Assembly (NCBI GenBank): GCA_017889725.1
Contig: JAGGAE010000003.1
Location: 1-40,244, forward strand
Direction of reading: 5' to 3'
Length of the DNA: 40,244 nt
From: Bacillota bacterium
Lineage (GTDB): Bacteria > Bacillota > Negativicutes > Sporomusales > CTSoil-080
The first letter of the stretch is position 1; every line of letters begins with the position of its first letter. The notes under the pieces were generated by a model. The model saw only the letters and a list, made by a program, of their open reading frames with translations, was not told the origin of the DNA and ran no database searches. Positions 1 through 40,244 of this stretch are shown here, one piece after another. The position numbers and the translations under genes are program-made.

Positions 1-489
1 AGTTTCCTCAGGATCAATAGAAACGGTACGTTCTAATATAACATCCCCGGTATCCAGCCCGGCATCCATATACATCGTTGCAACCCCAGTCTCGGTTTCT
101 CCGTTAATTACCGCCCAATGAATCGGCGCCGCCCCCCGATACTTAGGTAACAGCGACGCATGAACGTTAATGCATCCATATTCGGGAATAACTAAAATTT
201 GCGGCGAAAGTAGCTGGCCAAAAGCAACAACGATAATAACATCAGGGTTGAGTGCTTCTAATTGAGCGACAAACTCCGGTGTCTTTACCTTTTCTGGCTG
301 CCAAACCGGAAGATTATGCTTTAGTGCCGTTTCTTTAACCGGCGAGGGGGTTAATTTCCGCCCCCTGCCTTTAGGACGATCCGGCTGCGTAACTACTGCA
401 GCAATTTGATACCCCTCACTTACCAGCCTTTCAAGGCAGGGCACGGCAAAATCAGGAGTTCCCATATATACAACCCGCAAATTTTTCAT
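1..489 (-). CDS. fmt: Methionyl-tRNA formyltransferase (3' part beyond window)
   Basis: Transfers a formyl group from 10-formyl-THF to initiator Met-tRNA in the cytoplasm. My translation of the minus strand from ATG at 489 gives 163 residues with no stop before the window edge. About the N-terminal half of a family that is usually about 310 residues is therefore present. Visible motifs are GTPDFAV at residues 10-16 and the formyl-THF segment INVHASLLPKYRG near 107-119. The catalytic Asn108, His110 and Asp146 match N106/H108/D144 of the E. coli enzyme. The start overlaps the def stop codon (ATGA), so the two are translationally coupled, as in many bacteria where deformylase and formyltransferase are paired. 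Identification is secure; only the missing C-terminus is unverified. Confidence 0.97.
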   Translation of the reverse strand, partial: MKNLRVVYMGTPDFAVPCLERLVSEGYQIAAVVTQPDRPKGRGRKLTPSPVKETALKHNLPVWQPEKVKTPEFVAQLEALNPDVIIVVAFGQLLSPQILVIPEYGCINVHASLLPKYRGAAPIHWAVINGETETGVATMYMDAGLDTGDVILERTVSIDPEET

Positions 490-947
490 CGTTGCACCTG
501 AGTAGATATAGTATTTGCCCGTTCAATAAACAAAATGCCTTCTAAATGATCTATCTCATGTTGTAAGGCCCGCGCTAACATTTCCGCGCCTACCACTTTG
601 ATTTTTTTACCATAACGGTCAAGTGCCTCCACAGCAACTTCCGCATAACGTTCTACTTCCCCCATTACCCCGGGAACGCTAAGACACCCTTCCTGACCGA
701 TCATGCATCCCTTAGTCTCCGTTATTACCGGGTTAATAAGTTCGATTAAACCATCACCGACATCAATAACCACAATACGGCTTGATACCCCTACTTGAGG
801 TGCTGCAAGACCAACACCGTCAGCGTCATACATAGTCTGCGCCATGTCATCCAGCAAACGCCTGATTCTTTTGTCTAATTTGGCGACGGGCGCTGCCGGC
901 TCTTTCAATATCTTATCCCCGGCTTTTCTAATTTCCAACACTGCCAT
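486..947 (-). CDS. def: Peptide deformylase
   Basis: Metalloenzyme that removes the N-formyl group from nascent proteins. All three family motifs are present: GVGLAAPQ (44-51), EGCLSVP (86-92, with the metal ligand Cys88) and QHEIDHLEG (129-137, with metal ligands His130 and His134 and catalytic Glu131). At 153 residues it has the normal length of the short type found in many Firmicutes. The start is backed by a GGGAGG Shine-Dalgarno eight bases upstream. The stop overlaps the fmt start. A separate promoter candidate lies just upstream at 971-979, so def-fmt can be transcribed apart from priA. Nothing looks unusual. Confidence 0.97.
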   Translation of the reverse strand: MAVLEIRKAGDKILKEPAAPVAKLDKRIRRLLDDMAQTMYDADGVGLAAPQVGVSSRIVVIDVGDGLIELINPVITETKGCMIGQEGCLSVPGVMGEVERYAEVAVEALDRYGKKIKVVGAEMLARALQHEIDHLEGILFIERANTISTQVQR

Positions 948-970
948 TCAACATCCTCCCTTTGTTCCCC

Positions 971-979
971 ATTCTAGCA
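971..979 (-). promoter_or_regulatory. Extended -10 promoter candidate for def-fmt
   Basis: On the minus strand the 70-bp gap between priA and def contains TGCTAGAAT, an extended -10 element (TG-n-TAGAAT) about 25 bases before the def coding start. The -35 region (GTGATT) is weak, as is usual for extended -10 promoters. Assigned by consensus only. Confidence 0.45.
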
Positions 980-1017
980 TAAACACTATAAAAAATCACC
1001 TTTCCCCCAGAATTGAG

Positions 1018-3411
1018 CTATAAAACTTGTAGCGGATCCACATCTATGGAAATATCGCCTTTTTGCCCAATTCCAGTTTGATGGATAGCGTTGGCGGTAG
1101 CCACAATATCCAAAGTTTTTACAAGAATATGCATCCGGTATACCTCACTGATTTTGGCAACTGGCGCAGGAAACGGCCCAATAATTTCTCCCTGGCTATC
1201 AATCCTGTTCAATAACGACGCGGTGTCTTCTGCCAGGCGACGGGCTTTCGCCTCGGAGGTCCCCTGAACCGTAATTTTGATTATCCGGTTATACGGTGGA
1301 TACCCCAGTTCCCGCCTCAATTTTAGTTCGCACTGGTAAAAATCAGCATAGTCATGTTTTGCACCGGCAGTTATAGCATAGTGATCGGCACTATAAGTTT
1401 GAACCACAACGCGCCCGGGTTTATTCCCCCTTCCTGCTCTTCCGGCAGCCTGCGTCAGAAGCGCGAAAGTTTTCTCAGCAGCCCGAAAGTCCGGTAAATT
1501 AAGGGCCGTATCCGCCGAAATAATACCTACGGCAGTGACATTTTGAAAGTCATGCCCTTTGGCAACCATTTGTGTGCCTAGTAATATATCATAATCACCG
1601 ACCGCAAAAGAATGTAAAATACGCTGATGAGCGGTTTTACTGCCGGTAGTATCCTGATCCATACGAACAATGCGAGCACTAGGAAGAATTTGAGCCAGTT
1701 CTTCTTCTACCTTTTGCGTCCCCGTGCCAAAAAAGCGAATATAACGGCTTTGACACGAGGGGCAAACATCCGGGACAGGCTGATGAGACTGGCAGTAATG
1801 ACAGCGAAGTACCGCCCCTGCATGATGATATACTAAAGAGACTGCACAACGATTACAGGTCATAACATGCCCGCACTCACGGCACATGACAAAGGTAGCA
1901 TAGCCGCGGCGGTTAAGTACGATAATGGCTTGCTCACCCCGCGCTATTGTTTCGATCAAGAGATCCCTAAGCGGAGCCGAAATAACACTGCGCCGTCCTG
2001 CTTTTAGTTCTTCCCGCATATCGACAATATTAACTTCGGGCAAAAACGCCCCGTCAATTCGCGTGGAAAGAGAAAGCAGCTCATAGGTTCCGTTTTGCGC
2101 CTGAAAATAGGTTTCCATAGAGGGAGTCGCGCTGCCCAAAATAACGGCTGCTCCAGACAATTCCGCCCGTTTGATGGCCACTTGACGCGCATGGTAATGA
2201 GGTGCTTCTTCCTGTTTATAAGTAAACTCATGTTCTTCGTCCAATATAAAGAGCCCTGGCTCTGCCACGGGGGCAAACACAGCTGAACGTGCGCCGATAG
2301 CAATACCCACTGAACCCGACTGCAACCTTTGCCAAGTGTCAAACCGCTCGCCTACCGACAGCTTACTGTGCAAAACGGCAACATCATCACCAAACCACTC
2401 TTTGAACCGCTCTACAATTTGGCCGGTAAGTGCAATTTCAGGCACCAGCACCACTACTTGCCGCCCGACTTTACGGGCCGCCGCAGCCGCTTCAATATAT
2501 ACCTGTGTTTTTCCACTGCCGGTAACACCATGCAACAAAAAGCATTGATAATAACCACCGTCAATGGCAGGCTTGATTTTATCAAGCACCTGCTGCTGAT
2601 CCTGTGTCAGAGATACTGCATGATTAATCGCAGCAAACTGACTATAACTATCGCGTACCACCCGGCTTTTACCGGAAGCTATTATGCCGCGCCCCGCTAA
2701 CGCTTTTACGACATCACGGCTAATTTTAAGTTGAGCCAGTTCACTTGTTGTAAGCTTCTTTTGATTTTGCAATATCTCAAGCAACCGGCGCTGAGCAGGT
2801 TTTCTCGCTAATTCTTGCTCAAGACTGCTGACCGCTTCCAGATCCGCTACATACCAGTACACCTCATACTGCGCCTGCGCTCTTTTTCGGACTAAAGACT
2901 GGCGTTCTAAATTGCCGTTTGCAATAAGTCGGCGTATCAGCTTCTCAGTATGGCTGCCAAAAACACTAATTAAAGAAGCCGACGTTTGAGGACCTTTCTC
3001 TAAAAGATACTCATAGAGCTGTCGTTCGGATTCTGCACACTCTGGCCCTAATTGATTTTCAGGCAATGATCGGTATAATACTTCGGATTTTATACCCGAC
3101 TTCCCCGGAATAAAAAGACGCATAGCTTCCGCCAGAGTACACAGATAAAATTCACTAATCCATACGGCAACCGCCATCATATGCACAGTAAACCAACATT
3201 CCTCGTCAAGCAGTTCAATAATATGCTTTAGTCCCTCGCCAGAGCCTTCCGTTATACTGGCTACAAATCCTTCGACTCTCCGGCCCCCAAAAGGAACCAA
3301 TACCCGCCAGCCGACATCAACTTCTTCCATTTCCTCCGGAATGAGATACGTAAAGGGTTTGTTTATACTTTTTACTGGTAAATTAATGATAATTTCTGCT
3401 ATACGCTGCAT
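1018..3411 (-). CDS. priA: Primosomal replication restart helicase PriA
   Basis: Superfamily 2 DNA helicase that reloads the replisome at stalled forks. The N-terminal 3'-DNA-binding domain begins QRIAEIIINLPVK. The Walker A motif GVTGSGKTQ lies near residue 296, the DEEH box near 389, and GSATPS follows. The paired zinc-binding cysteines (CRECG, CNRC, CHYC, CPSC) lie roughly between 507 and 555, and QAAGRAGRG is motif VI. I start at ATG 3411 (797 residues) because GGTAGG sits upstream. The longer in-frame TTG at 3453 lies inside a terminator-like hairpin. Its place between coaBC/metK and def-fmt is the standard Firmicute order. All catalytic motifs look intact. Confidence 0.96.
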   Translation of the reverse strand: MQRIAEIIINLPVKSINKPFTYLIPEEMEEVDVGWRVLVPFGGRRVEGFVASITEGSGEGLKHIIELLDEECWFTVHMMAVAVWISEFYLCTLAEAMRLFIPGKSGIKSEVLYRSLPENQLGPECAESERQLYEYLLEKGPQTSASLISVFGSHTEKLIRRLIANGNLERQSLVRKRAQAQYEVYWYVADLEAVSSLEQELARKPAQRRLLEILQNQKKLTTSELAQLKISRDVVKALAGRGIIASGKSRVVRDSYSQFAAINHAVSLTQDQQQVLDKIKPAIDGGYYQCFLLHGVTGSGKTQVYIEAAAAARKVGRQVVVLVPEIALTGQIVERFKEWFGDDVAVLHSKLSVGERFDTWQRLQSGSVGIAIGARSAVFAPVAEPGLFILDEEHEFTYKQEEAPHYHARQVAIKRAELSGAAVILGSATPSMETYFQAQNGTYELLSLSTRIDGAFLPEVNIVDMREELKAGRRSVISAPLRDLLIETIARGEQAIIVLNRRGYATFVMCRECGHVMTCNRCAVSLVYHHAGAVLRCHYCQSHQPVPDVCPSCQSRYIRFFGTGTQKVEEELAQILPSARIVRMDQDTTGSKTAHQRILHSFAVGDYDILLGTQMVAKGHDFQNVTAVGIISADTALNLPDFRAAEKTFALLTQAAGRAGRGNKPGRVVVQTYSADHYAITAGAKHDYADFYQCELKLRRELGYPPYNRIIKITVQGTSEAKARRLAEDTASLLNRIDSQGEIIGPFPAPVAKISEVYRMHILVKTLDIVATANAIHQTGIGQKGDISIDVDPLQVL

Positions 3412-3438
3412 AATGTTATACCTACCGTTATACAAAGA

Positions 3439-3462
3439 AAAGGGACTTAGCAAAGTCCCTTT
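3439..3462 (-). terminator. Hairpin between the 47-aa ORF and priA
   Basis: Perfect 10-bp stem (AAAGGGACTT / AAGTCCCTTT) with a 4-nt loop, followed on the minus strand by TCTTTGTATAA. It could end or attenuate the metK transcript before priA. The U-tract is short, so termination may be partial. Confidence 0.55.
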
Positions 3463-3471
3463 CGCTTACAC

Positions 3472-3615
3472 TTATATTCGTTTTTGATAGAAATAATCCC
3501 TGCCAAATTCCTCATACATGTCAAAGTTCGTCATTTCCCATTTATAAGTATCCAAGCGTCCACTTTGAAACCGCCGGACACGGCGCAAATCCAACGGTGA
3601 GAAACAAAGCCTCAT
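3472..3615 (-). CDS. Small basic protein of 47 residues, unknown function
   Basis: Short ORF starting with ATG at 3615. It begins MRLCFSPLDLRRVRRF and ends YFYQKRI. A run of six G directly after the upstream stop codon makes a strong Shine-Dalgarno seven to eight bases before the ATG. It lies 11 bases after the HMA-domain gene and just before a terminator-like hairpin, so it is probably the last gene of the metK transcript. It is rich in Arg and aromatic residues (Phe, Tyr, Trp), with no signal peptide and one Cys. I do not recognise a family. It is supported by the ribosome site and position, not by homology. Confidence 0.5.
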   Translation of the reverse strand: MRLCFSPLDLRRVRRFQSGRLDTYKWEMTNFDMYEEFGRDYFYQKRI

Positions 3616-3626
3616 ATCTGTCCCCC

Positions 3627-3854
3627 CTAACCCTGGATAGAATAACCCAAAGTCTGGAGGGTTTCTTCAATATAACCGTTGGCAATCACAGACGGGTCAT
3701 AGGCTACTTTTACCGTTTTTCCGGTCAAATCTACTTGGGCAGAAGTAATACCTTGCAAATGCGCCAAAGTATGTTCAATCCGGTCACGGCAATGGTCGCC
3801 TTTTAATCCGCCGACTTTGTACACCGTGGTCCTGTTGTTACTGATTTCGCCCAT
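3627..3854 (-). CDS. HMA-fold (CopZ-like) small protein with incomplete metal site
   Basis: A 75-residue single-domain protein with the length and pattern of heavy-metal-associated (CopZ/Atx1) copper chaperones. The loop GLKGDHCRDRI (16-26) aligns with the usual GMTCxHCxxxI, followed by 'GI-SAQVDL-GKTVKVAYDP', typical of the beta-alpha-beta-beta-alpha-beta fold. The first metal-binding Cys of the CxxC pair is Gly19, and only Cys22 remains. It may bind metal differently, dimerise through one Cys, or serve a non-copper role. A GGGGTGG ribosome site precedes the ATG. It sits 65 bases downstream of metK, with no copper ATPase in view. Confidence 0.8.
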   Translation of the reverse strand: MGEISNNRTTVYKVGGLKGDHCRDRIEHTLAHLQGITSAQVDLTGKTVKVAYDPSVIANGYIEETLQTLGYSIQG

Positions 3855-3919
3855 GTGTACCCACCCCTTATTTTTGTTTTGCTCCGCAGGGATAGTATGA
3901 CCACATCAGACTTATTTCA

Positions 3920-5110
3920 TTAAAGTTTAGCGGCACGGCGTAAGATTTCTGCTTTATCTGTCCGTTCCCATGGAAGATCCACGTCGGTGCGTCCAAAATG
4001 ACCATAAGCCGCAGTCTGCCTATATATAGGCTTTCTAAGATCCAACATCTTTATAATTCCTGCCGGACGCAAATCAAAATGTTCCTGCACCAGTTTGGAA
4101 ATCATGGAATCTTCGACTTTAGCTGTACCAAACGTCTCAACAAGTACCGAGACAGGATGAGCAACCCCTATAGCGTAGGCCAACTGAATTTCACATTTAT
4201 CGGCAAGACCAGCGGCCACAACATTTTTTGCCACATAACGAGCTGCATACGCGCCAGAACGGTCAACCTTTGTAGGATCTTTACCGGAGAAAGCCCCGCC
4301 GCCATGGCGAGCCATTCCGCCATAAGTATCTACAATAATCTTTCTTCCTGTTAAGCCAGCGTCCCCTTGAGGGCCCCCAACAACAAACCGCCCAGTAGGA
4401 TTAATATAGTATTTAGTTTCTTTATCCAACAAGTTAGCAGGTACAATGGGCTTTATTACATGTTCAAGCATATCCTTTTCAATATCAGCCAAAGAAACTT
4501 CCGGACCATGCTGAGTGGAAATAACTATGGCATCAACCCGAACAGGTTTATCATTCTCGTATTCTACAGTTACTTGGGTTTTACCGTCGGGCCTGAGGTA
4601 AGTTAGGGTATTATTTTTCCGTACCTCCGACAATTGACGGGACAGACGGTGCGCTAAAGAAATAGGCAGCGGCATATATTCCGGTGTTTCATTAGTAGCA
4701 TAACCAAACATCATGCCCTGGTCCCCAGCACCGATGGCATCTATTTCATCCATCTCACCTTTCTTAGCTTCAAGAGCCTTATTAACCCCCATAGCAATAT
4801 CAGGCGACTGCTCATCGATAGATACTAATACCCCGCAGGTTTCACCGTCAAAACCAAATTTCGCACGGGTATAGCCAATTTCCTTAATGGTTTCCCGAAC
4901 GATTTTCGGTATTTCAACATAACAATTCGTCGTTATTTCCCCTACAACATGAACCAGCCCAGTAGTAACAAGTGTTTCGCATGCTACTCGAGCCGTAGGA
5001 TCATGAGCGATAATGGCGTCAAGTACACTATCCGAAATCTGGTCAGCGATTTTATCCGGATGGCCTTCTGTAACCGATTCGGATGTAAACAATTTCCGCA
5101 TTTTTACCAT
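3920..5110 (-). CDS. metK: S-adenosylmethionine synthetase
   Basis: Makes S-adenosylmethionine from methionine and ATP in the cytoplasm. At 396 residues it has the normal family length. Hallmarks are [13 protein letters not shown] near the N-terminus (ATP-binding His), [12 protein letters not shown] (the conserved hexapeptide region) and the P-loop-like [19 protein letters not shown]. The ATG at 5110 follows AGGAGG with ideal spacing. Expression should be feedback-controlled by the SAM-I riboswitch and terminator directly upstream, which have their own sigma-A-type promoter. metK is not part of the equivalent B. subtilis cluster, so it looks inserted between coaBC and priA here. Confidence 0.98.
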
Positions 5111-5194
5111 AATACTACCTCCTGTGAAATGATTAGCGTGCCCTGTTTAGAGCATAAACTCATATCTGTCTCCAAAACGTTTTTTTGAGCAGAT

Positions 5195-5219
5195 ATAAAA
5201 AATCCCCCCATAGGGAGGA
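5195..5219 (-). terminator. Riboswitch-controlled intrinsic terminator ahead of metK
   Basis: On the minus strand TCCTCCC-TAT-GGGGGGA forms a 7-bp G/C-rich stem followed by TTTTTTA. It lies directly downstream of the SAM aptamer and about 85 bases before the metK ATG. This is the expression platform of a transcriptional OFF switch. Confidence 0.92.
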
Positions 5220-5224
5220 AATGC

Positions 5225-5336
5225 TTCTCTCCCATCTTGCGGGGATTACCCGCAGGAATTGGCACCGTTCCGAAAATTATCGGATGGTTGCCGCGGTTTC
5301 ATCGGGCCAGTCCCTCCACCAACTCTTGATGAGCCA
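5225..5336 (-). ncRNA. SAM-I (S-box) riboswitch
   Basis: Read on the minus strand, the leader has the S-box signature in order: CTCATCAAGAG (P1 and kink-turn side), GGTGGAGGGACTGGCCC, GATGAAACC, GGCAACC, GGTGCCAATTCCTGC and a closing GATGGGAG. P1 pairs CTCATC with GATGGG. Known S-box RNAs bind S-adenosylmethionine and favour the terminator. Here the gene controlled is metK, which makes the ligand, so this is direct feedback. Confidence 0.96.
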
Positions 5337-5359
5337 CATTATGTAATTTCATCGTAAAT

Positions 5360-5388
5360 ATTGTACTCGATACCTTTAAAAAAATCAA
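5360..5388 (-). promoter_or_regulatory. Sigma-A-type promoter of the SAM riboswitch-metK transcript
   Basis: Minus strand TTGATT (-35, 5383-5388), 17-bp spacer, TACAAT (-10, 5360-5365). Transcription would begin about 15-20 bases upstream of aptamer helix P1. Consensus match only. Confidence 0.7.
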
Positions 5389-5396
5389 TCATTAAA

Positions 5397-6587
5397 TTAC
5401 ATGAGTTCCATTATTTTGTCAAGCAGCACTCCAGCGAGACTTTCCTTACGCATTTGTGGTAACTCTTCCTGGCGACCATCACGATATAGGATACGCACTA
5501 TATTGGTATCCGTATCAAAACCTGCACCAGGTAAAGTTACATCATTTGCTATAATCATATCCAAATTCTTCTTACGTAATTTTTCTTCGGCATACGCTAA
5601 TAAATCTTGGGTTTCAGCCGCAAAGCCGACCAGAATTTGTTTATTTTTCTGCTGTCCCAGTTCCGCTAATATATCAACGGTTTTCTCTAAAACCAGAGTT
5701 AATGTACCTTCCGTCTTTTTTATCTTATCACCGCTTACAGTACACGGACGATAATCGGCAACTGCTGCCGCTTTTATAACTACATCCGCATCTTTATATT
5801 CCGCTAATACAGCTTGACGCATTTCTTCCGCGGTGACTACTTTTTTTAAGCAAACTCCTTGAGGCTCGGGTAAGCCGGATGGACCGGACACTAATACAAC
5901 ATTAGCGCCTCTAGCAGCTGCCGCGCTGGCAATAGCGTACCCCATTTTACCGCTGGACCGGTTACCAATGTAACGTACCGGGTCAATGGGTTCGCGTGTA
6001 CCGGCTGCGGTAACCACGATCTTTTTTCCGGTCAAACAGGAAGAAGCCGTAAAAAGGTCTATAACCTTTGCCACTATTTTTTCGGGTTCAGGCAGCCGGC
6101 CAACCCCTTCTACGCCACAAGCCAGCATACCGGCCGCAGGTTCAAGAATATGATAGCTGAGCGCCGATAATTTGGCCAAATTGTCCGTCACAATTGGATT
6201 ATTGTACATATTGGAATTCATCGCCGGAAATAACAAAACTTGTGCTTTGGTAGCCATAACTGTAGTTGAAAGCATATCATCAGCAATACCAGAAGCAATT
6301 TTGCCAATAATATTGGCTGTAGCCGGCACAATTAAAAACAAATCAGCCCATGTGGCAATAGCAATATGTTCCACATTCCAGGTTTTTGGTTCCGTCCACA
6401 TATCGGAAACCACCGGATTACCGCTTAACTCGCGAAAGGTCAGCGGTGTAACAAACTCCGTAGCCGACTGAGTCATGATAACTCGGACTTCGGCTCCTAG
6501 TTTTCTTAAACGGCTGACCACATCCACAGCTTTATACGCGGCAATGCCACCGGTTACTCCGACAACAATCCTTTTTCCGGAAAGCAT
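5397..6587 (-). CDS. coaBC: Bifunctional phosphopantothenoylcysteine decarboxylase / synthetase
   Basis: Catalyses two consecutive steps of coenzyme A synthesis: ligation of cysteine to 4'-phosphopantothenate, then FMN-dependent decarboxylation. The N-terminal CoaC half shows VTGGIAAYK, the active-site His74, PAMNSNMY (121-128) and the catalytic Cys157 in GMLACG. The C-terminal CoaB half carries GTREPIDPVRYIGNRSSGKMG and the Lys motif KIKK near residue 288. At 396 residues it is a normal fusion. It ends the yicC-remA-gmk-rpoZ-coaBC run; the next promoter belongs to metK. Confidence 0.97.
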   Translation of the reverse strand: MLSGKRIVVGVTGGIAAYKAVDVVSRLRKLGAEVRVIMTQSATEFVTPLTFRELSGNPVVSDMWTEPKTWNVEHIAIATWADLFLIVPATANIIGKIASGIADDMLSTTVMATKAQVLLFPAMNSNMYNNPIVTDNLAKLSALSYHILEPAAGMLACGVEGVGRLPEPEKIVAKVIDLFTASSCLTGKKIVVTAAGTREPIDPVRYIGNRSSGKMGYAIASAAAARGANVVLVSGPSGLPEPQGVCLKKVVTAEEMRQAVLAEYKDADVVIKAAAVADYRPCTVSGDKIKKTEGTLTLVLEKTVDILAELGQQKNKQILVGFAAETQDLLAYAEEKLRKKNLDMIIANDVTLPGAGFDTDTNIVRILYRDGRQEELPQMRKESLAGVLLDKIMELM

Positions 6588-6598
6588 ATAAGTCTCCT

Positions 6599-6805
6599 TT
6601 ATTTTATCCCAACTTTAGTGCGCTCGTATAATACTTGATTCTGAGCAACTTCCTCTAACGCTACCGTAACCGGTTTATTAGATTTGCATTCTACCCGAGT
6701 TGGATCACCATCCATAATTTCTCTCGCCCTTTTAGCAGCTAGAACGACTAGCGTGTACTTGCTATCAACCTTTTTAACTAAAACGTCCAACGATGGATCA
6801 ACCAT
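6599..6805 (-). CDS. rpoZ: RNA polymerase omega subunit
   Basis: Small subunit that helps assemble and stabilise RNA polymerase. The 68-residue product starts MVDPSLDVLVKKVDSKYTLV and has the conserved AAKRAREI segment, followed by PVTVALEEV near the end. I chose ATG 6805 because AAAGGAGG lies eight bases upstream; the frame stays open for 11 more codons that would overlap the end of gmk. It sits between gmk and coaBC, as in Bacillus and Clostridia. Confidence 0.93.
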   Translation of the reverse strand: MVDPSLDVLVKKVDSKYTLVVLAAKRAREIMDGDPTRVECKSNKPVTVALEEVAQNQVLYERTKVGIK

Positions 6806-6822
6806 TTTATATCCTCCTTTAG

Positions 6823-7443
6823 TCAGCTGACGCTGCACCTATTACTAATTGCCTCAATCCGGTCAGTATTCCGCTCGACCCGGCTTTTTTCAGCACTAAT
6901 AATTGCTTCAATTTTTGCGGTAGCCGCCTCTACCTGATCATTCACAACAACATAATTGTAGTCGTAGGCTGAAGATATTTCATACTGGACACTTCCCAGT
7001 CGTTTTTCAATTGACTCCTGACTCTCCGAACCTCGCTTATTGATTCTGAAAGCCAACTCATCAATGGAGGGTGGTACAATATAAACAAAAACTCCTTGAG
7101 GAAATTTAGCTTTTATTTGCATAGCCCCCTGCGTATCAATCTCTAATACAACATCTTTACCACTATTTAGAAGTTGTTCCACATGCTTGCGAGGAGTTCC
7201 GTAGTAATTTCCATAAACTTCAGCCCATTCCAGAAGTTCATTATTTTTTGCCATTGTTTGAAATTCTTCCTTTTTCACAAACCAATAATTAACTCCATTT
7301 ACTTCCCCTTCGCGCGGCGTGCGGGTAGTAGCAGAAACAGAATAATTAATATTAGGGCAATTTTGCAGCAATGCTTTGCAGATAGTGCCCTTTCCCGTCC
7401 CCGAAGGACCGGAAAGAACAATCAAAATGCCTGGCCGGGCCAT
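6823..7443 (-). CDS. gmk: Guanylate kinase
   Basis: Phosphorylates GMP to GDP using ATP, feeding GTP and (p)ppGpp pools. The P-loop GPSGTGKG is at residues 12-19. The GMP-binding segment includes SATTRTPREGE and GVNYWFV, followed by EWAEVYGNYYGTP and the lid. At 206 residues it is the typical length. AAGGGG precedes the ATG. It lies 20 bases after remA and 17 before rpoZ, so it is part of a tight operon. Confidence 0.97.
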   Translation of the reverse strand: MARPGILIVLSGPSGTGKGTICKALLQNCPNINYSVSATTRTPREGEVNGVNYWFVKKEEFQTMAKNNELLEWAEVYGNYYGTPRKHVEQLLNSGKDVVLEIDTQGAMQIKAKFPQGVFVYIVPPSIDELAFRINKRGSESQESIEKRLGSVQYEISSAYDYNYVVVNDQVEAATAKIEAIISAEKSRVERNTDRIEAISNRCSVS

Positions 7444-7463
7444 AACTTTAGTTCCCCTTTCAC

Positions 7464-7727
7464 CTATTCGGCAGTTTCGTCAATGTCTTTGTTCACCAAC
7501 CGATGAGCAACGGTTTCAGGCTGTACTGCCGACAAAATGACATGATCACTATCGGCAATAATTACAGCACGCGTCCTTCTGCCATAAGTCGCATCAATTA
7601 ACATTCCTCTGTCACGCGCTTCTTGAATAATTCTCTTAATAGGTGCCGATTCAGGACTGACAATCGCAATAATCCTGTTAGCAGAAACAATATTACCAAA
7701 ACCAATATTAATAAGTTTAATATCCAT
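7464..7727 (-). CDS. remA: DUF370/RemA-family regulator
   Basis: An 87-residue protein matching RemA (YlzA), a small DNA-binding regulator that activates extracellular-matrix and osmoprotection genes in B. subtilis. Features are the start [12 protein letters not shown], the SPESAPIKR segment, and the conserved '[17 protein letters not shown]' stretch followed by SDHVILSA. The ATG follows AGGAGGAAGCTACA. Position between yicC and gmk is the conserved Firmicute arrangement. The targets in this organism cannot be told from the window. The family is found in non-biofilm species too, so the matrix role is inferred only from B. subtilis. Confidence 0.92.
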
Positions 7728-7787
7728 TGTAGCTTCCTCCTACCATATAATAACTAGAGTCATCTAACTGAGCTATCGTCGCATGCA

Positions 7788-8672
7788 CTACTCTATGTTC
7801 TGAATTTGTTCTCTGATCTTTTCGATTTCACTTTTTATTTCCACAACCACATTTGCTACAGAATAATCATTGATTTTTGAACCAATGGTATTCGTTTCAC
7901 GGTTCACTTCCTGAATAATAAAATCGAGCTTGCGGCCGACTGCGGCATCCGAACAGAGCGTCTCTTTTAACTGCATAAGATGACTGTTAAGTCTTACTAG
8001 TTCTTCCGTGATATTAATTTTATCAGCAAAAAGCGCTGCCTCCTGCAAAATCCTGACTTCATCAGTTTCAACCGACACAGTAGCCAAAACATCTCGCATA
8101 CGGCTCATAAGTTTTTCCCGATATTCCTCCGCAATCTTCGGGGCCCGTTCCTCAATAAAACGAATATGCGTTACCAATACATCAATACGTCCAAGCAAGT
8201 CTTTTTGTATATTGGCTCCCTCAGCTAGCCGCATATCCATTAAATTGCTTAACGCAGTCCGAGTAGCCGCTTCCAACTTTGGCCATGCTTCAGTAATATC
8301 ATCGGCTATCTCTTCCACTTTTAAGACATCGGGATATCTGGCGATCAAGGAACCCGTTTCCCCTGACGGAAGTTCCAGCAGTTCCCTCAGTTCGTTCATT
8401 GCTTTATGGTAAGCTATTGCCAATTCTTTGTCAACCCTTACCGTCCGTTTCTTTTGGCCAAAATCGTCCAATGTAATATACACGTCAATACGGCCCCGAG
8501 CTAACACATTAGACACGGTCCTCCTGATTTTATCTTCCAACGATGCCAGCATTTTAGGCATACGAATAACGATTTCGTTATAGCGGTTATTTACTGCCTT
8601 AATCTCGACAATAAAGCGGTGTTCAGCGTCCATGTACTCACCGCGGCCAAACCCCGTCATACTTTTTAACAC
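7788..8672 (-). CDS. yicC: YicC/YloC-family endoribonuclease
   Basis: A 294-residue protein beginning MLKSMTGFGRGE, the diagnostic YicC start. The C-terminal DUF1732 region includes ILQEAALFADKINITEEL, KLDFIIQEVNRETNTIGSK and a final EIEKIREQIQNIE. YicC proteins have been shown to be RNases acting on RNA in E. coli, with roles in stationary phase. I use GTG at 8672 because GGAG lies about ten bases upstream and the family starts at this point; the ATG four codons later would be too far away. It is the first gene of the run to coaBC. Confidence 0.92.
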   Translation of the reverse strand: MLKSMTGFGRGEYMDAEHRFIVEIKAVNNRYNEIVIRMPKMLASLEDKIRRTVSNVLARGRIDVYITLDDFGQKKRTVRVDKELAIAYHKAMNELRELLELPSGETGSLIARYPDVLKVEEIADDITEAWPKLEAATRTALSNLMDMRLAEGANIQKDLLGRIDVLVTHIRFIEERAPKIAEEYREKLMSRMRDVLATVSVETDEVRILQEAALFADKINITEELVRLNSHLMQLKETLCSDAAVGRKLDFIIQEVNRETNTIGSKINDYSVANVVVEIKSEIEKIREQIQNIE

Positions 8673-8782
8673 AATATAACTGCTCCTTCCTTAACTCAGA
8701 TTATTATTCCAGAGAAAAAACATCCTTAATCTTATTGTTAAAAATTACTTCTCCTCAGCTTGCACTAATTCCTTTTTTCACT

Positions 8783-8807
8783 AAATAATAAAGAGGGTAT
8801 TCCCTCT
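8783..8807 (-). terminator. Terminator after the orphan secreted-protein gene
   Basis: Minus strand AGAGGG-AATA-CCCTCT followed by TTATTATTTAG, eight bases past the stop codon. It separates this gene from yicC. Confidence 0.75.
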
Positions 8808-8814
8808 AGTATTA

Positions 8815-9408
8815 TCATCTAAATTTATCTAAGGCAAATATAAAATTATGCTTCCGCCGGTCGTTTGTCACAAGATTTAGCACAGCAGTTTTATTCCTAT
8901 TAACCTGATCCTTCATAATATATATGAATAGCTTAGTAGAATAGACGCCGCTCACCGGATGGCTTTTCTCCGGTTCAGGAATCACATACACAAGCAAAGA
9001 AGGGATCGTCTTTGTTCCCTGCCGTATAACCGCTTGTACGCCATCAGCGAAACTTTCGTATTTCCCAAATAAGGTTACTCTGAAAACCAAATACTGCTTA
9101 TAAGGTTCAAGAACTTTTTTCCCTTCTGCAAGACTAACTTCTTTCCCGGCAAGTATTTTATCCCTGGCATCGGACGCTAACAGTAAAAAGGGAGTAAAAA
9201 AACACGCCTGCTCCATATTACTATTTATAACTATTGCCCCTTCTTCATAAACAGTCCAGGGGCGAAAAAAATCGTCTAACATAAGTACTGAATTTTGGCA
9301 TCCATACTCTTGAGCCAAAAAAATAGTGTCTCTAGATACTTCGGCAAAAACTGCCGCTGGCTTGACCCATAGTAACACGAATAGAACTGCCCATAACCAC
9401 TTTCTCAT
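8815..9408 (-). CDS. Secreted protein of unknown function
   Basis: A 197-residue product. It begins MRKWLWAVLFVLLWV with a cleavage site after PAAVFA (about residue 22), so it is a standard Sec signal peptide; there is no lipobox Cys. The mature part has just two cysteines (YGCQN and EQACFF), which could pair outside the membrane, and it ends in a basic segment FALDKFR. I do not recognise the family. I start at ATG 9408, which has AGGAGG seven bases upstream; the alternative six codons earlier has no ribosome site. It is monocistronic, with its own promoter and terminator, and its start region lies within a long inverted repeat. Confidence 0.75.
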   Translation of the reverse strand: MRKWLWAVLFVLLWVKPAAVFAEVSRDTIFLAQEYGCQNSVLMLDDFFRPWTVYEEGAIVINSNMEQACFFTPFLLLASDARDKILAGKEVSLAEGKKVLEPYKQYLVFRVTLFGKYESFADGVQAVIRQGTKTIPSLLVYVIPEPEKSHPVSGVYSTKLFIYIMKDQVNRNKTAVLNLVTNDRRKHNFIFALDKFR

Positions 9409-9445
9409 ATATATACCTCCTAGCAATCTCTAGGAGTATATATAT
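9407..9445 (-). promoter_or_regulatory. Long inverted repeat spanning -10 to start codon
   Basis: The left arm (9407-9423) and right arm (9430-9445) are complementary over 16 bp with one bulged C and a 6-nt loop. The repeat contains the AGGAGG ribosome site and two bases of the ATG in one arm, and the probable -10 in the other. It could be a repressor operator or a 5' mRNA hairpin that hides the ribosome site. Confidence 0.65.
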
Positions 9446-9469
9446 TCAGTCTGCATCGTTTTATGTCAA
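9441..9469 (-). promoter_or_regulatory. Promoter of the orphan secreted-protein gene
   Basis: Perfect -35 TTGACA (9464-9469), then AATATA at a 17-bp spacing (9441-9446); TATATA follows at 19 bp. The -10 merges into the A/T-rich arm of the inverted repeat. Confidence 0.6.
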
Positions 9470-9488
9470 TATATTACATTGATAGAAA

Positions 9489-9521
9489 TAGGGTTACCCA
9501 AAATTCATTTGAGCAACCCTA
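9489..9521 (-). terminator. Terminator of the dapF-dapL transcript
   Basis: Stem of 14 pairs, including G-U pairs, formed by TAGGGTTGCTCAAA and TTTGGGTAACCCTA around a short loop. It is followed on the minus strand by TTTCTATC and starts eight bases after the dapL stop. Confidence 0.75.
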
Positions 9522-9528
9522 CTGATCT

Positions 9529-10764
9529 TTAGAAGCTAAGTTTTGTTTTAATTCTGGCTATAGCCTCTTCTGTGTTTTCCCTGTTTCCGAAGGCCGTAAG
9601 ACGGAAATAGCCTTCGCCGGAAGGACCAAATCCCGATCCGGGAGTTCCCACGATATGGACGTTTGTCAATAGTTTATCGAAAAACTCCCAGGAATCCATA
9701 CCCTTAGGTGTTTTAAGCCAAATATACGGAGCGTTGACTCCCCCATAGGCCTCCAAACCAATGCTCAATAGCCCTTCGCGTATAATTTTTGCATTAGTCA
9801 TATAATAATCTACTACTGCCCGAATTTCGGCCTGACCAGCTTCGGTATAGACTGCTTCTGCGCCACGTTGCACGATATACGGTACACCATTAAATTTGGT
9901 GGTTTGTCGTCTATTCCATAACTTATTTAGGGAATGAGCGGTTCCATCCTTAGTAACTGCCATAACTTTTTTAGGTACTACCGTATAAGCGCAGCGTGTA
10001 CCGGTAAAGCCAGCCAGCTTCGAGAACGACCGAAACTCAATAGCCACTTCGTCTGCCCCTTCGATTTCATATATGCTGTGTGGAATATCATCTTCACAGA
10101 TATATGCTTCATAGGCAGCATCAAATAAAATAACGGAACCATTCTTTTTGGCATAATCAACCCATTTTTTCAATTCACTTTTCGGCAACACTGTGCCCGT
10201 GGGATTATTAGGGCAACACAAATAAATCATATCCACCTTTGTCTCTGGCAGTGCGGGTTTAAAGTCATTTTCTGCTGTGCAGGGTAAATATACAATGCCG
10301 GGGAATTTCCCGTCGGGCCCAAGTTTACCCGATCGGCCTGCCATGACATTAGTGTCAAGGTATACAGGATACACCGGATCGGTAATCGCCACGGTGTTAT
10401 TCGTACCAAATAACTCCTGAATATTACCTACATCACTCTTAGAACCATCGCTAATAAATACTTCGTCTTCCCCAAGAGTTATACCATAAGGAGCATAGTC
10501 ATTTTCAATAACTTTATTAATCAAAAAGTTGTATCCCTGTTCCGGGCCATAACCACGGAAGGTTTCGGCCTTTGCCATTTCATCAACCGCATGATGCATC
10601 GCGTTAATTACAGCAGGAACCAAAGGCTGAGTCACGTCGCCAATTCCCAGACGAATAATATTCGACGCCGGATTCTGCGCCTTATAAGTAGCTACTCGCC
10701 TTGCTATTTCAGCAAAAAGATAACTTCCCTGAAGCTTCAAATAGTTTTCATTAATTAATGCCAT
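9529..10764 (-). CDS. dapL: LL-diaminopimelate aminotransferase
   Basis: PLP enzyme that converts tetrahydrodipicolinate directly to LL-diaminopimelate, bypassing the acylated succinyl/acetyl routes. The 411-residue protein begins [20 protein letters not shown], a DapL signature. It shows NNPTG (186-190), the Asp215 PLP contact and the Schiff-base Lys249 in [15 protein letters not shown] 10764 is chosen because AAAGGAG lies seven bases upstream. It sits 28 bases after dapF, so the two consecutive steps to meso-diaminopimelate are encoded together. No dapC/dapD/dapE is in view. Confidence 0.96.
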
Positions 10765-10792
10765 ATGATTACTCCTTTCCATCTAAAACAAC

Positions 10793-11635
10793 TTATACAT
10801 TTAACAAATAACTACCCCGAAAAACTTCCTCACCCGGTCCAGACATATAAATATGCCCATCTTCGTCCCATTCAATAAACAAATCGCCCCCGTCCAGATG
10901 GACAACCGCCTGACGCCCAGTCTTATCATTAAGAACGGCAGCTGTTAAGGTGGCGCAAGCACCTGTACCGCAGGCCAGTGTAATACCCGCCCCCCGTTCC
11001 CAAACCCGCATTCTTAGTTCATCGTTGGCAAGCACCTGGACAAACTCCACATTGGTCTTACGCGGGAAAATCGGCAAAGTTTCGATCTTCGGACCATAAT
11101 AAGGTAAATCTAAAGCATCAAGGTCTTCCACAAACATGACAAAGTGCGGGTTTCCCATCGAAACCGCGGTTCCATAAAAAGTTGTTCCTTCAATCACTAC
11201 CGGTTGATGTATGACTTGTTCGTCAGCTATACCAGTCATAGGTATTTCGCTCCGCTTTAAACGTGGACACCCCATATCGACTCTGACACTGTTGATGGAA
11301 CCATTATCAGCAAAGACTATTTCAGGTTTTATGAGGCCCGCTAAAGTTTCTAACAAAATTTTCGTTTTATTCGTCAAGCCGTTTTCATATACATAGCGGG
11401 CTACACACCGGGTAACATTTCCACACATTTCGGCTTCACTGCCATCGGAGTTAAAAATCCTCATTTTAAAATCAGCTGAATCCGAGGGCAGAACAAAAAC
11501 CAATCCATCCGCGCCTATACCGAAATGACGATCACAAATTTCAATCGCGGCCTGTTTAAAGTCTGAAACCGTTTCCTTAAATCCATTAACAATTACAAAA
11601 TCATTACCTAAACCATGCCATTTCGAAAACTGCAT
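10793..11635 (-). CDS. dapF: Diaminopimelate epimerase
   Basis: Cofactor-independent epimerase that makes meso-diaminopimelate for peptidoglycan and lysine. The 280-residue product starts MQFSKWHGLGNDFVIV. It has both catalytic cysteines in their motifs: Cys71 in EMCGN and a second in ACGTGACAT near residue 219. ATG 11635 follows GGGGGATTAAA; the frame stays open eight codons further but without a ribosome site. It lies between the Ca-ATPase gene (24 bases upstream) and dapL. Confidence 0.97.
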   Translation of the reverse strand: MQFSKWHGLGNDFVIVNGFKETVSDFKQAAIEICDRHFGIGADGLVFVLPSDSADFKMRIFNSDGSEAEMCGNVTRCVARYVYENGLTNKTKILLETLAGLIKPEIVFADNGSINSVRVDMGCPRLKRSEIPMTGIADEQVIHQPVVIEGTTFYGTAVSMGNPHFVMFVEDLDALDLPYYGPKIETLPIFPRKTNVEFVQVLANDELRMRVWERGAGITLACGTGACATLTAAVLNDKTGRQAVVHLDGGDLFIEWDEDGHIYMSGPGEEVFRGSYLLNV

Positions 11636-11659
11636 TTTAATCCCCCTATCTACTAACAA

Positions 11660-14413
11660 CTACCATCTATTATAATTTGCTCGAACAGTCCGCCCTGCCG
11701 GACGCCGCCAAAAAATATGTTTAACTCCTCCCAATAGCATGGTCCAACCAGCTACGATCAATACTATTATCCAGTCATAAGGCGTGAGCATAACCGTTGA
11801 AAAAATACTACGCAGTACAGGCACATAAATAATTGCCAATTGCATGACCGCGGACCAAATTGTCGCGGCTATAAGATATAGATTACTTGTAAACTCCAAC
11901 TCAAAGATTGTCTTTGTCTCCGACCTGCAATCATAAACATGAAACAGCTGGGAAAACACCAACGTCGTCAACGCCATCGTCCTGGCCAAATCCAAATCTT
12001 TTTTTACATAATATACTGCTGCAAATACTAAAATTGTGCTTAAACCGATTTGAACCCCCCGTCCAATAATTTTACGACTTAATCCCCGTGAAAAAATATT
12101 TTCAGCCGGATTACGGGGCGGCCGGTTCATAATGCCGGGCTCACTGGGATCAACACCGAGAGCCATAGCCGGAAAACCGTCAGTCACGAGATTTACCCAA
12201 AGAATTTGTACCGGTAGAAGCGGTAAAGGCAACCCTATTAGCGAAGCCACGAACATAGTCAGCACTTCCCCAATATTACAAGCCAGAAGATATCGGATAA
12301 ACTTACGGATGTTATCATATATCCCGCGACCTGCTTCCACAGCGGCTACGATAGTTGCAAAATTATCGTCCGCCAACGTCATAGCCGAAGCTTCCCTGGT
12401 GACATCTGTTCCCGTTTGTCCCATTGCCACTCCAATATCCGCCTCTTTGACGGCCGGAGCGTCATTTACTCCGTCCCCCGTCATGGCGACGATATGTCCG
12501 TTGGCACGTAGCGCTTTGACAATTCTCAACTTATGGGCAGGTGAAACCCGAGCATACACTGAGATGGTATCAACCAAACCGGCCAAATCCCGTTCACTTA
12601 GTTTATCGAGTTCAGACCCGGTCAGGGCTTTATCGCCTTCTTTAAACATGGTGAGTTCACTGGCAATAGCGATTGCCGTGTTGCGATGATCCCCGGTAAT
12701 CATTACCGTTTTAATTCCCGCGTGGCGACAAACACTAATAGCCTCTCTAGCATCTTCTCGCGGCGGATCAATCATCCCGGCCAGACCAGCAAACACCAGT
12801 TGGCGTTCACACGTTTCATCGACATTTACCGCTTCACTGGCTTCCAGCCGCCGATACGCCATCGCCAATACGCGCAACGCACTCTGGGTTAACTCGTTAT
12901 TAATCTGATAAATTTTTTCGATAATCCTCGGAGTTAACGGCATTTCGCGCGACCCGTCAAAATAATACCGGCACAAATCTAGAATTGTGTCCAATGCACC
13001 TTTAGTATACAGCGTTGTTTTACCACCTTGTTCGCTGTATACTACCGACATCCGCCTTCGCTGGGCTTCAAATGGTATTTCCGCCAAGCGCTGTTTAATT
13101 TTTTCGAGATCTTGCCGCCATAGTCCGGCTTTTCCGGCAGCCACTACCAACGCGCCTTCCGTGGGATCCCCTTCTACCGACCAGACACGGGACGGTCTTT
13201 TCCTCCATAATCCGGTAAATTCAATATCATTGTGTTTTAATACACTATTATTGCATAAACAGCCTATTTCTAAACACATTAGTAATGATTTATCTTTTTT
13301 TACTTCAAATTCCTTCTTGTCTAGAAAAATTTCCCCTTTTATTTCATAACCGATGCCGCTGACATCGTACATTTGCTGATTTGCGTAAATTTTTCGTACA
13401 GTCATCTGATTTTGCGTAAGAGTACCTGTCTTATCCGAGCAGATTACAGTGGTACAGCCCAACGTTTCAACCGCCGGTAGTTTTCGTACAATGGCATTGT
13501 GTTTTATCATACGCTGTACACCCAACGCTAAAGCTACCGTTACAATGGCCGGCAATCCTTCAGGAATAGCGGCGACCGCCAAACTGATTCCTGCCATGCA
13601 CATAAGAAATACCGGCTCTCCTTTAGCTACACCTGTCAAAACAACAATCAAACAGATCGCCAAACAGCCCCATACCATCCACTTGCCCAGTCGATTCAGC
13701 CGTCGCTGCAGCGGAGTATCTTCCGGTTCAGCTTCTTGAATCATTCCGTATATTTTACCAACTTCCGTTTGCATACCGGTCGAGCATACAGCGGCTTTCC
13801 CCCGCCCTCTCGTTATCACCGTTCCTGCATAAACCATGTTCTTACGGTCACCTAATGTAGTCTCTTCCTGATAAATGGTATCGGCAATTTTACGTACAGG
13901 CATTGCTTCACCAGTCAGCGCTGCTTCCTCTACTTCTAGATTAACCGAATAAAGGAGTCTTCCATCGGCGGCAATAATATCCCCTGCTTCCAGCATGAGT
14001 ACATCTCCCGGCACTAACATTCGGGCAGGTACATGCTGAATTACGCCATTTCTTAATACTCTGGCTGTCGGAGCCGTTAATTTTTTGAGCGCCTCCATCG
14101 ACTTTTCCGCCTTATTTTCCTGAACAAATCCTAGTAATGCGTTAATCACTACAATAGCCAGAATTGTCACGGCATCAACATACTCACCCAAAAAGGCGGA
14201 AATCAAGGTGGCTGCTAAAAGAACCATCACCATAAAATCTTCAAATTGGGCCAAAAGGCGCTTCCACCAAGCACTTTTTGGTTTACTTACCATTTCGTTG
14301 TATCCAAACTGCTCCAGTCTTTCTTTTACATCTCCGGCTTGTAGTCCGCTGTCCTGGTTAATCCGCCAAAAACGTAGCGTCTCTTCAACCGTCCTGGCAT
14401 ACCATTTTTCCAC
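11660..14413 (-). CDS. SERCA-like calcium-transporting P-type ATPase
   Basis: A 917-residue P2A-type cation pump that probably exports Ca2+ across the cytoplasmic membrane. The phosphorylation motif [10 protein letters not shown] lies near residue 327, the A-domain TGE is in ALTGEAMPV, and [11 protein letters not shown] is the hinge. Calcium-site residues of the SERCA type can be matched: PEGLPA in TM4, NIGEV in TM5, and NLVTDG in TM6. The start is GTG at 14413 with GAGGTG seven bases upstream. It is the first gene of an apparent run with dapF-dapL and diverges from rqcH. Substrate is assigned by these residues; Mn2+ is the main alternative. Confidence 0.9.
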
Positions 14414-14481
14414 TATGGGCCACCTCGCTCACATGTTCTCGTTACCCATGTTATTCCAGCTAGATGGCAATTAGACCTTAT

Positions 14482-14511
14482 TTGACCAAACCGACCAAGT
14501 AATGGTATACT
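14482..14511 (+). promoter_or_regulatory. Promoter of rqcH
   Basis: TTGACC (-35, 14482-14487), 18-bp spacer, TATACT (-10, 14506-14511). The predicted start of transcription, near 14518, excludes an ATG-like start at 14513 and supports translation from 14540. Confidence 0.75.
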
Positions 14512-14539
14512 TGTGGCAAAAATCGCCCTGGAGGCTTGT

Positions 14540-16293
14540 ATGAATATTGACGGACTATCTTTATCACCACTGGTTACTGAACTTGATAACGCCCTTTCCG
14601 GCGGACGAGTTGATAAGATTTTTCAGCCGGATAAATATACTCTTATCCTTTGGATAAGACAAACTGGTATAACTCTTCCTCTCTTAATATCGGCAAATCC
14701 AGAGCATCCCCGCCTGCATCTGGCCACGGCCATCCCGGAAAATCCTCCCTCACCCCCAGTTTTCACCATGCTGCTCCGAAAGCATCTGGAAGATGGGCGT
14801 ATCGCCAAAATAAGCCAACATGGCTTAGATCGCTGTGTATCGATTTACATTGACGTACGAGGTGAACGGGGCCTTATTGTTACCAAAGAACTGGTTTTTG
14901 AACTTATGGGGAAACACAGCAACATCATTCTGGTTCAAGACAAAGTGATCACTGACGCCATCCGCCGAGTCAGCCCTGCCATGAGCCGGGTTCGCCAGAT
15001 TTTACCCGGGCGAGAGTTCAGCCTCCCACCCGCTCAGGACGGTGACAATCTTCTAACTGCAAACCTAACTGAATTTATAACCAAGCTGGTCCAACCTACG
15101 CCGTCTGAAGTCCTTTTGAGTAAGGCCATAGTACAGGCAACAGTGGGAATCGGCCCGGCAACCGCACGAGAAGCAGTGTGGCGTGCCGGACTGCCTTTGA
15201 CCATTCCGCTGGGTGATTTGGACAATGCCGACTTGTCATCCCTGGAACAAGCCTTTAATGAAATTCTGACCCCGTTAAAGCAAGGAGAAACTCAACCTTG
15301 TATCGCTGTTGCCAATGACAATAGTCGCCTTCTAGGTATGGCTGCCTTCCCATTAGAACACCTTACCGCCCAAAACCGTCTATTTCCTACTATGAGTGAG
15401 GCCGTTGAATTCGCCGCCTGTTTTGCGGGGCGTCAGGACACACCGGAAAAAACAACTCTTAGTAAATTTGTTTGTAGTGAAATCACACGATTAGAACGAA
15501 AATTGGCCACTCTCCGACAGGAACTTGCTACCGCCGAAGATGCCGACATTCTCAGAAAGCAAGCGGATATTCTCATGGCTAATATTTATGTTATTCCCCC
15601 TCGGGCAACCCAAGCGGTACTACCCGACCTTTACGCCGACGATCCCGAAACAGCCACACTTCCTATCCCCCTCGATCCGATGCTCTCGGCCTTGGAAAAT
15701 GCCCAGCATTATTATGCTAAATACAACAAATTTAAGAGGGCGCAGCATTCCCTTGCCACGCAACTGGAAGAATGCCAAAATGAAATTAGCTACCTTGATA
15801 GCATCGCGGTCGCTTTAGAGCAAGCCGTCAGTCTCGCGGAAACCGGCGAAATCCGTCAAGAACTTATTCAGTCAGGCTATATAAAAGAGAAAAGTAAACG
15901 ACGTCCAGCTCCGCTTAGTGCGCCCTTGACCGTAACAACACCCGACGGTTTATCCGTGCTTATAGGAAAAAACAACCGGCAAAATGATGTAGTTACCTTT
16001 AAACACGGCAGACCAGACGAGCTATGGTTTCATACCAAGGATATTCCCGGCTCTCACGTCATTCTAAAAGCGTGCGGTGCCGAGCCTTCCCTTGAGACTA
16101 TAAACCTAGTTGCCGGTATCGCCGCCTATTTTAGCAAAGCTCGCCAGTCTGCCACGGTACCGGTAGACTATACCAAACGGCGCTACGTAAAAAAACCGGC
16201 AGGTGCCAAACCGGGATTTGTCATCTATGATCATCAAAAAACAATCTATGTTACACCCCAGCAAGAAATCGTGGAAAAACTAATAGAAAATAA

Positions 16294-16309
<16 letters not shown>
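14540..16309 (+). CDS. rqcH: Ribosome quality-control factor RqcH (NFACT family)
   Basis: Binds stalled 50S subunits and recruits tRNA-Ala to add C-terminal alanine tails that mark nascent chains for degradation; older names are FbpA and fibronectin-binding protein. At 589 residues it has the normal length. NFACT-N ends with the Asp97-Arg98 pair in GLDR, the same numbering as the D97/R98 residues important in B. subtilis RqcH. Coiled-coil segments lie around 310-430, and NFACT-R near the C-terminus has ELWFHTKDIPGSHVIL. ATG 14540 has TGGAGG upstream. It is on the opposite strand from its neighbours and ends convergently with pyrR. Confidence 0.95.
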
Positions 16310-17804
<1,495 letters not shown>

Positions 17805-17808
<4 letters not shown>

Positions 17809-18257
17809 AACACTTCATCCTTTTTGTCCATCTTAAATAACAGCATATATATAATAATGCATACTCCTGTCACAATCGCGATATCAGCAATATTGAATAC
17901 CGGCCAAATGCGAAAATCAAGATAATCCATGACATAACCGGTTCTTATTCGATCAATTAAATTCCCGGCTGCCCCTCCCGTCAAAAGTCCAATCCCACAG
18001 CGTAATAAGGGATATTCACGAGGAAGGCGTGGATAAAAATAAATAACCACTGCAAACAACGCGATGGCAATCAAAACAAAAACCAGCGTGCGATGTTCCA
18101 AAAGGCCGAACGCCGCCCCGGGATTATTAACATAGGTAAAGTGAAAAATATTAGGTATAACGGGAACACTCATCCCCAGCAGCATTTTGGACCCAACCCA
18201 ATATTTCACTGACTGATCTAAAAAAATCACTGCTACTACTAATATTAATATAGGCAC
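17805..18257 (-). CDS. lspA: Lipoprotein signal peptidase (SPase II)
   Basis: Membrane aspartyl protease that removes signal peptides from prolipoproteins after lipidation. At 150 residues with four hydrophobic helices it is typical. The catalytic Asp102 lies in GAAGNLIDR and Asp125 in FNIAD; the N-terminal FLDQSVKYW and NNPGAAFG are also conserved. It starts at GTG 18257; GGAG lies upstream but spacing is loose. It overlaps rluD by four bases. It is first in the lspA-rluD-pyrR operon, which ends at the shared palindrome. Confidence 0.96.
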
Positions 18258-18348
18258 AACCTTATTCTCTCCAATCCTAACTTCAGCCGGACGGCAGTAC
18301 CAACCCTGCTATATAAAAAAGTAATTTAATTTTTCAGTAAAATGCAAA

Positions 18349-18372
18349 GAAGCGTAGCTTGAGCTACGCTTC
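18349..18372 (-). terminator. Terminator of the ferredoxin gene
   Basis: Minus strand GAAGCGTAGCT and AGCTACGCTTC pair over 11 bp around a 2-nt loop, followed by TTTGCATTTTAC. It lies 12 bases past the ferredoxin stop and isolates it from lspA. Confidence 0.88.
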
Positions 18373-18383
18373 GTAAGTTCAAA

Positions 18384-18551
18384 CTATTTACCCGCACTGA
18401 TAGCACCTACCGGGCAGGTTTCTGCGCAAGAACCACAATCAATACATTCTTCGCTGATAGTGTATTGCGCATCCCCTTCAGCAATAGCACCTACCGGGCA
18501 TACGGAAGCGCATGCACCACATTTAACACATTCTTCGCTGATTACATACAT
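18384..18551 (-). CDS. Clostridial-type 2[4Fe-4S] ferredoxin
   Basis: A 55-residue low-potential electron carrier. Two CxxCxxCxxxCP motifs are complete: Cys8, 11, 14, 18 and Cys36, 39, 42, 46, for two 4Fe-4S clusters. Internal duplication is plain (ISEEC...PVGAI twice). The start is ATG 18551 (MYVISEEC) with GGGAGG at suitable distance, not the longer in-frame version. It is monocistronic between its own extended -10 promoter and a strong terminator. This points to an anaerobic lifestyle. Partner oxidoreductases are not in the window. Confidence 0.96.
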   Translation of the reverse strand: MYVISEECVKCGACASVCPVGAIAEGDAQYTISEECIDCGSCAETCPVGAISAGK

Positions 18552-18583
18552 TAGTTTCTCACCTCCCTGCATTACTACATTGT

Positions 18584-18592
18584 ATTATACCA
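18584..18592 (-). promoter_or_regulatory. Extended -10 promoter of the ferredoxin gene
   Basis: Minus strand TGGTATAAT is a perfect extended -10. The -35 is poor. Transcription would start about 25 bases ahead of the ATG. Confidence 0.7.
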
Positions 18593-18617
18593 TAACACCT
18601 GGAAATTAAAACATATT

Positions 18618-19334
18618 TTAGTCAGAGTTTTTATGAAAAAACAATCTTTGGTATATTTTTTTTCGATAATAGTAGGCTAAACCCGCTAAGAGCAGTAATA
18701 AAGTCGTCACCACTACCGTAACCTTAAGATTACTGGTTAAGTATTGCCCTAAGAAAGAATAAAGTACGATTGCCGGAGTTTGACCAAGAGCAGTAGCCCA
18801 GCAATACGACCCAAAAGCCATCCCTGTCAGTCCGGCTCCGTAACTAACGATTTTAAACGGTACCACCGGGGTAAGGCGGGTTATAAAAATAGCCAGAACT
18901 CCATTATCCTTTATAAAAGTATCGGTTTTATCAAGATATTTTGCATTCACCAATTTTTCCACAGCCGGACGACCATACCATCTCGCAATACCAAAGTCTA
19001 AAGTGGCTCCAAGGAAAGACCCGAGCCAAGAATACAGCGCCCCGAGTGGCCAGCCAAAAACCCAAGCGTTGGTAATAGTAATCACCATGCCCGGCACGAA
19101 AGGTACCAGAGTTTGAATAATCATCATCAATATACCGACAACCGGCGCCCACCCTCCATAAGCGAGAACAAATTGACGCACTTGATCAAAATCATGATGT
19201 CTTAAATGATCAAGACTACTATAAGTAAATTCCTGCACTCCAGGAACACAAAAAAAGATTATACCTGCTGCCAGCAAAACTCCCAATTTAATAAGTAGAG
19301 TTTTTTTTACCGACATCCGGTCCAATAACTCCAC
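18618..19334 (-). CDS. VTT-domain (TVP38/TMEM64/DedA-like) membrane protein
   Basis: A multi-spanning inner-membrane protein of about 238 residues. Hydrophobic segments lie at about 14-30, 60-85, 88-115, 148-185 and 205-227. The central region includes FVPGMVITITNAWVFG and GAxLDFGIARWYGR, followed by FITRLTPVVPFKIVSYGAGLTGM, which is the VTT (SNARE-associated) signature. Relatives are proposed lipid scramblases or undecaprenyl-phosphate flippases, but no role is shown for this one. The start is uncertain: GTG 19334, TTG 19325 (best Shine-Dalgarno spacing) or ATG 19316. It ends just before the ferredoxin promoter. Confidence 0.85.
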   Translation of the reverse strand: MELLDRMSVKKTLLIKLGVLLAAGIIFFCVPGVQEFTYSSLDHLRHHDFDQVRQFVLAYGGWAPVVGILMMIIQTLVPFVPGMVITITNAWVFGWPLGALYSWLGSFLGATLDFGIARWYGRPAVEKLVNAKYLDKTDTFIKDNGVLAIFITRLTPVVPFKIVSYGAGLTGMAFGSYCWATALGQTPAIVLYSFLGQYLTSNLKVTVVVTTLLLLLAGLAYYYRKKIYQRLFFHKNSD

Positions 19335-19405
19335 CTCCGCTCCCCAGCAACAACATTACACGACTACTTACTACTACCTGCATCGTCTAAAATCCTCTAT
19401 GTTTG

Positions 19406-19437
19406 AAAAAAAAAGCAACAAGAGCATATGCCCCGTT
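19406..19437 (-). terminator. Terminator after yteA
   Basis: Stem AAC-GGGGC / GCTCT-GTT with a bulge and an ATAT loop, followed by GC and nine T on the minus strand. It is placed just beyond the yteA stop. Confidence 0.72.
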
Positions 19438-19444
19438 ACCCATA

Positions 19445-20101
19445 CTATTCTGGACTTTCTCTCTTAACCTTTCTTGCTGAATACTGCTGCCAGACAGCTG
19501 GAATGGCAGCGGCAATATCGACAATCCCCTCATGTTCATGACTGTTGGGAAATAAATGATCATAATCTTCCGACCCAGGTAAGTCCTGAGGCGAATCAGA
19601 GCTTCCATATTTAAGTACATCCTGAAGCGCATCCTCACCGTCGAAACCAACAAATTCCGAATCACTATCATCCAAAAAGGTTCTTTTAAATGGTGGTTCC
19701 AGCGATTCTTCTTCTATAGGACGAGGCATATCGTCTATAGGCTTATCCTGCCGCTGGCAGTCAATACAAAGTTTTGCCCAAGGAAGCGCCTCCAGCCTTT
19801 CCATAGCAATCGGCTGCCGACAGGTTTCACACGTTCCATACGTATTATTTTCCAATCTGGTCAAAGCAGCTTCCACTTCACCCAATAACCCTAACGCATT
19901 ATCCTTGAGAGCAGTATCTTTGCTGCGCTCAAACATTTCACTACCGAGATCAGCCGGGTGATTGTCGTATACCGATAACTCCCCAACAGAATATGCCATG
20001 GTATCTAATATTCCATTCTCTAAGTGCGCAATCTCCCCCGATAATCGTTCTTTTTCCTCAAGCAATTTTTGTTTGAAACGTGCCTGAAGCTCTGCCTGCA
20101 T
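19445..20101 (-). CDS. yteA: YteA-family DksA/TraR zinc-finger protein
   Basis: A 218-residue protein. The N-terminal coiled-coil region (about 1-85) resembles DksA and ends before a C4 zinc finger: CETC (91-94) and CIDC (112-115). This is followed by an acidic, proline-rich tail ending in SARKVKRESPE. YteA proteins are linked to sporulating Firmicutes, and in Bacillus ylyA precedes lspA much as here. It may act at the RNA polymerase secondary channel, by analogy with DksA; that is inference. It lies 13 bases after the nitroreductase gene and ends at a good terminator. Confidence 0.88.
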   Translation of the reverse strand: MQAELQARFKQKLLEEKERLSGEIAHLENGILDTMAYSVGELSVYDNHPADLGSEMFERSKDTALKDNALGLLGEVEAALTRLENNTYGTCETCRQPIAMERLEALPWAKLCIDCQRQDKPIDDMPRPIEEESLEPPFKRTFLDDSDSEFVGFDGEDALQDVLKYGSSDSPQDLPGSEDYDHLFPNSHEHEGIVDIAAAIPAVWQQYSARKVKRESPE

Positions 20102-20114
20102 ATTAAATCCCTCC

Positions 20115-20642
20115 CTAATGCAGTATCTTCACAACCTCCGCTAACCGTAACCTTTCTTTATTATGCTGTTCCCGTTCATTTCCATAGCCGAGACAAATAA
20201 TAGCTACCGCTCTTAGTCTTGGCGGCGCTTCCACCAGGGTTTGCACTTCGACTTCGTCAAAGCCACCTACCCAGCAAGTATCCAGGCCAAGACCTTCCGC
20301 CGCAAGCAAAATATTGGTTGCCGCAGCCGCGGTATCCTGCAGACAATACAATTGCGCGCCGCGTTCCCCATACCGTTCATTAGAGCGGGCCGGGTCCGCC
20401 AGGACGACGATAACAACCGGAGCCTGCGCCACCTGCTCTTGATCAAAGCAAGAAGCTGAAATTCTTTCTTTTAATTCGGCATTTGTTACCACATAAAAGT
20501 ACCATGGCTGCAAATTTCCCGCACTGGGTGCCCAACAAGCGGCTTCCATAATCCTGGTTATCGTAGGTTCGGGTACCATCTGGGGTTTAAAGCTCCGTAC
20601 ACTATGAACATCGCGCATGGCATTAAACACATCTTTTGTCAT
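20115..20642 (-). CDS. Nitroreductase-family flavoprotein
   Basis: A 175-residue FMN-dependent NAD(P)H oxidoreductase of the nitroreductase superfamily, the short kind (usually 165-200 residues). Signatures are the HSVRSFKP start segment, EAACWAPSAGNLQPWYF, and LAAEGLGLDTCWVGG near 120. The substrate is unknown; many such anaerobe enzymes act on quinones, flavins or nitro compounds. The ATG follows AAGGAGG at seven bases. It lies 12 bases after the DUF5665 gene and ahead of yteA, so a short operon is likely. Confidence 0.9.
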   Translation of the reverse strand: MTKDVFNAMRDVHSVRSFKPQMVPEPTITRIMEAACWAPSAGNLQPWYFYVVTNAELKERISASCFDQEQVAQAPVVIVVLADPARSNERYGERGAQLYCLQDTAAAATNILLAAEGLGLDTCWVGGFDEVEVQTLVEAPPRLRAVAIICLGYGNEREQHNKERLRLAEVVKILH

Positions 20643-20654
20643 ACAAATTCCTCC

Positions 20655-20960
20655 TTAAAAGCTTCCATTTCTTGTTTCGACAATGTGTATCACTTCAGCA
20701 ATAAAAGCTCCGATTCCTGGAATGTTGAGTAAAATCAACCGTCGTAAAAATTCGATTACCAGTGCAAAAACCAAGGTGGCCCCAAGCGCAATCCCTAGCC
20801 CACGGGCAATACCGGCAACCAAATTAACAAATATAAGTCGCCCGGGTCTTTGCAACAATTCCATATAATCGGCAATTCGGAGCGACTCTAAATGTGTTAC
20901 AAGTTTTTCTAACTGGACATCAATAAACTTCGTTTTTTCGGCCTCATGCACTAAGATCAT
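20655..20960 (-). CDS. DUF5665-type small membrane protein
   Basis: A 101-residue protein. The N-terminal third is soluble and charged (KLVTHLESLRIADYMELLQRP). The C-terminal part has two hydrophobic segments at about 43-70 and 74-92 with a GIARGLGIALGATL core, which matches DUF5665 as I remember it. Function is unknown; the family is common in spore-forming Firmicutes. ATG 20960 directly follows a run of eight G, too close to serve as its ribosome site. GTG at 20951 would have proper spacing and may be the true start. It is first in a run with the nitroreductase and yteA. Confidence 0.75.
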   Translation of the reverse strand: MILVHEAEKTKFIDVQLEKLVTHLESLRIADYMELLQRPGRLIFVNLVAGIARGLGIALGATLVFALVIEFLRRLILLNIPGIGAFIAEVIHIVETRNGSF

Positions 20961-21012
20961 CCCCCCCCTGCATCCATTAGTATTACCATAGCGAAAAACC
21001 TAATCCCAAGCT

Positions 21013-21091
21013 TATGGCAATACCGCATAAGACCCGCCTGAAACTTTCGCGTTTTCTGGCGGGTCTTTCAGCACCGAAGTTTATTGCCATA
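21013..21091. repeat. Nested inverted repeat, 79 nt
   Basis: Outer arms TATGGCAATA / TATTGCCATA (21013-21022, 21082-21091) enclose inner arms AAGACCCGCC / GGCGGGTCTT (21029-21038, 21058-21067), and the inner loop can fold further (GAAAC/GTTTT). It begins three bases beyond the ytfJ stop. Neither flank has a U-tract, so it is not an ordinary terminator. Confidence 0.75.
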
Positions 21092-21093
21092 GA

Positions 21094-21534
21094 TTACAGG
21101 GAAGCATGCTCCGTATCAGTAAGTTTCGATGGATGTTCATGGCTATGTTTATTTCCCATAAATTCGCCAGAAATCTCCTGTACCTTATTCAAAACCTGCG
21201 GTACCATATCAATGATCCTGTCATACAACACATTCCCCTCTATCGGCATAAACCGTATACCACTACTAGGTGAACACACCAGAAATCCTGAAGGCTTGAC
21301 ACTAACCCCTGCTCCGCTACCGCCGCCAAAAGGATGACTGTTTTTCTCCCCCTCTCCTTCAAAGTCAAAATCTCCACCACCAGCGGCAAAGCCAAAAGCA
21401 ACCCTTGAAATAGGGATAATTACGGTACCATCCGCTGTTTCCACAGCATCACCGACAATGGTATTGACATCTACCATGTCCTTAATGCTTTCCATGGCTG
21501 TCTTCATCAAGCTCTGTATTGGATGCTCGTCCAT
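21094..21534 (-). CDS. ytfJ: YtfJ-family sporulation protein (GerW)
   Basis: A 146-residue protein from ATG 21534 (MDEHPIQSLMKTAM), backed by GAGGAGG nine bases upstream. The frame stays open 16 codons more, but this is only overlap with the upstream gene. Signatures are TIVGDAVETADGTVIIPISRVAFGFAAGGG, followed by GGGSGAGVSVKPSGFLV and a C-terminal helix. In B. subtilis YtfJ (GerW) is made in the forespore and is needed for normal germination; its biochemistry is not settled. It overlaps DUF2953 by 53 bases and precedes a long hairpin. Conservation suggests a spore former. Confidence 0.92.
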   Translation of the reverse strand: MDEHPIQSLMKTAMESIKDMVDVNTIVGDAVETADGTVIIPISRVAFGFAAGGGDFDFEGEGEKNSHPFGGGSGAGVSVKPSGFLVCSPSSGIRFMPIEGNVLYDRIIDMVPQVLNKVQEISGEFMGNKHSHEHPSKLTDTEHASL

Positions 21535-22201
21535 ACTCACACGCCTCCTCATATGGAAATTGTAAAATACGCAAGAACGCATTTATAACATTACCCAGCC
21601 GTACACTGATTATGCACTGAAAGTTGACTTCCACTCTGGATTTACAATAGTCAGGAGTAAGTTCAAAACAAGGTTGATGTATCATCATAACACGTCTTTC
21701 CATCCCCATATACAATAAACTAATTACCGGCCAAAACGCCCCGGCCGCCAACCCAGTCAGTGCGGCATCCCCTGTACCAACCTTCGTCTTGCAAACCAAT
21801 TTTTCACAAACCAGATTTTTCATAAGTATGTTCATCACATACTTATATATTCTGGTAAACCAGCGAATTTGACAATGCAATTTGCGCCATAATCTTGTGT
21901 GCTCTAAAAATGCCTTTATCGTTTTTTTTACAAAACGCCGCTCCCGCTCAGGCTTATTCGTGAACTTTTCTTCCCCGGCCTCAATTTCAGCTTTCGCCCA
22001 AGGTACTATATAAGTATCCCATATATTAATCAGAGGTACCTCCATCCTGTATTCAATCAGCCGTCTTAATAACCAAATACTGACTGAAAGTGTATCATTT
22101 TCAGCCGCCCGGTTGTAATCCAACAGCACAGAAACTTTTATACGCAATATTATAGCACTCAAGGCTATCAACGCCATGATGGCCGCCAACAAAGTTTCCA
22201 T
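21482..22201 (-). CDS. DUF2953 protein with N-terminal membrane anchor
   Basis: A 239-residue protein. The N-terminus (METLLAAIMALIALSAIIL) is one hydrophobic anchor, then comes a basic soluble domain with LVCKTKVGTGDAALTGLAAGAFWPVISLL, the DUF2953 hallmark. The family is associated with ytfJ in spore formers and has no known activity. I start at ATG 22201, with AAGGGGAG six bases upstream. The C-terminal 18 codons are read in another frame as the start of ytfJ. The two genes share a transcript and probably a regulator of the forespore, but no sigma-F or sigma-G promoter match was convincing in the 190-bp gap. Confidence 0.85.
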   Translation of the reverse strand: METLLAAIMALIALSAIILRIKVSVLLDYNRAAENDTLSVSIWLLRRLIEYRMEVPLINIWDTYIVPWAKAEIEAGEEKFTNKPERERRFVKKTIKAFLEHTRLWRKLHCQIRWFTRIYKYVMNILMKNLVCEKLVCKTKVGTGDAALTGLAAGAFWPVISLLYMGMERRVMMIHQPCFELTPDYCKSRVEVNFQCIISVRLGNVINAFLRILQFPYEEACEYGRASNTELDEDSHGKH

Positions 22202-22344
22202 ATCCGTCTCCCCTTCCATCGACAGAACTAGTGTGGCATAGAATCCTTTCTCCCATACACTCCAGATTGAAAAACTTACCTAAAGGAAACCCGGATATTA
22301 TGTAGAATAAAAGTTGAGCAATAGAAAATCGATTGTACTTGTTA

Positions 22345-22377
22345 CCATCTTCACTGTTTCATGAAGCTGGTTTTTTT
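22345..22377 (+). terminator. Leader terminator (attenuator candidate) upstream of PBP2
   Basis: CCATCTTCA and TGAAGCTGG pair over nine positions with one mismatch around an 8-nt loop, followed by seven T. No plus-strand gene ends here, so it would act inside the PBP2 leader, about 36 bases before the ATG. Confidence 0.6.
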
Positions 22378-22413
22378 ATTGAGTGAACGTTAAAGGGGAA
22401 AGGAAACTCGAAA

Positions 22414-24351
22414 ATGACCGATAAAGATCATAATCAACGTATTGAGATATTAGGATACGTCCTCATGCTTATTATTTTTGCCCTAATCACTCGTTTAGTA
22501 TTTTTACAGATTGCCCACGGGCAAGATTATAAACGATTATCCGACAATAACCGTATTAAACTCATGCCAATTATGGCACCACGAGGCCTGTTTTATGACC
22601 GTAACAATATCCCACTGGTCTCCAACCGACCAGGATTCACTGTATCCTTAGTTCCCATCGAAGGCCCTATCAGTGAGAATGTCATTAACACTCTAGCCAC
22701 TTACTTAAACATGAAACCCGAGCAGATCCGGGAAAAAGTAGCTAAACTAGACAATCCTCTGGAACCGGTTCGGGTTAAAGATGACGTAGGTCCTGATATC
22801 GTAACCAAAATAAAAGAACACCAGGATGAGCTGCCCGGTGTTATTATCGAAATTCAATCGGTAAGAAACTATATTAATAAAGAACTGGCGGCGCACATCT
22901 TCGGCTACGTCAGTGAAATCAGCGATGCCGAATTGGAAAAGAAAAAAGCTCAGGGTTATAAGTCCGGCAATATCATCGGCAAATTCGGCCTGGAACAAGT
23001 TTTTGACAAAGAAATTCGCGGCGAAGACGGCGGCAGCCAGATCGAAGTAGACGTTAACGGACGCCCCATGCGCATGCTGGGACGAAAAGAACCAGTACTA
23101 GGTAATAGCCTTGTACTGACGATTGACGCCAAAATTCAAAAGGCGGCCGAACAGGCAATAGATAATCGCCTGCGCTATCTCCAAACCCGGTTAGGCAACA
23201 TAAACGCCAAGGCTGGTGCAGCTGTTGTACTCAATCCGAAAACCGGAGAAGTATTAGCCATGGTTAGCCGACCAACCTTTAATCCAAATGACTTTAACGG
23301 CGGCATCTCCGCGAAAAATTGGAAAGCTATAAATGACAACCCATTCAATCCTATGTCCAACAGGGCTATCGCCGGTGAATATCCGCCGGGCTCCACCTTC
23401 AAAATCATTACCGGCACAGCCGCTTTGGAATTAGGAAAAGTTACACCGGAAGAAAAAATCCTAGATACCGGTCATCACTGGCTGATTCCTAAAGGAAACG
23501 CAATGGGAGAAGCCTTAGGCTGGATCAGCTTTAAAGATGCCCTGTCGAAGTCCGACAATGTATACTTTTATGAAATGGGCAATCGCCTAGGCATCGATAA
23601 TCTAGAAAGATACGCCCGTCAATTTGGACTGGGTGCTCCTACCGGAATCGAACTAAAAGGCGAAGCCGAAGGCCTTGTAGCGAACCAGCGCTATAAACAA
23701 GAGGTATATGGAGAAGACTGGTATTTATCAGAAACCTTTGACGCTGCGATTGGTCAAGGTTTTCAGCTGGCAACACCGATTCAAATGGCAACTGTTATGA
23801 GCCAAGTTGCCAACGGCGGACACCGCTTCCGTCCTTATTTGGTCACCAAGGAGCTGGCACCTGATGGTTCAGTGGCCAAAACCTTCCAACCGGAAGAGGT
23901 AGGCAAAGTGGATATTTCTGATCGCACCCTCAATCTGATACGTTCGGCCTTGTATGATGTTGCCCGTCCGGGCGGTACCGCCGCGTACGTGTTCGACGGA
24001 TTTCCCATTCCGATTGCTGGTAAAACCGGTACTGCAGAAAACCCCCATGGGGACGATCACGGCTGGTTCGTAGCCTACGCCCCCTTCGACAATCCTACCG
24101 TAGTTGTAGCAGTCGTTGTTGAGCAAGGCGGTTTCGGTTCCGACTCCGCCGCGCCGATTGCCCGAAAAATACTGGAGAAGCGCAAAAAACCGGACACCCC
24201 GAACCAGTCAACACAAACTCGACTCCCCCGATCAAACCTTAGTTATAGCAAGAATAGGAAAGGAGGGCAACTGCCCTCCTTTCCTATTCTTGCATATCTG
24301 CGTCCGGCTGTAATAGTTCCGCCAACTTCGGCATATCGTCGAGCGTCTTAA
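22414..24351 (+). CDS. mrdA: Penicillin-binding protein 2 (transpeptidase), probably frameshifted tail
   Basis: Class B PBP that cross-links peptidoglycan, usually in rod elongation. An N-terminal TM anchor (about 16-34) is followed by a pedestal domain ([10 protein letters not shown]). The catalytic Ser327 lies in GSTFK, Ser380 in SDN, and KTGT at 537-540, all intact. The open frame runs to 24351, but the last roughly 56 residues have unlikely composition and read through a 22-bp hairpin into scpB. Reading one base back near 24180 gives a tail [14 protein letters not shown]... ending at TAG 24240-24242, before the hairpin. So a one-base loss there is likely. The catalytic domain is not affected. 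AAAGGA precedes the ATG. Confidence 0.9.
24248..24293. terminator. 46-nt perfect hairpin between PBP2 and scpB
   Basis: Two 22-nt arms (24248-24269 and 24272-24293) are exactly complementary with a 2-nt loop. The scpB stop codon lies in the right arm and the corrected PBP2 stop is six bases before the left arm. It has no strong U-tract on either side. Confidence 0.8.
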
Positions 24352-24776
24352 GTCCAAAGCACTTGAGAAATTCAGCCGTAGTACCGAACAAAATCGGCCT
24401 CCCTATAGCTTCTTTACGTCCCACTTCTTTAATCAACCCCCGTTCCAGCAGGGTATTCACCACTCCGTCGGCTTTTAAAAGCAACTATGGAAAGGGTTTC
24501 CATCGCAGCCATGGATAGTTTAGCTTCCTGAATCTGTATGAGTTTATCCAGCGTTCCGGCACACTCAGGCTTAGTACATAGCTGGTAGCCACCAGCTACT
24601 TCGAGGATTTTTAAGCCCCGTTGATTACTGGACATATCCTGTTTTAATTCCTCAATCAAATCTATGACGTTTTGACGGTCAAGTTCAAGCATTTCAGCCA
24701 GCTTATCTGCTGAAATCGGGTCACCGTACGCAAAAAGCAGCGCCTCGATGTGCCCTTTTAAGTGACTGTAGAACAT
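24284..24776 (-). pseudogene. scpB: scpB, disrupted by internal deletion and frameshift
   Basis: ScpB is the kleisin-associated winged-helix subunit of the SMC-ScpAB chromosome-segregation complex. The first part, from ATG 24776, reads normally to ETLSIVAFK. At about 24473-24480 the frame changes, and the next bases encode [22 protein letters not shown]... to the stop at 24284. Family members have about 14 more residues here (QPITRxEIxxIRGV), which are missing, so about 44 bases appear to be lost across a short A-run. That removes the helix-turn-helix of the second winged domain. The upstream frame ends early at 24429. Either the gene is broken or the assembly is wrong here. Confidence 0.85.
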
Positions 24777-25492
24777 CAATTAACAACCTCTCCCCAGGTA
24801 AGATAAATCGGGCCAAAGCTGTGTTTTTGGGAAATACCAATCCTGTTAAGCTTAATTAATTCCAGCAGCGCTAAAAATGCGGTTACCATCTCTGTGCGCG
24901 AGCCGCTCCTAATAAAACACTGGCTAAATTCCATTTTTCCATCATTTTTCCGCAGCAAGAATATAATATCCTGCATTTTATCCTGTATACTGATTTCTTC
25001 CCTGGTTACTACCGCAAAGTTTTCTACACCACTTTCCCATAAGGTGGCGAAAGCAGCAATTAATTCTTCAATCTTTAACCCATTTGGCAAAATCATCTTA
25101 GTACCAAAATCATGAAGAGGACGCGTAAACATTTTTTCCTTTGATTCAAACATTTCTCCCAAGCACAGTGCAGCTTCCTTATAGCGCCGGTACTCCAAGA
25201 GACGGTTAACCAGTTCCTGCCGGGGATCCTCTTCCAGTTCCGAAACATCAACCGGAGGTGGCTTAGGCAAGAGCATTCGGGACTTAATCTGAAGCAAAGT
25301 GGCGGCCATAACTAAAAATTCACTGGCAATTTCAATGTTAAACTGTTCCATAGCCTGAAGATAAGCTAGGTATTGTTCCGTCACTTCAGCAATCGGGATA
25401 TCATAAATGTTCAATTGATTCTTTTCAATTAAATGCATTAGCAAAGCTACCGGTCCTTCAAAGCTTTGCACTCTGATATTATACTCTGACAT
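24776..25492 (-). CDS. scpA: Segregation and condensation protein A (kleisin)
   Basis: Kleisin that bridges the SMC heads and binds ScpB, in DNA segregation. The 238-residue protein has the N-terminal SEYNIRVQSFEGPVALLMHLIEKNQLNIYDIPI signature in part, EFLVMAATLLQIKSRMLLP, and a C-terminal winged helix ending with TFLALLELIKLNR-like VTAFLALLELIKL. Length is normal. It begins six bases after trpS and has no clear ribosome site, so it may be translated by coupling. Its stop overlaps the scpB start (TGATG). ScpA is intact although scpB is damaged. Confidence 0.95.
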   Translation of the reverse strand: MSEYNIRVQSFEGPVALLMHLIEKNQLNIYDIPIAEVTEQYLAYLQAMEQFNIEIASEFLVMAATLLQIKSRMLLPKPPPVDVSELEEDPRQELVNRLLEYRRYKEAALCLGEMFESKEKMFTRPLHDFGTKMILPNGLKIEELIAAFATLWESGVENFAVVTREEISIQDKMQDIIFLLRKNDGKMEFSQCFIRSGSRTEMVTAFLALLELIKLNRIGISQKHSFGPIYLTWGEVVN

Positions 25493-25495
25493 ATA

Positions 25496-26482
25496 TTATA
25501 GTTTCATAGCAGATCTTACTTCTTCCATCGTGGCTGTAGCCACAACTCTGGCCCGTTCCGCACCACGGGCCAAAATTTCTTTTACCCGTGCCGGATTGGC
25601 TTCTAAAGCGAGCCGACGTTCATAAATACCAGCTAAAGACTCTACCATCTTTGCCGCCAATTTCTTCTTACAGTCCACACAGCCAATACCGGCGATGCGG
25701 CAATTCGAAGAAATATCGTCAGTTTCTTCTTTATTAAATAACTTATGAAATGTATAGACCGTACATACATCAGGATTACCTACATCAGTTTTACGAATGC
25801 GCTGAGGATCGGTTACCATTAAACGAACTCTGGCGCTCAGCTCATCGGGATGCGCGGCATAAGGAATTTCGTTCCCATACGATTTACTCATTTTACGACC
25901 GTCGATACCCGGCAATACGGCTGCCTCGCTAAGCATAGCCTGTGGCTCAGGAAATACAGGCCTGTACAAATTATTAAATCTCCTTGTGATCTCGCGGGAT
26001 AGCTCAAGATGCGGGATCTGATCCTCCCCTACCGGTACCGTGTCAGCCTTGTACAATAGTATATCGGCAGTCATAAGTTCAGGATATCCCAAAAAGCCAT
26101 ATGTATTAATTTCTTTGCCCATAGCGCCAAGCTGCTGCAGCTTGTCCTTATAGGTGGGGACCCGTTCCAGCCAGGACAGCGGCGTAATCATAGATAATAA
26201 CAAATGCAATTCCGCGTGTTCTTTCACTGCAGACTGAACAAATATAACATTTTTCTCTGGATCAAGCCCCGCGCTTAGCCAGTCTAACGCCATTTCATAG
26301 ATATTACTCGAAATTTTGCTCGGCTCTTCATACGACGAAGTCAACGCATGCCAATCGACAATCGAGAAAAAACAATCATAATCATTTTGAAGTCTTACCC
26401 AACTATCCAGCGCTCCCAGAAAATTTCCCAAGTGAAATTTTCCGGACGGCTGCATGCCGCTAAAAATACGTCCTTTACTCAT
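25496..26482 (-). CDS. trpS: Tryptophanyl-tRNA synthetase
   Basis: Class Ic synthetase charging tRNA-Trp. The HIGH-like signature is PSGKFHLGN (12-20), and the KMSKS loop GRKMSKSYGN is near residue 195. At 328 residues it is typical. Segments LTADILLYKAD-like MTADILLYKADTVPVGEDQ are conserved. It has a C-terminal cysteine-rich piece GCVDCKKKLA. The ATG follows GGGAGAG. No T-box is seen upstream: the previous gene ends just 18 bases before it. Its order M50 protease-trpS-scpA-scpB is usual for Firmicutes of this type. Confidence 0.97.
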   Translation of the reverse strand: MSKGRIFSGMQPSGKFHLGNFLGALDSWVRLQNDYDCFFSIVDWHALTSSYEEPSKISSNIYEMALDWLSAGLDPEKNVIFVQSAVKEHAELHLLLSMITPLSWLERVPTYKDKLQQLGAMGKEINTYGFLGYPELMTADILLYKADTVPVGEDQIPHLELSREITRRFNNLYRPVFPEPQAMLSEAAVLPGIDGRKMSKSYGNEIPYAAHPDELSARVRLMVTDPQRIRKTDVGNPDVCTVYTFHKLFNKEETDDISSNCRIAGIGCVDCKKKLAAKMVESLAGIYERRLALEANPARVKEILARGAERARVVATATMEEVRSAMKL

Positions 26483-26500
26483 AGTAATTTTCTCTCCCTG

Positions 26501-27118
26501 CTATAATAGTAACGATACAGCCGCCCTGATTACAACATCAAGACTTCTGATTATCGGATCAATAACCATTCCAATTACATTCAAATACACCAACGCAATT
26601 AAAATAAAGGGGCCGTAAGGAGCAATTTGTTCAAATGCGTATGCCTGTTTTCCAGGCAGAAGGGAACTGACTATTTTTGAACCATCTAACGGCGGAAGCG
26701 GGATTAAATTAAATACGGTTAAAATAAGATTGAAAGTATACGTCCAAATAATAACCTTCTCCACTTCAATGGGTACATGAATATGGTCTACAAAAACATA
26801 CAATACCCAGCAAATAATCGCCGTAACAAAGTTAAAGGCAGGTCCCGCCAACGACACCAAAAGCATACCCGTTTTTCCGTTACGCAAATTGTACGGGTTT
26901 ACCGGTACCGGTTTCGCCCAACCAAAATGGGCAATCCACAACATAATAAGACCTATTGGATCCAAATGCGGAATGGGATTTAACGTCAGTCGTCCTGCAA
27001 CCCTTGGAGTCGGATCTCCTAAAGATACCGCCACCCGAGCATGGCCGTATTCGTGAACAGTTAATGCAATCAATAAAGCCGGAATCTGAAAAATCGCATC
27101 AGGACTAAAACTAAACAC
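26501..27118 (-). CDS. Site-2-protease-like M50 zinc metalloprotease
   Basis: A 205-residue polytopic membrane protein. HEYGH (22-26) is the zinc-binding site, with Asp145 in NLIPLPPLDG as the third ligand. Hydrophobic segments cover most of 10-30, 53-68, 90-112, 122-142 and 165-200. It is the compact 'site-2 protease family' lacking PDZ domains, unlike RseP. Substrates are unknown. The start is GTG 27118 with AAGGAGG seven bases upstream. It leads the operon of trpS and scpAB. A short ORF overlaps its start. Confidence 0.92.
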   Translation of the reverse strand: MFSFSPDAIFQIPALLIALTVHEYGHARVAVSLGDPTPRVAGRLTLNPIPHLDPIGLIMLWIAHFGWAKPVPVNPYNLRNGKTGMLLVSLAGPAFNFVTAIICWVLYVFVDHIHVPIEVEKVIIWTYTFNLILTVFNLIPLPPLDGSKIVSSLLPGKQAYAFEQIAPYGPFILIALVYLNVIGMVIDPIIRSLDVVIRAAVSLLL

Positions 27119-27188
27119 TATGTATCCTCCTTAAACTGTTTAAATCGCCGTCTAAACGGCAAGCCGAATATTCATCCTCACGCGACAT
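27111..27188 (-). CDS. Possible 25-residue leader ORF overlapping the M50 protease start
   Basis: A 25-codon ORF (MSREDEYSACRLDGDLNSLR...) from ATG 27188 preceded by GGGAAGAAGG. It ends in TAG at 27111, which lies inside the first codons of the M50 gene; its own last codons include the AAGGAGG. Translating it would pass over the downstream ribosome site, so it could couple or inhibit. The rest of the 310-bp gap (27119-27428) holds a promoter candidate and the lysA terminator, nothing else seen. Confidence 0.35.
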   Translation of the reverse strand: MSREDEYSACRLDGDLNSLRRIHSV

Positions 27189-27233
27189 AATTGCCTTCTT
27201 CCCTAATGCACACCTACTCCAGTGTACCTTATC

Positions 27234-27262
27234 ATTTTGTCACAGAATCATAAGATAATCAA
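27234..27262 (-). promoter_or_regulatory. Promoter candidate of the M50-trpS-scpA-scpB operon
   Basis: TTGATT (-35, 27257-27262), 17-bp spacer, CAAAAT (-10, 27234-27239). The -10 has only four consensus positions. Confidence 0.45.
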
Positions 27263-27371
27263 GCATCACTAGCGGATTCTCATGAAAACAGCCTGGCCAA
27301 ATCGGTTCTAAACACCCGCTGTTTTCTATTGAAACTACTCACTGCTACTAATTATACAAAAAAACACAAAA

Positions 27372-27409
27372 ATAGGCAAAGAATTGCTTAGCGGCAATTC
27401 CTCGCCTAT
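27372..27409 (-). terminator. Terminator of lysA
   Basis: Minus strand ATAGGCGAGGAATTGC pairs with GCAATTCTTTGCCTAT, then TTTTGTGTTTTTTTG. It starts about 20 bases past the lysA stop. Confidence 0.88.
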
Positions 27410-27428
27410 AAAAAATACTATACATCAA

Positions 27429-28763
27429 TTATGCCAGTTGGGCTTTTTTGTCCTGCATCCGTTCCGGAACTACATCATTTCGTATTAGATCCTGATATGT
27501 CTCACGTTTCACAACAACATCGGCCCTTCCATTATTTACAAACACAACGCCAGGCTTAACGTTACGGTTATAATTGCTGGACATAGAATAATTGTAAGCG
27601 CCGGTTGAGGAGACAACTAAAGTGTCACCGGCTTCTATCCTGGGCAATTCCACGTCCCAAATCAGCATATCCCCGGATTCGCAGCATTTACCTGCGATCG
27701 ACACCGTCTCCTCCGCCTCAAGGTTCATTTTATTAGCCACTGCGGCCTCATACTTCGCCTGATAAAGAGCCGGCCGGATATTATCCGTCATACCCCCGTC
27801 AACCGCAACATACTTGCGCACATCCGGAATATCCTTTATGGAGCCTATAGTATAAAGTGTAACGCCAGCCTCGCCGGCAATTGAACGCCCTGGCTCAACA
27901 ATAATTTTCGGCAACGGCAAGCCGTGGGAGGCCGCTGCAACTTTAACCGCATCAGTAGTTAATTTAACCATTTTCTCAATCGATTGCGGCGTATCTCCGT
28001 CGCTATAATAAATTCCCAATCCCCCACCTAGATTAAGTTCTTGGGCAGTATAACCAGTGCTGGTTTTAACGGCCTGGATAAAATCCATCATAGTTTGTGC
28101 GGCTTCCTGATACGATTTCAGATCAAAAATTTGCGAACCGATATGGCAATGAACGCCTTTGAGTTCGATATTCTTCATATTAAGCGCTTTTTCAATCCCA
28201 AGCATAGCTTGCCCGTTGGCTATCGCTAATCCAAATTTCGAGTCAATCATCCCGGTTTTGATGTAATGATGCGTATGTGCGTCGATTCCCGGCGAAACTC
28301 TAAGTAAAATTTTAGCCTTAGTTTTATGCTGCCTAGCTAACTCATTTAACAGGCTAAGCTCATAAAAGTTATCCACGACAAATCGGCCGATTTGTGCTTC
28401 CAAAGCCATTTCCAGTTCTTCCGGGGATTTATTGTTGCCGTGAAAATAAATGCGATTGGCAGGAAAATTACTTTTTAGCGCGGTATACAGCTCGCCGCCG
28501 GAAACCACGTCCAGTCCCATATCTTCTTCGGCAATTAGACGGCACATTGCCATTGTTGAGAATACCTTACTGGCATAAATCACTTCCGAATTAGGGTAAT
28601 GCTTTTTAAAAGCATCCACGTACTCCTGGCAATTGGAGCGTATTTTCATTTCATCCATAACATAAAGAGGCGTGCCAAAATCCTGTACCAACTTAATAGT
28701 ATCGCACCCGCCGATTTCTAGATGCCCATGCTGATTAATTTTCATTGTGCCGTGTAATTTCAC
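27429..28763 (-). CDS. lysA: Diaminopimelate decarboxylase
   Basis: PLP fold-type III enzyme; decarboxylates meso-diaminopimelate to L-lysine. The 444-residue product starts at GTG 28763, which follows AAAGGAGG by seven bases. PLP Lys66 is in YASKVF. His and Gly signatures VHCHIGSQIFD and LGGGLGIYY follow, with KCCESGDML near the C-terminus, the substrate-binding CESxD box. It is monocistronic. Its leader contains a lysine riboswitch with a terminator, so it is expressed when lysine is low. It acts after DapL and DapF encoded 17 kb away. Confidence 0.97.
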   Translation of the reverse strand: MKLHGTMKINQHGHLEIGGCDTIKLVQDFGTPLYVMDEMKIRSNCQEYVDAFKKHYPNSEVIYASKVFSTMAMCRLIAEEDMGLDVVSGGELYTALKSNFPANRIYFHGNNKSPEELEMALEAQIGRFVVDNFYELSLLNELARQHKTKAKILLRVSPGIDAHTHHYIKTGMIDSKFGLAIANGQAMLGIEKALNMKNIELKGVHCHIGSQIFDLKSYQEAAQTMMDFIQAVKTSTGYTAQELNLGGGLGIYYSDGDTPQSIEKMVKLTTDAVKVAAASHGLPLPKIIVEPGRSIAGEAGVTLYTIGSIKDIPDVRKYVAVDGGMTDNIRPALYQAKYEAAVANKMNLEAEETVSIAGKCCESGDMLIWDVELPRIEAGDTLVVSSTGAYNYSMSSNYNRNVKPGVVFVNNGRADVVVKRETYQDLIRNDVVPERMQDKKAQLA

Positions 28764-28789
28764 AATATATCCTCCTTTCAAAGTCCACT

Positions 28790-28825
28790 AAAAAAATAAA
28801 AGATTGTGAAGCACATCTCACAACC
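28790..28825 (-). terminator. Lysine riboswitch-controlled terminator
   Basis: GGTTGTGA / TCACAATC stem with the T-rich tail TTTTATTTTTTT on the minus strand. The segment TATCTCAC (3' end of the aptamer) can pair with TGTGAGAT in the terminator to form the antiterminator. Confidence 0.87.
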
Positions 28826-28844
28826 GTATAAGCCCAGTTCTAGT

Positions 28845-29022
28845 GAGATAGCTCTCCACCCCCATTTAGGGAAATCGGGGTGACAGACTTACGCTTGTTC
28901 AGCCATAAGTCCAGCACAGATTTTGCCACAATCTATGCTTCGGCGGGAACTCCTTTTTAAACGGCTCAAACGTTTTGGCAAACTAACCGTTTATACTGTT
29001 AATTACCCGCACCTCTATGCAA
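28845..29022 (-). ncRNA. Lysine riboswitch (L-box)
   Basis: Read on the minus strand, the leader has the L-box order: GCATAGAGGTGCGG, TTAACAGTA, AAAAGGAGTTCCCGCCGAAG, CTGGACTTATGGCTGAAC, GTCTGTCACCCC and GGAGAGCTATCTC. Helix P1 pairs ATAG with CTAT. L-box RNAs bind lysine and cause premature termination. Here the controlled gene is lysA, the last step of lysine synthesis. Confidence 0.92.
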
Positions 29023-29044
29023 CACAACTATTCAATTTCTTAAT

Positions 29045-29073
29045 ATTTTATTATAATAATTTCTCGATGTCAA
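29045..29073 (-). promoter_or_regulatory. Promoter of the lysine riboswitch-lysA transcript
   Basis: Perfect TTGACA (-35, 29068-29073), 17-bp spacer, TAAAAT (-10, 29045-29050). It starts a leader of about 275 bases containing the L-box. Confidence 0.85.
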
Positions 29074-29110
29074 TAAAAATATCATCTTATGCACAAAATT
29101 ACATTCTAGA

Positions 29111-29356
29111 TTATAGTTTTGTGCCGAAATCAGGCGGAAATAACTCAATCCGGTCACCGTCGAAAAGCATCTGATTACCATTTCCCTCTAGTCCATTAAC
29201 GGTAACTACCTCAATTTTGTCCACATCTATTTCCATCTCATCCAACAGTTCACCGACTGTGATATGATCAGGCACATCTACTGCAACTAATCCGCTGTCT
29301 GACCCTACCGGTCTATAGGACTTCAGCGAAGCGTAAAGCCGTACTTCGATAACCAA
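29111..29356 (-). CDS. MoaD/ThiS-like beta-grasp protein without terminal Gly-Gly
   Basis: An 81-residue ubiquitin-like fold: MVIEVRLYASLKSY, a helix with TVGELLDEMEID, then VTVNGLEGNGNQMLFDGDRIELFPPDFGTKL. The NG...L-DGD-I-L-FPP pattern matches MoaD/ThiS sulfur carriers. Those end in Gly-Gly that is adenylated and thiocarboxylated; this one ends FGTKL with no GG. It may be a non-carrier relative, perhaps regulatory, or use another residue. The start is TTG 29356 with AGGAGG upstream. No moaE/moeB partner lies here. It has a promoter within a palindrome shared with the plus strand. Confidence 0.75.
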   Translation of the reverse strand: MVIEVRLYASLKSYRPVGSDSGLVAVDVPDHITVGELLDEMEIDVDKIEVVTVNGLEGNGNQMLFDGDRIELFPPDFGTKL

Positions 29357-29439
29357 GTGAGTCCCACCTCCTATGTTTTAATCCTGATTTTAATTATTCG
29401 AATCTACAACCAAATTTACCTGCATTAATTTAAAAGTGT

Positions 29440-29456
29440 ATGGTATATTTTACCAT
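29440..29456. promoter_or_regulatory. Divergent extended -10 promoters inside a palindrome
   Basis: ATGGTA-5nt-TACCAT. On plus it contains TGGTATATT, on minus TGGTAAAAT; both fit extended -10 elements, placed back to back. It lies between the MoaD-like gene (minus) and the Cys-rich ORF (plus). The palindrome could be an operator or simply the paired promoters. Confidence 0.5.
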
Positions 29457-29614
29457 TTATCTCTCTTTAAGCATTTTTCTACTATTATAGCAACAATTTC
29501 ATGCAATAGTAACGTATAGTATTTTCCCCCGATATCAATATTAATAGTAATTTTCACAACTTGGCCTTAATCCTATCTGAGCTAAGGTCCATAGACATAA
29601 AGGAGGTTGCCTGC

Positions 29615-29743
29615 ATGTATACCTGTTCAACCCATTGTATTGGCCCCGCCTGTGATTTCTGGAACACTTGCAAGGGTGACACCGATCAATTACTTAAAAT
29701 ACCCTCCTCTGATAAACAAACAGAACCTGATGGTTTGTCTTGA
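29615..29743 (+). CDS. Cys-rich small protein of 42 residues, unknown function
   Basis: From ATG 29615 (MYTCSTHCIGPACDFWNTC...) to TGA 29741-29743. AAAGGAGG lies eight bases upstream, the strongest ribosome-site match on this strand nearby. Cysteines at 4, 8, 13 and 19, with His7, give a C-x3-C-x4-C-x5-C layout that could bind a metal or cluster, or be a modified peptide. The C-terminal half is polar and Ser/Asp rich. The last 19 codons lie antisense to the end of addA. I recognise no family, and no maturase gene is near. It is real if the ribosome site is any guide. Confidence 0.5.
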   Translation: MYTCSTHCIGPACDFWNTCKGDTDQLLKIPSSDKQTEPDGLS

Positions 29744-32700
29744 GGACAGAATAGCTGAAAATTACAGTATTGACACCACTCATGGTTACAGGGGTATTCT
29801 TCTTCTTCGTCAAACTCGGTTCGACGGAAAATCGCTACAACTTCTTCAATAACATCCTGACGATGTTCGAGATCAAGTAAAATAGGCTCCGTCAATCCGT
29901 AGCGCGCAAAATATACCCTGGCGTCTTTAACCGGCCGGTTAAGAAGCATTTCAGCCGCTATCGCATATAATACCAGTTGCAAACTATGTTCCTTCGCCTT
30001 TCCCGCCGTATCTCCTGAAGTTATAGTATCGGTTTTATAATCAATAATTCCTAATGTACCGTCGTCATATTGAATCAGGCAGTCTGCTATTCCAGTCAAG
30101 GTATAAGCCGCTTCCGACGATTTCGGATCAGCTAAACTAAAAGAAAAATGCCACTCTTTGTGCACCCTGCATTCAGTCATTTCTTTTGCCAATTCACTAT
30201 CTACATAGCGTTCCAATAGTACTAACAACAGACGCTCCAGAAGGTGTCTTTGCCGTTCGTCCGCAAGTTCCCGAACTGCCTGAGACAAGCACAGCCGCCA
30301 ATCGCCGCCAGGCGGCAATAGTTCCAAGGTTCGGTGAAATGCCGTTCCGATAACATGCCCGGGCAATCCGTCATATTCACCCGCCGCCTCCTCCAGACTG
30401 CTTTCTCTTTCGGGAAGACCAGCAATTTTTTTATAATAAAAGAAACGCGGGCATTTTTTAAACTGAATGATATCGCTGGGAGTAAGAAAACGCCTTGCAA
30501 CAGGATTTGCCAATGCACCAATTTGTACTTTCAGTTTCTCAATAAACTCTGTTCCGGCTGGAGCCTGTGGTTTTTCTGCTGCCTCACTTAGTAATCGTAC
30601 AGCCGGTTCATTGCCGCTATATGGCCGTACCCGAATAGAAGCCTTTTCCACTTCCAGAGTCTCCGGCAATTCCGAGAGGCTGCTAAATCCATACACCCGC
30701 CCCAGCCAATCCAGCCAATTATTCAGTTCAATATAGTCCTTAGCAGCCGACACTTTGTCCGCCACCGCTGATACGATTAGGTAATCCTTCGCCCTAGTAA
30801 AAGCGACATATAGCACCCGTTTATATTCCAAATAGGCCAACCGTTTGTTTTCTGCTACAATATCCTTGTATACCGACGTAGGTACCAACGTTCCTAACGG
30901 TTCAGGTACTTTAATTCCAACCCGACCTTCGCCATAAACCATAGTTTCCGTATCACTGTTAAATTTACGCTGAAGCTCTGGAATAAAGACCACCGGAAAC
31001 TCCAAACCTTTTGCTTTATGAATGGTCATAAGTTTAACCGTATCGCCGCTTTCACTTTCAATCTGGGCTTCCCCTTCTTTTACATCCCCGTCCACTAATT
31101 TGGTTAAGTGACGAATAACATCGCCCAGACTGTTCAGGCCTTTATCTTCCAACGACGCTACCAATGACATTAGCTTTTGCAGATTGGCATACTTTTGTTC
31201 GCCCATAAATTGCGTAAAGACAAAATTTACATATTCCGTCTCAGCAAGTGCCCGGCAAACCATTTCACTGGGGCGTATAATCCCCCGAAGGCGCTGAAGG
31301 GTAGATAGAATTTCCCAGGCACGGTCAACACCCTGGACTTGTTCGTCCGTAGATTGCCGAATACTCTTTCGGTTCTCCAGCCCTTGCCACAGGCTGCTGT
31401 TATTTTGGTTGTGCTTCAACAAGTAAAGCGCCTCATCAGGTACGGAAAACATGGGCGAGCGTAATACTCCGGCAAGCGCTTTATCGTGAAAGCGGTTTTC
31501 AATCACCCGAAGCAGATTTAGTACATCCAATACTTCCTGGCAATGAAAAAAGCCTCGACCGCCAACAACATAGAAAGGTATGCCCGCTTGCTGCAAAGCG
31601 GCTGTGTATTCATCGAGCGCACCGGTTACCCTGAATAGTATGGCAATATCGCCGTACCGTACACCTCGCCGCTCTTTATCATGGTCAACCAAAGCCTCTT
31701 GGTTGTCTACCATTTGGCGGATACGCCGGGCTATTGTCGCCGCTTCAGCGGCACGTGGATCTTGCCCCGGTACAAGACTTGCTTTATCAATTGTTAAAAA
31801 TTCAGCCTTTGGCGGATCCTCCCCATTAGCCCGCCGATGACAATCCAGTTGACAAAACTTTACCTGATCGGCCCCGGTACCCATGATAGCGGAAAAACAC
31901 TCATTAAATACCGCTAATAGTCCCTCCATAGAACGGAAGTTTACATCCAGCTCTAGCTGTTTCCCTCCGGTATTGCGGATGTCTTGCCCCACCCGGTCAA
32001 ACACCGCCACATCAGCCCCTCTGAAACGATAAATAGACTGCTTGGCATCGCCGACAACAAATAACTTGTTGCCAACCAGTTGGTGTTCATTTTTTCCGGC
32101 CACAAGATAAATAATTTGCCGCTGAAGATCATTGGTATCCTGAAACTCATCCACCATAATGCGCCGGATACGGCTATTATACTTTGCACAAACGGATGGA
32201 TAGTTTTTCAAAAGTTCTACAGTACGTACTTCCATATCACTAAAAGTAAGAACCCGTCGCCCAGTTTTATATTCATCCAATGCGCCTTTTAGCAATAAAA
32301 TCGCATGGCATAGATCTGGCATTATAGAAAGCGCGGTACTGTCAGCCTGATTTAACTCCAACTTCTTCCACACTTCTTTAGCGGCTGTAACCAGTTCCTT
32401 ATCTTTTGACTGCGCTTTAAGTACTCCAATGTATCGCTCAAGAACAGTCATATCCCCGACGGTAATAGCCTGTTTTACACTCAACCAGTCGTTTTCCAGT
32501 CGCGCAACTGAGGAATAGTGGGCACTTCCAGGCTTTAGCTTCTCTTTATAAGCGATGATTTCACAACATAATTCTTTCAGCTCTTCTTTCAGTTTTTCCA
32601 CATTAGCAACAGCTGCAGAATAAGGCTCGATTAAGCGTTCCTCCAAATGAGAAGATACAAGTCCTTCCGCGGCTAAGCTATTATAGACGCTTAGTATATT

Positions 32701-33207
32701 TTCCTTTAAAAGGTTGGCTTCATACCATCTAAGCAGTCGGTCTAACCAGAGTTCTTCGTTGGTTACGGCTTTATCCAACACCTTTTGCCACACAGTTTCT
32801 ATAGCAGTGGTTGCTTCAAATTCGTCAAGCACTAAAAAGTTGGGGTCAATGCCGGCTTCTACCGGATTATCCTTTAGTACTCTGGCGCAAAAGCTATGAA
32901 ACGTACCTATCGGCGCATACTCCAAATTATGTCTGACATCCTCCCAAAAGCCCCGTTCTTCCTCTGACCGGGATTCTTCCGCCAAAGTGCCAGCTGACAA
33001 GCGGATGCGCTCCTTCATTTCTTTTGCCGCTTTATTGGTAAACGTAATGGCAAGAATCTCATCACATGTTGCCTGCCGCTGGCTAAGAAGATACAGATAG
33101 CGCTCCACTAATACCCGGGTCTTACCAGCCCCCGCTCCTGCCGCAACAATAAGATTATTAGTTAAGTTATAAATGGCTTCATGTTGCGCGGGAGTAAAGT
33201 TAGCCAT
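29686..33207 (-). CDS. addA: ATP-dependent helicase/nuclease subunit A
   Basis: RecBCD-like helicase-nuclease that resects double-strand breaks and responds to Chi. The 1173-residue product has Walker A GAGAGKT (24-30), VDEFQDTN, VVGDAKQSIYRFRG, TIHKAKGLEFPVVF and VAFTRAKD, all UvrD-type motifs. The C-terminal PD-(D/E)XK nuclease has GIIDYKTD. Unusually, that nuclease domain has an Fe-S style set: Cys919 (KKCPRFFYYKK), then Cys1145, 1148 and 1154 (C-x2-C-x5-C). ATG 33207 has GAGGTG upstream and overlaps the addB stop by eight bases. The Cys set is normally a feature of AddB. Confidence 0.94.
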   Translation of the reverse strand: MANFTPAQHEAIYNLTNNLIVAAGAGAGKTRVLVERYLYLLSQRQATCDEILAITFTNKAAKEMKERIRLSAGTLAEESRSEEERGFWEDVRHNLEYAPIGTFHSFCARVLKDNPVEAGIDPNFLVLDEFEATTAIETVWQKVLDKAVTNEELWLDRLLRWYEANLLKENILSVYNSLAAEGLVSSHLEERLIEPYSAAVANVEKLKEELKELCCEIIAYKEKLKPGSAHYSSVARLENDWLSVKQAITVGDMTVLERYIGVLKAQSKDKELVTAAKEVWKKLELNQADSTALSIMPDLCHAILLLKGALDEYKTGRRVLTFSDMEVRTVELLKNYPSVCAKYNSRIRRIMVDEFQDTNDLQRQIIYLVAGKNEHQLVGNKLFVVGDAKQSIYRFRGADVAVFDRVGQDIRNTGGKQLELDVNFRSMEGLLAVFNECFSAIMGTGADQVKFCQLDCHRRANGEDPPKAEFLTIDKASLVPGQDPRAAEAATIARRIRQMVDNQEALVDHDKERRGVRYGDIAILFRVTGALDEYTAALQQAGIPFYVVGGRGFFHCQEVLDVLNLLRVIENRFHDKALAGVLRSPMFSVPDEALYLLKHNQNNSSLWQGLENRKSIRQSTDEQVQGVDRAWEILSTLQRLRGIIRPSEMVCRALAETEYVNFVFTQFMGEQKYANLQKLMSLVASLEDKGLNSLGDVIRHLTKLVDGDVKEGEAQIESESGDTVKLMTIHKAKGLEFPVVFIPELQRKFNSDTETMVYGEGRVGIKVPEPLGTLVPTSVYKDIVAENKRLAYLEYKRVLYVAFTRAKDYLIVSAVADKVSAAKDYIELNNWLDWLGRVYGFSSLSELPETLEVEKASIRVRPYSGNEPAVRLLSEAAEKPQAPAGTEFIEKLKVQIGALANPVARRFLTPSDIIQFKKCPRFFYYKKIAGLPERESSLEEAAGEYDGLPGHVIGTAFHRTLELLPPGGDWRLCLSQAVRELADERQRHLLERLLLVLLERYVDSELAKEMTECRVHKEWHFSFSLADPKSSEAAYTLTGIADCLIQYDDGTLGIIDYKTDTITSGDTAGKAKEHSLQLVLYAIAAEMLLNRPVKDARVYFARYGLTEPILLDLEHRQDVIEEVVAIFRRTEFDEEEEYPCNHEWCQYCNFQLFCPQDKPSGSVCLSEEGILSN

Positions 33208-36200
33208 TGTATTCACCTCTGCTGTTCTCTTCACTTCGGTCAATTTGACCTACACGGCATATCTCTCTAGCCAAACAATACGTTGGACAATCTTGCGTAG
33301 GTTTGACCCGGAATCGCCCTTTCTCGATACCGTCAATTATCTTTTTGACCCGAAGGCCAACTTGTTGCTGCATTTGGCAGAACTCTTCTTCATCCAAGTT
33401 ACCTGCCGATTTTTTAGCCCTGTGGCCAATATCTCGGGCCAGTTCGAGCCGCCACATACCGCCTTCCTTTTTGCTCCCCTCGATTGAATAGTACCCTCCT
33501 CCGGCTACTTGTCCCCCTATTGGACAAAGAAGTTTTTCTACCGCCATAATATAGAGTGCAGCCTGCAAATCCATACCATTTTCCAAATCCGAATACTGCG
33601 GGCAGCTTTTCCGCTTATAATCCACAACGACTAATGTTTCGCCGGCACGGTCTATCCTGTCGACCTTCCCGGCGATTTCAAAGCATTTTCCCTCGATCTC
33701 AATCTTGAGCGGCGTGTCAGTTGACACCTCGTCCATGCCCTCTGACCGAGGCATGCCAAATCCCCATTCAAGCCAGGCTGGAGTGAACGCCAGTCCCTCC
33801 GAGGACTGTTCTTTCAGTTCCACCGCCAGCCATCGCCGCAGCGCCTTAAGTATATGTTCGCGGCGATACTCCCACCACTTGCCGGAAATAATTTTTTCTT
33901 TGGCAATTAACCGTTTTGCGCTATCATCCAATGCGAAAACCAGTTGTTGATAATAGGTTTCCCTATTATCCTCTTTTAACCGTGTCCCGATATATTGCCG
34001 CATAAACGCCGTTAACGTATCATGATAGAGTGTGCCAATAATATCGATCCGCGTCTCTTCTTCTTTTTCTTGCCATTCATCCAAATTGAGAATTCTTGTC
34101 GCAAAATAATGAAACGGACAAAGCCCATACGCTTCCAAAGCGGTAATACTATAATGCTTTCCTTGTATTTTCTCTAAAAGCACCGCCGAAGAAATTGCTC
34201 CATCAAACCGGCAGTCTTTTCCCTCAAGCCTTTCGGCTTCTGCCGTTACCCGCCGTAAAAAATCGCCGTCAACTAATTCAGTCAGTGTAAAACCAGCTGC
34301 CGCCGAAGTCTCGCTGGTGTTTTTTCCCTTTGACAATCGTTCATTTAAACTAAATTCTACCAGTTCGCTAACAGCATATACTTCTCGATAATCCTCCGGG
34401 AAAATATCGCTTACTGTGAATCGCTTTTCAGGTAACGTTTCAGGAACAAAAAGCCGTTTGATTTCGTCTACATAAGGAGAAGGCAACACTTCGGCGTCCT
34501 CCCTGCAGCTTATTACAGCAAATTGTTCCGCCATTCCTACCGCAGCCGCAAAATATAAGTTTTCTTCGGCCCGGCGAAACGGTGCCGTCATAATCTCTAT
34601 CCCTAGTTCCTTTAATAATGACCTTTCCCGTTCCTCCAACAGCCAACTGTCTTTTTCCCTGCGGGGAAATTCCCCTTCTGCCAAGCCCAGTATAAAAACG
34701 GCCGGAAACAATGCTCCTCGTGCCTCCGCCGGAGTAAGCACTCTTATTCCGGCACTGTTTTTTGCCAGTGTCACATTTTTTTTAGTTGCCGCCTGACGGA
34801 AATACGCAAGAAAGTCGGTTAAAGATAGTACTCTCTTTTGTTGGCCAACAACTATGAAATCATTCTCTATTTCCTTTATTAGTTCTTCCAGCGCCTCTAA
34901 AGTAATCAGGTTAATTTTTAATTCATTCAAACCAAACTCTTTGTGTTTATAGCCTTCTCCCAATTTTTTTTCAAGCTGTAACATTTTCAATAAGCTTCTG
35001 AGCTTCGCCGGCCATTCAACACTTGAGCAATAGTCTGTCCATGCTCTTATGTATTCACAGAATTTTCCAAGTGAGTTGCCGGTTTCACCCAGCTTTTGTG
35101 ATACATTTAGCCAATCCTGCCAGCCTCTGATCACCATGCCTTGCGCCATTTTTTCAACCTTATCTGCATCAATATCAAAGGCCTTTGCAATAAACGGCGA
35201 TTTTAACGCATTTAAAACCGTTTCGCGCGTCCCCCCTGCGAGAATAGCTTCCATCAGGGCCGCCACCATGTAGAAGAGCGGTTGCTGCGCAACACGTTCG
35301 GATGACGGCATGTTTAAAGGCAATTTATAATCCGCAAACACCTTAATCAGTCCTGCGTATCGGTCTTTGTCGCGCACCACCACCGCAATTTCCTCTAAAG
35401 AAAATTGCCCGTCCAACACTATCTTTTTAATCTTACCGGCTACTACGGCCATTTCTTTTTGCAAATGAGGCGTTGATACCAATTCCACCAGCCCGTTGGC
35501 TGCTATCTTACAAAAGTTATCATTAAACAAATTTTCCCGAATATGACGCAAATCTCCCGCTCCGTCACGTTTGGGAGGAACAAAACATACTTGAAACCCG
35601 GATCCTACCAAGGAAGCATACGTCGGTTCAACCGCCTGAAACAACGCCGGACGATTTTTCTCATACATAATTCCGATATCCATCGTGCAAAAAGAACGAA
35701 GCTGGCGTACCACTTCCAGTTGAAGCGGGGTAAAGATATCAAACTCACTGATATAGATATGCCGGTAAGGCAAAGAATTCCATCCAGATTGCAGCATATC
35801 GATCGCTAAAAAATACATTTCTTCCATATCGGCTAAATTATAATCCGTTAGCCGTTTTTGATAAAACTCATAAATTGCGCACAGCTCGCAATCCCGCGGG
35901 TGAATACCCCTGGCATCGGCAGCGGCTTCCATCGCCAAGGCAAACTCCTCTGGCGAGGCCCCGGATCGCTTAATTTCAGTAATCATGGCGCTGACGTTGC
36001 CAACATATCCGGGAAATGAGCGAATAGCACTAAAATACGGCAAACGATCAGCCTCCGCCAGTTCATTCAAAACTTCTTCCATAACTAACTGCCGCTTGAG
36101 ACTGCTCATAATCTGTTGCCCACCACCGGCCCCACGGACAATTTCCACAACCAAATCGTCGAACAGCATTAATCGAGCGTGACTTTTCCCTATAGCCCGA

Positions 36201-36346
36201 AGTGTTTGACGTGCTTCATCTAATAAATAAATGCTTGGTAGAAGATATATAGCCTGACGTCCATTACCATCTTCCTCTGCAGCTATTCGTCGCACAAACT
36301 CCGTTCGTATAGACTCACCGAGAGGTGTACAATATAGATTGTGCAT
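33200..36346 (-). CDS. addB: ATP-dependent helicase/nuclease subunit B
   Basis: Partner of AddA. The 1048-residue protein has the AddB/RexB-type central segment (VFILGLAEGEFPRREKD) and the C-terminal nuclease with VVVDYKRK. Fe-S candidates are Cys742 (LCPFHYF) and Cys1020, 1024, 1030 (C-x3-C-x5-C, one residue longer in the first gap than the usual C-x2-C). The N-terminus (MHNLYCTPLGES) has no GxGxGKT Walker A that B. subtilis AddB shows, so ATP binding is doubtful. GGAGG lies six bases before ATG 36346. It is first in addBA and is preceded by a terminator. Confidence 0.92.
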   Translation of the reverse strand: MHNLYCTPLGESIRTEFVRRIAAEEDGNGRQAIYLLPSIYLLDEARQTLRAIGKSHARLMLFDDLVVEIVRGAGGGQQIMSSLKRQLVMEEVLNELAEADRLPYFSAIRSFPGYVGNVSAMITEIKRSGASPEEFALAMEAAADARGIHPRDCELCAIYEFYQKRLTDYNLADMEEMYFLAIDMLQSGWNSLPYRHIYISEFDIFTPLQLEVVRQLRSFCTMDIGIMYEKNRPALFQAVEPTYASLVGSGFQVCFVPPKRDGAGDLRHIRENLFNDNFCKIAANGLVELVSTPHLQKEMAVVAGKIKKIVLDGQFSLEEIAVVVRDKDRYAGLIKVFADYKLPLNMPSSERVAQQPLFYMVAALMEAILAGGTRETVLNALKSPFIAKAFDIDADKVEKMAQGMVIRGWQDWLNVSQKLGETGNSLGKFCEYIRAWTDYCSSVEWPAKLRSLLKMLQLEKKLGEGYKHKEFGLNELKINLITLEALEELIKEIENDFIVVGQQKRVLSLTDFLAYFRQAATKKNVTLAKNSAGIRVLTPAEARGALFPAVFILGLAEGEFPRREKDSWLLEERERSLLKELGIEIMTAPFRRAEENLYFAAAVGMAEQFAVISCREDAEVLPSPYVDEIKRLFVPETLPEKRFTVSDIFPEDYREVYAVSELVEFSLNERLSKGKNTSETSAAAGFTLTELVDGDFLRRVTAEAERLEGKDCRFDGAISSAVLLEKIQGKHYSITALEAYGLCPFHYFATRILNLDEWQEKEEETRIDIIGTLYHDTLTAFMRQYIGTRLKEDNRETYYQQLVFALDDSAKRLIAKEKIISGKWWEYRREHILKALRRWLAVELKEQSSEGLAFTPAWLEWGFGMPRSEGMDEVSTDTPLKIEIEGKCFEIAGKVDRIDRAGETLVVVDYKRKSCPQYSDLENGMDLQAALYIMAVEKLLCPIGGQVAGGGYYSIEGSKKEGGMWRLELARDIGHRAKKSAGNLDEEEFCQMQQQVGLRVKKIIDGIEKGRFRVKPTQDCPTYCLAREICRVGQIDRSEENSRGEYNG

Positions 36347-36357
36347 AACAGTCCTCC

Positions 36358-36381
36358 AAAAAAAAGAAGGCGAAACGCCTT
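36358..36381 (-). terminator. Terminator of the CNNM/CorC gene
   Basis: AAGGCG-TTT-CGCCTT then CTTTTTTTT on the minus strand; it overlaps the stop codon of the upstream gene. The addB Shine-Dalgarno begins within the T-run end. Confidence 0.9.
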
Positions 36382-37732
36382 ATACGATTAGATCAAAATT
36401 ATTACTATCGTCCTCACTAATCTTGGTTACCAGCACTTTATCAACACGAACCCGATCCATATCAACTACTTCGAACTTCCATCCAGCCCAGTCAAAACTT
36501 TCTCCAGTATCGGGTATATACCCTAAATACGATACCACAAAACCACCCAATGTTTGAAAGTGACCACGATCCTCTGACGGTAACTCACTACTAGTTCCCA
36601 AAAATTCTTTAAGTTCTCCTACACTAAGCATACCATCCATAAGCCACGACCCATCTTCCCGTGAAGTAATTTCCGGCTCACCTTCGGCATCCTGTTGTAC
36701 CATGTCACCGACAATCTCTTCCATTATGTCAGCGAAAGTCAATATTCCTAAAAAACCGCCAAACTCATCAATAACAAAAGCAATATGATTCCCGGACTGC
36801 TTAAACATTTCCAGCATAGGCAACACTCTAGTGCTTTTCGGCACATAAAGCGGCGTTTTCATGACTATTTCCATATTCAAACGGCCCGACTCCAGTTTAC
36901 TGGCCAATAAATCCTTAGCAACTGCAACCCCTAGCACTTCATCAAGGCTCTGCCTCGCAACAATAAACCAGGAATGTCCGCTCTCAAGAACAGTCCTAAG
37001 ATTATTCTCTTCACTATCTTCCACATCCAGCCATTCAAGCTGGGTTCTTGGCGTCATCAAGCCGCTTATTTTTCGGTCTCCCAACTGAAAAACATTATCA
37101 ACCATCTCTTTTTCTGTTTCTTCAAATGTTCCGTTGCGTGTCCCTTCCGCGATAAGGTCTTTGATTTCTTCTTCTGTCACCTGCATTTCAGACTTTTTGG
37201 ATAAACCAAAGAAGGCAATTACTGCCTGCGTAAAATAGCCGGCAGCTATAATCAATGGACGGCTGAAACGCATCAACTGCCGTATAGGAGCTGCGGTAAA
37301 ACACGCGATAGTTTCCGGACTATACAAGGCAACTTTAGACGGAACCATTTCCCCGATAATAAGCAAAACAAAGGTAATACCGAAAACTGCAAGAATCATA
37401 CTTAAGACACGGCTGTAAGGGGCGACGAAGGCAAATAAATCCACATATTTCGCCAGCAGGGGGGCATAAAGTACTCCGCTTATGGCACCTGCTATGATGC
37501 CGATAAACGTAGTAATAATTTGCGTAACCTCCCGCAGGCGATCTTCTTCATCCATAATCGTAAGCGCTGTCTTAGCACCACTCTTTTGCTCAGCTGCCAT
37601 GGTTTCCAGTTTAGGACGGCGCGAAACTATCATTGCCATCTCGGAAAGAGTAAAAAAACCATTAATGATTATGAGAAATAAAATAAGACCTGTGTAAAAA
37701 CTTAAAGGAACTGTGTCCAAAAACGATACCAC
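36380..37732 (-). CDS. CNNM/CorC-family transporter (HlyC/TlyC-like)
   Basis: A 450-residue membrane protein. An N-terminal DUF21 (CNNM) domain with about four hydrophobic segments (up to about 190) begins with a signal-like LILFLIIINGFFTLSEMAM. The CBS pair lies at about 205-330 (VMTPR-like LMTPRTQ, and FVIDEFGGFLGILTFADI). The C-terminal CorC_HlyC domain is at about 350-440. Relatives export Mg2+, or Co2+; older 'hemolysin' names are misleading. The start GTG 37732 has GGGA too close, and TTG 37720 is an alternative. It ends in a terminator before addB. Confidence 0.9.
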   Translation of the reverse strand: MVSFLDTVPLSFYTGLILFLIIINGFFTLSEMAMIVSRRPKLETMAAEQKSGAKTALTIMDEEDRLREVTQIITTFIGIIAGAISGVLYAPLLAKYVDLFAFVAPYSRVLSMILAVFGITFVLLIIGEMVPSKVALYSPETIACFTAAPIRQLMRFSRPLIIAAGYFTQAVIAFFGLSKKSEMQVTEEEIKDLIAEGTRNGTFEETEKEMVDNVFQLGDRKISGLMTPRTQLEWLDVEDSEENNLRTVLESGHSWFIVARQSLDEVLGVAVAKDLLASKLESGRLNMEIVMKTPLYVPKSTRVLPMLEMFKQSGNHIAFVIDEFGGFLGILTFADIMEEIVGDMVQQDAEGEPEITSREDGSWLMDGMLSVGELKEFLGTSSELPSEDRGHFQTLGGFVVSYLGYIPDTGESFDWAGWKFEVVDMDRVRVDKVLVTKISEDDSNNFDLIV

Positions 37733-37817
37733 TCCCAGATATAAGTATTTCTATTTATTATAGCATATTTCAATATATTTTCTCGCTATGTTACGCATAA
37801 ATTCGCCTCTAAATTTA

Positions 37818-38912
37818 CTAATCCCATTTTTGTAGCGCTACCTCTTCCGGTTTATAGACCTTATCGATAAAGCAGGTTAGCTCCTGCAATAAATCCATGT
37901 TCTGGTTCTCCCCGGTCAGCCGTTCTCCCGCCGCATTCACAAGCATTTGAAGAACAGGCCGTGATTTTAGATTAGAATACACCTTGACCACAACGCCTAT
38001 TTCTCCAGTATTGAGACGAACCACCGTTCCAATCGGGTAGAGCGCTACATTTTCTAAAAATACATCCACAAGTTCTGCATCGAGCTTTACTCCACGTTCA
38101 GCCATTATAATTTCATAGGCTTCATGCGGGAGCATAGCTTGGCGGTATGGACGTTCCGACGTCAAAGCATCATAAATATCCGCTATGGCCGTAATTTTGG
38201 CGTAGTAGTGCACCTTATTCCCAGTTATACCACGCGGATACCCTTTCCCGTCAAGACTTTCATGATGCTGGTACGCAGTATGCGCTGAAACCAAGGGAAT
38301 TGCACAATCTTTACGTAGAATTTCAAAGCCCTGCTCTGCATGGGCTTTAACAATTTTCCATTCATCCCGCGTGAGTTTTCCCGTTTTGCCTAACAATTCG
38401 CTGGGTACCAACATTTTTCCAACGTCATGCAACAGAGCGCCTAAAGCTAACTCTTTAATTTGTGTTTCTTTTAACTTCAGCTTGACCCCAATCATCGTTG
38501 CGAGTAAACATACATTAATCGAGTGCCCAAAAGTATAATCATCGTTGGCTCTGATATCGGTTAAATGTATAACCGCATTTTTGTTACTCATAATGTCTTC
38601 AACCACTTTATTTACAATATCCAACAAAGCGGTCACTTCCAATTTGCGGGTCTGCCGAAACTCATTAAACGCTTTCTGCGTAACCCTAAGAGCATCCACC
38701 CGGGTTTTTTCATGCAATACATCCTCTGCCGGTTCAACCTGGCAAAACGGATTTTTAATATAGACGGCATCAATATATAATTGGCTCAATCGGTAAATTA
38801 AGCTTTCATCCAAAACGCTATCTTTTGCTAGCAAAAGGCTGCCGCTAGAGTTGTATATATTTCTGGAAATTATCATGCCTGGTTTTACGTATTGGACGTT
38901 CAAGCGCAGCAT
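37818..38912 (-). CDS. HD-GYP domain c-di-GMP phosphodiesterase
   Basis: A 364-residue response enzyme without a receiver domain. The HD pair is His162-Asp163 in LLHDVGK, with HHE at 216-218 and DGKGYP (221-226), the HD-GYP box. Conserved KAHAEQGFEIL (189-199) lies between. HD-GYP proteins hydrolyse c-di-GMP, or in some cases cGAMP. The N-terminal 110 residues (MLRLNVQYVKPGM) match the DUF3391-like piece common in Firmicutes. A C-terminal extension of about 60 residues follows. GGGAGAAG precedes the ATG. Confidence 0.93.
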   Translation of the reverse strand: MLRLNVQYVKPGMIISRNIYNSSGSLLLAKDSVLDESLIYRLSQLYIDAVYIKNPFCQVEPAEDVLHEKTRVDALRVTQKAFNEFRQTRKLEVTALLDIVNKVVEDIMSNKNAVIHLTDIRANDDYTFGHSINVCLLATMIGVKLKLKETQIKELALGALLHDVGKMLVPSELLGKTGKLTRDEWKIVKAHAEQGFEILRKDCAIPLVSAHTAYQHHESLDGKGYPRGITGNKVHYYAKITAIADIYDALTSERPYRQAMLPHEAYEIIMAERGVKLDAELVDVFLENVALYPIGTVVRLNTGEIGVVVKVYSNLKSRPVLQMLVNAAGERLTGENQNMDLLQELTCFIDKVYKPEEVALQKWD

Positions 38913-39034
38913 TAAAACTTCTCCCTTTATTTACTTTTATGTCTACTTTATTATTATTCGACATAATCCGTCTTTGTCCTACCAAAACAAATAGTGTAAT
39001 GCTACTCAATAGCCACTTCTTTTTGCAGGATGAT

Positions 39035-39127
39035 TTAGTCTTTTGTATTATTCCCCCTGTAGCCAAAGGGATTTAGAGTTGTCACACCAAGTTCTAACGA
39101 AATGTTGAAGATTTCCAATAGCTCCAT
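39035..39127 (-). CDS. Possible 30-residue ORF in the HD-GYP upstream gap
   Basis: From ATG 39127 (MELLEIFNISLELGVTTLNP...) to TAA at 39035, with a G6 ribosome site seven bases upstream. It is of unknown family and could be a peptide or leader of the HD-GYP transcript. The rest of the 385-bp gap (38913-39297) contains a terminator and a 7-bp inverted repeat (TTATGTC / GACATAA, 38937-38966) but no other gene. Confidence 0.35.
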   Translation of the reverse strand: MELLEIFNISLELGVTTLNPFGYRGNNTKD

Positions 39128-39180
39128 ATTTTATCCCCCCATATCAGGATATTTATACAGCCTACTGCAAACTTGTATAA

Positions 39181-39214
39181 AAATACCTCCTGTAATAAGA
39201 AACAGGAGGTATTT
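39181..39214 (-). terminator. Terminator of the GNAT gene
   Basis: AAATACCTCCTGT and ACAGGAGGTATTT pair perfectly over 13 bp around an 8-nt loop, then TTATAC on the minus strand. About 85 bases past the GNAT stop. Confidence 0.75.
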
Positions 39215-39297
39215 CAGCGTTCTCCATAACGGAAATTGCGATTACTTTAACTTTACTAATTGTTGTCTACGACTACAGCCAAACACCTTCTACATAT

Positions 39298-39753
39298 TTA
39301 CTGGAGTTCCCTTATCATAGCGATTTCATCACAATTGGGAAACTTAGGACATTCAATACAATCTTTCCAAACTTTATGCGGCAACTTTTCTTTTTCTATT
39401 ACAGTAAAACTATGCCGACTGAAAAAGTCATCCCGGTATGTCAAAGTAAATACCGTTTTTACGCCAAGCGCCTGCGCTTCTTTTATTAATTCATCCACAA
39501 TACGGCTGCCAATTCTCTGCCGTATATGACTAGGCGCTACTGCCAATGCCCGGATTTCCGCAAGTTCATCCCAAACCAAATGCAAAGCACCAACGCCTAC
39601 TACTTGACCATCTTCTTCCGCCAATATCATATCACGTAAGGTTTCGTAGAGTACGTTTCGCGACCGCGGCAGCATTGTCCCATTCTCAGCGTGAGCATTT
39701 ACCAAACTGTGTATCGCTTCGACATCTGTAAAAAGCGCTTTGCGATAAATCAT
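39298..39753 (-). CDS. GNAT-family N-acetyltransferase (ArgA-like)
   Basis: A 151-residue single-domain acetyltransferase. The acetyl-CoA segment is 'RALAVAPSHIRQRIGSRIV'. The C-terminal box KVWKDCIECPKFPNCDEIAM, with three Cys, is typical of the short ArgA-like group that may make N-acetylglutamate for arginine synthesis, from memory. Substrate is not shown by sequence. ATG 39753 follows GGGAGGGATAGAG; the upstream five codons lack support. It has its own promoter and terminator. Confidence 0.85.
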   Translation of the reverse strand: MIYRKALFTDVEAIHSLVNAHAENGTMLPRSRNVLYETLRDMILAEEDGQVVGVGALHLVWDELAEIRALAVAPSHIRQRIGSRIVDELIKEAQALGVKTVFTLTYRDDFFSRHSFTVIEKEKLPHKVWKDCIECPKFPNCDEIAMIRELQ

Positions 39754-39814
39754 CTCTATCCCTCCCACACTGAATATTCATGTTGCATCTTCTTATAATT
39801 ATACACTAACTACT

Positions 39815-39843
39815 ACTATAAAACGCCAACTCTGTCTTGTCAA
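39815..39843 (-). promoter_or_regulatory. Promoter of the GNAT gene
   Basis: Perfect TTGACA (-35, 39838-39843), 17-bp spacer, TATAGT (-10, 39815-39820). A second A/T-rich TATAAT lies further downstream. Confidence 0.82.
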
Positions 39844-39866
39844 TATAAAGAAGTTATAGTACCAAA

Positions 39867-40244
39867 TTATCGGCTGACTTCTTTGTTCGGGCAAAGCTCA
39901 ACTAGAGGGCACTGATTGCAGTGAGGCTTACGGGCCGTGCATACCTTCCGCCCATGCCAGATTAACCAATGATGGGCACTAGACCAATCCTGTTGGGGAA
40001 TAATTCTCATTAATCCGGCTTCTACCGCCTCGGGCGTCGCCCCTTTAGCCAACCCTAACCGGTTAGAAACTCGAAAAACGTGGGTATCCACGGCAATCGC
40101 CGGTACGTTAAATAACTGGCTTAAAAGAACATTGGCAGTTTTACGTCCGACACCTGGCAATGAAATGAGGTCCTCAAATGTATCCGGTACCTGCCCATTA
40201 TATTGCTGACAGAGGCGATGGCACGTATTAATCAAGTGTTTAGC
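39867..40244 (-). CDS. nth: Endonuclease III (5' part beyond window)
   Basis: Base-excision repair glycosylase/AP lyase for oxidised pyrimidines. The window holds the C-terminal 125 residues, starting mid-protein at AKHLINTC. The helix-hairpin-helix LPGVGRKTANVLL includes the catalytic Lys, and VDTHVFRV has the catalytic Asp. Cys-x6-Cys-x2-Cys-x5-Cys (CTARKPHCNQCPLVELC) is the 4Fe-4S loop. A methionine-like start at 40235 is not the true start; codons continue in frame to the edge. Confidence 0.96.
   Translation of the reverse strand, partial: AKHLINTCHRLCQQYNGQVPDTFEDLISLPGVGRKTANVLLSQLFNVPAIAVDTHVFRVSNRLGLAKGATPEAVEAGLMRIIPQQDWSSAHHWLIWHGRKVCTARKPHCNQCPLVELCPNKEVSR

Follow-up and report, generated by a model that had tools for sequence, protein, structure and literature searches.

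The minus-strand gene beginning at position 9408 of the 40,244-nt stretch of DNA analysed here (the window) is preceded by a short conserved inverted repeat that is probably a small built-in brake on the production of an uncharacterised, apparently secreted protein. In the reading that we favour, tentatively and with confidence just short of even, the mRNA of this gene (8815-9408, minus strand; hereafter gene X) starts from its own promoter at the core arm of the repeat and folds into a 5′-terminal hairpin, which occludes the Shine-Dalgarno (SD) sequence and dampens translation. The −10 element GAATAT would place the start of the message on or just before CTCCTAG, and the first approx. 20 nt would then fold into the 5′-terminal hairpin CUCCUAG AGAUUR CUAGGRG, in which the anti-SD-like CUCCU pairs with the AGG(A/G)G of the SD sequence. 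Such pairing would make ribosome binding costly, and translation of the apparently secreted protein would stay low as long as the hairpin is neither opened nor bypassed. The position of the start, formation of the hairpin in the cell and the lowered translation are what we infer here. Sequence, conservation in three species, copy number, predicted folding and the constant spacing between GAAT and ATG were computed directly.

On the minus strand, positions 9447-9406 read GAATATATATA CTCCTAG AGATTG CTAGGAG GTATATATATG, ending in the start codon of gene X. The repeat itself is GAATATATATA-CTCCTAG-AGATTG-CTAGGAGGT, and the ATG at 9408 begins 6 nt past its end. The original prediction of 16-bp arms with one bulge and a 6-nt loop was reproduced in coordinates and content by RNAfold, which gave 16 pairs, one bulged G and a 6-nt loop for the minus strand from 9452 to 9391. 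In this long fold, the 5′ arm spans 9445-9430, the loop 9429-9424 and the 3′ arm 9423-9407, in which 9417 is the bulged base. Embedded in it is a core hairpin composed of the 5′ arm CTCCTAG (9430-9436), the loop AGATTG (9424-9429) and the 3′ arm CTAGGAG (9417-9423); in the longer fold, the outermost C of CTCCTAG pairs one base further, leaving 9417 bulged. The flanking AT-rich arms were delimited by fold and alignment. The outer 5′ arm (9437-9445) overlaps the −10 element and the outer 3′ arm (9407-9416) extends into the ATG. The SD sequence AGGAGG, as read from the sequence, occupies 9421-9416 and lies mostly in the 3′ core arm. It shares the long 3′ arm with the A and T of the gene X start codon (9408-9406), both of which are paired, and the proposed enclosure of AGGAGG and part of the ATG in one arm is thus borne out. 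The folding energy of the repeat was −18.9 kcal/mol as compared to a shuffle mean of −9.2 kcal/mol (z −4.2), and 1 of 200 shuffled sequences folded equally well. Local folding energies were also ranked among start codons called by a simple script, on one contig per genome. No other of the 95 starts on the contig of the window folds with a lower energy than that of gene X, and in the two relatives introduced below, CTSoil_081 and CTSoil_080, the orthologous starts rank first of 42 and second of 155 on one contig of each. A repeat search with a 9-base seed and gaps disallowed reported no inverted repeat at this place because the perfect ungapped arms are 7 bp long. A plus-strand terminator listed at 9417-9436 was set aside, the long neighbouring genes all being encoded on the minus strand.

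A profile scan of named genomes returned two loci that encode a relative, in two metagenome-assembled genomes (MAGs) of the same family, CTSoil_081 and CTSoil_080. They are the only other members of the genus and family of the window among the 100 genomes searched, and their proteins share 49% and 47% identity with that of gene X. Both relatives keep GAATATAYAT(A)CTCCTAGAGATTACTAGGGGGT. This block is identical across the three species at 29 of 33 columns; upstream of it, in the same alignment, 20 of 101 columns are identical, gap columns counted. At four-fold codon sites of 12 shared neighbourhood genes, gene X included, all three genomes agree at 168 of 1110 positions (15%). Thus, the three genomes are strongly diverged and the block is under selection. 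The best 34-column window contains 29 identical columns here versus 14-33 in 13 other aligned regions. Of the 14 rows compared, two belong to ORFs that lie antisense to other genes, and many of the stretches scored reach into the coding region of the gene upstream. As three of the other regions score above 29 (30, 31 and 33), the conservation shows a functional site, not an exceptional one. Upstream of 3453 on the minus strand, in front of the gene at 1018-3453, 33 of 34 columns are identical across the three species; this stretch holds a GGGACTT...AAGTCCC hairpin followed by T-rich sequence and is probably a conserved terminator. The region 14414-14512, flanked by the divergently oriented genes for a P-type ATPase and NFACT, is also well conserved in the three species, with best 34-column windows of 31 and 26.

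In the relatives, the outer AT-rich arms do not form a repeat, and conservation is thus limited to a 7-bp stem and its hexaloop instead of extending over all 16 bp. Lack of conservation of the arms had been named as an outcome that would speak against the original prediction: this holds for the outer ATATAT/TATATAT arms, but the loop and the 7-bp arms next to it are conserved. CTCCTAG is identical in all three members of the family. The 3′ arm CTAGGAG reads CTAGGGG in the relatives, and accordingly AGGGGG replaces AGGAGG as SD sequence. Six of the seven pairs are invariant. In the seventh, a single side varies, and this sole change, from U-A to U-G, keeps the pair. Compensatory changes in the stem are absent from the three aligned sequences, and the alignment is therefore unable to separate RNA pairing from sequence conservation; a covariation test with three sequences is uninformative. 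The loop, AGATTG in the window and AGATTA in both relatives, is conserved as much as the stem. Therefore, a factor or a sequence constraint beyond plain pairing likely acts on the element.

Two alternatives bear on this conservation. First, the hairpin might be a platform for an RNA-binding protein or a small RNA that opens or locks it. The identity of five of the six loop positions in addition to the stem goes beyond what folding needs and would fit such a role. We nevertheless consider it distinctly unlikely, as no candidate factor was found, the genomes searched contained no second site, and no Rfam family reached the gathering score. Second, selection may act on the promoter, the start region and the SD sequence only, with the hairpin being incidental. 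Part of the block can be explained by the −10 element and the SD sequence, and elsewhere in the neighbourhood some upstream regions are equally conserved. However, CTCCTAGAGATT between the −10 element and the SD sequence is absent from the inspected upstream regions of other families, and the folding at this start is extreme in each of the three contigs, which makes an incidental hairpin decidedly improbable in our estimation.

The element was found once per genome. With up to three mismatches allowed, a 21-mer search detected one site per genome in the three species and none in 57 other genomes; the reversed pattern, used as a control, gave one match, in CTSoil_080. Leaving the loop free did not alter this outcome: each of the three genomes again had one site, and the 25 other genomes of the order that were searched had none. 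A covariance RNA model built from the three sites did not return any additional site in 60 genomes at E 0.1. The genome of the window is 65% complete, and copies may have been missed there. We regard the element as gene-specific, preceding only gene X, because it is present once per genome in the three species and absent from the 25 other genomes of the order. A regulon operator or a repeat element was rejected on the same count, the three genomes (that of the window being 65% complete) having no additional copies at other promoters. An exact 18-mer of the element had no match in viral contigs, and Rfam listed no family at gathering score for positions 9300-9600; two sub-threshold matches nearby, to the plastid psbM 3′UTR and to a microRNA family, were taken as chance. 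CsrA recognises an ANGGA motif, which is absent here, and a CsrA site was set aside. A search of a library of open-access papers retrieved none on the element.

The likeliest alternative is a DNA operator. Here, a dimeric regulator would bind CTCCTAG-N6-CTAGGAG over the start region and control transcription of gene X. The window contains a perfect 7-bp dyad located between the −10 element and the start codon, which is a usual position for operators, and sequence-specific binding fits the conserved loop and flank. In addition, a RemA-family gene (7464-7727), a matrix/biofilm regulator according to NCBIfam and Pfam, is located two genes downstream. In the two relatives, however, the dyad is rendered imperfect by an A to G change in one arm, the spacer is asymmetric yet conserved, and a single copy per genome ill suits a regulator with multiple targets. 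The original prediction had left open whether the repeat is an operator or an mRNA hairpin hiding the ribosome binding site. The hairpin is better supported, if narrowly, because the core was found only before gene X in the genomes of the three species and because the single change in the stem keeps the RNA pair while breaking the DNA dyad. The operator is somewhat unlikely in comparison. Findings that argue against the hairpin as a brake include the lack of compensatory changes, the three better-conserved regions, a loop conservation that a purely structural hairpin does not account for, the restriction of the element to three species, the modest promoter scores given below and the smaller cost of opening the SD sequence in a longer message; in addition, transcription starting at A 9431 would leave the SD sequence free in the window.

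A hairpin at the 5′ end of the message presupposes a promoter of its own. A terminator-like hairpin with a weak T tract follows dapL (9487-9523, minus strand) and separates it from gene X. Its z score is −6.1 in the window, and hairpins of different sequence at the same place in the relatives reach −5.3 and −6.2. The presence of this structure in all three genomes suggests that gene X is most likely transcribed from its own promoter. The putative −10 element GAATAT (9442-9447, minus strand) is of the SigH type, and GAAT is positioned 39 nt ahead of the ATG in each of the three species. The distance from the G of GAAT to the core arm is 11 nt in the window and in CTSoil_080 and 10 nt in CTSoil_081, and the gap between GAATAT and the core arm amounts to five bases in the window and four in CTSoil_081. 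A perfect TTGACA followed by a probable −10 element within the repeat arm had been proposed earlier. The SigA-like −35 sequence TTGACA does exist at 9469-9464 on the minus strand, but it has no counterpart in the relatives, which carry TGAA and TGGA in this region and a SigH-like GAAT as −10 element. A sigma-70 scan did not list a promoter here at its threshold.

The SigH motif of Sporomusa sphaeroides is given in an excerpt of PMC12456013 as AGGA and GAAT with a spacer of 17-18 nt. Compared with the S. sphaeroides promoters in that excerpt, gene X has a GAAT −10 element at a similar distance, and many of its homologues have an AGGA-type −35 element. In contrast to them, AGGA is replaced by TTGA in the window, TGAA in the relative of the same genus and TGGA in the third species. 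Among 53 upstream regions taken from gene X and its homologues, 28 contain a SigH-type motif that surpassed shuffled sequences at p 0.05 when T was permitted, with a lower weight, in place of the G in GAAT. These 53 were drawn from 60 loci after removal of seven duplicates of the same three places, and they include second copies and phylogenetically clustered homologues. In the family itself, the score against shuffles was p 0.50 for the window and 0.16 and 0.09 for the two relatives, none of them below 0.05. A SigH gene above the curated cut-off is present in the genome of the window and in CTSoil_081, and none was found above cut-off in CTSoil_080.

RNA polymerase favours a start 7 bp past the −10 element and on a purine, as stated in an extract of PMC5730371. 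In S. sphaeroides, 61.1% of the starts are A and 30.4% are G, and leaders of 20-29 nt are the most frequent (PMC12456013, excerpt). Seven bp past GAATAT is position 9435, which is within the 5′ arm of the hairpin. The nearest purines are A 9437, giving a 29-nt leader, and A 9431, giving a 23-nt leader. Based on the position of the −10 element, the start rules in the extract of PMC5730371 and the folds, we predict a start zone at 9431-9437 on the minus strand. According to the predicted folds, a start at A 9437 keeps the hairpin and a start at A 9431 loses it. A 9431 is followed by G, a favoured start context under the same rules.

The predicted cost of opening the SD sequence depends on this choice. 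With the leader only, at 37°C and with the start just before CTCC, it is 9.9 kcal/mol in the window (A at this position), 8.3 kcal/mol in CTSoil_081 (T) and 9.2 kcal/mol in CTSoil_080 (A). A start at 9431 in the window leaves out the 5′ arm, and the SD sequence is free at a cost of 1.1 kcal/mol in the leader alone. When 60 nt of the message are included, the cost in the window is 5.5 kcal/mol for the start before CTCC and 1.0 kcal/mol for the start at 9431. The relatives likewise lose the core hairpin without the 5′ arm in the leader alone (1.5 and 1.3 kcal/mol); with 60 nt of message, pairing between the SD sequence and the coding region leaves 6.5 and 4.5 kcal/mol.

The mRNAs of pyrC and pyrD form a 5′-terminal hairpin that pairs with the SD sequence. 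In E. coli and Salmonella, a start on CTP yields pyrC and pyrD mRNAs with a ribosome-blocking hairpin, according to part of PMC7818426. Similarly, a ribosome-blocking hairpin at gene X would hinge on the first base of the message. Since a start 6 nt later would abolish the hairpin in the window, start choice could act as a switch as it does at pyrC: transcripts beginning at A 9437 or at the CTCC pyrimidines would lock the SD sequence, and those beginning at A 9431 would free translation. Which start is used might depend on the sigma factor, with SigH acting at GAAT versus use of the overlapping SigA-like promoter with TTGACA, or on nucleotide pools. Translation of the apparently secreted protein, which occurs mostly in Spo0A-bearing genomes, would thereby be coupled to the growth state. 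We consider such a switch unlikely. In contrast to pyrC and pyrD, no link of gene X to nucleotide synthesis was found and its promoter is SigH-like. Moreover, unlike at pyrC, both nearest purines are A, and the choice between C and a purine is not directly transferable. In a pyrC-type leader, the 5′ arm begins at the transcription start; for gene X, the 7-bp rule predicts a start at 9435, within the arm. Release of the SD sequence by a later start, the other pyrC-type feature, is predicted for the window, where the cost drops from 9.9 to 1.1 kcal/mol, but the relatives retain 6.5 and 4.5 kcal/mol with 60 nt. If it were true, a start-site switch would show that a mechanism described for pyrimidine genes of E. 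coli also operates at an alternative-sigma promoter, here of a Spo0A-carrying lineage; were the hairpin no more than a fixed brake, it would be an ordinary cis element.

In RNA thermometers such as ROSE and fourU elements, the SD sequence is paired inside a stem of the leader. The SD sequence of gene X is predicted to be paired in a leader stem as well, and this anatomy might allow warming to melt the stem and free the ribosome binding site. Unlike in thermometers, the predicted stem of gene X is stable and shows no modelled melting up to 65°C. Between 20 and 65°C and with the 5′ arm present, the modelled mean unpaired probability of the SD sequence is low, lying between 0.11 and 0.18 in the window and not exceeding 0.17 in the relatives, and Rfam has no match above threshold. 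A thermometer was rejected on this model, in which the SD sequence stays closed up to 65°C as long as the 5′ arm is present, and we regard it as extremely improbable.

The element is compact and gene-specific: approx. 33 bases are strongly selected for in a family that the present analysis covers with three genomes only. It precedes a widespread gene without a name, found mostly beside yicC and mostly in Spo0A-bearing genomes. Gene X encodes a 197-aa protein whose N-terminal hydrophobic, signal-like segment, read by eye, is the basis for calling it apparently secreted. Originally taken for an orphan, the gene has homologues in 53 of the 100 genomes covered by a protein search, its own genome included, and most of them reside in the same neighbourhood. 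At 50 further loci, yicC is close downstream on the same strand in 43; 39 have dapF upstream together with yicC, and six have neither within the 1.5-2 kb covered on each side. The names of the neighbours DapF, LL-diaminopimelate aminotransferase, YicC, RemA and guanylate kinase are supported by Pfam and NCBIfam. Spo0A scored above its curated cut-off in 46 of the 53 genomes with gene X versus 9 of the 47 others, a count that is uncorrected for relatedness and in which the 65%-complete MAG of the window scores as lacking Spo0A.

The gene X protein has no match in Pfam and no sequence match in the PDB. NCBIfam gave no credible match, the only one being KwaB at E 0.14 for one homologue, far below cut-off. 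An AlphaFold model from a three-sequence alignment was weak (mean pLDDT 57.5), and its matches in the PDB were given no weight; many of these were Ig-like beta domains, and none had E ≤0.001. The RemA-family regulator gene at 7464-7727 on the minus strand, two genes downstream of gene X, is situated between yicC and the guanylate kinase gene. The unnamed, apparently secreted family is located mostly between dapF or dapL and yicC, and at least five genomes contain two matches to it.
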